Origin: Candidatus Peribacteria bacterium
GTDB taxonomy: Bacteria; Patescibacteriota; Gracilibacteria; Peribacterales; Peribacteraceae
NCBI GenBank assembly: GCA_028286915.1
Contig: JAQBQQ010000019.1
Span: 1-53,228 of the forward strand
Length of the DNA: 53,228 nucleotides
Direction: 5' to 3'
Of the stretch, positions 1-53,228 are shown piece by piece (positions within the stretch are counted from its first letter, which is position 1; each line of letters begins with the position of its first letter). The position numbers and the translations under genes were made by a program. The notes beneath the pieces are model-generated. The model worked only from the letters and a program-made list of their open reading frames with translations, ran no database searches and was not told the DNA's origin.

Positions 1-465
1 GGCAATAACAGACGAGAGGAGACATGGCACGCCATGGAAGAAATACTGAAAGCGGGCAAGGCCAAAGCCATCGGCGTGTCCAATTACACCGTGGAGCACC
101 TGGAAGAAATGCAGACATACGCCCACACTATGCCGGAGGTGAACCAGATAGAATTTCATCCGTTCTGGTTCCGGAAAGAATTAATGAACTACTGCCATGA
201 GCGGAACATTGCGGTAGAGGATTACAGCCCCCTCGCCCGGGCCAAAAATCTGTCGGACCCTGTTATTGGTGCCATTGCACAAGCTCATGGGAAAACCGCC
301 GCCCAGGTTATGCTTCGCTGGGCCGTGCAGCATGGTAACAGCGTTATTCCCAAATCCATTCATAAGGACCGTATCCGCGAAAATATCGATATTTTTGATT
401 TTGAATTATCTGATGATGAAATGGAACAGCTGAATAATCTGAATGAGAACAGAAGTGCGCTTTGA
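1..465 (+). CDS. Aldo/keto reductase, C-terminal part (5' end outside window)
   Basis: Open frame from base 1 (GNNRREETWHAMEEILKAGKAKAIGVSNYTVEHL), AKR signature GKAKAIGVSNY and IPKSIHKDRIRENIDIFDFELSDDEM. Confidence 0.93.
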   Translation, partial: GNNRREETWHAMEEILKAGKAKAIGVSNYTVEHLEEMQTYAHTMPEVNQIEFHPFWFRKELMNYCHERNIAVEDYSPLARAKNLSDPVIGAIAQAHGKTAAQVMLRWAVQHGNSVIPKSIHKDRIRENIDIFDFELSDDEMEQLNNLNENRSAL

Positions 466-491
466 TAAGAATCAATTATCCATTCACGCTT

Positions 492-1664
492 CTACGGTTT
501 TAATACCACTTTTATACAACCGTCTTCTTTGTCACGAAAGGTTTTATACATTTTCGGCGCCTCGGCCAGCGAGACCCGGTGCGTAATAACGAATGACGGA
601 TCAATCTCGCCGTTCTCCACTTTTTCCAGCAGCGGCTTAAGGTAACGCTGTACGTGCGTCTGGCCCATTCTAAACGTAAGCCCCTTATTCATGGCCGGGC
701 CAAACGGCAGTTTATCCACAAAACCGATGTACACGCCGGGAATGGAAAGCGTGCCGCCTTTACGGCAGCACCAGATCATTTCGCGCAGCACATGAATACG
801 ATCCGTCGCCAAAAAGACCGCTGTTTTCATTTTATCCAAAGCGGCATCAAAACTGGCGCCGGCATGCGCCTCGCAACCGACGGCATCTACGCAGCAGTCC
901 GGGCCGCGTCCACCGGTCATTTCCATCAAACGGTCATATACTTTTTCTTCTTCAAAATTAATAATCTCGGCCTTGCCTTCGGCTTCCGCCATCAGCAAAC
1001 GTTCCAATACGCGATCAATGGCAATCACTCTGCCCGCCCCGAGCATCCACGCGCTTTTAATGGTGAACTGTCCCACCGGCCCGCAGCCCCACACCGCAAC
1101 CGTGTCGCCTTTTTCTATCTGCGCATTTTCCGCCGCCATGTAACCGGTCGGAAAAATATCAGACAAAAATAACACCTGCTCATCGGGGAGATCCGATTCA
1201 ATTTTTATCGGCCCGACGTCCGCAAACGGCACGCGCAAATACTCCGCCTGTCCGCCGGCAAAACCGCCCAGCATATGCGAGTAGCCAAACAGCCCGGCCG
1301 GTGACTGCCCCATCACTTTTCGCGCCATTTCGGCATTGGGGTTGGACGTATCGCACAGCGAGTACAGACCGCGCTTACAGAAAAAACACGAGCCGCAGGA
1401 AATGGTAAACGGCACCACGACCCGGTCGCCTTTTTTAAGATTCTTCACGCCTTTTCCCACTTCTTCCACAATCCCCATCGGCTCATGGCCGACAATATCG
1501 CCTTTCTCCATGGTAGGCATGAAGGCATCGTACAAATGCAAATCCGAACCGCAAATGGCCGTGGATGTTATCCTTATCACGGCATCGCGCGGCTCCTGGA
1601 TGACGGGGTCCGGCACTTCCTCCACCCGCATATCTTCCTTTCCGTACCATCGAACTGCTTTCAT
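492..1664 (-). CDS. Zinc-dependent alcohol dehydrogenase (threonine/formaldehyde dehydrogenase-like MDR)
   Basis: [43 protein letters not shown] zinc loop, [13 protein letters not shown] nucleotide-binding motif. Confidence 0.93.
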
Positions 1665-1754
1665 AGAATGTAAGGGAATAGGACTATATTGACGGCATAC
1701 GGCTTACTGCTCTTACAAAAAAATTGATGCACAACATTACTTCATGCCGAAATT

Positions 1755-2228
1755 CTAAATCGGTTTACCTGTGAATACGGGTTCGCGGTCATGCCTGGTC
1801 AGCGTCCGGTATTTTTCCGTCGCCGGCTGCGTGAGCATGTAGACATGCGGCTGCTTTTCTTCGTCGTAGACTTTCACCGCCTGAATACCTTGTCCCGGCA
1901 CCTCAAACCAAACACCTTTTTCCACGCCGGAGGCAGCCGGAATAACTACCGCTTCCGGGTGCAGAAAATTCCACTTTCCACTTGATAAGCTTTCCACGCG
2001 GCACCAGCCGGTGTGCGGCAGCCGCGATTCCTTATTATCCCTGTTGCCCCATTCATATATGTCCAGTGAGCCGTCCGTCAGTACCGGCAACAAAGCTTTG
2101 GGCGAACGAAAAAGAAACCGGACTTCCCGCGTGCCGTCACTGTGAACCAGCGTTCTTTCTTCCAGCCGATGGCGCGCAATCGTTTTTTCATCGAACTTTT
2201 CCAGTGGCAACGCAAGACCGGCACACAT
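1755..2228 (-). CDS. Divergent SRAP/YedK/HMCES-like protein (putative)
   Basis: Begins M-C (MCAGLALPLEKF) and ends LTRHDREPVF, resembling the Cys2 and HDRMPV motifs of SRAP proteins; short (157 aa). Confidence 0.5.
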   Translation of the reverse strand: MCAGLALPLEKFDEKTIARHRLEERTLVHSDGTREVRFLFRSPKALLPVLTDGSLDIYEWGNRDNKESRLPHTGWCRVESLSSGKWNFLHPEAVVIPAASGVEKGVWFEVPGQGIQAVKVYDEEKQPHVYMLTQPATEKYRTLTRHDREPVFTGKPI

Positions 2229-2279
2229 ACCATGGCTGACGGACGACTGGCGGATATATTTCAGATTACAACGTCACAC

Positions 2280-3335
2280 TCATTCCAAATGGCCATATTT
2301 TTTCACGAACTCAGCCGGGTTCACCACCCGTCTGGCTGCCTGGGTACGCGCCGGCACAATGACGGGATCGTACGGAACATAGGATCCGTCACTCCCCTGC
2401 GCCCTGAGAATTTCCCAATGCACATGCGGCGCCGTTGTCATGCCGGTCATTCCTACCGTGCCAATGTACTGGCCGGCTGTCACAGTATCGCCTTTCGAAA
2501 CCGCTGCCGTGCCCATGTGTCCGTATAACGAATAAAATGTTCCGTCCGTCGGGTGACGATGTTCGATAACCACATGAAGACCAAGCTCAGCATCGCTCTC
2601 CACCGCCAGCACTCTGCCGCCTGCCGTTGCGTGCAGCGGCGTATGCAACGGCAGTTTTAAATCCAGTGCAGGGTGGATGCCGGTGAATTCCCGGGCATTA
2701 TCCAGTTCATACTTTCCAAAAAAGATCGTTGAATAAAAAAGTTTTCGCGTAAGCTCCGCGGTGTTTCGCTCCGGTACAAGGAGTGACGCGACTGTCACAT
2801 TCAGTTTGTCGGTATCATACGCCGGAACATCGACATACGCATGTGCCGGCATATCTTCATACGTTCTGCTCCATTCCTCCGGCGTGGTGAACGCGCCCCA
2901 GTTGGGAATACGCGAAACGGGAAATACCGCACTGCCCATGGCCGGGAAATCCCGCACAGCAGCAACAGACGGTGCACTGCTTTCCGCGGCTGCCGCATGT
3001 ATCGGTTCACCGGGATGTTGTTCAAGATTTTTTTCCGCAAGAATGGCAACGACTGCTTTTGATTTTTTCACGTCTTTCCCGGCCTGGTATTCCGGTTGAT
3101 GTCCCGGTTGGTACCGTAGTTGATACCGTAGCGGAGGCGGTACATGAATATTCTCCCGTCCAGCATCGTACAAATACACGACATGGCCCGGCATTCTGGC
3201 CAACAGGTACGCATCAAACGACAAGCCATACACATGCGGTAATAATGCGGCGAGCACGCCCGACAGCATGACCATGCCATGCGTATGATACGGCTCAAAC
3301 CAGCGACGGAGATGTCGGTGAATGTGTGTGTGCAT
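2280..3335 (-). CDS. M23-family metallopeptidase (LysM-less, secreted/membrane)
   Basis: HPALDLKLPLHTPLHATAGGRVLAVES...VVIEH...YSLYGHM...GDTVTAGQYIGTVGMTGMTTAPHVHWEI. Confidence 0.92.
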   Translation of the reverse strand: MHTHIHRHLRRWFEPYHTHGMVMLSGVLAALLPHVYGLSFDAYLLARMPGHVVYLYDAGRENIHVPPPLRYQLRYQPGHQPEYQAGKDVKKSKAVVAILAEKNLEQHPGEPIHAAAAESSAPSVAAVRDFPAMGSAVFPVSRIPNWGAFTTPEEWSRTYEDMPAHAYVDVPAYDTDKLNVTVASLLVPERNTAELTRKLFYSTIFFGKYELDNAREFTGIHPALDLKLPLHTPLHATAGGRVLAVESDAELGLHVVIEHRHPTDGTFYSLYGHMGTAAVSKGDTVTAGQYIGTVGMTGMTTAPHVHWEILRAQGSDGSYVPYDPVIVPARTQAARRVVNPAEFVKKYGHLE

Positions 3336-3459
3336 TTTATAGTATTATAGCTTATTTTATATCTTCTGTCATTTATATGATGGGACTGGAAGCCATGCAA
3401 AAGCTCATTTGATGCAGATATCAAGACGTTATGACTAAATCGGCAATTTCCATACATAG

Positions 3460-4074
3460 CTACGGCTGGCGGGAGTAATGAGGATCAAGCGAGGCATAGA
3501 CTACCAGCCGCCGGTCATAGGTTTCCTTTAGCTTGTTCCATTTTCCATAACACGTCACTAAGTTGAGACGTGCGCCGGTGGAAGAACCGAAAATTCTTTG
3601 TAACGGTACATCGTCCATTGCGTAGCTTTGTATATTTTCCACATGGAACCGCAGCTTCGTACCGGCATCATCCTGCACGGTGAGCGCGTCACCCGTATGC
3701 AGCCGGTGCAATGACCAGAAAATTCCGGGCGATCCGTCCATTGCATCCAGATGACCGGCCAGTACCGCGTTGCCGCTTTCACCCGGCCGTACGCCCGGCG
3801 CAAACCAGCCGGCGGTATCGGCAAAGGCCGGCACTTCCATGGCACCGGCATGCGTAAGACGCACAGGAACTACCGGAGCATCCACCGAGAGAGACGGTAT
3901 CTGCAGGCGCACCGGCGTGCCAGGCGGTATCGTCCGCTGTTTCACAAGCAATACTTCGGCCGGTGCCGGCGGACCAGCTGGTACAACGGGACTCACACTG
4001 CGGGGGAAACCTGCCAGTGCAAGTACTGTTGCCAGACATGTGGTAGCGGGCACGTAATAAACAGATAGCCGCAT
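3460..4074 (-). CDS. Sortase (class E/F-like), sortase 1
   Basis: IPSLSVDAPVVPV, NAVLAGHLD (His), LNLVTCYGKW (Cys), YDRRLVVYA (Arg). Confidence 0.9.
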   Translation of the reverse strand: MRLSVYYVPATTCLATVLALAGFPRSVSPVVPAGPPAPAEVLLVKQRTIPPGTPVRLQIPSLSVDAPVVPVRLTHAGAMEVPAFADTAGWFAPGVRPGESGNAVLAGHLDAMDGSPGIFWSLHRLHTGDALTVQDDAGTKLRFHVENIQSYAMDDVPLQRIFGSSTGARLNLVTCYGKWNKLKETYDRRLVVYASLDPHYSRQP

Positions 4075-4077
4075 GAT

Positions 4078-5901
4078 TTAGAAAGGCTGATAGAAACGAT
4101 GTATGAACCACGCCATCGTACTGAGCGAAAGTATCCACCTCAAAGCCGGTACGTCATGCCGGACGGGCAGCGCACCTCTTCCGGCAGCCGGAGGCAAATG
4201 CGGAATAACAGGACTGCTTCCGCCGCCAAAGGCCGGCGGTGCAATACCTGCAGTAGTTGGCGCACCGGCCGCACCGCTGGCTGCCCCGCTGCCGGGTGAG
4301 CCGGACGGTAAGCCGCCACCGTAGCCCGGCGGTGCCACGCCACCGGACGAACTGCCACCTGCGCCTGAACCGGGTGACACTGGTGACGAGGCTCCCGGGC
4401 CACCCGGGCCTGAACCATTTGAACCGCCCGAACCGCCTGTACTATTTCCATTACCGCCGGATGGTGCCACTGAAGTATTGGACGATAAAACGCCAGAGGA
4501 CACAGCGGCTGATGAAGAAGCGGACGACTCACTTCCACCGCCGGCCCCTCCGCCGGATCCGCCGGTGGAAACACCGGAACCGGATTTATTGCTGCCGGCT
4601 GCCGACGAAGATGATGATGATGCGGCTCCGCCGCTTGCATGACCCGATGACGATTGTATGCCGCCACCCTCCGAAGAACTGCTGCCGGTACCTGTAACCA
4701 AAGGTACGAAAGCCGCCGGACTCAGGGACGATGAAGACGAGTTGCCCATAAACGACGAGCTGTTGCCTGCCGATGCGAATGCCAGACACGCCGCGCCTGC
4801 GTTACTGCCCGTGCCGTCATGCGCGGCGGCCGGATAGACGGTACCGGAACGAAACCAATGCGTAATGAGCCGTTGTGCCGGCTTGCTTTGCGGTGTGAAA
4901 TCGGTGTTGCCGTCACCACCGGCATGGGGATCTGTTTTCCAGTCCCACAGAACCACGCCCTGCATATGGGGATCCGTATTCCAGTACGAAAAAAGCGCAT
5001 CGTAATCGCGAACCTGCTCTGCAGGGTCGTAACAGCCGCCACGGCTGTATTCCCACGGATCTTTATGCGCCGCCGTAACGCTGCGATACCCGACCTCCGT
5101 GAATAATATCGGCTTATTGTATTTTTGCTGCAACGGTTGAACTTCCGTCTTATTCCATGTATCCCATTCCTCTTTCATGGTTTCCACAGATGCTTCGTTA
5201 TTTTGTGACAACGGATGGTAAGCGGAAATACCAATAGAGTCCAAGTCAGCCCAGAAACCAATGGCGTCCTTTTCATTCGTAATACCGCTGCCACCGTGGT
5301 TGGCGCTGTAGGTGAGCGCACCCGAAAAACGGCTGCGTACGTCGGCAATCATGTCTTTCCAGTGCTGCGTGTTTGTGGAATCCACCGCCGCCGATGACAT
5401 GCCAATCAGCTCCGTGCCAATCGTCATCTGTTCCACGCCGTGTGTCTCGCCAAGCGCGGCGTAGGCATTCAGAATACCTGCATAATTTGTAAACCAGGCA
5501 TTGCGGTCGGCAGGGCTGATTTCCGCCCGCCAGAAACCATCATGACTTTCCACATGAATATTAAGCGCCACTGCAAGGCCCAATTCATGCGCCGCATCAA
5601 TGGCACGTATGAGCGCACGGTCTGAAGGCGTATTCCAGCCACGCTGAATATCTACCGAATGAATAGTGTCTTGGTGGTACGGAATGGTGAGACTCACCAT
5701 ATTGGCATGAGCGTTCACCAATTGCCGCAACGACTCGCGAAAAGCCGCACTGCCAAAATCTTCCGGACTGGTGGGGTTCATACTGGCACCTTTTTCCCAG
5801 CCTGTTACGGCGGCACCGGCGGCGGGCACGTTTCCGACACTGTAAGAGCACACAACTATGAGCGTAATAACAACACGGGATAAAGGAGGGTGAGAGCGCA
5901 T
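4078..5901 (-). CDS. GH113-like glycoside hydrolase with long Ser/Gly/Pro-rich C-terminal tail
   Basis: Signal peptide, TIM-barrel motifs MTIGTELIGMSS and ILFTEVGYRS, low-complexity tail, then LPPAAG and a terminal hydrophobic segment. Start at MRSHPPLSRVV preferred over the ORF start at 5985. Confidence 0.8.
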   Translation of the reverse strand: MRSHPPLSRVVITLIVVCSYSVGNVPAAGAAVTGWEKGASMNPTSPEDFGSAAFRESLRQLVNAHANMVSLTIPYHQDTIHSVDIQRGWNTPSDRALIRAIDAAHELGLAVALNIHVESHDGFWRAEISPADRNAWFTNYAGILNAYAALGETHGVEQMTIGTELIGMSSAAVDSTNTQHWKDMIADVRSRFSGALTYSANHGGSGITNEKDAIGFWADLDSIGISAYHPLSQNNEASVETMKEEWDTWNKTEVQPLQQKYNKPILFTEVGYRSVTAAHKDPWEYSRGGCYDPAEQVRDYDALFSYWNTDPHMQGVVLWDWKTDPHAGGDGNTDFTPQSKPAQRLITHWFRSGTVYPAAAHDGTGSNAGAACLAFASAGNSSSFMGNSSSSSLSPAAFVPLVTGTGSSSSEGGGIQSSSGHASGGAASSSSSSAAGSNKSGSGVSTGGSGGGAGGGSESSASSSAAVSSGVLSSNTSVAPSGGNGNSTGGSGGSNGSGPGGPGASSPVSPGSGAGGSSSGGVAPPGYGGGLPSGSPGSGAASGAAGAPTTAGIAPPAFGGGSSPVIPHLPPAAGRGALPVRHDVPALRWILSLSTMAWFIHRFYQPF

Positions 5902-6031
5902 TATCAAGTGGCGGTTATGATGCGAATGATGACGTTTTTGATCGACAAATATTGCACCACGTTCGTATGGCATATTGCGCAGCATAAAAGAACTGATATA
6001 ACGCAGGTGCGGCTCATTGCCCCGAAACCCG

Positions 6032-6280
6032 TTACCAGCCGGGTGTCATTTTAAAAATCTCCCATTCATGGCTGGGCTGGGCAATACCCAGTTCCATAAA
6101 ATGCTCCTTCACAAACGCATTTGCCTCCTCCTGCGTGTCAAAAGTCTTATCTTTCCACTGCACCACTTCAATTTTCTTGCGTCCTTTATATTTGATGGCA
6201 CCCGGAACAAACTTGCCTGTCCGTACAACTTTGCAGGTATCAATAAGATACGAATCGTATTCAACAACGGGTGATTTCAT
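6032..6280 (-). CDS. Hypothetical protein (about 82 aa)
   Basis: ORF MKSPVVEYDSYLIDTCKVVRTG...WEIFKMTPGW with plausible codon structure between flanking genes. Confidence 0.6.
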   Translation of the reverse strand: MKSPVVEYDSYLIDTCKVVRTGKFVPGAIKYKGRKKIEVVQWKDKTFDTQEEANAFVKEHFMELGIAQPSHEWEIFKMTPGW

Positions 6281-6523
6281 ACGGAAGAAGGAATGAAACA
6301 AAGATCCGATGCAGTAACGTGAAGTACCATGTGGATAATTAGTTGACGATTATAAAAGGCTAACCTTACGATAAAAGGTGTCTTTATCCGCGATACCGGC
6401 ACTCTTTGCGGCTATGTGTCGTATCAGCTGTATGGACAGGTAATTTCATGGTCAATCAGCTTCCAAAAAGCCATGTGATGGCCTATAATCCCGCGCTCCC
6501 GCCTATTTCTCCTCTCTTTTTTC

Positions 6524-7975
6524 ATGGACCACGGTGAAGTTATTCTACGGTTTCAGGACGTGACGTTTCATTACGATCACAAGCGAACAATTCTAGAAGA
6601 AGTGAGTTTTCCCGTGCGCGAGAACGCCAAGCTTACTATTATGGGACAAAACGGCGCCGGGAAAAGTACGCTCTTTAAATTGATCACGGGAGAATTGAAA
6701 CCCAGCGAAGGACAAATTCACACCAAGCGCGGCACGACTATCGGCATTGCCCGGCAGGTGATTCCGCACAATGACCTGGAAAAAACCGTGTATGAATTTT
6801 TTGAAGGCGCGTTCACGGATAAGAAATATGATCTGGAAAAACACATTGCCAAGGTACTGGACGTGGTACACCTAAAGGCGGACCCGGATAAAAAATTGAA
6901 AAGCTTTTCCGGCGGACAGAAGGCGCGCCTGCTGCTCGCTTTCGCGCTTATACAGGAACCGGACATTCTGCTGCTGGACGAGCCGACCAATAACCTGGAC
7001 ATGGCGGGCATCGATCATCTGACAAATTTCCTCATTATGTACGAAAAAACCGTTATTGTCATTTCCCACGATGCGGCATTCCTGAACTGCTTCACGCACG
7101 GCGTGCTGCACCTGGATACGCACACGCACAAAGTGGACCAGTACGTGGGTGACTACTTTGACGTGGTGGAACAGATACAGGCACAGATAGAACGCGAACA
7201 GCGACAAAACGCCCGCATGCAGAAAGACATTCAGGATCAGAAAGACAAGATCAACTTTTTCTCCCATAAAGGAGGAAAAATGCGCAAACTGGCCAGTAAA
7301 ATGCGCGATGCCGTAGAGGAAGCCGAGGATAATAAAGTGGATGTACGCCGCGAAGATAAAACCATTGCGCCGTTCACCATTGATGCCGAACCGTTCCCGA
7401 AGCCGCTGGTGGATATCCATTCGGTACACATTATGAAAGATCACAAACTGGTAAAGAAAAAGGTGGAAGTCACCGTGCGTCGCCGTCACAGACTCCGCAT
7501 AACGGGGCCGAACGGCATCGGTAAAACATCTTTATTGGAAGCGCTGGCAACCGGAGCCGAAACAGGCGCCGTTCTTACGCCCGGCGTGAAAGTGGGTTAC
7601 TACCGGCAGGATTTCTCCGGCCTGCCACTGGATAAAACCGTGTATGAAATTCTGGCGGCCGAACTGGATATGGAAAACAAGCAGCTTATTTACGCCACGG
7701 GCGCACGGTTCCTGCTGAGCGGCGACAAAATGCAGTCACATGTCGCGTCGCTGTCCGAAGGGCAAAAAGGCCTGCTGTGCTTTGCGCGCTTTCTGCTGCA
7801 AAAACCGACGCTGCTCATTCTGGATGAGCCAACGAACCACATTAACTTCCGTCACTTGCCGGTGATTGCCGAAGCGCTCAGCGAATACGACGGCGGCATG
7901 ATTTTAGTAAGTCACGATCAGGACTTCGTGAATCAAATTGAGATCAGCGAGCAGCTGGATCTGGGGGCTTTGTAA
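6524..7975 (+). CDS. ABC-F family ATPase (two ABC domains)
   Basis: Two Walker A (GQNGAGKST, GPNGIGKTS), SGGQKARLLLA and LSEGQKGLLCFA signatures, LLLDEPTNNLDM and LILDEPTNHINF. Confidence 0.95.
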   Translation: MDHGEVILRFQDVTFHYDHKRTILEEVSFPVRENAKLTIMGQNGAGKSTLFKLITGELKPSEGQIHTKRGTTIGIARQVIPHNDLEKTVYEFFEGAFTDKKYDLEKHIAKVLDVVHLKADPDKKLKSFSGGQKARLLLAFALIQEPDILLLDEPTNNLDMAGIDHLTNFLIMYEKTVIVISHDAAFLNCFTHGVLHLDTHTHKVDQYVGDYFDVVEQIQAQIEREQRQNARMQKDIQDQKDKINFFSHKGGKMRKLASKMRDAVEEAEDNKVDVRREDKTIAPFTIDAEPFPKPLVDIHSVHIMKDHKLVKKKVEVTVRRRHRLRITGPNGIGKTSLLEALATGAETGAVLTPGVKVGYYRQDFSGLPLDKTVYEILAAELDMENKQLIYATGARFLLSGDKMQSHVASLSEGQKGLLCFARFLLQKPTLLILDEPTNHINFRHLPVIAEALSEYDGGMILVSHDQDFVNQIEISEQLDLGAL

Positions 7976-7989
7976 AAAATACAAAGAAT

Positions 7990-8718
7990 TCAGGATTTTT
8001 TCTTTTTCTTTTCTTCTTTTGGAAAAGAAAATTTGATCGGGAGATATGTTTGTATGGAATCAAAATCATTTTTGAAAAAATCGACAACTTTCAAAGACTC
8101 CGCCTCTGGTTCGTTTTGAAGATCAATCAGTTTTGGCCCAAGCTCAGTGGATATATTATCGGCAAGTTCCAGAAAAAATATATCAAACACGCTGTCGTTA
8201 ACAGCTTCCGAATCCAATTCACGCCACAAATCGGCAACAGTAGCATCCGGTTTTAGCGACAAATAGTTTCTTTTCCGCTTCTTCGGCTTCTTGGATTCTT
8301 CCAGCTCCTGTAATTCACGGATTTTTCTTTTTTCTTCCAATTCTCTTCGTTGAACATCGAGTAATGTCTGGAAATATGCAATATCTTCAGCCGTGCCAAT
8401 ATTCATGTTCGTCATGAAGCGTACAATAAAACCATAATCTTTTCGTTCTATTTCCAGGGCAATAATGTGATACGCAAATTGCTGGATATACACCTCGGGG
8501 ACATTTGCTTCTCTGGCTTTAGTAACTGTATAGGCAGGATTTTTCCCATGCTCGGCAAGAATACGCGTAAAGTTTACCAAATCGGGATTGTCAGAAAGAG
8601 ATGCATTCAAGACATCCGCAGAAGCGGCTCTGACCAGATCCATTGGCTCCCGAATGGCTAACTCCGTCTTTTTTTCTTTCTGTGGACCATCATCCTGTGG
8701 CTGCTCATGTTCGCTCAT
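7990..8718 (-). CDS. Hypothetical protein, charged, lysine-rich C-terminus
   Basis: Long ORF; start at MSEHEQPQDD, with TATAAT 7 nt upstream of the ATG. Confidence 0.7.
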   Translation of the reverse strand: MSEHEQPQDDGPQKEKKTELAIREPMDLVRAASADVLNASLSDNPDLVNFTRILAEHGKNPAYTVTKAREANVPEVYIQQFAYHIIALEIERKDYGFIVRFMTNMNIGTAEDIAYFQTLLDVQRRELEEKRKIRELQELEESKKPKKRKRNYLSLKPDATVADLWRELDSEAVNDSVFDIFFLELADNISTELGPKLIDLQNEPEAESLKVVDFFKNDFDSIQTYLPIKFSFPKEEKKKKKS

Positions 8719-8844
8719 ATCTAGCATTATACGATATAAAATATATTTATACAAGGCTGACCGGATTTTTGTATACTACTTCTGTTTATTGTCCTCCATG
8801 CTATGAAAAGCAAGGAGGACAATATAAATAACTGATCACATTTT

Positions 8845-10575
8845 TTATTGCTCATCCACAGAACACTCAACGGCCAACCCGATGGTGCGCTCGGCAGAAG
8901 CGCCGCTGTCGGCACCTTTGGCGCCAACAATAAAGCTGTGAGAATCACCACCGGTTTTGGGAGCTTTGACTGTGAATGCGACAGCGCCTTCATTGTCGGC
9001 GGTTGCGGTAGTCATTACTACGCCATCCACCAGGCCCTGAACGGATTCACCGGGCGCAAAACCCTGGCCTTTTACTTTTACTGCTTTTTTAGGTGGTACG
9101 TACCAACTGTCAGGATCAATGAAGGCATCAAAGCCACCAAGGCCCAGAGACAATGTGGTGGAAGCTTTACTGGCATCACCGGTAAATGTGTAATCCAGAC
9201 TGCCTTTTGCATTTAACGGAATTTTGATGGCGTCCGGTGCCTCAAATGCGCCAAGGCTGTCTGCGGTAAAATCCATAATGAATGTTCCCGCACCATTGGT
9301 GAGTTTCACTTTCTCATCCGGCGCAAAACCGGTCCCGCTAAAGCCGATTTTCTGACCGGGCAACGCCCAAAAAGTGGATGGCGTAATGCCGGGTGAAAAC
9401 CCGCCGACGGAAATGGAGAATGAAACCGTGGCGCCGCTGGTCATGCCTTTCAGGCGGAAATCCTGCGCACCTTCGGCGCCGAACGGCAGCTTGATGGCAT
9501 TGTCAGCCGACACGTTGCCCTTGCCATCAGCCGTAAAACTGAAGAGCGTGGCATCGGTCGCGCTTAGTAATGTAACTTTCTCATCCGGCGCAAAGCCACT
9601 GCCAGAAATACCGATTGTCTGTCCCGGCACGCCAAAGTACGCGGACGGAACGACGCCGGGCGAAAACCCGCCGATAGAAATGGAGAATGACGCAATGGCG
9701 CCGCTGGTCATGCCTTTCAGCCGGAATTCCAGCGAATTTTCCGCACCATACGGCAGCTTTAGGGCGCTATCAGCCGAGACATTGCCCATGCCATCAGCCG
9801 TTACAGTAGAGAGTTCCGTACCGGCGGCATTTATCAGTTTTACTGTTTCACCGGGCGAAAAGCCGCTGCCCGATACGCCAATAGTCTGGCCCGGCACGCC
9901 AAAATAGGCGGACGGAACGGCGCCGGGGAAGAAGCCTCCCACAGTGACAGTGAATTCTGTTACCGAGCCGCTCATCTGGCCCGTAAGGTGGTACGTAAGA
10001 CTATTGCCTGCGGCACTTAATGGAACAGTAACGGCGCCGGCCACACTAAAACTGCCGGCCTTATCGGCATGAAGCGTGGCGATTGATTCACTGGAGCCGC
10101 CTACCGTGACAAAGATATCTTCATTCGGCGCAAAGTTGGTACCGCTCAGGCCAAGCTTCTGGCCCGGAAGCAGCCACCACTCGGACGGCGACGCGTCGGG
10201 CGAGAAACCATTGATATAAAAAGCAGTGCGCACGTCCGTACCACCGGGAATGGCAGCTATGACCGGGTAGGAACCGGCCGGCCGCTGGGGCACGGTAATC
10301 GCCGGACTGGTGAATGAGCCATCTTCCGCAACCGTGGCATTCACAGTCACGCCCTGGAGCGTAACGGGAATACTGTCGCCGGCGTGAAAGCCGGAACCGG
10401 TTACCGTTAGTCCGCTACCCGGGCTGCCCGAATACACATCCAATACAATATATTCTCCTGCGGCATATGCCATGTGAACCGCGGAGGTAGCAGCGGTGCC
10501 GACAGTCGTGCAAAAAATAATAGTCGCCATAGCCCCGGCGCGCAGCCTGGCTGGCCGCCAAACATTCTCAAACAT
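8845..10575 (-). CDS. Secreted repeat protein with about 89-aa TIG/Ig-like repeats
   Basis: Signal peptide (MFENVWRPARLRAGAMATIIFCTTVGTAATSAVHMAYAAG) and repeats of GGFSPGxxPSxYFxxPGQxIGxSGxGFAPDEKV. Confidence 0.85.
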   Translation of the reverse strand: MFENVWRPARLRAGAMATIIFCTTVGTAATSAVHMAYAAGEYIVLDVYSGSPGSGLTVTGSGFHAGDSIPVTLQGVTVNATVAEDGSFTSPAITVPQRPAGSYPVIAAIPGGTDVRTAFYINGFSPDASPSEWWLLPGQKLGLSGTNFAPNEDIFVTVGGSSESIATLHADKAGSFSVAGAVTVPLSAAGNSLTYHLTGQMSGSVTEFTVTVGGFFPGAVPSAYFGVPGQTIGVSGSGFSPGETVKLINAAGTELSTVTADGMGNVSADSALKLPYGAENSLEFRLKGMTSGAIASFSISIGGFSPGVVPSAYFGVPGQTIGISGSGFAPDEKVTLLSATDATLFSFTADGKGNVSADNAIKLPFGAEGAQDFRLKGMTSGATVSFSISVGGFSPGITPSTFWALPGQKIGFSGTGFAPDEKVKLTNGAGTFIMDFTADSLGAFEAPDAIKIPLNAKGSLDYTFTGDASKASTTLSLGLGGFDAFIDPDSWYVPPKKAVKVKGQGFAPGESVQGLVDGVVMTTATADNEGAVAFTVKAPKTGGDSHSFIVGAKGADSGASAERTIGLAVECSVDEQ

Positions 10576-10826
10576 ACAAAAGTGGGTAAATAATGAAGAG
10601 TGAATACTCACTGGGGACGCAATGTCTGTATAATCATTACCGCGATTCGTTTGCCGAACAATAAAAAGCGGTTCAGAACCGTAACTGAAACAGACAGACA
10701 GAGCATGCCGGCCCGGACCGGCCAAAAAATAAAAAATACGGCAACCGAATACCCGCTCCAGGCTTAGAACCAAGCCATATTTGCTGATTCCATACAACGT
10801 AAAAATATGCTATAATAGTTAGATTT

Positions 10827-11621
10827 ATGACAGATATCACTCTTATCCTGTTCGCCATCGTTATCGGCTTTCTGCTCGTGGTCGTTGCCATAGAGCGATC
10901 AGCTCATCAGCGGTTAAAGCGGGAAAGCGTCGATAACAACATGATGGTGGCCCTGCTGTCGCACCGTTTGCGCACGCCGCTTGGGAGTATCAAGTGGCAT
11001 GTGGAAATGCTGCTCGACAGCAACTTTGGCAAACTGCAGATTTCCCAATTGGAATTATTGAATCAGATTAACCACGGCATAGGCGACGCCATCGGCATTC
11101 TCAATGTATTTCTTGAATCGGCACGCATAGAGCGCGGTGCCATAAGCGCCAACAGCAAGTCGGTGGATTTATGGAAAGCCGTTGATACCACCGTTTCAAA
11201 CCTGGAGAAAACAATGAAAAAGAAACACACTGTTATTCGTGAATTTGATACGTCCAAGCTGACAATCGTCCAGATGGATCCGCTGCTGCTGCATATGATT
11301 CTGGAAGTGATACTGCATAACGCAATTCTGTACACGCCGGAAAACGGCACCATTACCATTGCGAGCAAGGAGCAGGCGCACAGTATTGTTCTGTCCGTAC
11401 GCGACACGGGAATCGGCATGACAGCCGACGAGCAGAAACACTTGTTCAGCAAATTCTTCCGGGCTAAAAAGGCACAGGCAATAGATACTAATGGCAACGG
11501 CCTGGGGCTGTATCTGGTAAAAGAAGTTCTGCTGCATGCCGGCGGTTCTATCCGCTGCGAATCAGAAGCAAATGCCGGAAGTTGCTTTATTATCGAATTC
11601 CCCAGCGCCGTCGAAGCATAA
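10827..11621 (+). CDS. Membrane sensor histidine kinase
   Basis: N-terminal TM, H-box LLSHRLRTPLGSIKWHVEML, HATPase motifs SVRDTGIGMTADEQKHLFSKFFRA and GNGLGLYLVKEVL. Confidence 0.92.
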   Translation: MTDITLILFAIVIGFLLVVVAIERSAHQRLKRESVDNNMMVALLSHRLRTPLGSIKWHVEMLLDSNFGKLQISQLELLNQINHGIGDAIGILNVFLESARIERGAISANSKSVDLWKAVDTTVSNLEKTMKKKHTVIREFDTSKLTIVQMDPLLLHMILEVILHNAILYTPENGTITIASKEQAHSIVLSVRDTGIGMTADEQKHLFSKFFRAKKAQAIDTNGNGLGLYLVKEVLLHAGGSIRCESEANAGSCFIIEFPSAVEA

Positions 11622-11687
11622 ACAAACCGGCTGTTACGCTAAGCGGAAATGATGCATGGCAGGCATACCGAAGTCCGGCGTACGTTT

Positions 11688-12053
11688 TCAGGCCGGTAAA
11701 TACTTTGATACCATTGCTGCCAGTCCTTCCAAATCCGTGCTGCTTTTATTGTAAAAATCCGTCGCACCCAAAGCCCGGCATTTTTCCTGATCGACCGTGC
11801 CGCCTACATTGGACAGAATGATGATGGGGAAATGACATCCTTTGTCTTTCAGCTTCTGCAACACGCCAAACCCATCCAGTTTCGGCATGAGCAGATCCAG
11901 CACCAGTATGCCCGGCTCGCCTGCCTCCACGGCAGCCAGTACAGCTTCTCCGTCGTGGTAAATTTCGACTGCGCGGTCCGGCCCGTTGAGCGTAAGGCGG
12001 TACATCTGTGTGAGGAATTCATCGTCATCAACAATAAAAATGCGGTTTGTCAT
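11688..12053 (-). CDS. Response regulator receiver protein
   Basis: IFIVDDDEFLTQMY, ILVLDLLMPKLDGFGVL, IIILSNVGG, DFYNKSS. Confidence 0.9.
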   Translation of the reverse strand: MTNRIFIVDDDEFLTQMYRLTLNGPDRAVEIYHDGEAVLAAVEAGEPGILVLDLLMPKLDGFGVLQKLKDKGCHFPIIILSNVGGTVDQEKCRALGATDFYNKSSTDLEGLAAMVSKYLPA

Positions 12054-12085
12054 AAGAAAAGAAGGAAAATAGAAATCAGAAACTA

Positions 12086-12550
12086 TTACATGTGGGTTTC
12101 TATGGAACAAATGCCTGAGGCCAGATCAAAACGTACCGAACGTCCCACGCTGCCGCCGGTTTCTTCCGCCGTCAACGTGATGCCCTGTTCATGCAGAAGC
12201 TCGCGGGCTTTGGCAATATTTTGCGCGCCGATTCCGTGTTCGGCATCGCCGAACAGCGAAAACATATGTGCGCCGCCGGCAATTTTTGCAACCAACCGGT
12301 CACGCCTGGCGCCGGTGCCGATGAGATCATGAATCAATGCGGTAATGGACGTATCCACGTAACGAAAACCGCCATCATCGGACGCGGTAGCGGGCTTGCT
12401 TGGCAAAATGGCATGAACCATGCCGCCTGTTCTGGTAACCGGATCATAAATAATCACCACAACGCACGAGCCGACGCCAACCGTCTCCAGCACTTCGGGT
12501 GCGGAAGCGATTTTTAGCTCGCCCATGGAGATGGAAACGACGTGATTCAC
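12086..12550 (-). CDS. cheD: Chemoreceptor glutamine deamidase CheD
   Basis: VGVGSCVVVIIYDPVTRTGGMVHAILPS...KIAGGAHMF...IGAQNIAKARELLHEQGI. Confidence 0.92.
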   Translation of the reverse strand: MNHVVSISMGELKIASAPEVLETVGVGSCVVVIIYDPVTRTGGMVHAILPSKPATASDDGGFRYVDTSITALIHDLIGTGARRDRLVAKIAGGAHMFSLFGDAEHGIGAQNIAKARELLHEQGITLTAEETGGSVGRSVRFDLASGICSIETHM

Positions 12551-13152
12551 GGTATGAGTTTTGTAGTGGCATCCAGAATTTTCTGCGTTGAAGACGGGTC
12601 GAACAGAAAGAAAATCTTTCCATCGGCATCCAATTCTTTAATCATAAAATTCACTTCCGATATCAGCACTTTTTCGGATGATTTGCCGATTTCAGCGAGC
12701 GCACTGGTGATAAGCGCTCCGGCCATGTCTGTCGCCGCATTGGGCACGGACTGAATGAAACTCATTTTCAAAAAATTACCGAGTGATGTAAGGCAGGAGC
12801 CGGCCAGCACATTCCCCACTTCGCGCAGGGCGGCGCGATCAATCTCTGTTAAGAGGGCATGTTCTTTACGCATCAAAAGATAGGCGATTTTTAAGGCGCT
12901 TTCACGCGGAAACATAAGCAGCATGACTCCCGGCGCATCGCCAAGAACCTGCACAAGCACGACCGACATAATGTCATCCGGCTTGCCGGTGAATACCGAA
13001 ACCGCTTCCACGCGAATGAGCTCCAGACGCGGCGTGGAAATATCCACCTTCATGTCCGTCATTTGAGAAAGCGCGTTGGCCGCATGGCCGGCGCCGATAT
13101 TCATGGCTTCCATGAGAGCATCTTTACCGAGGGGAGAAAGGGTAACTTCCAT
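12547..13152 (-). CDS. cheC: Chemotaxis protein CheC
   Basis: DALMEAMNIGAGHAANALSQMTDMKVDISTPRLELI and AALREVGNVLAGSCLTSLGNFL (two NxxG helices). Confidence 0.9.
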   Translation of the reverse strand: MEVTLSPLGKDALMEAMNIGAGHAANALSQMTDMKVDISTPRLELIRVEAVSVFTGKPDDIMSVVLVQVLGDAPGVMLLMFPRESALKIAYLLMRKEHALLTEIDRAALREVGNVLAGSCLTSLGNFLKMSFIQSVPNAATDMAGALITSALAEIGKSSEKVLISEVNFMIKELDADGKIFFLFDPSSTQKILDATTKLIP

Positions 13153-13168
13153 AAAATGGGGGAAATGG

Positions 13169-14770
13169 TTATGTAACGGGAATAGAAAAAGCATGCTGTA
13201 TGAGAGCGGGTACGTCCAGTACAAGCGCAATCTTTCCATCGCCCAGCGGCGAACAGCCGGCATACAAATTCGCGGAGCGTAACGGCGACGTAAGCGGCTT
13301 CATCATCATTTCCTGATTGCGGATAATTTCGTCAACCGCAATGCCAAACCGGCGATTGCCGTCACTCAGTACCAAAACAGACCGCGGCTCCTCGATGGCT
13401 TCTGTATCCTTATGAAGAAGCGTGGCCAGCGAACGAACCGGTAACGGCTGGCCCTCAATATCCAACACTCTCTTTCCCATCATATGCATGGTATCTGCAG
13501 AAGATAATTGCAAAAGACGATCCACATGAACGAACGGCACGCCGTAGACGCCTTCGCCTACCCGGACAAGAATGATGGGAATAATGGAAAGCTGCAACGG
13601 CAACGCCAGCTCGAACCGCTTGCCGCCCGCTTGCCGTACAAGTGATAAATGACCGCCCAGACCATCGGTTATCTGCTTCACGGCGGACAGCCCGACGCCG
13701 CGGCCGGATACCATACTCACCGTCTGGCTGCTGGAAAAGCGGGAGGAACACAGCAAATCAAGAATGGTTTCTTCGGTTATACTCTCAATTTCATCGTCGC
13801 TGAAGCCGCGATTTTTTGAAAGTTTCTTCAGCTCATTAAGCTCGATTGCCTGGCCGTCATCTTCCACGCTCACGACGACAAAACCTGTCTCGCCGCGAAC
13901 CGAAAGCGTAACCGTTCCCTGTTCCGGCTTGCCGGCTTTCAGGCGCTCGGCCGGTGTTTCAATGCCATGATCAACGGCGTTGCGAAGAAGATGCACCAGC
14001 GGAGTCACCAGATGATCCACAATTGATTTATCCAGTGAAATATCCGTCCCCTGCATGGTGAACGTGACTTCTTTGAGCTGGCTTCTGGCCGTATCGCGGA
14101 CAAGGCGCGGCAGACGGGCAAACGCCTGATCCAATGGAATAAGCCGGCTTTCATTTACCTGGATGAGCAACTCCTGCGTATTCTTTTCCAGGCGGGAGAC
14201 AAGCGGATCCAAATCCAGAACATACTGCGGCTGATCGGCCAGTGTACGGAACTGCTGACGTAACAACGAAAGCTCGCCGGCCAGATCCAGAAGAAAGTCC
14301 AGCTTGCGGGCATCCACGCGGATATGAGGGAGCATGGAAAGCTCATCGGTGACGGCCTGCTCCGCTGCCGCCGGCGCGGCTTCTTCGGTATGGCCGCCGC
14401 TTGCGAGCACATGAAGATCCGGCAGTCCTTCAATGGTTTGGGGTTCGGCATTATTTTCTTCTACGTAGACGAGTGATTGCCGGAGAGCATCAATAGAACG
14501 CAGCGCCATATCAATGGCCGATGCATCAAGCGCGATTTTTCCGTCGCGCGCCGCACTAAAAACATCTTCCAGCAAATGAAACGCATCGGTAAGACGCACA
14601 AACTGCATGGTGGCCGCGGCGCCCTTGCATGAGTGACACAGACGCATGACTTCGGCATAACGGTTACTCGTTACGCCGTCTCTTTCCATAGCCAACAGCT
14701 GTTCTTCCACGGCCGCGCAATTATCGCGGCACTCCTGGAGAAACAATGAAAGATAGGGTGAGGTATCCAT
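13169..14770 (-). CDS. cheA: Chemotaxis histidine kinase CheA (P1-P3-P4-P5, P2 apparently absent)
   Basis: P1 MRLCHSCKGAAATM, HATPase HLLRNAVDHGIETPAERLKAGKP and GRGVGLSAVKQ, C-terminal CheW-like domain. Confidence 0.95.
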   Translation of the reverse strand: MDTSPYLSLFLQECRDNCAAVEEQLLAMERDGVTSNRYAEVMRLCHSCKGAAATMQFVRLTDAFHLLEDVFSAARDGKIALDASAIDMALRSIDALRQSLVYVEENNAEPQTIEGLPDLHVLASGGHTEEAAPAAAEQAVTDELSMLPHIRVDARKLDFLLDLAGELSLLRQQFRTLADQPQYVLDLDPLVSRLEKNTQELLIQVNESRLIPLDQAFARLPRLVRDTARSQLKEVTFTMQGTDISLDKSIVDHLVTPLVHLLRNAVDHGIETPAERLKAGKPEQGTVTLSVRGETGFVVVSVEDDGQAIELNELKKLSKNRGFSDDEIESITEETILDLLCSSRFSSSQTVSMVSGRGVGLSAVKQITDGLGGHLSLVRQAGGKRFELALPLQLSIIPIILVRVGEGVYGVPFVHVDRLLQLSSADTMHMMGKRVLDIEGQPLPVRSLATLLHKDTEAIEEPRSVLVLSDGNRRFGIAVDEIIRNQEMMMKPLTSPLRSANLYAGCSPLGDGKIALVLDVPALIQHAFSIPVT

Positions 14771-14773
14771 GAA

Positions 14774-15835
14774 TTAAAAAAGAGAAACAGCGGAAGCAAC
14801 GCCGTGGGCCAGCTCATCGGGTGTCACTATACTATCAACGGTGGTCTGTCGTAACGCCGCCTGCACCATGCTGTCCACGACACAGGTCTGCGGGTCCTGA
14901 ACGATAGTCGTTCCGCCGCAGTTATGAATGGCAGCCATTCCCTCGGCGCCGTCCTCCCCCATGCCTGTTAAAAGAACGCCGACGATGGGGCCTTTATAGA
15001 CCCGGCTCGCGCTGGTCATGAGCGCGTCAATAGACGGCCGCATGCCATGGATCGGCTCGGTTTGAGACAGCCGCACGACTGGAATCTGGCGGTCATCTTC
15101 CATTTCCAGCACGACACGCATGTGAAAATTCCCGGGAGCAACCAGCGCAAGACCCGGCTTCAGACGCTCGCCATCCTGTGCCTCTTTTACTTTCATACAG
15201 CTGATACGGTCGATGCGGTCCGCCATGGTAGCCGTGAAATGTTCCGGCATGTGCTGTACGACAAGAACCGCGGCCGGCAAAGGACTGACAAGATCTGCAA
15301 AAAATTCTTCCAGAATCGGCGGCCCGCCGGTGGAGGCACCCATAAGAACCAACGGACATTCACCGGACCCCGGCCTGACAGACACAGTCTGCACTGGCTC
15401 ACGGAGAGGGCGGTTTCTTTTGAGCGCATCGCGACGGGATGAAGCCGCCGCTTTCACTTTGGCAATCATTTCTTTCTTCACTTTTTCCAAATCCAGTGAT
15501 AGCGGCCCGGATGGCTTGGTGACGCAATCAAAGGCTCCGGCATGCAGGCATTCCAGCATCATTTCCGCCTGATCCCGGCCGAATGCCGAGACCATCAGCA
15601 CAATCGGACGTGAATCACTGCCGTGCATCAAATGCCTGGTTGCCTCCAGGCCATTCAGCTTTGGCATTTCCAGATCCATGGTAATAACGTCCGGTTGCAG
15701 GCGCTTTGCCTCGGCGATTACCTGCTCTCCGTCACTCACCGAACCCACGACACGAATGTCCGGGTCCGACGATAAAATATCGCCGATAACCTTGCGCATG
15801 AGGAATGAATCATCGGCAATGAGTACGGTTATCAT
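14774..15835 (-). CDS. cheB: Protein-glutamate methylesterase CheB
   Basis: Receiver domain (ITMDLEMPKLNGLEATRHLM) plus MGASTGGPPILEEF, VVQHMPEHFT, LLTGMGEDGAEGM. Confidence 0.95.
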   Translation of the reverse strand: MITVLIADDSFLMRKVIGDILSSDPDIRVVGSVSDGEQVIAEAKRLQPDVITMDLEMPKLNGLEATRHLMHGSDSRPIVLMVSAFGRDQAEMMLECLHAGAFDCVTKPSGPLSLDLEKVKKEMIAKVKAAASSRRDALKRNRPLREPVQTVSVRPGSGECPLVLMGASTGGPPILEEFFADLVSPLPAAVLVVQHMPEHFTATMADRIDRISCMKVKEAQDGERLKPGLALVAPGNFHMRVVLEMEDDRQIPVVRLSQTEPIHGMRPSIDALMTSASRVYKGPIVGVLLTGMGEDGAEGMAAIHNCGGTTIVQDPQTCVVDSMVQAALRQTTVDSIVTPDELAHGVASAVSLF

Positions 15836-15847
15836 GGCAGAAAAAGG

Positions 15848-16207
15848 TTACACGCCCATGGCTTTCGTGACCGTATCAATCACCTGCTTCTCATCAAACG
15901 GCTTTACGATAAATGCCAAAGCGCCAAGACTCATGGCTTCCTGGATTATTTTATCCTGGCCAAGCGCGCTGATAATAATAACCTTTGCGGCTTTCAAGGC
16001 GCCGGTTTCGCGAAGCACTTCTATACCGCCTTTTTCCGGCATGACCAGATCCAGCAGCAGGAGATCAGGCTGATGCTCATGCCAGAGGCTCATGGCCTGA
16101 ACGCCCGTGCTCGCTTCAAAAAATTCAGTGCCCGGAAAAGCTTTTTCCAGCATGGTGCGGAGGATGGTCCGCATGAATTGAGAGTCGTCTGATAAAAGGA
16201 TTTTCAT
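15848..16207 (-). CDS. cheY: CheY-like response regulator
   Basis: KILLSDDSQFMRTILRTML, LLLLDLVMPEKGGIEVL, IIISALGQ, FIVKPFDEKQV. Confidence 0.9.
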   Translation of the reverse strand: MKILLSDDSQFMRTILRTMLEKAFPGTEFFEASTGVQAMSLWHEHQPDLLLLDLVMPEKGGIEVLRETGALKAAKVIIISALGQDKIIQEAMSLGALAFIVKPFDEKQVIDTVTKAMGV

Positions 16208-16224
16208 AATATGGGCAGAAAATA

Positions 16225-17070
16225 TTACGCGGCGCTACGGCTGACAAGCCTGTAGAGACGCAGGAAAGCAAAAGCGAACAGAACGTACGATGGTACGACA
16301 AAAATCAGTTCGACCTGTTCAATCATACTGGAAGGAATAGGAATCACTTTCCAGCTTTCAACAAGCAGCTCCCATAAGTGCTGGAGCGACATGAATCCAA
16401 TGGCAATAAGAAGCGGTGTCGATAATACTTTCGTCACGGCACCTACTTTGGTTCGCTGGAAAACGTAAAATGCGGCAATGCCGGCAAGCAGGAAGGCAAT
16501 AAAATGAATGATACCAAAAGCCTCCAACGCGGTTCCGCCAAAAATTTTCATATATGCCTCATCAATCTGCGCGGCAAATATAAAAACCAGCAAGGTGACG
16601 ACTGCGACAATGACGCTCCAGATAAGAATAATTTTATTGGTCACGGCGGACTGGCCTTCTTTTGACAATGTTACGAGTGACCGCGCGCCCATAATGAACG
16701 TGATCATGGCCAGATAGAAAATAATATGCCAACCCATGGCCATGCCGTCATCGGATATATGGATGATCCCGTTATTCACAAAAACAATAAAGAGCCGGCA
16801 TGCCCCCAGAAGAAGCGCCGCAACAATGAACGAGGAAAAAATAGTGCTCAATTCAGACGCACCATAACGGCCGATGACCAGTGCGAGAATAATAACGGAC
16901 GCGGCAATCATGGCCAGGTTCAGGACATCAACACCCAAAAACAGAAGATGATCCACTGACATTCCTCCTGTGTCGGCCATACCAGGCATCTCACTGGCAA
17001 ATGCAGGAATAGCGGTAAGCAATGCCGTAAGTCCCGAGAGAGAAAGAGACAGAGTACGAACGATTTTCAT
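16225..17070 (-). CDS. Polytopic membrane protein, signal peptide plus about 7 TM, in the che cluster
   Basis: Signal peptide MKIVRTLSLSLSGLTALLTAIPAFA and seven hydrophobic segments; no recognised family. Confidence 0.8.
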   Translation of the reverse strand: MKIVRTLSLSLSGLTALLTAIPAFASEMPGMADTGGMSVDHLLFLGVDVLNLAMIAASVIILALVIGRYGASELSTIFSSFIVAALLLGACRLFIVFVNNGIIHISDDGMAMGWHIIFYLAMITFIMGARSLVTLSKEGQSAVTNKIILIWSVIVAVVTLLVFIFAAQIDEAYMKIFGGTALEAFGIIHFIAFLLAGIAAFYVFQRTKVGAVTKVLSTPLLIAIGFMSLQHLWELLVESWKVIPIPSSMIEQVELIFVVPSYVLFAFAFLRLYRLVSRSAA

Positions 17071-17098
17071 AAGAGTGAAGTAAATGGGTGGATAATAA

Positions 17099-17386
17099 TT
17101 AGGACAAAATAGTCGGAAGAAGCAGGTCGGCGTGAGCTTGACGCGTCACAGCCGAGGCTTGCTTGCAAAACTCTACGCCCATGGAACCGGAAAGTGCCTT
17201 GTACTGTTCAACAATTCCTTCCAGAATAGGAATCGCATTCGCCGGCATGGCTGTCACTTTGCCTGCATCATCGATTTCCAGACCGGCAACATTGCGCGCC
17301 CTGCGAATGGCTACCGGCAAACCGAGAACGGTTGCCTGCTTGGTAATAATCTGCTCGACGAGCTCGTAATAAGGATTCGTTGCCAT
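17099..17386 (-). CDS. Hypothetical 95-aa protein in the che cluster
   Basis: ORF MATNPYYELVEQIITKQATVLGLPVAIRRARNVAGLEIDD..., between the MCP and 7TM genes on the same strand. Confidence 0.75.
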   Translation of the reverse strand: MATNPYYELVEQIITKQATVLGLPVAIRRARNVAGLEIDDAGKVTAMPANAIPILEGIVEQYKALSGSMGVEFCKQASAVTRQAHADLLLPTILS

Positions 17387-17407
17387 AAGAAGGAAGAGAA
17401 AAAAGTA

Positions 17408-18652
17408 TTACGCCGCGTGCGACGCAAAAGAAGGTGAGAAATGATCCGTGTTTTTCTGCGGTACATCTGCAGAACGCGTTGCCGCCTGCATTTCGCGCTG
17501 CATTTCATGCGCCGTGCCATGCAAGGAACCCGTAAGCTGCTGCAGCTGCTCCGCCAGCGCTTTTAATTGCTGGGACGCAGCGGATATCTGTTGGTTGGCG
17601 GCGCTCTGTTGCTGCACCGCGGCTGCAACCTGCTGTGAAGCGGATGCATTTTGTCCGGCCACGTGCGCAATGCCATCCATGGTCTTGGCAATGTCGGATG
17701 TAGAGGTATTCTGCTGCTGTACGGCAGAAGAAAGCTCCTGCATATTGTCGGATAAGCGGGAAATACTGGCTGCAATATCCTGCAGGTAGCCGAGTGTCTG
17801 CTTGATGGTTTCGGTACCGCGGCTCAAAATATCGCCGCCTGCCTCCACGGCGGAAGACGCATCTTCCATAAGACCGGACATGCCTTTCACAATACCTTTT
17901 ATATCCTGGGCGGCCTTGGACGATTCTTCCGACAACTTGCGCACTTCATCCGCTACCACGGCAAAACCGCGGCCTGCTTCACCCGCGCGAGCCGCTTCAA
18001 TAGCAGCATTCAGCGCCAGCAAATTCGTCTGGCCGGCAATGGCGTTAATCGTCGATACGATTTCGTTAATCTGCATCGAACTCGAAGAAAGCTGTTTTAC
18101 GATTCCGACAGTATTGGAGAAGACGGCGTGAATGGTAGTAAGATCGTTATTGGATTTCTCGGCACCTTCACCCGCCTTCTGCGTAAGCTGCGATGTTTGC
18201 GTGGCGAGTGACGCAGCCTGCTGGGTGGCCGAGGACATTTGCGTCACAGCCGAGGACATTTTTAAGAGCATGTCAGAAATTTCCGCTGATTGCTTGCTCT
18301 GCTGGGTAGCACCGGCTGCCAGTTGCTGCGAAACTGCGGCATTCTGCTCGGCGGCAGATGATGCCTGTTCGGTGGATAACGTCATAAGGCTGGCCGTCTT
18401 GCTCAGCTGATCGCAGGCATCTTTAATGGGACGTAAAACGGAGGCCGGAATAGTACGCGCGAGCAGCGCTCCTGTAGCAACGGTCATAATGCTCACAATA
18501 ACCGCAATGGTAAGCAGAATTGTCACCTGCGAACCATGCATCTGGGATGCCGCGTACACAATAGTCGCCACCATAGTGCTTGCCAGCAAACCGAGTGCCA
18601 GAAAGAGCTGATGGGCAATGGACTGCCTGTGGAAATAGGTATTTTTCATCAT
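17408..18652 (-). CDS. Methyl-accepting chemotaxis protein with minimal extracytoplasmic region
   Basis: Two closely spaced TMs, MCP hairpin [38 protein letters not shown]. Start at [11 protein letters not shown]. Confidence 0.93.
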
Positions 18653-18653
18653 A

Positions 18654-19157
18654 CTATGATCGGGAAATAGCGGTAAGAGGAGCGAGCATATTCTGCAGGG
18701 AGAGTATAAGAAGAAGCACTGGCACCGTCTTTGCGTCATCCGTTCCGTTACTCATAACGGCACTGTCAATGTACCCGGCCGGAACACAACTGTCCGCCAG
18801 CTCCGGCATTGCCTTGGCGTCATCGGCGGCAATATGCCGTACGCCGGTTACGCTTTCTACCAGGAATCCGAAAAGCTCTTTTCCTTTTTCCACCACAATA
18901 ATGTCCTGTTTTTTTTCGGCCGTATCAGCGGTACCAAGAAATGCCGCCAGATCAATAACGGTCAAAATCCTTCCGCGCAAATTCATAATGCCTCGTACAT
19001 AGAGCGGAACACCGGGAACAAGCGTCACGTCTGACATGCGGATAATTTCACGCGCATCGGTAAGGTGAAACGCGAACTCTTCGTTGGCCGCCCGGAATAC
19101 AAGGAGCTGTATCTCCTTTTGCGAAGCCGTAGCAGACAGTGTGCTATTTGCAGTCAT
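18654..19157 (-). CDS. cheW: Chemotaxis coupling protein CheW
   Basis: [55 protein letters not shown]. Confidence 0.92.
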
Positions 19158-19254
19158 CGGTATGAATGTGTGTGTTAACTGCTTTAGTATAGCAGAAAAT
19201 GCGTTTTAAGCCAAGATACCCGGGAAAACCGTGCCTGCTCCGGGCTGAACCCTC

Positions 19255-19593
19255 TTACAGGCCACAGGATACCTGGTTTTGTATGGCCTGCAGACCATTC
19301 CGGATAGTTTCCACCGCCTGTACGGCATGCTCACGAAGCGTGTCTTCCGTCATGGACTCCGATTCATACAGCGTCTTGAAAACATGCTCCTGCTCCTGGC
19401 ATGTCTGCGACATGTCGGCATAGCCCATCATGGCAGAGGCGCTCTTTATGGAATGAAAAAGCCGCATAACTTCAAACAAGGCGTCGTGATCGGCCGGCTT
19501 GTCCGCCAAATACATAAGAGCACTGCGGATATTCTCTACTGATGCGTACGCATCGCTGAGAAAGGCATCCCGGTAATGGCTCATGTCTGTCAT
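19255..19593 (-). CDS. Stand-alone Hpt (histidine phosphotransfer) protein
   Basis: FEVMRLFHSIKSASAMMGYADMSQTCQEQEHVF matches the Hpt core HSxKSxSxxxG. Confidence 0.82.
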   Translation of the reverse strand: MTDMSHYRDAFLSDAYASVENIRSALMYLADKPADHDALFEVMRLFHSIKSASAMMGYADMSQTCQEQEHVFKTLYESESMTEDTLREHAVQAVETIRNGLQAIQNQVSCGL

Positions 19594-19964
19594 GCTTTTG
19601 GAATCGGGGCGAATACTTTTACAAGCTGCACGAGCTCATCAATATTCATGCTTGTCTTAAGAAAATATTCTTTTACGCCCAGCTGCACCGCTGTATCGCG
19701 GTCCTTCTGATCATCCACATTCGTAAGCATGATGACAGGCGTACTACCGAGAAGGCCGGCAGCCTTCGCGGATTCCAGCATATGAAATCCGTCCATGTGC
19801 GGCATTAGCACGTCACACAAAATAAGATCGAATGTCCGGGCCTTCAATTTTTCCAGTGCCAGCAGACCGTCTTCCGCGCACGTTACCGCATATCCGGCCT
19901 GCGTAAACTGGTCGGTATATACCTGGCGCAAAAAGTCGTCGTCTTCTGTAAGGAGGATGTGCAT
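19590..19964 (-). CDS. Response regulator receiver protein
   Basis: ILLTEDDDFLRQVYTDQF, LILCDVLMPHMDGFHML, VIMLTNVDD, EYFLKTS. Confidence 0.92.
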   Translation of the reverse strand: MHILLTEDDDFLRQVYTDQFTQAGYAVTCAEDGLLALEKLKARTFDLILCDVLMPHMDGFHMLESAKAAGLLGSTPVIMLTNVDDQKDRDTAVQLGVKEYFLKTSMNIDELVQLVKVFAPIPKA

Positions 19965-20073
19965 TTCCTCATATTATAGCAGAAATACGCACATGCAGGA
20001 ACTGCATTTTCCAGACGGGCGTTATGTGCCCGGAAATAAAACGCCGTATCAGCCTTTCCGTTGTCCTGCCTGT

Positions 20074-20424
20074 TTACAGCGCAACTAATTGCTTTTCTTT
20101 TGCCGCATTGGTCCGCTCCAAATGAGTGCTTCCCCACTTGCCGAGTGATTCAATAATCGGATTCAGCGTGCGACCATAGGGCGTTAACGAATATTCCACT
20201 TTAGGCGGCACAACCGGGTGTACTGTCCTATTCACCACGCCATCGCGTTCCAGTTCGCGCAGTTGCTGTGCCAGCATTTTGGGCGTAATGCCTTCAATAT
20301 CGCGCATCAGCTGGCTGTAACGGCGCGTCTCATCCTGCAAATACCATAGAATAAGTAACTTCCATTTACCGCCAATAACATCGAGCGTCACGTTGACGGG
20401 GCAGAATTTATCACACGGAGACAT
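20074..20424 (-). CDS. HxlR-family transcriptional regulator
   Basis: CPVNVTLDVIGGKWKLLILWYLQDETRRYSQLMRDIEGITPKMLAQQLRELERDGVV. Confidence 0.95.
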   Translation of the reverse strand: MSPCDKFCPVNVTLDVIGGKWKLLILWYLQDETRRYSQLMRDIEGITPKMLAQQLRELERDGVVNRTVHPVVPPKVEYSLTPYGRTLNPIIESLGKWGSTHLERTNAAKEKQLVAL

Positions 20425-20541
20425 AGAAAAAGGGGGAAGTTTTACACTATATTTTAGTATAGTACATTACTCTTCAGTATGTACTTGTTAAAATTATATC
20501 ATAAGATTAGACTCGACCAGTATTTATTTCCAACTTTTCCC

Positions 20542-21177
20542 ATGTCTACCTATACCGATAACCTGCTCTGGCGCTATGCCACGAAAGAATTTGATACCGA
20601 AAAAAAAATTCCAGATGATATTTTGCACGAGCTGCTGGAGGCAACGCGCTTAACGCCTACGTCTTACGGCATTCAGCCTTATCATTTCCTGGTTGTTACG
20701 AACGCAAAGTTGCGCGAGGAACTCAAGGCACATTCGTGGGGACAGGGCCAGGTTACCGATGCGTCACACCTGGTTATTATGTGCACCAAAAAAATACTTG
20801 GCGAAGAAGATATTGATGCCTACATCCGGGATATGGCCACCACCCGCGGCGTTACCGTGGATACCCTCAAGAATTTCCGCGATATGATGGGCAACACTGT
20901 CAGCCGTATGACGCCGGAAGATATGGAATTGTGGAGCAAGAAGCAGACGTATATCGCGCTCGGCTTCCTGCTGTCCGCCGCGGCCCAGCACCATGTGGAC
21001 TCCTGTCCCATGGAAGGTTTTAGTGCGCCGGAATTTGATCGCATACTCGGGCTGGCCGAAAAAAATCTAACGGCAACCCTTATCTGCCCGCTTGGTTACC
21101 GCTCCGCAAACGATACATCAGCAAGCTATAAGAAAGTGCGTTTCCCAATGGAGGAGTTATTTGAGTTTAAGGCATAA
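20542..21177 (+). CDS. Nitroreductase-family NAD(P)H-dependent oxidoreductase
   Basis: LLWRYATKEFDTEKKIPDDILHELLEATRLTPTSYGIQPYHFLVV; divergent from the HxlR gene. Confidence 0.94.
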   Translation: MSTYTDNLLWRYATKEFDTEKKIPDDILHELLEATRLTPTSYGIQPYHFLVVTNAKLREELKAHSWGQGQVTDASHLVIMCTKKILGEEDIDAYIRDMATTRGVTVDTLKNFRDMMGNTVSRMTPEDMELWSKKQTYIALGFLLSAAAQHHVDSCPMEGFSAPEFDRILGLAEKNLTATLICPLGYRSANDTSASYKKVRFPMEELFEFKA

Positions 21178-21206
21178 CCATAAAGACCGGCTTTTCGCTT
21201 TCACTC

Positions 21207-21234
21207 TAAACCGGGGGCTCAAACCCCCGGTTAT
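21207..21234. terminator. Stem-loop in convergent intergenic region
   Basis: AACCGGGGG-CTCA-AACCCCCGGTT inverted repeat between the nitroreductase (+) and CHRD (-) genes; no long U tract. Confidence 0.6.
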
Positions 21235-21252
21235 ACAAGATAAGCGTACGTA

Positions 21253-22509
21253 TTATTTGCGCAGCTGCAATTGGCTTCGTATCTCGCCGCCGGGGTGCAG
21301 AACCGTATGCACGTTCACATATATGTTGCCCGCCAGCAGATCGGCAAGATCCTGCCGGGTAAGACCAACCCACGTTCCGTTTGCCTGCGTACCCTCAAAC
21401 GCAATAGGCTGAATAATGACGCCCGTAGACCCGGCGGCACCCCTGTGAAAATGTGCAGCCGTAATGGCGCTCGACAAATCATGAACATGAATCATATACA
21501 GGAGCGACGTGCCGCTGAGGGTAAATAATGCATCGCCGCTGCCGGATGACGGAACCGGCGGAACTTCACTGTTGCCGCTCAGCATAACCGTAAAGTGCTG
21601 AAGACCGGTTACCGAACTGTTGAGAGATACAGTGGTTTCACCGGACCCGGAAGCCGCAGCCATGCTTCTTACGGATAAACCGGAGCCAGTTGTAACCAGG
21701 CTGGTACCGGAGCCGCCGCCGGAAGATGTACCAATGGATGAAACCGACGAAACGGACACCGGAGAGCCGGATGCGGAACTACCAACAGGGCCGCTGCCCA
21801 TAAAATTATAAACGTGCAACATAACCATATGATCGGTATCCGGATTGGTGTTCATGAAAACCGCGCCATTGGCAGGATATGTCTGGAGCAATGAAGCAGT
21901 ATCATTTGCATTACCAAAAGCGGCCGGCGTCAAACGAAGCGTCCCGAACCGGGTTCCGGCCGGCGGCGTTTTTTCCAATACGGTTACGGCTCCGGTTGGC
22001 ACCGTAAACGCGTCGTGAGAGATATCCAGACATGTGTCGGCGGAAATAGTGCCATCGCCGTTGGCATCCAGATGCACATCGGATTCACAGAGTGCCTGGG
22101 CCGAGAAGACGCCTTCGGACCAGGGGTGAATGACGCCGTTCCTGTCCAATACATCAAAAGCAAATGGCGTGGCAGGCCCGGCAACAGCACCTGTTGCAGT
22201 ACCTGCAACAGGCTCGTTGCCCGGGTTACGAACAGTGGGGCAGGCCAGTACGGTTTGTACCAGTGCATCGACAGGGTTGCCGTTGGCCTTGGCTTCCACA
22301 GCCTGGAAATCAGCTTCCGACTGAATGGATGCATTGCACACATGGGTCATGACCATCACCTTGGTGGAGCCGGATGCAAATGTAGAATCTACAGGCGACA
22401 AGACGGGCAATAGTGAACCGGATGTCCGGGCATATGTCGGCAGACCGGAAAAAGCCACGGCTCCCGCGGCTCCCGCCACCATGGCTGCCAAAGATAAAAA
22501 TTTACGCAT
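21253..22509 (-). CDS. Secreted CHRD-domain protein
   Basis: Signal peptide MRKFLSLAAMVAGAAGAVAFSG; C-terminal FTVMLSGNSEVPPVPSSGSGDALFTLSG...AAHFHRGAAGSTGVII...NIYVNVHTVLHPGGEIRSQL. Confidence 0.88.
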   Translation of the reverse strand: MRKFLSLAAMVAGAAGAVAFSGLPTYARTSGSLLPVLSPVDSTFASGSTKVMVMTHVCNASIQSEADFQAVEAKANGNPVDALVQTVLACPTVRNPGNEPVAGTATGAVAGPATPFAFDVLDRNGVIHPWSEGVFSAQALCESDVHLDANGDGTISADTCLDISHDAFTVPTGAVTVLEKTPPAGTRFGTLRLTPAAFGNANDTASLLQTYPANGAVFMNTNPDTDHMVMLHVYNFMGSGPVGSSASGSPVSVSSVSSIGTSSGGGSGTSLVTTGSGLSVRSMAAASGSGETTVSLNSSVTGLQHFTVMLSGNSEVPPVPSSGSGDALFTLSGTSLLYMIHVHDLSSAITAAHFHRGAAGSTGVIIQPIAFEGTQANGTWVGLTRQDLADLLAGNIYVNVHTVLHPGGEIRSQLQLRK

Positions 22510-22655
22510 ACAATAGAAAGTTACTAAATAAACATGTGAAGACAAGAGTCCAGACGCCTGCCTGCCGACTCTCTTACTAAAAAAAGCCCGATTCACTTTG
22601 GCAGAATGTATTCGTCTGCCTATGCTATGCTCACATTCTCATCCTTCTCCCGCCC

Positions 22656-23030
22656 ATGAAAAAAACAACTCCGCTGCATACAGGCATACTCATCGCGATG
22701 TCTGTAACCATTGCGGCCTGCACTGCGTCCTCACCGGCCAACGTACCCGCCGATACAACCCCTCACAGCAATTCGATGGGAACAGGCAGCGACACATCCA
22801 TGACCATGAACCAGATGACGCAGGTTTTGCAGGGCAAGACCGGCAACGCGTTCGATAAAGCCTTTATCGACGCCATGATCGTGCACCATAACGGTGCCAT
22901 CGCCATGGCCAAACTCGCCCAGCGAGATGCAGGACACGAGGAAATCAAGCGCCTGGCCGGTGATATTATCGCCGCCCAGCAGAAAGAGATAAACCAGATG
23001 AAAGAGTGGCAGAAGGAATGGAAATATTAA
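22656..23030 (+). CDS. DUF305-family lipoprotein
   Basis: Lipobox TIAACTASS; FDKAFIDAMIVHHNGAIAMAKLAQRDAGHEEIKRLAGDIIAAQQKEINQMKEW. Confidence 0.92.
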   Translation: MKKTTPLHTGILIAMSVTIAACTASSPANVPADTTPHSNSMGTGSDTSMTMNQMTQVLQGKTGNAFDKAFIDAMIVHHNGAIAMAKLAQRDAGHEEIKRLAGDIIAAQQKEINQMKEWQKEWKY

Positions 23031-23041
23031 ACGGAAGCACC

Positions 23042-23110
23042 AAGCACTAAATCCTAAGCTCTAAACGTCTTCGTTCTATCAGTAAGTACATTGTTTAGGA
23101 TTTAGTGCTT
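23042..23110. repeat. Perfect 16-bp inverted repeat within degenerate heptamers
   Basis: AAGCACTAAATCCTAA (23042-23057) and its exact reverse complement TTAGGATTTAGTGCTT (23095-23110). Confidence 0.95.
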
Positions 23111-23174
23111 AGAATTTAGAATTTTATGCAAGTCATTGGTTTTATTGTATGATCCATTTCACTCACCTCCCCCT

Positions 23175-24428
23175 ATGAACCTTTCCCAGCTCTTTGCCAA
23201 AACGTCCAAGGATTCCCAGTCCGATGCCAGCAGTAAAAATGCCGATCTTCTGGTACGCGCCGGATTCATAAGTAAAACCATGGCCGGCGTGTACTCGTAC
23301 CTACCGCTGGGCTTACGCGTACTCAAAAATATCGAGCAGATTGTACGCGAGGAAATGGATGCCATCGGCGGACAGGAAATACTGATGTCGGCGCTGTCGC
23401 CAAAGGACTACTGGGAGAAAACCGGCCGCTGGGAAACACTGGACGTACTCTTCCGTTTACCCGCCGCCAACGACACGGAATACGCACTCAACCCGACGCA
23501 CGAGGAAGTGGTAACGCCCATTGTGAAACAGTTCATCAATTCGTACCGCAACATGCCGTTCGCGGCATATCAGATACAAACAAAATTCCGGAACGAACTG
23601 CGCGCCAAGTCCGGCATTCTGCGCGGCCGCGAATTTTTAATGAAAGACTTGTATTCTTTCCACGCCAGCCAGGAGGATCTGGACCGTTATTATGAAATTG
23701 TTCAGGCAGCATACATGCGCGTCTTCGAACGTATGGGACTCGGCGAACTGACGTACCTTACCTATGCCTCGGGCGGGAGCTTTTCGCAGTATTCGCATGA
23801 GTATCAGATACTGCTGCCAAACGGCGAAGATGTTGTATATGTGAGTGTGGAAGCCGAAAAAAAAGGCCAGCGCATTGCCATTAACAAAGAAATTTATGAG
23901 GATGGCGTCACGGTATGTCCGCTTACGGGCGGCAAAGAATTCCGCGAAGAGAAAGGTACCGAAGCGGGAAATATTTTCAAGCTCGGCAATAAATTTTCAT
24001 CGGCATTCGGCCTGCAGTTCACGGGCAGCGACGGCCAGCTGAAAGACGTCATTATGGGCTGCTACGGCATAGGTATCTCCCGCCTTATGGGCATAGTGGC
24101 CGAAGCCATGTCCGACGATGCCGGCCTTGTCTGGCCCGAGGCCATTGCGCCGGCTCATGTGCATATTGTTCCCATTTGTAAAACAACTGATGATGGCGCA
24201 TTCGTGAAGGCCAGAGAGCTGGAGAAAGCGCTGCTGGCACGCGGCAAAAAAACAATATTTGATGACCGCCTGGACGGCTCCGTCGGCTCGCGCCTGGCCG
24301 ATGCCGATTTGTTCGGCCTACCTGTCAGAATAGTCGTATCACCAAAGACGCTCGCGGAGGGAAATGTAGAAGTGAAGAACAGAAAGACGGGAGAAGTGGT
24401 CATGATGAAGCTTGATGAATGCACCTAA
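23175..24428 (+). CDS. proS: Prolyl-tRNA synthetase, short form
   Basis: Class II motifs: ALNPTHEEVVTPIVKQF, TKFRNELRAKSGILRGREFLMKDLYSFH, GCYGIGISRLMGIVAE; 417 aa without an INS-sized insertion. Confidence 0.93.
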   Translation: MNLSQLFAKTSKDSQSDASSKNADLLVRAGFISKTMAGVYSYLPLGLRVLKNIEQIVREEMDAIGGQEILMSALSPKDYWEKTGRWETLDVLFRLPAANDTEYALNPTHEEVVTPIVKQFINSYRNMPFAAYQIQTKFRNELRAKSGILRGREFLMKDLYSFHASQEDLDRYYEIVQAAYMRVFERMGLGELTYLTYASGGSFSQYSHEYQILLPNGEDVVYVSVEAEKKGQRIAINKEIYEDGVTVCPLTGGKEFREEKGTEAGNIFKLGNKFSSAFGLQFTGSDGQLKDVIMGCYGIGISRLMGIVAEAMSDDAGLVWPEAIAPAHVHIVPICKTTDDGAFVKARELEKALLARGKKTIFDDRLDGSVGSRLADADLFGLPVRIVVSPKTLAEGNVEVKNRKTGEVVMMKLDECT

Positions 24429-24490
24429 TACGTAGTACGTAGTACGTAGTACGTAGTAAGTAGTAAGTAGTAAGTAGTAAGTAGTACGAA
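24426..24490 (+). repeat. Heptamer tandem array after proS (TAATACG, TAGTACG x3, TAGTAAG x4, TAGTACG)
   Basis: Read directly; the first heptamer contains the proS stop codon TAA. Confidence 0.97.
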
Positions 24491-24504
24491 ATCTATTATT
24501 ATAA

Positions 24505-24569
24505 TACGTAATACGTAATACGTAATACGTAATACGTAATCCGTACTACGTAATCCGTAATCCGTACTA
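24505..24569 (-). repeat. Heptamer tandem array after queA (minus-strand TAGTACG/GATTACG/TATTACG)
   Basis: Reverse complement reads TAGTACG GATTACG GATTACG TAGTACG GATTACG then TATTACG repeats; the first heptamer contains the queA stop codon TAG. Confidence 0.97.
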
Positions 24570-25607
24570 CACAATCAACATCGCATCGCCAAACGAAAAC
24601 AGTCTGAATTTTCTTTCGATCGCCTCACGATAGATAGTCAGTATCTCTTCTCTTCCGGCAAATGCCGATACCAGCATGAGCAGGCTTGATTGCGGGACGT
24701 GGAAATTGGTAATGAGACCGTCGACCATGCGGAACGTATAACCGTCGCGAATAAATAATTGAGTTGTGCCGCTTGGGCGTGCAATCTTTCCGGCTTCATC
24801 GGCAGCTGATTCCAATGTACGCGCGGCCGTAGTTCCAACGGCAATAATTTTCTTTCCGTCCGATTTCGCCCGCTCGATTATTTTTTTATTTTCTTCATCA
24901 ATCGAATAATATTCGGCATGTAATGTGCCTGTCTCCCATTGCTCGAGCGTAAGCGGCGAGAATGTTCCCAAATGAACATGCAGAGTAACGTACGCAATGT
25001 GTATTCCGCTCTGCTGCAGTTGATCCAGTAATTCTTTCGTAAAATGCAGCGATGCCGTGGGTGCCGCAATGGAGCCGGGTTCTTTGGCAAAAACTGATTG
25101 ATATTCCTCTTTCAACTCGTCACGCGTGAGCGGCGAATGCTTAATGTACGGCGGCAACGGCATGACGCCGAATTCTTCCAAAACAGACGGCAACTCATCC
25201 AGAGGGCAGGACGGCCGTATCAGCCATTCTTTTTCGTTCCGCCCGATGACCGTAAATGAAATACAATCGTTCAGCTGCAACACTTCATTGTCTCGTAACT
25301 TTTTATTGGCAAAGACACGAATACAATCATTGGCAATTCCCAGGTACAGCACATCTACCTTACCGCCCGTTGACCGCGCCAGCCTCAGCCGTGCCGGAAT
25401 TACTTTGGTCTGATTCAATACCAGTATGGAATGAGGCGGCAGAAAATTTCCGATTGTATCAAACGTGAGCCAATCGGTTTTTTTTGATGCACGGTTGAAT
25501 ACAACCAGCCGGGCACTGTCGCGCGGGCTGGCCGGTGACTGTGCAATCAGCTCGGGAGGAAATGCAAAATCAAAGGGCCGGAGAATGTCATCAAGCAGGT
25601 CGGACAT
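24567..25607 (-). CDS. queA: tRNA preQ1(34) S-adenosylmethionine ribosyltransferase-isomerase
   Basis: FDFAFPPELIAQSPASPRDSARLVVFNR, PLPPYIKH, SIAAPTASLHFT, AVGTTAARTLES, LITNFHVPQSSLLMLVSAFAG. Confidence 0.95.
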   Translation of the reverse strand: MSDLLDDILRPFDFAFPPELIAQSPASPRDSARLVVFNRASKKTDWLTFDTIGNFLPPHSILVLNQTKVIPARLRLARSTGGKVDVLYLGIANDCIRVFANKKLRDNEVLQLNDCISFTVIGRNEKEWLIRPSCPLDELPSVLEEFGVMPLPPYIKHSPLTRDELKEEYQSVFAKEPGSIAAPTASLHFTKELLDQLQQSGIHIAYVTLHVHLGTFSPLTLEQWETGTLHAEYYSIDEENKKIIERAKSDGKKIIAVGTTAARTLESAADEAGKIARPSGTTQLFIRDGYTFRMVDGLITNFHVPQSSLLMLVSAFAGREEILTIYREAIERKFRLFSFGDAMLIV

Positions 25608-25820
25608 GGCTTTATGATAGCAAAAATCGTTGTATTCGGGGCAATTTTTATGTTTCATCGCTATATGTTCAGCTTATCGACAAACAAGCATAGCGACTAA
25701 TGATGACAGAATGTGCAGATGACGGATTGCAAGAAAAATCTTACAAAAAAAGTGCCTCTTTTCATTGTCTGACTCGCTGATGCCCTTTATAAAGGCTGTC
25801 TCCTGCACCTCTCTTTACTT

Positions 25821-26495
25821 ATGTTTTCACTGTTTCTGCGATCCATCGGCTCGGCTGCCGCAATCTTTCTGGCTTTACCTGTATTCATGCCTGTTCATAC
25901 CGTTTCGACTCCTGTTTTCGTGCCCGAACCGGCGCTGGCCAAAAGCTACCGGCCGAACATTGTACAAAAAGAACCGCCTGTCACGAAGGCAGCACAACCA
26001 ATTACCGGCAACAGCGTGCCCGGCGTGGGCGAACCGAACCGGCTTAGAATTCCATCCATTCAACTTTCCACCCTTACGGAGCGTATCAGTCTGTTACCCG
26101 ATGGAAAACTGGATGTGCCCGTAAACCCGCTTCAACTCGGCTGGTACTCGCTGGGTGTAAAACCGGGCGAGCAAGGCAACGCCGTTATTGACGGCCACAA
26201 AGATACCGCTGCCGGACCGGCGGCATTCTGGAATTTAAAAAATGTACAGGCAGGCGACACCATCTATGTCACCGATGCGAATGGAACGGAACGATCTTTT
26301 GCTGTACGCGCGACGGCTGTATATGACGTGGATAATGCGCCCATGGAACAAATTTTCGGTAAAGCCGATGGCGCGCACTTAAACCTTATTACATGTGCCG
26401 GCGTCTGGAGCAAAAAATGGAATCACTACGACAAGCGCCTCATTATTTATAGCGATCTGGTCACCGACATGCACGTGGCGGTTGCAGAGCAATAA
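25821..26495 (+). CDS. Sortase (class E/F-like), sortase 2
   Basis: IPSIQLSTLTERI, NAVIDGHKD, LNLITCAGVW, YDKRLIIYSDL. Confidence 0.9.
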   Translation: MFSLFLRSIGSAAAIFLALPVFMPVHTVSTPVFVPEPALAKSYRPNIVQKEPPVTKAAQPITGNSVPGVGEPNRLRIPSIQLSTLTERISLLPDGKLDVPVNPLQLGWYSLGVKPGEQGNAVIDGHKDTAAGPAAFWNLKNVQAGDTIYVTDANGTERSFAVRATAVYDVDNAPMEQIFGKADGAHLNLITCAGVWSKKWNHYDKRLIIYSDLVTDMHVAVAEQ

Positions 26496-26670
26496 TCCGT
26501 ACAACTTTCCATTCGCTTTTACCGCTTAAAAGAGTATTTCAAGGCACCAGCATTGTATGTGCACAACGTAGCCGCACTCGTGCCGTAAAACTCGTCCGGA
26601 AAGTTGCGAAAGACATGCCGGCGTATCCCGTCACAGAGAGTGCTTCTATTTATTATTTACCCAATTTCCT

Positions 26671-27000
26671 ATGAAGAGAGCACTTTCAATCGCAGCCGTG
26701 GCGGCAAGTCTGAGCTTGGCATTGCCGGTTATGGCGCAAATGACCACCGGCTCGTCATCATCATCCGTCAGCAGTATAAACGGCACCATCGGCACCTCAT
26801 CCAGCAGCTCTTTTTCTTTGAATAATACAACAACGTCGTCCGTAGGTGGATCTTCTCTTTCCTCGGGCAGTATGACATCCGGAACCGCTGCGAGCGGCAT
26901 GATGAGCGCAAGCGGTACCGCAGGCAGCTCCATGAGCGGCAAAACCAGCTCTATTCCGACACGTCTCCCTAATACCGGTGGCGGAGGAATGGCGCAGTAA
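26671..27000 (+). CDS. Small secreted Ser/Thr/Gly-rich protein ending in LPNTGGGGMAQ
   Basis: Signal peptide MKRALSIAAVAASLSLALPVMAQ, low-complexity body, LPNTG 11 residues from the C-terminus; lies between two sortase genes. Confidence 0.82.
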   Translation: MKRALSIAAVAASLSLALPVMAQMTTGSSSSSVSSINGTIGTSSSSSFSLNNTTTSSVGGSSLSSGSMTSGTAASGMMSASGTAGSSMSGKTSSIPTRLPNTGGGGMAQ

Positions 27001-27021
27001 TATTTTTGCACTACTTACCGG

Positions 27022-27051
27022 GACGACCTGTAACGTACGTTACAGGTCGTC
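27022..27051. repeat. 30-bp perfect palindrome
   Basis: GACGACCTGTAACGT followed directly by ACGTTACAGGTCGTC. Confidence 0.97.
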
Positions 27052-27066
27052 GGTCTATACATTGCC

Positions 27067-27696
27067 ATGAACCGCTCACGCGTCTTTGCCGGCGCCGCTA
27101 TGACCTTACTGCTTGCCGCAGCCTCGTTTATTGCGTCGGCAACCGCATGGCAGGAAACCAGTTCCACGCCCCAACCGGTCTCTGTCTCCGGATCTACCGC
27201 AGGCATAAGCCCGGGTATGGCGCAGACATTCCAAAGCAGTGACATTCAGGCAGGATTTCCGATCCGCCTGCGCATTCGGAACATTCATGTGGATGCCGCA
27301 GTGGAACAGGTTGGCACGAATGAAAACCAGGAAATGCAAACGCCAACCGAATGGAATAATGTCGGCTGGTACGCACCGGGGCCCCGGCCCGGCCAGCAAG
27401 GCACGGCGGTTATGGCAGGACACCTGGATAGTAAAACGGGCAAAGCCGTGTTTTGGGACCTTCAAAAACTGAAGCCCGGCGATACCGTGGATGTAGTGGA
27501 CTCCGCCGGCCACACGCTCACCTTCACTGTCAAGCACAAGGAAACCTACACCGATACAACGGCACCGATGCAGAAAATATTCGGACAAACAGATGGCATA
27601 CATTTAAATCTAATCACCTGCGGCGGAACATGGAATAAAACAGCAGGGCGCTATGAGGAGAAGCTGGTGGTGTACACGGAGCTTGCTCCGGATTAA
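27067..27696 (+). CDS. Sortase (class E/F-like), sortase 3
   Basis: IRNIHVDAAVEQV, TAVMAGHLDSKTG, LNLITCGGTW; the usual catalytic Arg position reads Lys (YEEKLVVY). Confidence 0.9.
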   Translation: MNRSRVFAGAAMTLLLAAASFIASATAWQETSSTPQPVSVSGSTAGISPGMAQTFQSSDIQAGFPIRLRIRNIHVDAAVEQVGTNENQEMQTPTEWNNVGWYAPGPRPGQQGTAVMAGHLDSKTGKAVFWDLQKLKPGDTVDVVDSAGHTLTFTVKHKETYTDTTAPMQKIFGQTDGIHLNLITCGGTWNKTAGRYEEKLVVYTELAPD

Positions 27697-27718
27697 GAAG
27701 GCGAAAACTCTTCTGGAG

Positions 27719-27792
27719 CTTTATAAAGTATTATGGGATATGTATTATGGGAATTTCCATACTACATACTACATTCCCCCTACCCCATACGT
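27719..27792. repeat. Degenerate heptamer arms in inverted orientation
   Basis: ATGGGAT ATGTATT ATGGGAA / TTTCCAT ACTACAT ACTACAT TCCCCCT ACCCCAT ACGTATG. Confidence 0.7.
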
Positions 27793-27978
27793 ATGGAACT
27801 AGAACACACCTTTGCCTGTCCGTATTGTGGCGATACCGTGTCCGTCCTGCTGGACCTGTCCAATGACGGGGACCATAACTATGTGGAAGATTGCGAAACG
27901 TGCTGTAACCCTATTGAGCTGTTTTTCAGTGTCCGTAACGGCACTATGATCACTTTTGATGCGGATGTGGTGACGTAA
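27793..27978 (+). CDS. CPXCG-motif cysteine-rich (zinc-ribbon-like) protein
   Basis: MELEHTFACPYCGDTVSVLLDLSNDGDHNYVEDCETCCNPIEL. Confidence 0.88.
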   Translation: MELEHTFACPYCGDTVSVLLDLSNDGDHNYVEDCETCCNPIELFFSVRNGTMITFDADVVT

Positions 27979-28039
27979 AGTGCTGCTGTTTTCATGCCTG
28001 GCTTGTTATTAGTTTATTTCTCTCGATTATTTTGAATTA

Positions 28040-28059
28040 AGTATTGCAATTGTAATACT
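28040..28059. promoter_or_regulatory. Imperfect palindrome upstream of cspA/fur-like genes (possible operator)
   Basis: AGTATTGCAATTGTAATACT, an 18/20 palindrome. Confidence 0.35.
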
Positions 28060-28138
28060 ATTGCATTAATATACGCGTGGATTATGAGGCCGGGTAGCCG
28101 CCCATCCTCAAAAATCCATTTTTCTTCCCACTTTTTTT

Positions 28139-28336
28139 ATGGCAAACGGCGTTATCAAAAAGAAAATGCAGGACAAGGGTTTCGGTTTTATTTCCATGGA
28201 AGGTGCCAGCGATATCTTCTTCCATATCTCCGCTACAGACGGACAGTTTGACTCGCTCCGCGAAGGACAGGCTGTAACGTTTGATATCGAAGATAGCCCA
28301 AAGGGCAGCCGCGCAATCAATGTGCAGGTAGCGTAA
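28139..28336 (+). CDS. Cold-shock protein
   Basis: MANGVIKKKMQDKGFGFISMEGASDIFFHISATDGQFDSLREGQAVTFDIEDSPKGSRAINV. Confidence 0.95.
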   Translation: MANGVIKKKMQDKGFGFISMEGASDIFFHISATDGQFDSLREGQAVTFDIEDSPKGSRAINVQVA

Positions 28337-28358
28337 TAACTCTTTCATCATAGAAGAC

Positions 28359-28784
28359 ATGAATACCACTTCTTCTATTGCTCACCTACTAAAAGCGCAG
28401 GGGTTGCGCGATACGCAGCCCCGGCGCATGGTGATGCAGGCACTCATCCACATACAATCCCCCGCCTCACCGTACGACATCCAGAAATGGATCACCGCAC
28501 AGGAAAACACGATCAATACCGTGACCGTCTACCGCGTGCTGGAAGTATTTGAATCACTCGGACTCGTGCACCGCCACCCCAGTAGCGGGCTTTATTTCCC
28601 ATGCTCCATCCCGGAGATAAAGGGTCATCATGGTTTTTTACATTGCACCAAGTGCCATCTTGTTGAAGAGTTTCATAATCCGGAACTGTGTGTCATAGAA
28701 AATGCCATCGCCAAAAAGGCAGGATTCAAAGCAAAAAATCATCTGAGTGAGATTGTGGGAGTGTGCAAAGGGTGCGTATTGTAA
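28359..28784 (+). CDS. Fur-family transcriptional regulator
   Basis: LRDTQPRRMVMQALIHIQSPASPYDIQKWI, TVTVYRVLEVFESLGLVHR, GHHGFLHCTKCHLVEEF. Confidence 0.92.
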   Translation: MNTTSSIAHLLKAQGLRDTQPRRMVMQALIHIQSPASPYDIQKWITAQENTINTVTVYRVLEVFESLGLVHRHPSSGLYFPCSIPEIKGHHGFLHCTKCHLVEEFHNPELCVIENAIAKKAGFKAKNHLSEIVGVCKGCVL

Positions 28785-28946
28785 TTGAAAATTGAGAATG
28801 ACAGATCTCCGCTCTTCATCAAAACGATATCTGTATGGTTAATAGGGGAAAGATGCCATTCACTTTGAATTCGAATACTAATACTTTTCAAGCATATACG
28901 CTGCAGGTTAAGAGATTATTTGAACACAATGCGTTAGTATTGCTTC

Positions 28947-30731
28947 ATGCCTGCCGAAAAAAAGAAGCGTGCATCACTTGGCCGTATATTTCTTACATAT
29001 CTGCGCATTGCGCGGCGGTACCCTTGGTCCGGAATTCTTGTATTCCTCTGCTACGGCATTGGCGTCATAATGGGCGACATTCTGCTGAAGTATTATTATA
29101 AGCTGATATTTGACCGCATTGCCGGCGTGGATCCGCATCAGATTGCATGGATGGACTTAAAGCCGCTGTTTCTCATGGTGGTATTTTTCATCATCACCTT
29201 TAATCTTTTTTTCCGCATTGCGGATTTTTGTATCGTCTATCTGCAGTCCAACATGATGCGTGAACTGCAGAATTATGCGCTGGAAAAACTGCAGCGTCAC
29301 TCCTATAACTTTTTCGTCGGCAGTTTTACCGGCGGACTGGTGGCCAAAGTAAAACGCTTCACGCGTGCGTTTGAAACCATTCATGACAAACTTGTCTTTA
29401 ATTTCTGGTTTACCGGGCTGAATCTTATTGGCGTTTTTATAGTGCTGCTGATTACCATTCCATTCCTTGCGTGGTTCTTCGCCCTCTGGTGTGTTGCGTA
29501 CCTTGTAGTAACGACTCTCTTTGTACGGTACCGGATGCGCTACGACCTGCTGGAAGCCGAAGCCGATTCCGCTGTTACGGGACAGCTGGCGGATATCATC
29601 ACCAATATTTTAAACCTGAAAGTTTTTACATCCGGCAAACGTGAGCTGCAACATTTTGCCGGATACACGCAAAACGAATACAAAGCCCGCACGCGTGCCT
29701 GGTACCTGGGAAACAGCTTCTACGCTTTGCAGGCGACTGCCATGGGTATTCTGGAAATTGTCGGTATCTATACGACACTGCATTTATGGCTGGACGGGAA
29801 AATTACAGCCGGTACCGTCATCTTGGTGCAGACATATTTTACGACTGTGAGCATGAAGATATGGGAAATAGGCCGGGCGCTGGGTGACACATTCAAAGCC
29901 TTATCCGATGCCGAAGAAATGGTTTCTATTCTGGAGCTCCCGCTGGAAGTGCAGGACCCGGCTGTGCCCAAAAAGTCCCGCATGAAGAAAGGACACATCG
30001 CCTTTAAAAAATCTTCCTTCGGTTACAGCACGCAAAAAAATGTGTTTGATGCATTCACTCTGGATATTCCGGCCGGACAACGAGTAGGAATTGTGGGTCA
30101 TTCGGGCGCCGGTAAATCCACACTGTTCAAATTACTTTTAAGATTTCTGGATGTTACCGGCGGCAGCATTACTGTCGACGGACAGGATATCCGCACCGTC
30201 ACACAGGATGATTTGCGGACATGCATGAGCTATGTGCCGCAGGATCCTATTTTGTTCCACCGGAGTCTTTTAGAAAATATCGCCTATGCCAGAGCCGGCG
30301 CAACACCGGAGGAAGTAATGGAGGCTGCCAGGCGCGCTCATGCCCATGATTTTATAGAAAGTCTGCCGGCGGGTTACGACACTCTTGTCGGTGAGCGCGG
30401 TGTAAAACTGTCCGGCGGCGAGCGCCAGCGTATTGCCATAGCACGGGCAACGCTTAAAAACGCACCGATTCTTTTACTGGATGAAGCCACGAGCTCGCTG
30501 GATTCACTCAGTGAAAAATATGTACAGGAACAACTGGCGGAATTAATGCGAGGCCGCACCACGCTGGCCATTGCCCACCGCATTTCCACCATCCGCCAGA
30601 TGGACCGTATTCTGGTTATGGACAAAGGCGCCATTACGGAAGACGGCACGCACGATGAACTGCTGACAAAAAACGGGACGTACGCATCACTCTGGATGCA
30701 TCAATCACAGGGATTTTTGACAGAGGAATGA
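28947..30731 (+). CDS. ABC transporter, fused permease/ATPase (ABCB/MsbA type)
   Basis: TM half followed by GIVGHSGAGKSTLFKLLLRF, KLSGGERQRIAIARATLKNAPILLLDEATSSLDS. Confidence 0.95.
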   Translation: MPAEKKKRASLGRIFLTYLRIARRYPWSGILVFLCYGIGVIMGDILLKYYYKLIFDRIAGVDPHQIAWMDLKPLFLMVVFFIITFNLFFRIADFCIVYLQSNMMRELQNYALEKLQRHSYNFFVGSFTGGLVAKVKRFTRAFETIHDKLVFNFWFTGLNLIGVFIVLLITIPFLAWFFALWCVAYLVVTTLFVRYRMRYDLLEAEADSAVTGQLADIITNILNLKVFTSGKRELQHFAGYTQNEYKARTRAWYLGNSFYALQATAMGILEIVGIYTTLHLWLDGKITAGTVILVQTYFTTVSMKIWEIGRALGDTFKALSDAEEMVSILELPLEVQDPAVPKKSRMKKGHIAFKKSSFGYSTQKNVFDAFTLDIPAGQRVGIVGHSGAGKSTLFKLLLRFLDVTGGSITVDGQDIRTVTQDDLRTCMSYVPQDPILFHRSLLENIAYARAGATPEEVMEAARRAHAHDFIESLPAGYDTLVGERGVKLSGGERQRIAIARATLKNAPILLLDEATSSLDSLSEKYVQEQLAELMRGRTTLAIAHRISTIRQMDRILVMDKGAITEDGTHDELLTKNGTYASLWMHQSQGFLTEE

Positions 30732-30738
30732 TGGATGA

Positions 30739-30771
30739 ACAAAAACCGCCTCCACCCGAACAGAGTGGAGG
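30739..30771 (-). terminator. Minus-strand intrinsic terminator-like hairpin
   Basis: Minus strand: CCTCCAC-tctgttcgg-GTGGAGG, then CGGTTTTT. Confidence 0.65.
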
Positions 30772-30874
30772 AGAATGTTCTCTAGCCGTAATATCAGCGC
30801 CATGCCGCCCAACCGAGCACGGCGAGCAGAATGACGAAGAGAAGCTTCCTGGTGAATGAATAACTGAGACTATG

Positions 30875-30904
30875 CCGCTTTCCCTTCGGGGAAGGCGGTT
30901 TTTT
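30875..30904 (+). terminator. Intrinsic terminator with UUCG loop
   Basis: CCGCTTTCCC-TTCG-GGGAAGGCGG followed by TTTTTT. Confidence 0.85.
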
Positions 30905-30992
30905 GTTCTATCTGGTAGAAATATATTAGAGCTATATCTTGATGGTTTGCTTAAACCTAAGCCAAAAACTTTGGTTGTACCTATTGATTTTA

Positions 30993-31020
30993 TTGACAGT
31001 ATTTTATATTATTATATAAT
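30993..31020 (+). promoter_or_regulatory. Consensus sigma70 promoter
   Basis: TTGACA (30993-30998), 16-nt spacer, TATAAT (31015-31020). Confidence 0.8.
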
Positions 31021-31072
31021 AGTAATTAAGTCTATTTACCCTGTTCTTTTAGGCAATGTCTGAGGTCTGAAC

Positions 31073-31333
31073 ATGACGGAGATCATGATCACCCCGCTCG
31101 TCGCAAGGATCACCAAGACCGTCGGCCGCCGCCGAGGCCACGTCAACTCCCGGCAGGTCGGATGTCTCACTAAGGTGAGGCAACACACCCGAGGGAGCAG
31201 GGTGACCCCCGGCCAGATCAACCTCCTCGCGTCGCGCGACGAATGGGAAGAGATCGCGGATCGGCTGGAAACCCGCCGCCCCCGAGGCGGCATGAATGCG
31301 GTCCGGCTGAGCTTCTACAAGAACGGAATGTAG
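31073..31333 (+). CDS. Small basic protein of unknown function, GC3-rich outlier
   Basis: Consensus promoter upstream, SD-like GAGGT before ATG, strongly C/G-ending codons, hairpins downstream. Confidence 0.65.
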   Translation: MTEIMITPLVARITKTVGRRRGHVNSRQVGCLTKVRQHTRGSRVTPGQINLLASRDEWEEIADRLETRRPRGGMNAVRLSFYKNGM

Positions 31334-31340
31334 ACTTCCC

Positions 31341-31394
31341 GCCCGAAACGTTCGGGCAACCGGCCGCTCGCACATCTGTGCGAAGCGGCCGTTT
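31341..31394 (+). terminator. Two tandem hairpins downstream of the 31073 gene
   Basis: GCCCGAA-acg-TTCGGGC, then CGGCCGCTCGCAC-atct-GTGCGaAGCGGCCG. Confidence 0.7.
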
Positions 31395-31462
31395 CAATAT
31401 GCACTATAAAAATTTATCTCATACGATTGTACGACGCCGACAAAACGCAGTATTCTTTCCCC

Positions 31463-32659
31463 ATGAAACCACGCCATTTTTCTCTTGTCGCATTTACCGC
31501 CATCAGCCTTGTTTTTACCATGCCTTCTATTTTGCAGGCACAGAACGATCCATTGAACTCATCCTCAGCCGACAATGCATCAGCGGCGCTAAGCCAGCCC
31601 AAGAGTGAATTCGAACGCGGCAAAGTATTGGCCATTACCAAGGAAGTGCCCGACAATTTTGCAGGGATCGACCGTACGGTACAAACGGTCCATATAAAAA
31701 TAACGGCAGGGCCGGATACAGGAAAAGAGTTCGATTTGGAAAATGGAGTTCTGGGCAACCGTAATGATATGCGCCTGAGCGTAGGTGAAACAGTAGTTTT
31801 GGAAAAGCTGGAAAAATCCGATGGAAATATTGAATATCAGGTACGTGAAAAATACCGTCTGCCAGCCGTCCTCTATCTTGGACTTTTCTTCGTCGTTCTT
31901 GCATTCGCATTCGGCGGCATTACCGGCCTTACCTCGTTGCTCGGGCTGGTAGTGAGCGTGTTTATACTCATGTTCTTTGTGATACCAAAAATTGTAGCCG
32001 GCTCCGATCCTCTTACCGTGTGCCTCATTGCCTCTTTCGCCATTGCCTGCACATCGCTATATCTGGCACACGGCTTTCATAAGCGCACGACTGTAGCTCT
32101 TATCAGCACCCTCGTAACGCTTGCTATCTCCGCCATTCTGGCCGTGTCATTCGTGCATATTGCCAAGCTGTTTGGCATGGGCAGCGAGGAATCCATGTTC
32201 CTGCAGTACGGCGTGCTGGACAAAGTGGATCTGCGCGGGCTGCTGCTGGGCGGTATTATTATCGGCTGTCTGGGCGTACTGGATGATGTGACCACGGCGC
32301 AAACCGCGGCCATAGATGAAATCGGCAAAGCCAACCCCAATATGTCGTATCATGATTTACGCAAGGCAGGCATGTCCGTCGGCAAAGAGCATATTGCCTC
32401 ACTTATTAACACACTCGCACTCGCGTACGTGGGCGCCTCACTTCCGCTGCTTTTACTGTTCAAAGTACAGGCCGATTCACCCGCGTGGGTTGTGCTCAAC
32501 AGTGAATTTTTGGCCGAAGAAATTATCCGCACGCTGGTGGGAAGTTCCACGCTTCTGTTTGCCGTGCCTATCTCCACCTGGCTCGCCGCTTATCTACTGC
32601 GGAATGACCGGAATAAAAAATTTGAAGGACGCGGGCATTCGCATCATCATGGACATTGA
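31463..32659 (+). CDS. YibE/F-family membrane protein
   Basis: GITGLTSLLGLVVSVFILMFFVIPKI, GCLGVLDDVTTAQTAAIDEI, ASLINTLALAYVGASLPLLLLF. Confidence 0.92.
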   Translation: MKPRHFSLVAFTAISLVFTMPSILQAQNDPLNSSSADNASAALSQPKSEFERGKVLAITKEVPDNFAGIDRTVQTVHIKITAGPDTGKEFDLENGVLGNRNDMRLSVGETVVLEKLEKSDGNIEYQVREKYRLPAVLYLGLFFVVLAFAFGGITGLTSLLGLVVSVFILMFFVIPKIVAGSDPLTVCLIASFAIACTSLYLAHGFHKRTTVALISTLVTLAISAILAVSFVHIAKLFGMGSEESMFLQYGVLDKVDLRGLLLGGIIIGCLGVLDDVTTAQTAAIDEIGKANPNMSYHDLRKAGMSVGKEHIASLINTLALAYVGASLPLLLLFKVQADSPAWVVLNSEFLAEEIIRTLVGSSTLLFAVPISTWLAAYLLRNDRNKKFEGRGHSHHHGH

Positions 32660-32698
32660 GGTGAAGTATGTAGTACGTAGTAAGTAGTATGTAGTAAG
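32657..32698 (+). repeat. Heptamer array after the yibE/F gene (TAGTACG TAGTAAG TAGTATG TAGTAAG)
   Basis: TGAGGTG AAGTATG TAGTACG TAGTAAG TAGTATG TAGTAAG, phased with the TGA stop. Confidence 0.93.
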
Positions 32699-32835
32699 AA
32701 TATTTTTAATTTTCACTTCCATTTTATGACCGGCATTTTTGATTTTGATGGCGAATATACTGAAATAAAAACAACACCCGCGGACAACAACCCACTCTGT
32801 TTTATAAAAATTTTTCACGATCAACAGGACTAACC

Positions 32836-32899
32836 CTTAATACTTAATACTTAATACTTAATACTTAATACTTAATACTTAATACTTAATACGTATTCA
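32836..32899 (-). repeat. Eight perfect heptamers after the copCD-like gene (minus-strand TATTAAG)
   Basis: CTTAATA x8 on the plus strand (32836-32891), then CGTATTCA up to the stop codon. Confidence 0.97.
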
Positions 32900-35758
32900 T
32901 TCCACCTTTAGCAAAAACTTCACCGGATGAATGACGCCTTTATCATTAAATTCAGCGAAGACGGCATATGTTCCGGCAACGGGGAATGCAACAGTGACAT
33001 GTATATCCGGGCCGAACGAATCCGGCAGGTAACCGTGCAATTTTTCGGCTGGCGTTGCCAGGAGGTTGTCTGGAAAATTCGGCAGCAAGTAGCCGTGCGT
33101 ATGCTGGAACTGACGGAGCGTGGTATCTAGTACGGCCAGGTGCATGGCGGCACTTAAATATGGCTGCAGACTGGTGACAGGTTTGCCGTCGCGCTCCATG
33201 TGATACGCCATATCCACCGGTTTGCCGGCACGAATATGCGCGGGCGCCGTAAGAGCAATGGTATAACCATGCAGCTCTTTGGTGCGTGAAAAATCCGGTT
33301 GTGCCTGGGTTACAACATGCGTAGAACCGCTGACAGACACGTAGAATAGTTTACGAATCAATTGAGACCGGACAGTGGCATCCACGGCGACCATGTATTC
33401 ACCTGCGCGTGGGAACGTGTACGCCAATGGAAACGTGGCCCGCTGCTTCATATCGGCCGTCACCGATGTTTGATCCTCCACATGTACGTGATTGAAGACG
33501 CCGAAATCCTGGCTAATGACAATAATATGCAGAATGCGATCATGATCGCGGCTCAGGTCCGTGACCGGTTTGCCCGCGCTGTCGCGGACAGAAAATTGCC
33601 AGGCAACCGGCTTGCCGGCCACAGGTTCCGGCGTATCGGTAATCATGGAAATGGCCGCGTCTGACGGACGCGTGAAATAGGCGTATTCATTTTGATACGG
33701 AAAATGAAACGCACCGGCACCCATGCCGGTCATGCAACCCGGCAATGCCAGTGCGGATGTCGCCAGCCCGTCGCGCATGGGAACACTCTCGTGCCACAGG
33801 TGACCGTTCTGTTCACACTGCCGCTGGAACGGTGTCATCATACTATGATGGTGCAACATGTAAGCCACATACGTAAAAAGAATAACCTGCACGGCGACGG
33901 CCAGTATGCATGGACCCGGCGGCAAAAGGATGAGGGAACCGAATGCGGATTGATTTTTATGATCAATTTTTGTATTCAATTTTTTACTCTTACAATAAAG
34001 ATATAAAGCCAGAAAAAATAAAACTAAAGCACTAGCGATAGATACCGGCAACAGGCCGCCATCAGTATGGGTAAAGTGGGCAGGAAAGAGCGATGCGGTA
34101 TCCACGGTAAAATGTCCGACTACGTCATACTCACCGCTGCGCTGGCCGGTGACATTCACCGTCCATACGCCGGCCGGCGATAATGATGCAACCGGGAAGA
34201 CGTACTCGCCCGGCGCGCGCTCCACCGCCGCCACCGCAATCGGCCCGACATTGGCATTTGTATTGGTAAGCGAGACTGCGAGTGAGGTGGTATCTATGAG
34301 TTGATGCTTTGCATCCTGCAGAGACACCATAAGCGACGATTCTTCCAGCGGATGTCTGGTGAGCAATACCGTCCCCGGCAATGAAGCACTCGTAAGGACA
34401 TCGTACGACGGAGGGGAAACCGGCGGCGTGGTGATAATTAAAAAGCCGGAAATGGTGAGCACTGCAGCACCAAGAATGCTTTCGGTAAGCAGCGTAAACG
34501 GCAGAGATATCCATCGTTCGGATGGTTTGGTAACAACGCCATTCGCCATGGCAACGGCTTCGGCATCAGTATAAAAAATATGATACATACGGATGCCAAG
34601 CAGCGCGAATGCAAATACGGTGAGCACAGCGCACTGCATACCCCAGTGCGTGGCCAAAAGATTGTGCAGCGACTTTAGGTGCAGCCAGACGATGTAACTG
34701 CCGGTCACGCCTCCAATGGCCAGCGCAACGGAGATAAGCATGGATAACCGGGTAAGAAGCGTGGCAGTGAGCCTGCTGTCTTTGGAGAGCGCCAGTGCCG
34801 GCAGCACAATACCGACAAACACGGCAACGGAGCCGATCCACACATCTTTTCCGGCCACATGTACAAAGTTTATGAAAACAGACAACAGCGGATGAAATGA
34901 CGAAGCGGCGGCATGGCTGATGTAGGCGCGCACATAGAGCATGACCAGAATACCAACGGCAATGCCGGTCCACGAAACAGTACGTATACGTTTTTGCCTG
35001 GAGCCGATGAAAAAAAACGGAATCAGCAACAAGATGGCGAGTATGCCGCGCACCAAGGCGGCGCCACCGGCAGACGTGGAACTGTATGTCCCAACCGCCG
35101 ATGCAAAACTGAAGGCATTTGCGGCGCGCAAGTCATTGGCTCCAATAGTAATAGTAAACGCCGTACCAACGACAATCATGCCGATGGACAGGAACGCCAG
35201 CCGTCTGCCGTGCTTTGCTACACGCATCCGTACGTCTTCCGGAGTGGGCCGCATGAGCCAGAGCAGACAGGCAAGAATGCCAACTAATAGTGATTGTCCG
35301 AAGAGTTCTACAACAATGGCGCTGCCTTCGTCGTAGCGGGTTTCGTGCCGTATCTGGAACCGGGCGTTGCCGCCAAGTGGCGTGGTATCCGATACTGTGC
35401 CAACCGAAAAACCGTACGCGCCGTTGGTAAAGTGACCGTCATCAGCAGAAACAACCTGCCAGGAAACAGTATACGTTCCGGTACCGGTACTACTGATTGG
35501 TGCCGTCAAACGCCGCGGCTCGCCGGGACTGACGGTTACCTGCAGGCGCGTACTTTCACCCTGTGGCGTAAACAGCATTATACTGCTGGCTGCAGGTTCA
35601 ATGCGCTCGCTAAAATCTATGGTTACGTTTGACGGCATGGCGGCCACGACAGATGTTGCCTCCGGCTGATACGCAACAGGCGTCGCATGAGCGGATGCGC
35701 GTCCGGCCCAGAGGCCGGAACCCATGACAGCCAAGGATACAAGCAATACACGTATCAT
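32897..35758 (-). CDS. CopC-CopD fusion with two extra C-terminal YtkA-like domains (putative)
   Basis: N-terminal CopC (SAHATPVAYQPEATSVVAAMPSNVTIDFSERIEPAASSIMLFT), CopD TM region, then two AGKPV...H/HxH...AGxY segments. Confidence 0.85.
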   Translation of the reverse strand: MIRVLLVSLAVMGSGLWAGRASAHATPVAYQPEATSVVAAMPSNVTIDFSERIEPAASSIMLFTPQGESTRLQVTVSPGEPRRLTAPISSTGTGTYTVSWQVVSADDGHFTNGAYGFSVGTVSDTTPLGGNARFQIRHETRYDEGSAIVVELFGQSLLVGILACLLWLMRPTPEDVRMRVAKHGRRLAFLSIGMIVVGTAFTITIGANDLRAANAFSFASAVGTYSSTSAGGAALVRGILAILLLIPFFFIGSRQKRIRTVSWTGIAVGILVMLYVRAYISHAAASSFHPLLSVFINFVHVAGKDVWIGSVAVFVGIVLPALALSKDSRLTATLLTRLSMLISVALAIGGVTGSYIVWLHLKSLHNLLATHWGMQCAVLTVFAFALLGIRMYHIFYTDAEAVAMANGVVTKPSERWISLPFTLLTESILGAAVLTISGFLIITTPPVSPPSYDVLTSASLPGTVLLTRHPLEESSLMVSLQDAKHQLIDTTSLAVSLTNTNANVGPIAVAAVERAPGEYVFPVASLSPAGVWTVNVTGQRSGEYDVVGHFTVDTASLFPAHFTHTDGGLLPVSIASALVLFFLALYLYCKSKKLNTKIDHKNQSAFGSLILLPPGPCILAVAVQVILFTYVAYMLHHHSMMTPFQRQCEQNGHLWHESVPMRDGLATSALALPGCMTGMGAGAFHFPYQNEYAYFTRPSDAAISMITDTPEPVAGKPVAWQFSVRDSAGKPVTDLSRDHDRILHIIVISQDFGVFNHVHVEDQTSVTADMKQRATFPLAYTFPRAGEYMVAVDATVRSQLIRKLFYVSVSGSTHVVTQAQPDFSRTKELHGYTIALTAPAHIRAGKPVDMAYHMERDGKPVTSLQPYLSAAMHLAVLDTTLRQFQHTHGYLLPNFPDNLLATPAEKLHGYLPDSFGPDIHVTVAFPVAGTYAVFAEFNDKGVIHPVKFLLKVE

Positions 35759-36285
35759 GATTGTTTTTTGCGCGAAAATAACAGATCGTAGAACAGGTAC
35801 AGCGGAATCCAGCACGCCAGAATAACGGCACCGATTAATAAAATTTCGCGGATACCGAATTGCCAGCCGCCGCCGACCGGGATAGGAAAGGACGCATCAA
35901 CAGTTTTACCGTTCTGCAAAACATACTCCACCAATAACGTATATGTCCCCGGTTTTTCAAACGAATAACCCATGAGTGTCCGCCCGGTGTCCGGACTGGT
36001 TCGCACCGTCTCCTGGTGCTCTCTGTGCGAGCCGAGCTTCAGCTCCACATCAATATGATGGAAATCGACCGCCGGATAGGGGAGCTTGTCTTCCAGTAAA
36101 AAGAAATCAAACACCACCCGCTGATGCGGCTGCAGCGTAATAGCATCGTACCCGATGTCTATAAGATAGTTATCCACCGCCTTCTCCAGTGACTGACCGT
36201 AGCTGTGGGCACCTGCCACAGAAAGGAAACTCACATTCATGATGGCAATGCAGCCGATGAGAAATGATCGGGAGTAATTGAGCAT
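35755..36285 (-). CDS. Membrane-anchored extracytoplasmic protein of unknown function
   Basis: Signal peptide, beta-rich domain, C-terminal TM (EILLIGAVILACWIPLYLFYDLLFSRKKQS); 4-nt overlap with the CopCD gene. Confidence 0.75.
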   Translation of the reverse strand: MLNYSRSFLIGCIAIMNVSFLSVAGAHSYGQSLEKAVDNYLIDIGYDAITLQPHQRVVFDFFLLEDKLPYPAVDFHHIDVELKLGSHREHQETVRTSPDTGRTLMGYSFEKPGTYTLLVEYVLQNGKTVDASFPIPVGGGWQFGIREILLIGAVILACWIPLYLFYDLLFSRKKQS

Positions 36286-36344
36286 TACCTGCCTATTGAA
36301 GCATGGAGCGGGGGTTTATAAAAGAAGGTAACGCTCAAAATAGC

Positions 36345-36380
36345 CATGGTAGCCGGGGAATTAATTCCCCGGCTACCATG
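36345..36380. repeat. 36-bp perfect palindrome
   Basis: CATGGTAGCCGGGGAATTAATTCCCCGGCTACCATG. Confidence 0.97.
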
Positions 36381-36416
36381 AGCGCCAGGGATCGGCGTGC
36401 CAGTTGGTAAAGTAAC

Positions 36417-36926
36417 TTACCGTGTCACTGTAAAAGGCCCATGGTTCTCATAATGCGGCGCATCAACCGTGACAGTTCCGTCTGCATTACGACGGACAGT
36501 ATACCCTGTATAAGCGCCGGATGTTGTCGTGCAGCCAACGCCACAGGATACCGGCGTTGTATTCCCGGACCACCATTTTGGATCTCTAGGCATACTAACG
36601 AGATAGCTTCCCGTAAGACTGGATGCCATAAAAACAGAATCCGAAGAGGCGCAACCGCCCGGTGCATCAGCAATCATGGTAGCGCAGATATGATAGGTCG
36701 TCCCCGGCTTCACATTCTTGAGGCTGTCCGGTAAGGCTTTGTTATCAGTTGTATATTGATAGATTGCATTTGCAGTTGTATTCACATCTGAAAGACGCTG
36801 CCCATCTCTGCTCATATGCCAACTACAATCCTGGCAGTTGGATACTGTCAGCCAATGAAAAATCAGAAAACCGATAATAAGAAAGGTTGCTGCAATTAAA
36901 ATTCCAACTTTATACCGGGTTTGCAT
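36417..36926 (-). CDS. Hypothetical membrane-anchored protein (pseudopilin-like size and layout)
   Basis: One N-terminal TM, then an extracytoplasmic domain with several cysteines; no clear prepilin peptidase motif. Confidence 0.6.
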   Translation of the reverse strand: MQTRYKVGILIAATFLIIGFLIFHWLTVSNCQDCSWHMSRDGQRLSDVNTTANAIYQYTTDNKALPDSLKNVKPGTTYHICATMIADAPGGCASSDSVFMASSLTGSYLVSMPRDPKWWSGNTTPVSCGVGCTTTSGAYTGYTVRRNADGTVTVDAPHYENHGPFTVTR

Positions 36927-36974
36927 GCAGAGAACTTTATCGATTTCCTATTGAATGATCAAACACTAAAAACT

Positions 36975-37091
36975 GTCACCCTTCGATACATCCCGCGTGT
37001 CACACTGAGTAGTCCTGAGCTTGGCCCAAAGGGTTCCCTTTGGGGTCGAAGGACGTATCGAAGTGCGAATAGCGGGATTACTCAGGGTGAC
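36975..37091. repeat. Complex imperfect inverted repeat element
   Basis: GTCACCCT...AGGGTGAC termini, TTCGATAC/GTATCGAA, internal CCCAAAGGG-tt-CCCTTTGGG (37025-37044). Confidence 0.75.
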
Positions 37092-37116
37092 GCTCATATA
37101 AGTACACTTTGTCTTT

Positions 37117-37857
37117 TTACTTTCGCTTCTTCATATGTGCACCGGCGCCGACGGCGAGTGCGACTATACTAATGAGAAGGCTCCAGACGCCCAGACCCGT
37201 CGCAGATAAATCCGTTGTCGGTGCCAGCCCGGACAATGTGGTTGTAATATCGGCAAGCGTCGTAGATGGTTCCGGAAAGCCCATTTCTGCCTTGCCATAC
37301 GGACAACCGAAAGCGCCGGCCTTGTCTGTCCGCGTCACGCCATCGGATATTTTCACTTCTTTTTTATCTTCCGGCGTCTGCGTATGTCCCGTCGGGTTGC
37401 ACGAAAACGTAACGTTGACCGGCGTGTTATTCAGCGTACCAAAAAAACGGTACGAGTACGTTGTCTGCACTGTCGGATAAAAAACCGCCTCATATGTACC
37501 GGGCGTTCCGTATGCGGGGCTCAAATCAAATACTCTTTTCTTGTCTCCGGCCGCCACTTCCACTTTGAGTGTCTGCTGCAAATTTTCCACCGGAACGCCT
37601 GCGGATTCACTGTTGCCGTCTCCATCACTGGCCGGCTTTACCGCGCCGGGCACACCAAGCTGCGACACCATGAATTCCACACCTGATTTGTCGTCCACCA
37701 CTACCGGTTCATTCAGTGAGCCAACAGTGAAAGAATAGGTCTTGTCACCAATTTTAAAAGTCTGATGTTCGTGAGCCGATGCGGCAACGGGCAAAAGAAA
37801 GAGAGCAGCTGACACCGCCGCGACGGGGAAAGAAAGGCGCCTCATGTGAAAATTCAT
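37117..37857 (-). CDS. Secreted protein with C-terminal TM anchor, unknown function
   Basis: Signal peptide (FPVAAVSAALFLLPVAASAHEHQTF), C-terminal LGVWSLLISIVALAVGAGAHMKKRK. Confidence 0.75.
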   Translation of the reverse strand: MNFHMRRLSFPVAAVSAALFLLPVAASAHEHQTFKIGDKTYSFTVGSLNEPVVVDDKSGVEFMVSQLGVPGAVKPASDGDGNSESAGVPVENLQQTLKVEVAAGDKKRVFDLSPAYGTPGTYEAVFYPTVQTTYSYRFFGTLNNTPVNVTFSCNPTGHTQTPEDKKEVKISDGVTRTDKAGAFGCPYGKAEMGFPEPSTTLADITTTLSGLAPTTDLSATGLGVWSLLISIVALAVGAGAHMKKRK

Positions 37858-38122
37858 ATGGAAAGGAAAGAAGATGAAAGAAAGACAAAGATACAACTGA
37901 CAATTTCCGTACGCAAGCGCCGTGGCGCCGCAACATACAGCCACGCGGCAAGAGAATTATGATAGTGTGTAGCGATGAAATTTCCATGAGGGAGTATGAT
38001 TGCAATCGTACGGCATATACTGTGCATCCTATATCTGTCTCCGTGTAACTTTTTCCCAGCCGTGTCGTAGTTATACTCAGGAATCGATCGATTATATTTC
38101 CCTGTGTTCTTTCTTCTCTTGT

Positions 38123-38695
38123 ATGGCCACCACTGACGAACAGTCTCTTATTGCCTCGTGCCAGGCCGGGAATCTGGAAGATTTTGATCCACTGTACCGG
38201 ACGTATATTCAGCAGATCTATGGTTTTATTTATCGGCGTACGCTTGTGCGCCAGACCGCCGAAGATCTTACCAGTATCACGTTTATGAAAGCGTTGCAGA
38301 AAATAGACAGTTACTCCGGCGACAAAGGCGTATTTGCCGCCTGGTTGTACCGCATTGCGCGCAATACGATAACGGATTACTACCGAACCAATCATGAGCA
38401 TACCGATATAGAGACTGTCTGGGATCTTTCCGAAGACAACCGCATGAGTGAAACGCTAGATGACAAGCAGGCATACCTGCTTGTGCGCGGTGCGCTGCAA
38501 AAACTGGAACCGGAGAAGCGAGATATTGTCATGCTGCGAATGTGGGACGGACTCAGCTATAAAGAAATTGCCGTCATCACCGGTAAGACTGAAACAAATT
38601 GTAAAGTTATTTTTTCCCGCAGTTTGGACTGGCTTCGCAAGGAAATTCCACTGGCCGCTTTCCTGCTCCTCCTTTTTTCCCCCATCCGACTATGA
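38123..38695 (+). CDS. ECF-type RNA polymerase sigma factor
   Basis: FDPLYRTYIQQIYGFIYRRTLVRQTAEDLTSITFMKALQKI, FAAWLYRIARNTITDYYR, RDIVMLRMWDGLSYKEIAVITGKTETNCKVIFSRSLDWLRKE. Confidence 0.93.
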   Translation: MATTDEQSLIASCQAGNLEDFDPLYRTYIQQIYGFIYRRTLVRQTAEDLTSITFMKALQKIDSYSGDKGVFAAWLYRIARNTITDYYRTNHEHTDIETVWDLSEDNRMSETLDDKQAYLLVRGALQKLEPEKRDIVMLRMWDGLSYKEIAVITGKTETNCKVIFSRSLDWLRKEIPLAAFLLLLFSPIRL

Positions 38696-40209
38696 GCAAA
38701 TCACCACTCGACTCCCTTCTGGCAGAACTGTATGCCATAGACCCCGAGCTACAAACCCGCGAACAGGAACTCATTCCTTTGCTGCAAACGCTGTTGGAAC
38801 ATCAGCCCGATGCCACGCCGTCCAAGGCATTCGTGGCGCGGCTGCGGTCCGAACTCAAAGCCAAAGCGCGCGCCATGGAAACGGAGCATGCCGGTGTTTC
38901 CCGGTCTTTCTTCTCTGTTTTTTCCGGTTTCAAATTTTCCTACGCCGTACTGGGCGTGGTACTGGGCGCAATTATTACCGCTCCCACGGTCTATTACGCT
39001 TTGCACTCGCCAGGTTCACCGGGCTCCATGGCGCAGCACACCGACGCCAAACCACTCTTCGCCTATTCCATTATCAAGCGACCGCAAAATGCTTTTGGTG
39101 ATCTTTCCACGATCAGTCTGCAGCCCAGCGGCCGCGGTGGCGGAGGAGGAGGACTGGGAGGCGATTCTGCAACAGCAGCTCCGAGTACCGGCAAAATGAT
39201 GGCACCTGCAGGTAGCGGTGGTGGTGCAACGAGCGATCTTATGCCGTATCCGCAGGAAATAACTCAGTACGAATACAGCTTCAGCGGAAGCCTGCCGCCA
39301 CTAACCAGTCCCACAGTACCGGTTCTTAAGCGCGAGAAAAGCAGCGCCCGCATAGATCTTGGTGCCATTGCCGGCAATTTTGATTTGGGCGCGCTGAACA
39401 TACGGTCTTTTCCCGGTGCGCGCGTGGATAACCTTACCTTCACGCAGGACACGCAGTACGGCTATATGGTGAATGTGCAATTAGCCGAAGGCATGGTATC
39501 CATTAACCAGAATTATGCCCAGTGGCCGCAGCCGACAGCCAACTGCAAAGACGAAGCCTGTTATCGGGCTCAGCAGGTGAAGATCAATGAAATCCTGCCG
39601 GACGCGACAGTCATTCATCTCGCATCAGCTTTCGCCAAAGAACATAACTTTGACATGTCTCACTACGGTGAACCGGAAGTGGATAACTCCTGGAAGACTG
39701 ACTACGAACGTACGCCGGACAAGAGCAGCTATTACATTCCCGATGTACAGCGCGTCACGTACCCGCTTCTCATAGACGGCAAGCCTGTGTACGACGAAGG
39801 CGGCGGCAAGGCGGGCATACAAATCGGCGTGAGTGTCCGCGAAAAGAAAGTAACCGATGCATGGGGGCTCATGAACCAGAATTATTTGCGCAGTGATTAC
39901 GCCGCCGTACAGGGCAGTGGCAGCATTCTGAATTTCCTGAAGAACTTTGAGCAGACGCCAAAGGAATTCATGAGTAAAGATGCCAAAGTCCGCAGCGTGA
40001 AGATCGAACTTGGTGAGCCGACTCTCGGCTACACCCGCATGTACAACTACACCAACATGCAGAGTGATGAACTGGTGGTTCCAGCTCTCATTTTCCCGGT
40101 CGCTCATGTGCCGAACGGCGACTATTACTACCGGAAATTCATTGCCGTACCATTGGCCAAAGAACTGTTTGACCGCATGCAAAACCAGGGCAGGCCGATG
40201 CCGCTGTAG
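38692..40209 (+). CDS. Membrane-anchored protein, probable anti-sigma partner or envelope protein
   Basis: ATGA overlap with the ECF sigma gene; cytoplasmic N-terminus, one TM (FSYAVLGVVLGAIITAPTVYYAL), Gly-rich linker, large C-terminal domain. Confidence 0.7.
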   Translation: MSKSPLDSLLAELYAIDPELQTREQELIPLLQTLLEHQPDATPSKAFVARLRSELKAKARAMETEHAGVSRSFFSVFSGFKFSYAVLGVVLGAIITAPTVYYALHSPGSPGSMAQHTDAKPLFAYSIIKRPQNAFGDLSTISLQPSGRGGGGGGLGGDSATAAPSTGKMMAPAGSGGGATSDLMPYPQEITQYEYSFSGSLPPLTSPTVPVLKREKSSARIDLGAIAGNFDLGALNIRSFPGARVDNLTFTQDTQYGYMVNVQLAEGMVSINQNYAQWPQPTANCKDEACYRAQQVKINEILPDATVIHLASAFAKEHNFDMSHYGEPEVDNSWKTDYERTPDKSSYYIPDVQRVTYPLLIDGKPVYDEGGGKAGIQIGVSVREKKVTDAWGLMNQNYLRSDYAAVQGSGSILNFLKNFEQTPKEFMSKDAKVRSVKIELGEPTLGYTRMYNYTNMQSDELVVPALIFPVAHVPNGDYYYRKFIAVPLAKELFDRMQNQGRPMPL

Positions 40210-40227
40210 ACAGAAAAAGGAAGAATA

Positions 40228-40264
40228 CAAAGAAAACGAGGATTGTATATCCTCGTTTTCTTTG
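40228..40264 (+). terminator. Hairpin terminator
   Basis: CAAAGAAAACGAGGAT-tgtat-ATCCTCGTTTTCTTTG. Confidence 0.85.
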
Positions 40265-40369
40265 TTCGGCATGTCATCTCCATCCTCTTCCAGCTCATCT
40301 TTTTTCGTTTCTTCTGTCCTGTGCTACTATCCCCAGAATAGCGGGCGCCGTCCGTTCATCCTCCTTTTT

Positions 40370-43300
40370 ATGCCTGCCAATTCTTCAGATCAACAGACAG
40401 ATGCACAACTGGAAAAACAAGAGCTTCGCCTGAATGGTTTTGCCACTCTCCGGACCGGCCTTATTGTTCTGGCTGTTATTCCGGCCATGCTGCTGCTCCT
40501 TGGAAGAGCGGCCCTGGAAATTTCCAACATTATGGGAGCCGTCGGGCTTATCGGTTTGTTTATTACAAGCAAGGGCCTGGAAACTATCCGCCAGTCTTTT
40601 GACGGCGCCCTGGAAAGCAAAGTATTTGTCCGGGCAAACCAGAATATCTTCGTGCCGGGATCAGTATCAGCCAGAAAACAACCGGACATGCAGACGCAAG
40701 CGGAGCCACTGGAACCAGCCACCATGTCGGCAGCCGATGGCATGGACTATCTTTCCGGAAAAACAGCAAAGCCGGCACAGCCCATGCGCGAAGCAGATGC
40801 CCGGCCAAAGACCGCGGTAAAAACGGCACCTGTCATACAGAACGGACCGTCACTTATGGGTTCCATTGATTGGGAAGAATGGGTGGGCAAGAAACTCTTA
40901 CAGAAAGCCGGCGTGCTTATTGTCCTCATTGGTATGATCGTCTTTTTGAAGTACTCGTTTGATAACCATATCATTCGCGAGCTCGGCCGCATTATATTGA
41001 GCGTCCTTGCCGCGGCGCTGCTTCTTGGCGCCGGCGAGTGGTACCGCAAACAGTTCCCGCTCTGGTCGCATGCGTTTACCGGCGGCGGTTTTGCATTGTT
41101 CTATTTTACGGTGTGGGTGGCGCACGTACTGTATGCGCCGGCACTTTTGGATCAGCACGGTTTCCAACTGCCGTCTTCGGTAGCGCTGGTGCTGTACAGT
41201 CTTATTACACTCTTTGCCGCACTGGCATCCATTCGTCACAAAGGGCAAACCATTGCGTGGTTCGCGCTCATTGGCGGGTACCTCACGCCACTGCTCATTC
41301 CGGCACCGGACATGGGGCCGTGGATTTTATCAGTATATCTCTGCATTCTTACGGCCGGGCTTGTCGTTCTGTCATGGCACCAGACATGGCGCCGGCTCAC
41401 ACTGGCTGCGTTCGGGCTTACTCAGCTTTTCCTGTTCGGCAAAATATACGCCGCTGATCTTTCGCTGGTTCCGGATTCCGGACAACTGCTGATTGCCGGC
41501 ATTTTCTTCTCGCTCTTTGCCGCTTCCCTACTGCTGTCACAATTTAAACTGAAAGCCAAAACCGATGAGCAGGATATTGTCCTGGTGAGCGCCAACGCCG
41601 CACTTACGTTCTTTGCGTTCACCGATGCAATGGGCGGTTTCACCGGTATGTGGGTGTGGCTGACGGCGCTGCTTTTCGGCGCGCTCTTTCTGGTATTTGC
41701 CGGCATTGCCTTGCGTCTCCGCAGCGATGACGATCCGCTCATTGATACCTACCACATTATTTCCATCATCTTCATAACGCTCGGCATGTGGCTTAAGCTG
41801 AAGCATGACTGGGTTGCCGTTGCACTGGCGCCATTTTCACTGCTGGTGCTTTGGGAAGGAGTATCGTTGCGCCGCAAATCACTTGTTCACTGCAGCACGC
41901 TGCTTATTGCTCTGTCGCTGCTTCTGTTGTTCTTCAACCTGCCGGTCTTTAATCCGTCCGACAAATGGCTGCCGTTTCTCTCGCCGTGGTCCATTCAAAA
42001 TTATGTCGTCAGCGCCTGTTTAATTGGCTGGGTTTTACTGTCTACACGGGTCACCGAACTCATGAAAAATGAAGGCATGAACTTACAAATATTCCGTCAT
42101 GTCATGCATGGGGTTTTGGCATTCCTGTTTTTTGCCTCTATAAGCATAGAAACAACCGGCGCGCATATTACACCCACATTACCGCTGGCCATCGGCTATC
42201 TGTTCTTTGGCGCCGCCGCTATTACTTTATTTTTCCTTATCGGCGAAGTGGTGTGGCTGGCCGCCGCCATGGTGGCGCAGGTACTGGTTTTGTATTTTGC
42301 ATTCGTCAGCGGCAATGGCACGACGCTTAATATTTTCACTTCGTCGTCCGCCGCATTGTTCCAGCCGTGGTCCGGCATTTCGGTACTGTCGCTGTTCCTC
42401 ACCATGGGAATATTTGTCGCCATCAACCGCGGGAAAAATACCATGTTCGGCACGCTCGGCATGCGGTCGCTGCTTATTGGCGTGGGCGTAGTGCAAGTAT
42501 GGCTGCATGTGTCGGTGGAATTACTGCATCTTTCCGCACAGCTCGAGTGGTCGTTTATTCTCTTGCAACGCTCACTTACCGCCTGGTGGCTGGCAGTTGG
42601 CATCAGCTGCATGCTGGCATCTTTGCGTTTCAGGCACTCGCGGCTTATCTACGGCGGACTGGTTTTTGTATGGCTGGCAGTAAGCAAAGATATGCTGCTG
42701 CTTCTGGCAAACAGACTGGATATCGGCTTCACCGGCCTGTGGACGGTTCTGCCTTTTGCCGCCATTATTATCGGCACTGTTTTCCCGCGGCGCATTCTGC
42801 TTACCAATGGCATGCTCATGTTCTGCGTGGCGCTCATTGTGGACCTAGTGCGGCATATGACCATGGCGGATTCCCTGCAGGTCACTCTCTGGTGGTCGGC
42901 CGCCTCGCTGCTCATTTTAAGCTGGGGCATCTGGAAACGCGATGATTCTCTCGTACTCGCCGCGACCGGTTTTCTGTGCATCACGCTGGCGCATGATTTA
43001 TTGCTGATGCTCATATACCCGCTGCCGTTTTTCTACGCTATTTTCTGGACAGTACTCGCACTCGGCATTGCCAGTGGCGGAAAATTCCTCCGGAAAAAAC
43101 AAATGATGACACTGGGTCTGCTGATGCTCATCGCACTGGCGGCCGTGGACATGTTGCGCCACATTGCCAGCGACGCAACACTGGTCCGTACCATCTGGTG
43201 GTCTGTCGTCGCGCTCATTACCATGCTGCTCGGCTTTGCCATGCACGAGAAGCTATTCCGCCAGGTTGCCATCGGCTTCTTTGGCGCCACGGTTATCAAA

Positions 43301-43441
43301 TTGCTCATCTTCGATTTCGCCACGCTGTCCACCGGCGTCCGCATTGGCGCATCCATTTTGACCGGCTTACTGCTGATTGGGGCGTCGTATCTGTACCAAC
43401 GATTTGACGCGATGTTTAAAGAAGAAGCCAAAGAGAAATAG
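40370..43441 (+). CDS. DUF2339-like large polytopic membrane protein
   Basis: IDWEEWVGKKLLQKAGVLIVLIGMIVFLKYSFDNHIIRELGRIILSVLAAALLLGAGEW and many TM helices. Confidence 0.9.
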   Translation: MPANSSDQQTDAQLEKQELRLNGFATLRTGLIVLAVIPAMLLLLGRAALEISNIMGAVGLIGLFITSKGLETIRQSFDGALESKVFVRANQNIFVPGSVSARKQPDMQTQAEPLEPATMSAADGMDYLSGKTAKPAQPMREADARPKTAVKTAPVIQNGPSLMGSIDWEEWVGKKLLQKAGVLIVLIGMIVFLKYSFDNHIIRELGRIILSVLAAALLLGAGEWYRKQFPLWSHAFTGGGFALFYFTVWVAHVLYAPALLDQHGFQLPSSVALVLYSLITLFAALASIRHKGQTIAWFALIGGYLTPLLIPAPDMGPWILSVYLCILTAGLVVLSWHQTWRRLTLAAFGLTQLFLFGKIYAADLSLVPDSGQLLIAGIFFSLFAASLLLSQFKLKAKTDEQDIVLVSANAALTFFAFTDAMGGFTGMWVWLTALLFGALFLVFAGIALRLRSDDDPLIDTYHIISIIFITLGMWLKLKHDWVAVALAPFSLLVLWEGVSLRRKSLVHCSTLLIALSLLLLFFNLPVFNPSDKWLPFLSPWSIQNYVVSACLIGWVLLSTRVTELMKNEGMNLQIFRHVMHGVLAFLFFASISIETTGAHITPTLPLAIGYLFFGAAAITLFFLIGEVVWLAAAMVAQVLVLYFAFVSGNGTTLNIFTSSSAALFQPWSGISVLSLFLTMGIFVAINRGKNTMFGTLGMRSLLIGVGVVQVWLHVSVELLHLSAQLEWSFILLQRSLTAWWLAVGISCMLASLRFRHSRLIYGGLVFVWLAVSKDMLLLLANRLDIGFTGLWTVLPFAAIIIGTVFPRRILLTNGMLMFCVALIVDLVRHMTMADSLQVTLWWSAASLLILSWGIWKRDDSLVLAATGFLCITLAHDLLLMLIYPLPFFYAIFWTVLALGIASGGKFLRKKQMMTLGLLMLIALAAVDMLRHIASDATLVRTIWWSVVALITMLLGFAMHEKLFRQVAIGFFGATVIKLLIFDFATLSTGVRIGASILTGLLLIGASYLYQRFDAMFKEEAKEK

Positions 43442-43487
43442 ACAGTTGGATGTTGCTCATGCCAATACTATGGAAAATGAAGTTCAT

Positions 43488-43524
43488 GAGGAAGACGAGG
43501 AAAACAGGGTTCCTCGTCTTCCTC
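43488..43524 (+). terminator. Hairpin terminator
   Basis: GAGGAAGACGAGGAA-aacaggg-TTCCTCGTCTTCCTC. Confidence 0.85.
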
Positions 43525-43661
43525 GCTTTCTTTATCTTCTTCCTGCACGCCCAATATACTTGACATAATAGACATTTAATATTTAAATATGACACTAACC
43601 TCCGGTTAGGTCCTCGCAAGAGGAATGTTCTCTGGCGGCTGTCTCTGTATGGGAGGATCCC

Positions 43662-43907
43662 ATGCGGAAGATCATGCTAGTCTCGTCTCTGGCCTTAGTC
43701 GGCCTCAGCTGTCACGGTTGCAGTGCATGGCGCATGGAAGTAAGCGCCTGCGTGACAACGGACAAAATTCCTCTTCACATCGCCGACGGTAAAACTGACG
43801 GCGTCGGCAGCGGGAAGGTTCAAGTCACATTCGTCCGTGAGGCTGACAAGAAAACCTCACCCGTCGTACCGGACAAATCCGTCCCTCCGGAGAAAAAAGA
43901 GAAATGA
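43662..43907 (+). CDS. Small lipoprotein of unknown function, codon-usage outlier
   Basis: Lipobox-like LSCHGC, SD GGGAGG upstream, TTGACA upstream at 43560, GTC/ATC/GCC-rich codons. Confidence 0.7.
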   Translation: MRKIMLVSSLALVGLSCHGCSAWRMEVSACVTTDKIPLHIADGKTDGVGSGKVQVTFVREADKKTSPVVPDKSVPPEKKEK

Positions 43908-43929
43908 GCGGCCTGCCGGACTACAACTA

Positions 43930-43955
43930 AGGAACCATCGCATGCGATGGTTCCT
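43930..43955 (+). terminator. 26-bp perfect palindrome (putative terminator)
   Basis: AGGAACCATCGCATGCGATGGTTCCT followed by ACATTTTTA. Confidence 0.8.
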
Positions 43956-44103
43956 ACATTTTTATGTATGCGCCATACATGCATATAGTGATTGAAATCC
44001 ATATTTTGACTGGTTCCAGCTTTTTATGAGGATCTGCGGCCACAAAGAGCCACTTTCTGTGATGCAATGGTAATCACCAAAAAACCCTCTATAATCCGCC
44101 ACT

Positions 44104-45096
44104 ATGGTTAACCGCATATTCTTTCTGCTCGTAAGCCTTACCGCTTTGCTTATAATAACGGTGGCAACCACTATTGCCCTCTTTCTGCAGCCGTTCCATG
44201 CCCGGTTCTTTACGCCGGCCGAAGCGCGGTCCACAGTTACGCTTATTGCGGTTGGCGACATTATGACCTCGCGCATGGTGGCAAGACAGATAATTAAACC
44301 ACCGACAGAAAATTATCCATTTACGCATATACAAGATTATCTGGCGACAGCGGATATTATTTTCGCCAATCTGGAAACACCGGTTGTAGAAGGCGATATG
44401 GTTTCAACGACAACCATGCAGTTCCGGTCGGACCCGGTTGTGGCAACACTGTTACATGCCGCCAATATTTCCCTGGTCTCGCTGGCCAATAACCACATGC
44501 ATGACTACAAAAAGAAAGGACTGATGCGGACCGTGGAGCTTATGAAGGAGAACGGCATACAGGCCGCCGGTGCCGGAGTAAACACACACGATGCCTATGC
44601 ACCGGTATACGTTGAAAAGAATGGAATCACCGTTGCCCTGCTCGCCTATATAGACCCCGGTCTGGCGCCGGCCAATGCTTACCCGACCGACACCCTGCCG
44701 GGCGTTGCCGTGATGAATATGGATAAACTGAGAGACGGAATACTGGAGGCAAAAAAGCACGCGGATGTTGTCATAGTCTCCATGCATGGCGGACGGGAAT
44801 ACACGAGGGAGCCGACAGCAACCCAGAAAAATTTTGCCTACGCCGCCATAGACGACGGTGCAGATATTGTCCTTGGCCACCACCCGCACTGGGTACAAAC
44901 CGTGGAAGAATATAAAGGCAAAACCATTTTCTACAGCCTGGGAAATTTTGTGTTTGATCAATTATGGTCCAAAGAGACCCGCAACGGGCTCACGGCAAAA
45001 ATTACCATGACCAAAGAAGGCATTACACAGGTGGAGCAGATTCCGATTTATATAGACGAGACGTATCAGCCGACCATTGTACAAATGGATAATTAA
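44104..45096 (+). CDS. CapA-family (PGA_cap) metallophosphatase-like protein
   Basis: LIAVGDIMTSRMVARQI, IIFANLETPVV, SLANNHMHDYKKKGLMRTVELM, VSMHGGREYTREPT, VLGHHPHWVQTVEEYKGKTIFYSLGNFVFDQ. Confidence 0.95.
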   Translation: MVNRIFFLLVSLTALLIITVATTIALFLQPFHARFFTPAEARSTVTLIAVGDIMTSRMVARQIIKPPTENYPFTHIQDYLATADIIFANLETPVVEGDMVSTTTMQFRSDPVVATLLHAANISLVSLANNHMHDYKKKGLMRTVELMKENGIQAAGAGVNTHDAYAPVYVEKNGITVALLAYIDPGLAPANAYPTDTLPGVAVMNMDKLRDGILEAKKHADVVIVSMHGGREYTREPTATQKNFAYAAIDDGADIVLGHHPHWVQTVEEYKGKTIFYSLGNFVFDQLWSKETRNGLTAKITMTKEGITQVEQIPIYIDETYQPTIVQMDN

Positions 45097-45098
45097 AA

Positions 45099-45125
45099 AG
45101 GCCCCGCTCATGGAGAGCGGGGCCT
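45099..45125. terminator. Hairpin terminator between convergent genes
   Basis: AGGCCCCGCTC-atgga-GAGCGGGGCCT. Confidence 0.88.
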
Positions 45126-45153
45126 AAGGAGAGTTGCTGATGTCAACAGGGCA

Positions 45154-45864
45154 TCAGCTATTGTTGCTCTTCTTCTGCAGCCGGCGACGGCTACGAAGAC
45201 CCAACGTTCCGATGGTCAGTACTCCCGTAACCAGGAGACTGATGGAGCCGGGCTCGGGCACCGTACGGATCTGGCCCGTGGGAGCGAACGACTTTTCCGT
45301 GGAAGTCGCGCCGTTGATGACGGCAAGACTCCCGAGCATGTAGCCGGTGGCGTTGGTCCGGAGCATAAGCTGTAACGATGCCATGCCGGGCAGGACGCCG
45401 TTATTGCTAATCATATCCGGAGGAAGGAAATCGAACCCGATATTCTTGCCGTTCAGGGAACGGTCGAAGGAAATCGGCTTGATGGTTCCGCCGTACACGC
45501 CCGGTCCGCCGTAATTCACGCTGACGGCATAGGCTCCGAACGACCGCCACACGCCGCGGTATAACGAGTCCTGGCTGAAGGAATCGTTCTTCAATTCCAC
45601 GACGAAGGTAAGCCCGCCGAGCGCGTTGTGGGCCAGGTCCTCCTGGTACACACGCGACAGGACCTCACCACTAAAGAGCACGTCGCCCAGGGCATCGACA
45701 CCGCTGAGCGGCTGACTCAGCGAGTCCAGAAGCGTGGCCCCGGGATCCAGCACCGACGCGGATGCCAGGACAGACTGACCCGAGAGGATGAAATCAGCTT
45801 TGGCCGCAATCGGCGAGGCGGTCGCCAGCATGGCGATGGCGAGAAGCAGGAAACGGCGCTTCAT
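45154..45864 (-). CDS. PEP-CTERM sorting-signal protein
   Basis: Signal peptide MKRRFLLLAIAMLATASPIAAKA; C-terminus VPEPGSISLLVTGVLTIGTLGLRSRRRLQKK; SD-like GGGAG upstream. Confidence 0.88.
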   Translation of the reverse strand: MKRRFLLLAIAMLATASPIAAKADFILSGQSVLASASVLDPGATLLDSLSQPLSGVDALGDVLFSGEVLSRVYQEDLAHNALGGLTFVVELKNDSFSQDSLYRGVWRSFGAYAVSVNYGGPGVYGGTIKPISFDRSLNGKNIGFDFLPPDMISNNGVLPGMASLQLMLRTNATGYMLGSLAVINGATSTEKSFAPTGQIRTVPEPGSISLLVTGVLTIGTLGLRSRRRLQKKSNNS

Positions 45865-46004
45865 CAACGTACTCCCAATGCAAAGGAACAGACGATACCG
45901 TGCAACGTTGCACGGCAGATCTTCCCGCAAACGGCAGGAAGGCACCAGTATGGCAGATAGCATTTAATGCTGCAACATATAATTTATAAAAAGCAATAAG
46001 TTAA

Positions 46005-46024
46005 AAAGGCGCCTGAGCGCCTTT
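46005..46024 (-). terminator. typA terminator
   Basis: AAAGGCGC-ctga-GCGCCTTT; the minus strand continues into a T run. Confidence 0.85.
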
Positions 46025-46043
46025 CTATCAGCCAGATCCATAT

Positions 46044-47843
46044 TTATCTTGTCCGCTTGCGCTCGTTTTCGTCCAGAATCTTTTTACGCAGACGAATACT
46101 GCTGGGAGTCACTTCCACCAATTCATCATCACCAATGTACTCAAGTGCCTGCTCCAGCGTCATTTCGGCAATCGGCGTGAGCGTGAGCGCTTCGTCGGTT
46201 CCGGATGCGCGCACGTTGGTAAGCTTCTTGTTCTTGGCGGCATTCACTACAAGATCCTCACTCTTGGAACTCTCCCCGATAATCATACCGGCGTACATTT
46301 TGGTCTGCGGCCTGATGAACAGGCGGCCGCGCTCCTCCAGTTTCCACAACGAGTACGCCATGGATTCATCGGTTACCATGGAAATCATGGAGCCGCGCGT
46401 GCGGCCGGGCATGCTTCCCTTCTCCGGTTCGTAGGCAATAAAAGAGTGGCTCAGAATTCCCTCGCCGCGCGTCTCGATAATAAATTCGCCGCGGAAACCG
46501 AGCAGTCCGCGCGTGGGCACCTTGAACTCCATGCGCGTGTGACCGTTTTCCGTCTTCATATCCACCATTTCACCTTTGCGCTGAGACAAAAGGTTGATAA
46601 TCGTTCCGGAGTTCACTTCCGGCACATCAATAATCACCTGTTCAATCGGCTCCATTAATTTACCGTCAATCTGACGCATAATTACCTCCGGGCGCGAGAC
46701 CTGAATTTCATATCCCTCACGACGCATGCTTTCCAGCAGCACGGACAAGTGCAGCTCTCCACGGCCGGATACCCGGTAGGCCTCGGTATTCGGTACTTCC
46801 TCCACCTGCAAACCGACGTTAGTTTCCATTTCCTTCTCCAGACGCGACTTAATATGACGCGTGGTAACCAGCTTTCCCTCGCGGCCGGCAAACGGTGAAT
46901 CGTTCACCAGGAAGGTCATGGTGACGGTCGGCGGATCAATTTTGATGGCCGGGAGCGGCTCGGCATTCGGATCATTGGTAATAGTTTCACCCACGAAAAT
47001 ATCCGGAATACCTGCCAGAGTGACAATATCACCGGCTACAGCCTCCGGCGCCTCGCGCTTGTGGAGCCCTTCGCTCAGCAGAATTTTCGTAATCTTTCCA
47101 TTGCGCGGCGTGCCGTCAGGCTTTTTGACAGTCACCTGGTCGCCCACCTTCACCACGCCTTCGTACACACGCCCAATCGCCAGGCGTCCCAGGTAATTAT
47201 CGTACGCCAGTGCGGAAGGCTGCATACGGAATGCTGCCGTCATATTCTGCTCGGCCTCGGGAACCGTTTCCATAATAAGGTCGAAAAGCGGTGTCAGATC
47301 CGTGGATTCCTGATCCAGCGTTTTCTTGGCAATTCCTTCACGCGCTATGGCGAAGATGTACTTAAAATCGGCCTGCTCGTCGTTGGCACCCAGCGTAATG
47401 AACAAATCGAATACCATGTCCACAACCGCCAGCGGGCGGGCGGCGGGCTTATCAATTTTATTAATAACCACAATCGGCTTTAAACCCAATTCCAATGATT
47501 TCTTGAGCACGAACTTGGTCTGCGGCATAGGGCCTTCCTGGGCATCCACCAGCAGCAAAACACTATCTACCGTCCGCAGCACGCGTTCCACCTCCGAACC
47601 GAAGTCTGCGTGACCGGGCGTATCCACAATATTGATCTTGCAGTCTTTATAGAAAATAGACGTATTCTTGGCATAAATAGTAATACCACGCTCACGCTCC
47701 TGATCGTTACTGTCCATAATGAGTTCCCCCATGGACTCCGATTCATGAGCCGCAAAGGCTCCACCCTGCTTAAGAAGCGCGTCCACCAGCGTCGTTTTGC
47801 CGTGGTCCACGTGGGCGATAATGGCGATATTGCGGATCTTCAT
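46044..47843 (-). CDS. typA: Translational GTPase TypA/BipA
   Basis: [79 protein letters not shown]. Confidence 0.97.
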
Positions 47844-48101
47844 ACAGATAATGGGAATAGGCCCCGGACATAGGCAAAAGCCACTTTGTCCAGGAAAGTG
47901 CGCCTAGTATGGGGATTTTTGGTGTTACGGCAAGGGAAAGTGGGAGATTTTATTGAATAAATCCAATTAACAGAAACCACTACACTTGGCATCACCGCTT
48001 TTTGTGCGTGCGGGTTCGTACCACAGTTGTAACAACTGGCGTCATGTTTAATCAGCCGGAGATTACAGCTCAGGCATTTCATAGATTGAATTAAAAAAGT
48101 G

Positions 48102-48584
48102 TTATTCGTCATATTTTGGTTCACCTTCTATTTTTCTTCTATTTAATTCCTTTTGAAAAATATCTCGCATATTGGTCATCATCGCCTTAGCTTCGTCCCA
48201 TGATTCAATCCTAAATTTCCATCCAATTGATAACATAAAATTCATCGTATCATCTCCATCTTCAAAATGTAATTCTAGTATTCGATTCAAATCTGTCACA
48301 TAACCTTCTAACCTCTCGGTTGCAGATCCAGCAACTTTTTCAATAATTTTTGGAATTAATTTTTTTTGTGCTATAAAAGCTTTCTTTTTCTCATCATCTG
48401 TCTGCTTCCTAAACTTATATGTATTTTCTTCTATTTCAATTTCTGGAAAAAATTTTAAAAGTTTTTTCTCTTCTTCGGTATCAGCTAAATCCCAAAATTG
48501 ATGAGGGTATGTCTCGTAAAAGAAAGCACCAAATAGATCGCTTACCCACCAATATTCTTCAGTTGGCTGATAATCAATTTTCAT
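48102..48584 (-). CDS. Acidic hypothetical protein in AT-rich segment
   Basis: 160-aa ORF in a visibly AT-rich patch. Confidence 0.65.
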   Translation of the reverse strand: MKIDYQPTEEYWWVSDLFGAFFYETYPHQFWDLADTEEEKKLLKFFPEIEIEENTYKFRKQTDDEKKKAFIAQKKLIPKIIEKVAGSATERLEGYVTDLNRILELHFEDGDDTMNFMLSIGWKFRIESWDEAKAMMTNMRDIFQKELNRRKIEGEPKYDE

Positions 48585-48586
48585 AA

Positions 48587-48711
48587 TTATTCAAGGGTAC
48601 CTGTTAGTAAAATTAATGGCCCATTTTTACTTTTAGATAAAGTAAATGTAGCTTCCTTAACATTATAATCAAGAGCTGTTGAACCTTTTACAAGTTTATA
48701 TCCTTTATGAT
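48587..48711 (-). pseudogene. 5'-truncated ORF fragment (KGYKLVKGSTALDYNVKEATFTLSKSKNGPLILLTGTLE*)
   Basis: Open frame without an ATG, ending a few bases before the 48102-48584 gene, same strand and composition. Confidence 0.5.
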
Positions 48712-48983
48712 TTCCCGACCGATCCCCAAAGGTACCCGATCCCCACGCCCATCATGAGTATTCCGCCGAATATCAGAAAACCCAAAAGATACAGCCAGAA
48801 ACGGTTCAGAATATTTTTAAGCTCCAGATCCTTTGCTTCCGCGTGCAGCTTTCTGGCTTCCGCACTGTCTTTGGCAGCAACGGCATCGCGTTCTTTTTCA
48901 TTACGTTCGTAGAGCACCAGCGGCCGGCCGGCCTCGATGGTAGTCCCCAAAAGCCGGCGATCTATATCGGTTTGAGCCGTCAT
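48705..48983 (-). CDS. Small membrane protein (one or two TM)
   Basis: LNRFWLYLLGFLIFGGILMMGVGIGYLWG; ATG one base after the ImmA/IrrE stop codon. Confidence 0.75.
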   Translation of the reverse strand: MTAQTDIDRRLLGTTIEAGRPLVLYERNEKERDAVAAKDSAEARKLHAEAKDLELKNILNRFWLYLLGFLIFGGILMMGVGIGYLWGSVGKS

Positions 48984-48984
48984 C

Positions 48985-49518
48985 TTACTCTTCGGCGGCC
49001 AGAACGTGGTAACCCAGGTTTCGGAGCCGCGTCACCATGGCCAGCGGTGACACATTGAATTTTTTCGCCAGCTGTACCACGTCTTCCTCCCGCGGTGTGC
49101 GGTCATCCAGATAGTCGCGCAGACGGGCCTCCGGCATAATGAGACTGCCAGCAAATTCATTGGCTTCCAGTTCCTGCCCGGTGTACTTGTCTTCTTCATC
49201 GCGCATAATGAACAGACTGTCCACAAACTGATCCTCCTCGTCCCGATGCATGAAGTAATGCCCCAGTTCGTGAGCAATGGTGAAGAGCTTCCGGGTAAGC
49301 GAGTCCTCGCGGTTTACGTAAATGGCCCACTTGCCGTCTTCTTTTTTAAGAATGCCGGAAATGTCGTACAGATCACTTTCCTTTAATTCAATATCTTCAT
49401 CCCGGGCGATGGCCTGCAACAGCAATACCGGATCGCGAAGCCGCTTATGCTTTTCCAAGACCTGATTCGCCCGACGTTGTATATCTTCTTTGGAAGGATA
49501 AGAAACGAGCGCGTTCAT
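48985..49518 (-). CDS. ImmA/IrrE-family (M78) metallopeptidase
   Basis: LFTIAHELGHYFMHRDEED (HExxH), GQELEANEFAGSLIMPEARLRDYL. Confidence 0.92.
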   Translation of the reverse strand: MNALVSYPSKEDIQRRANQVLEKHKRLRDPVLLLQAIARDEDIELKESDLYDISGILKKEDGKWAIYVNREDSLTRKLFTIAHELGHYFMHRDEEDQFVDSLFIMRDEEDKYTGQELEANEFAGSLIMPEARLRDYLDDRTPREEDVVQLAKKFNVSPLAMVTRLRNLGYHVLAAEE

Positions 49519-49708
49519 GCATACAGTATCCTGCAAGATTTTTGCGAGAGCAATGAGTTTCGACGTTTATTTTGCACAATGTTTGTTCGCTCGTGTATGT
49601 GTTTATAGTTTTTCGTTTCTATCATCACCTGTACACGAAAAACAAACCAACGATAAAAACTAACAGTATCAGTATTCAAGCAACCACATAACCAATCAAC
49701 TGGTTGTC

Positions 49709-50212
49709 TTACTCCTTCGTCCACTCGCCACTGGAAATCCGCTCCTCGTGTTCCAGAAGCCACTGTTTGCGGTGAACGCCGCCGGCATAGTTCCCAAGGC
49801 GCAGCGTGGATGGCACAATCCGATGACACGGAACAATAATGATAAAACGATTGCGGCGGCAGGCCGAGCCAACCGCACGAACAGCTTTCTCCCGGCCCAC
49901 CTCCTGCGCCAGCCCGCTGTAGGTGGACACTCTGCCGAACGGTATTTGACGCAGCTTATGCCATACCATCCACGAGAAAGGCGATGATTCAAACGACAGC
50001 AGAACATCTTGGAATTCTTTCCGCCGGCCATCAAAATATTCTTCCAGCTGCGTGGCGCAATCCTGCAGATGAGACAATGCGGAGTCCGGGCCCGTGGGTG
50101 CCTCCTCTACAAACATAATATCCGTCACCGCCTGTTCGGTTCCGGCAACCTGCAGCAGGCCGATAGGCGTAGCTATGGTGATATGATGCTGTGCGGGAGT
50201 GAAAGACTTCAT
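49709..50212 (-). CDS. ogt: Methylated-DNA--protein-cysteine methyltransferase
   Basis: FGRVSTYSGLAQEVGREKAVRAVGSACRRNRFIIIVPCHRIVPSTLRLGNYAGGVHRKQWLLEHE. Confidence 0.95.
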   Translation of the reverse strand: MKSFTPAQHHITIATPIGLLQVAGTEQAVTDIMFVEEAPTGPDSALSHLQDCATQLEEYFDGRRKEFQDVLLSFESSPFSWMVWHKLRQIPFGRVSTYSGLAQEVGREKAVRAVGSACRRNRFIIIVPCHRIVPSTLRLGNYAGGVHRKQWLLEHEERISSGEWTKE

Positions 50213-50973
50213 AAAGGAGAAAGAGGAGATACGGTACGAAGTAATACTGGAGGAGGAAACGATATGGCGTCCATGAAAATATCGACATCTTTCCTGAGCA
50301 GTATCAACCTGATATCCGTCTGTATGTTTTCTGTTTGCCGCAGAATATCAGCCAGCAAAGCAGCACCGCTTGCCAGGTGATCGGGCTGTATATCACTGAT
50401 ACCGGATTCTTCCCAGTATGCATGAACCACGGGAAACGGCTCTTTCTTATCTCTTCGGCCGGTATAGCTCAGTAAACCCATGGCCCATTCGTCTGGCTGA
50501 ATGCTCTTATTCGCATCTTCGCCCGGTACGGCATTCGGTTTTTGCCCGTACCTCAGCATACGCTTATAAACCAGGCGCTTCCGGACAATCCCCAAATCGA
50601 CTGCATCAAAATCGTACCTGGGTAACAGTGCCCGAAAAGGCTCCTGCAACTGCGGCTCCACATCGGCCAGCGTCAGGTAGCCGCCGTTTAAAGAGTTCTG
50701 TATCAGCCGCGGCGGATCCTGTGTTGTATCCAGTAATGGTGGCACGAACTGCTCCATAAAATTACCGTCATGCTCCACAACCATATCCAGCCGGATCAAT
50801 GCTGATCGCACACTTTGGGCGAGCATAAGTGCCTGTTCCAGTGCCCGCTGTTGGAAATTGACCGCAAAGACAGGGCCTTCAGCCGTCTCGGTACGCGTAA
50901 ACCGTGCAGCTCCGCCCAGAATGGCAACAGCTGCATATCTCCTCGCCGGTTCTGGCGCATCTTCCATCATCAT
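50209..50973 (-). CDS. Hypothetical protein, translationally coupled to ogt
   Basis: 254-aa ORF overlapping the ogt start by 4 nt. Confidence 0.7.
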   Translation of the reverse strand: MMMEDAPEPARRYAAVAILGGAARFTRTETAEGPVFAVNFQQRALEQALMLAQSVRSALIRLDMVVEHDGNFMEQFVPPLLDTTQDPPRLIQNSLNGGYLTLADVEPQLQEPFRALLPRYDFDAVDLGIVRKRLVYKRMLRYGQKPNAVPGEDANKSIQPDEWAMGLLSYTGRRDKKEPFPVVHAYWEESGISDIQPDHLASGAALLADILRQTENIQTDIRLILLRKDVDIFMDAISFPPPVLLRTVSPLSPL

Positions 50974-50984
50974 GCAAGGTAGAA

Positions 50985-51533
50985 TTAACGCTGATACGTA
51001 GTCAGCAGTTCGCCTTTCGCCAGCACGCGGCTGAGCATAGCCCGCTTGAACTGCACCCGGGATGGACTTGTCTTAAAAGTGAGATCACTGTTTAAGGCAT
51101 ACACACTAATAACATAACGATGCGCCTTACCCGGCAACGGACACGGACCGGTATAGCCTTTTACGCCCTGGGAGTTGAGCCCGATCACCGCGCCCGTAAG
51201 TGAGCGCTCACCGGCAATCTGCGTAAATGCCGGAGACAGATTCCAGATCATCGCCTGGACGGCAATGCCCTTTGGCGCATCCAGATCATCCATTAAGATC
51301 GCCAGCGACTTGGCATCTTTGGGCACGCTGCCAAAACTCAGCGGCGGCATGATATTCGTACCTTCACAAGTATAATCCTTGGGCAGAGCAGTTCCGCTGG
51401 TAAAAGCCGTACTGGTTACGGAAAGAGCCGGCGGCTCATTGCCTTTGGATCCACAGGCGGTAAAAAGAAGGCATGAAACGGCCAGAGCCGCGGCGCCTGT
51501 CTGCCGGAAACGCAAGCAACGAGTGAGTGACAT
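50985..51533 (-). CDS. YbhB/YbcL (PEBP/Raf kinase inhibitor-like) lipoprotein
   Basis: Lipobox LLFTACGS; YTCEGTNIMPPLSFGSVPKDAKSLAILMDDLDAP, KGYTGPCPLPGKAHRYVISVYALN. Confidence 0.92.
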   Translation of the reverse strand: MSLTRCLRFRQTGAAALAVSCLLFTACGSKGNEPPALSVTSTAFTSGTALPKDYTCEGTNIMPPLSFGSVPKDAKSLAILMDDLDAPKGIAVQAMIWNLSPAFTQIAGERSLTGAVIGLNSQGVKGYTGPCPLPGKAHRYVISVYALNSDLTFKTSPSRVQFKRAMLSRVLAKGELLTTYQR

Positions 51534-51620
51534 AAGAGTGAAAAAAGGATGTGATAGTAGCGGAAAGACTCTGTATAGCCAAAGAAAATTCTCCAATTCC
51601 GGCTCTTTGCCTGGCTGCTC

Positions 51621-51660
51621 AAAAAAACCCGGCTCCACGTTGGCAGATACCGGGCTTTTC
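51621..51660 (-). terminator. Terminator of the Calx-beta gene
   Basis: Minus strand: GCCCGGTATCTGCCAACGTGGAGCCGGGTTTTTTT. Confidence 0.8.
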
Positions 51661-51690
51661 TTACTTATAACAAACAATCAACATGGGGGA

Positions 51691-53208
51691 CTAATCACTG
51701 ATATTCAGAACGGCCGTATAAATAGTGCCCAATGTCATAGGACCCACCGGGTTGGACAGCAGTAGATTCACGGTTTCCGTACCTTCGGATACGGTGTCTT
51801 TTACAATCGGAACCTCAATCGTCTTCACGATTTCCTGTGGCGCAAACGTAAGCGTACCGGACACAGCCGTGTAATCATTCAAGCTGGCCGTGCCGCTATT
51901 TGAGGTGTACTGCACACTGACTGTGCCATCAACATTACCCAGACGCTGGACAGTAATATAGGCAATCTGCGCACTTTCCAACACCGTAAAGCTGGTATTA
52001 CTGAACTTGAAAGTACCGCTGCCGCTACTTGCGTTTTCATTATCGATGATTGTTACCTGACCGGTGGATGGCGTGGCCAGAGACGTACCGGAACTTGGCG
52101 AACTGAGCGTGATAATGAATGACTTGTTGCCATCAATTGTCTGGTTGTCAGTGACACCCACCGTGAAGGTTTTGGTGGTATCACCGGCTGCAAAGCTAAG
52201 CGTGCCACTGGTGGAAATATAGTGTGTACCGGCAGTAGCGCCGGCATTGGATGTAGCGTAGTTCACTGTACCGGCAGACGATGTGGAGCCAGTGCGCTTT
52301 ACCGTGACCGTGACGGTGCCACCGTTCTCATTAACGCCAAATGTATTGGCCGTAAACGAATACTGCGGCGTATTGGCTGCCACGCTGGAAGACGAACCGC
52401 CAGATGTGGATGATGAAGACGAGGACGTGGAGGAAGATGAAGACGTACAATTGGTTGTACAACCGCCGTCGTTATCCAGAATCGTGAGTGTCGCCGTGCT
52501 AGGCGCAAGAAGCACCGTACCGCCGGTCGGGCTGCTCAGCACCAAATTGAGCGTCTCATTCGGCTCGCCGATTTTGTCATCAATAATAGTGGCAGAGAAT
52601 TTTTTCACAGTTTCTCCGTCTCCAAAAGACAGTGTACCGGTTGCTTGGTTATAATCTTCGTTTTCCGTAGCTGTTCCGGCTACAAGCTTATACTGCACCG
52701 TCGCGCTGCCTTTTTTCCCCTTGGCTCGAATGACGGCTACTTCAAATTTCTTGGACCCCTCACCAATCTGGAATTTATCCAACGAGAACTGGAATCCACC
52801 GGCATCACCGGCCGTGGCAACGGATGATGACGATGAGCTGCTGGAGGATACGCTGGATGAACTCACGGAACTGGAACTGGAACTTCGCGATGAGGATGAA
52901 ACCGGGCTGGGAGCGGGTGATACCGAACCGCCGTTATTCATAGTCTGTGCAAAACGCTGAAACATGACCGCCATCTGACCACGCGTAATATAATCATTGG
53001 CATGAAATTTGCCGTCATCAAACCCCTTCATAATACCAAGCCTGTTCATTTCCCCGGCTGCCTCGTCGTAATACGACCCCTGCGGGATATCCGGAAAAAT
53101 GGAAGAACCGAGTGTGCCGGCGGCAATACCGGTAGCCACGCTGCCAAGTGACACACCAATAAGAAACGGCGCCGAGAGGACAAGTGTCCTAAGCGAACCT
53201 TTGGGCAT
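51691..53208 (-). CDS. SLH-like domain plus Calx-beta repeat surface protein with Ser-rich linkers
   Basis: FPDIPQGSYYDEAAGEMNRLGIMKGFDDGKFHANDYITRGQMAVMFQRF; repeated GTLSFxxGDxxKxFxVxIxDDxxxxGNExxxLxLSSPxGG. Confidence 0.88.
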   Translation of the reverse strand: MPKGSLRTLVLSAPFLIGVSLGSVATGIAAGTLGSSIFPDIPQGSYYDEAAGEMNRLGIMKGFDDGKFHANDYITRGQMAVMFQRFAQTMNNGGSVSPAPSPVSSSSRSSSSSSVSSSSVSSSSSSSSSVATAGDAGGFQFSLDKFQIGEGSKKFEVAVIRAKGKKGSATVQYKLVAGTATENEDYNQATGTLSFGDGETVKKFSATIIDDKIGEPNETLNLVLSSPTGGTVLLAPSTATLTILDNDGGCTTNCTSSSSSTSSSSSSTSGGSSSSVAANTPQYSFTANTFGVNENGGTVTVTVKRTGSTSSAGTVNYATSNAGATAGTHYISTSGTLSFAAGDTTKTFTVGVTDNQTIDGNKSFIITLSSPSSGTSLATPSTGQVTIIDNENASSGSGTFKFSNTSFTVLESAQIAYITVQRLGNVDGTVSVQYTSNSGTASLNDYTAVSGTLTFAPQEIVKTIEVPIVKDTVSEGTETVNLLLSNPVGPMTLGTIYTAVLNISD

Positions 53209-53228
53209 AAAAGAGGAGGAAAGAGTAA

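What the first reader, a model, noticed from the sequence alone, without database searches (positions are those of the whole stretch)
32657..32899. Second convergent pair (yibE/F and copCD) with the same inward heptamer architecture
After the yibE/F stop: TGAGGTG AAGTATG TAGTACG TAGTAAG TAGTATG TAGTAAG. On the opposite strand, after the copCD stop: eight perfect TATTAAG heptamers. The unit family matches the proS/queA locus but differs by 1-2 bases, as if arrays are homogenised locally while the consensus is kept. The 8-copy block is 56 bp, the same length as the 4+4 block after proS. Inward arrays are near-complementary and could pair across a loop of about 140 nt.
Basis: partly seen in the sequence, partly recalled or inferred. 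Interest (0 to 1): 0.75.

Follow-up and report, generated by a model that had tools for sequence, protein, structure and literature searches.

The report
Inverted pair of seven-base repeat arrays
Two facing runs of a seven-base repeat sit between two genes that point at each other; they are real and belong to a widespread, poorly understood class of bacterial repeat pairs found at gene ends, but at this site the RNA folds no better than shuffled sequence.

Summary
The arrays are real. Left arm 32664-32698: five TAGTAMG-type heptamers starting 4 nt after the yibE/F stop. Right arm 32836-32893: eight perfect CTTAATA (minus strand TATTAAG) ending 3 nt from the copC-gene stop. Spacer 137 nt. Markov sequence gives no comparable period-7 runs.

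They are an expanded case of a genome-wide, clade-wide class: two inverted arrays of the same degenerate 7-mer (sometimes 8- or 9-mer), hugging stop codons. In unbiased samples of this genome and a relative, array length peaks at 30-33 nt (about 4.5 units), mostly without G-tracts. Inverted partners occur near 50/117 arrays (2/117 in controls).

The hairpin reading is weak here: folding z-scores are +0.6 and +0.1. In two genomes facing heptamers match less often than shuffled arms, so arms are near-complementary but systematically mismatched.

Closest precedent: convergent, mostly four-unit GGGAATC heptamers in Xanthomonas (PMC4692102). The same architecture without G-tracts suggests G-quadruplexes are not the general reason for four units.

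Most likely mechanism: slippage-generated, locally homogenised repeat pair, tolerated or weakly useful at gene 3' ends. New variant of a known kind.

The parts
32664..32698 (+). left arm: AAGTATG TAGTACG TAGTAAG TAGTATG TAGTAAG, begins 4 nt after the yibE/F stop codon
   Evidence: read directly; TRF 32665-32696 period 7, 4.6 copies
32836..32893 (-). right arm: eight perfect CTTAATA (minus strand TATTAAG), ends 3 nt before the minus-strand gene's stop codon
   Evidence: read directly; TRF 32836-32892 period 7, 8.1 copies, 100% match
32699..32835 (.). 137-nt AT-rich spacer between the arms; no heptamers
31427..32659 (+). yibE/F-like gene (start uncertain)
   Evidence: PF07907 E=8.9e-69
32897..35815 (-). 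CopC-domain gene, 972 aa from GTG (start uncertain); no CopD domain found
   Evidence: PF04234 E=1.7e-19
24426..24488 (+). second site, left arm: TAATACG, 3x TAGTACG, 4x TAGTAAG, TAGTACG, directly after the proS-like gene
24502..24569 (-). second site, right arm: 5x TAATACG then TAATCCG/TACTACG variants, up to the queA stop
   Evidence: RNA z -2.6 for 24420-24575
23136..24428 (+). proS-like gene (start 23136 or 23175)
   Evidence: PF00587 and PF03129
24567..25658 (-). queA
   Evidence: PF02547 E=8.7e-111
23037..23064 (-). third heptamer pair in the window, left arm GCACCAA GCACTAA ATCCTAA GCTCTAA (family RYHCYAA), 6 nt after a 124-aa ORF
23095..23122 (+). third heptamer pair, right arm TTAGGAT TTAGTGC TTAGAAT TTAGAAT (family TTRGDRY); four units per arm
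   Evidence: RNA z -3.5 for 23030-23130

Best explanation
The feature is a convergent pair of heptameric simple-sequence repeats, an expanded member of a class of dispersed inverted repeat pairs in this genome and its relatives. Shown: such pairs are two arrays of one degenerate 7-nt word set in inverted orientation, usually about 4.5 units per arm and next to a stop codon, near-complementary but mismatched at facing units. Inferred: new units arise and are homogenised by replication slippage in 7-nt steps within each arm, independently of the other arm, which explains the runs of identical neighbours and the two arms' different words (TAGTAAG against TATTAAG). Perfectly complementary arms are probably lost because long perfect palindromes are unstable. 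Arrays persist mainly just 3' of genes, where insertions are tolerated and where the better-folding copies may act as imperfect bidirectional 3'-end hairpins. At yibE/F-copC the arrays have grown beyond the usual length and there is no evidence that they fold.
For: Period 7 is the dominant long-repeat period: 18 runs in own, 52 in G099 and 16 in G029, against about 0 in Markov sequence. Array length peaks at 30-33 nt (4.3-4.7 units) rather than falling off from two units; in own and G099 nearly all arrays lack GGG/CCC, and the G029 peak is weaker once G-tract arrays are removed. Inverted partner within 150 nt for 50/117 arrays, control 2/117. Elements in tandem or convergent intergenic regions lie within -35..+20 nt of a stop in 7/9 (own; null 17%) and 27/41 (G099; null 20%). 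Facing units match less than shuffled arms: own TTRGDRY positions 1-3 (0.43, 0.51, 0.34 against 0.59, 0.60, 0.42); G099 TTGGNAC identical 8/56 against 30% expected, 10 of 5000 shuffles as low. Arms at one locus pair hardly better than arms from different loci (mean -19.5 against -18.7 kcal/mol). No heptamer arrays beside yibE/F orthologues in the ten relatives' loci inspected.
Against: Simple slippage predicts a steadily falling copy-number distribution, not a peak near 4.5 units, and does not by itself put two arrays in inverted orientation or reuse the same words at tens of unrelated loci. Something else (dispersal, or selection for a bound protein or structure) must contribute. In G029 only 2/7 elements are near a stop. 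Loss of perfect palindromes is not directly shown. Allele or read data were not available.
Confidence: 0.5

Rival explanations
1. The pair is a bidirectional intrinsic transcription terminator or mRNA 3'-end hairpin for two convergent genes, with heptamer arms able to pair in several registers.
For: Position just after stop codons; inverted pairing. The TTRGDRY hairpins of the same genome, including 23037-23122, fold far better than shuffles (16 elements, mean z -5.5) and have T-enriched flanks. proS/queA z -2.6.
Against: At the finding's locus z is +0.60 and +0.09 on the two strands. No terminator-like site reported at the arms. Facing units avoid complementarity. Stem formation is not locus-specific.
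Confidence: 0.22
2. The arrays are binding sites for a tandem-binding protein (iteron-like), with four units per arm fixed by the protein.
For: Modal unit number near four, shared degenerate words at tens of loci, nearly invariant positions in each word (C, A and A in RYHCYAA). The Geobacter metallireducens genome paper proposed regulator sites for similar four-unit arrays (PMC2700814).
Against: Several unrelated word sets per genome and units of 7, 8 and 9 nt with similar geometry would need many proteins. The arrays of eight to nine units in this window break the fixed number. No candidate protein was found.
Confidence: 0.12
3. The pairs are mobile REP/REPIN-like elements moved by Y1 (RAYT) transposases.
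For: Dispersed inverted pairs of about 65-100 nt; six Y1_Tnp genes in this genome; the TACGTAG unit contains GTAG.
Against: Within the roughly 1.5 kb inspected around them, five of the six Y1_Tnp genes have no heptamer pair; one lies several hundred bases from a TTGAGTY pair. Heptamer-rich G007 and heptamer-bearing G029 have no Y1_Tnp match. Units have no internal hairpin.
Confidence: 0.05
4. Two unrelated chance expansions.
For: Only two sites in the window carry long TARTAMG arrays.
Against: Same unit family at about ten other places in the genome and in relatives and other phyla; essentially no such runs in Markov sequence.
Confidence: 0.03
5. Contingency (phase-variation) loci acting on yibE/F and copC expression by copy-number change.
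For: A pure eight-copy array is the kind of tract expected to slip.
Against: Arrays are downstream of both genes, not in promoters or reading frames; the other long site neighbours housekeeping-type genes (proS, queA). No strain data.
Confidence: 0.05

Closest known systems
Convergent GGGAATC heptamer repeats of Xanthomonas and GGGGA(C/T)T of Nostoc (Rehm et al. 2015, PMC4692102)
   Same: Heptameric unit, intergenic, majority four units, 70-75 inward-facing inverted pairs per Xanthomonas genome, close to the 3' end of the upstream gene (mean 28 nt), length varies between relatives.
   Different: Units here are AT-rich and in own and G099 mostly lack G-tracts, so they should not form G-quadruplexes; many word sets per genome; arms shown here to avoid exact complementarity.
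Four-unit heptanucleotide elements and paired inverted octamer sites of Geobacter metallireducens (PMC2700814)
   Same: Four tandem 7-8-mers, dozens of copies; paired on opposite strands with variable spacing in the octamer class.
   Different: Other words; presented as putative regulator sites; some inside genes.
TAACTGA direct repeats of Beggiatoaceae, cyanobacteria and Bacteroidetes (MacGregor 2015, PMC4679880)
   Same: Intergenic heptamer arrays with a shared word at many loci.
   Different: Direct repeats, mostly just upstream of start codons; one indirect repeat only.
Heptanucleotide long simple sequence repeats (Mrazek et al. 2007, as cited in PMC4679880 and PMC4692102)
   Same: Seven is the commonest unit length among long-unit repeats in most genomes; slippage proposed.
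   Different: Inverted pairing and a copy-number peak are not mentioned in the passages read; the paper itself was not read.
REP/REPIN elements (GTAG-tagged palindromes; PMC3733652 listed, not read)
   Same: Small dispersed inverted elements near gene ends (general knowledge).
   Different: No internal unit palindrome; no systematic Y1 transposase neighbour.

Membership tests
Convergent heptameric SSR pairs (Rehm type) | 7-nt unit, tandem | tested here: met
Convergent heptameric SSR pairs (Rehm type) | two arrays in convergent (inverted) orientation close together | tested here: met
   this locus; class 50/117 against 2/117
Convergent heptameric SSR pairs (Rehm type) | modal four units | tested here: met
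   class: peak at 30-33 nt; this locus is 5 + 8 units, so expanded
Convergent heptameric SSR pairs (Rehm type) | close to 3' end of the upstream gene | tested here: met
   4 nt and 3 nt from the two stops; class (not in G029)
Convergent heptameric SSR pairs (Rehm type) | G-tract units able to form G-quadruplex | tested here: not met
   no GGG/CCC tract in the units of this locus; rare in own and G099 arrays
Intrinsic transcription terminator | stable stem relative to shuffled sequence | tested here: not met
   z +0.60 and +0.09
Intrinsic transcription terminator | G+C-rich stem followed by T-run | tested here: not met
   no such site reported at 32664-32698 or 32836-32893
Intrinsic transcription terminator | 3' ends of transcripts at the site | not testable with these tools
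   needs Term-seq
REP/REPIN | associated Y1 (RAYT) transposase | tested here: not met
REP/REPIN | conserved palindromic core with GTAG/CGTC tag | tested here: not met
   units are short direct repeats; TTRGDRY pairs carry no consistent GTAG
Phase-variable contingency SSR | copy-number polymorphism between cells or strains | not testable with these tools
   no read data; no other genome of the genus appeared among the relatives

The most novel reading that the evidence does not exclude
Inverted pairs of about 30-nt arrays of 7-9-nt words are one general class of bacterial element, found across phyla, with two built-in rules: about four units per arm regardless of sequence, and systematic mismatch between facing units, giving an imperfect hairpin with a mismatch in almost every unit. 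An unknown process or factor makes or maintains them.
Probability: 0.3. Interest if true: 0.75.

Novelty: new variant of a known kind. Interest (0 to 1): 0.5.

Why it matters
The Xanthomonas work noted that four heptamer units match the four G-tracts a quadruplex needs. The same four-unit, convergent, stop-hugging architecture here in AT-rich words without G-tracts argues that some other constraint sets the number. The avoidance of matching at facing units, seen in two genomes and two word families, is a simple rule that any model (slippage, palindrome instability, protein binding, RNA structure) must explain and that can be tested in the many genomes that carry such repeats.

Tried and rejected
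Y1/RAYT mobility: no systematic neighbour, and heptamer-bearing genomes without the transposase. All-frame stop-codon cassette (7 is not a multiple of 3, TAA/TAG in many words): rejected as a general rule because the common G099 word AAGTTCC contains no stop in any frame. RNA hairpin at the finding's locus: z near zero. Locus-specific arm covariation: absent or reversed, except position 5 of the TTRGDRY word. Conserved yibE/F-copC gene order with the array: YibE/F found in 24 of 59 genomes; ten loci scanned, none with a heptamer array beside the gene (one unrelated GGGTTAT array about 650 nt away in the G029 locus). G-quadruplex: no G-tracts.

Full report
Observation. After the yibE/F stop (32657-32659) come AAGTATG TAGTACG TAGTAAG TAGTATG TAGTAAG (32664-32698); before the stop of the minus-strand CopC-domain gene (32897-32899) lie eight perfect CTTAATA (32836-32891) plus CG. 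The spacer is 137 nt. At 18/21 matching positions the window's only period-7 runs are at this site and at proS/queA (24426-24570), and there are none at other periods from 4 to 15 apart from the multiple 14. Pfam confirms YibE_F, CopC, class II aminoacyl-tRNA synthetase plus anticodon domain, and QueA; no CopD domain was found.

Not two isolated expansions. Exact TARTAYK x3 matches in this genome (1.43 Mb, 48 contigs) fall in this contig and in C37; with mismatches the family appears at about ten more loci, some as short hairpin-like pairs (C37:1355-1440, C43:24170-24213, C8:14290-14340). At three allowed mismatches the reversed-pattern control is itself high (52+57 against 88+88), so the most degenerate of these are uncertain. 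A second word family, TTRGDRY/RYHCYAA, gives 40+31 matches of three units against 0+0 for the reversed control. Its elements have four units per arm in most cases (16 paired elements plus single arms), and one copy is in the window at 23037-23122. Of 145 genomes searched (this one included), 33 have matches to this pattern, and stretches of G099, G007, G035, G033, G024 and others hold many further words. Exact TARTAMG x3 also occurs in cyanobacteria, Bacteroidetes and named Patescibacteria (Daviesbacteria, Yanofskybacteria, Falkowbacteria, Altimarinus); 16 of 87 such arrays have an inverted partner within 150 nt.

Unbiased samples. Stretches chosen without regard to period-7 repeats were taken from this genome (429 kb including the window), G099 (175 kb) and G029 (220 kb); the own and G099 contigs were long ones already known to hold some arrays. 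Period 7 dominates: 18, 52 and 16 runs against 0 to 0.3 in first-order Markov sequence. Periods 8 and 9 follow, clearest in G099, again near four units. Array length peaks at 30-33 nt. In own and G099 almost all arrays lack GGG/CCC and the peak stays; in G029 about half the arrays carry G-tracts and the peak is weaker without them. The only arrays of eight or more units in the own sample are those of this window. An inverted partner within 150 nt exists for 50 of 117 arrays (periods 7-9), a direct one for 12, and a control with another locus's flanks gives 2; some pairs are counted from both arms.

Position. With a home-made gene caller, elements in tandem or convergent intergenic regions lie within -35 to +20 nt of a stop codon in 7/9 (own) and 27/41 (G099), against nulls of 17% and 20%; G029 does not follow (2/7, null 30%). 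Most elements are between tandem genes, so convergence is not the rule. A sizeable minority is called as lying inside genes, part of which may be caller error.

Do the arms pair? At the finding's locus the transcript folds no better than shuffles on either strand (z +0.60, +0.09). proS/queA does better (z -2.6), and the TTRGDRY hairpins much better (window copy z -3.5; 16 elements mean z -5.5) with T-enriched flanks. Yet pairing is a property of the word family, not of the locus: real arm pairs average -19.5 kcal/mol and arms from different loci -18.7. Facing units match less than shuffled arms at word positions 1-3 in this genome, while position 5 is matched. In G099, 8 of 56 facing units are identical against 30% expected (10 of 5000 shuffles as low; base identity 1 of 5000). 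The 15 pairs for that test were transcribed from the listing and cover those with both arms listed. In the finding itself every facing unit has at least one mismatch (TAGTAAG against TATTAAG).

Mechanism. Shown: class, orientation, length peak, position, mismatch rule. Inferred: slippage in 7-nt steps homogenises each arm on its own; perfect palindromes are lost; gene ends are where such DNA is tolerated, and well-folding copies may act as weak bidirectional 3'-end hairpins. Slippage alone explains neither the peak near 4.5 units nor words shared across loci, so confidence is moderate.

Comparison. Rehm et al. (PMC4692102) describe heptamers in Xanthomonas with majority four units, 70-75 convergent pairs per genome and closeness to the upstream gene, and relate the number four to G-quadruplexes. 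The present arrays share all but the G-tracts. Geobacter metallireducens has four-unit heptamers and paired inverted octamer sites (PMC2700814). MacGregor (PMC4679880) describes TAACTGA direct repeats mostly upstream of start codons. No paper on such pairs in Patescibacteria was found in the searches made of the held library, which is not proof of absence. That this genome is patescibacterial is an inference from genome size and relatives' sizes, not a tool result.

Noticed in passing
window 23037-23122: Four-plus-four heptamer hairpin of a second word family (TTRGDRY) just after a 124-aa ORF and before proS; one of about thirty found in the genome.
   Followed up: yes
L226 2612-2682 (G000:C30): A third heptamer family (TTGAGTY) as an inverted pair several hundred bases from a Y1_Tnp gene; the same words recur at other own loci.
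   Followed up: partly
G099 C23 (L348-L355): Octamer and nonamer inverted pairs with about four units per arm (e.g. GTCGAAAA, CGTTATTT, GAATCCAAA), so the unit is not always seven.
   Followed up: partly
L081, G000:C14:13706-13733 and 14227-14254: Left and right arms of one word family about 490 nt apart in one intergenic region, with a separate terminator-like hairpin after the left arm; looks like an insertion in the loop.
   Followed up: no
window 9388-9927: Two tandem copies of a 267-bp unit, 77% alike, inside the minus-strand ORF 8845-10797.
   Followed up: no
window 30993-31020: Perfect sigma-70 consensus TTGACA-16-TATAAT upstream of yibE/F.
   Followed up: no
window 36344-36381: Seventeen-pair hairpin with a four-base loop between minus-strand genes.
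   Followed up: no
L351 11801-11881 and L352 5117-5205 (G099:C23): Long hexamer arrays GGGCTA/GGGCTG on both strands.
   Followed up: no
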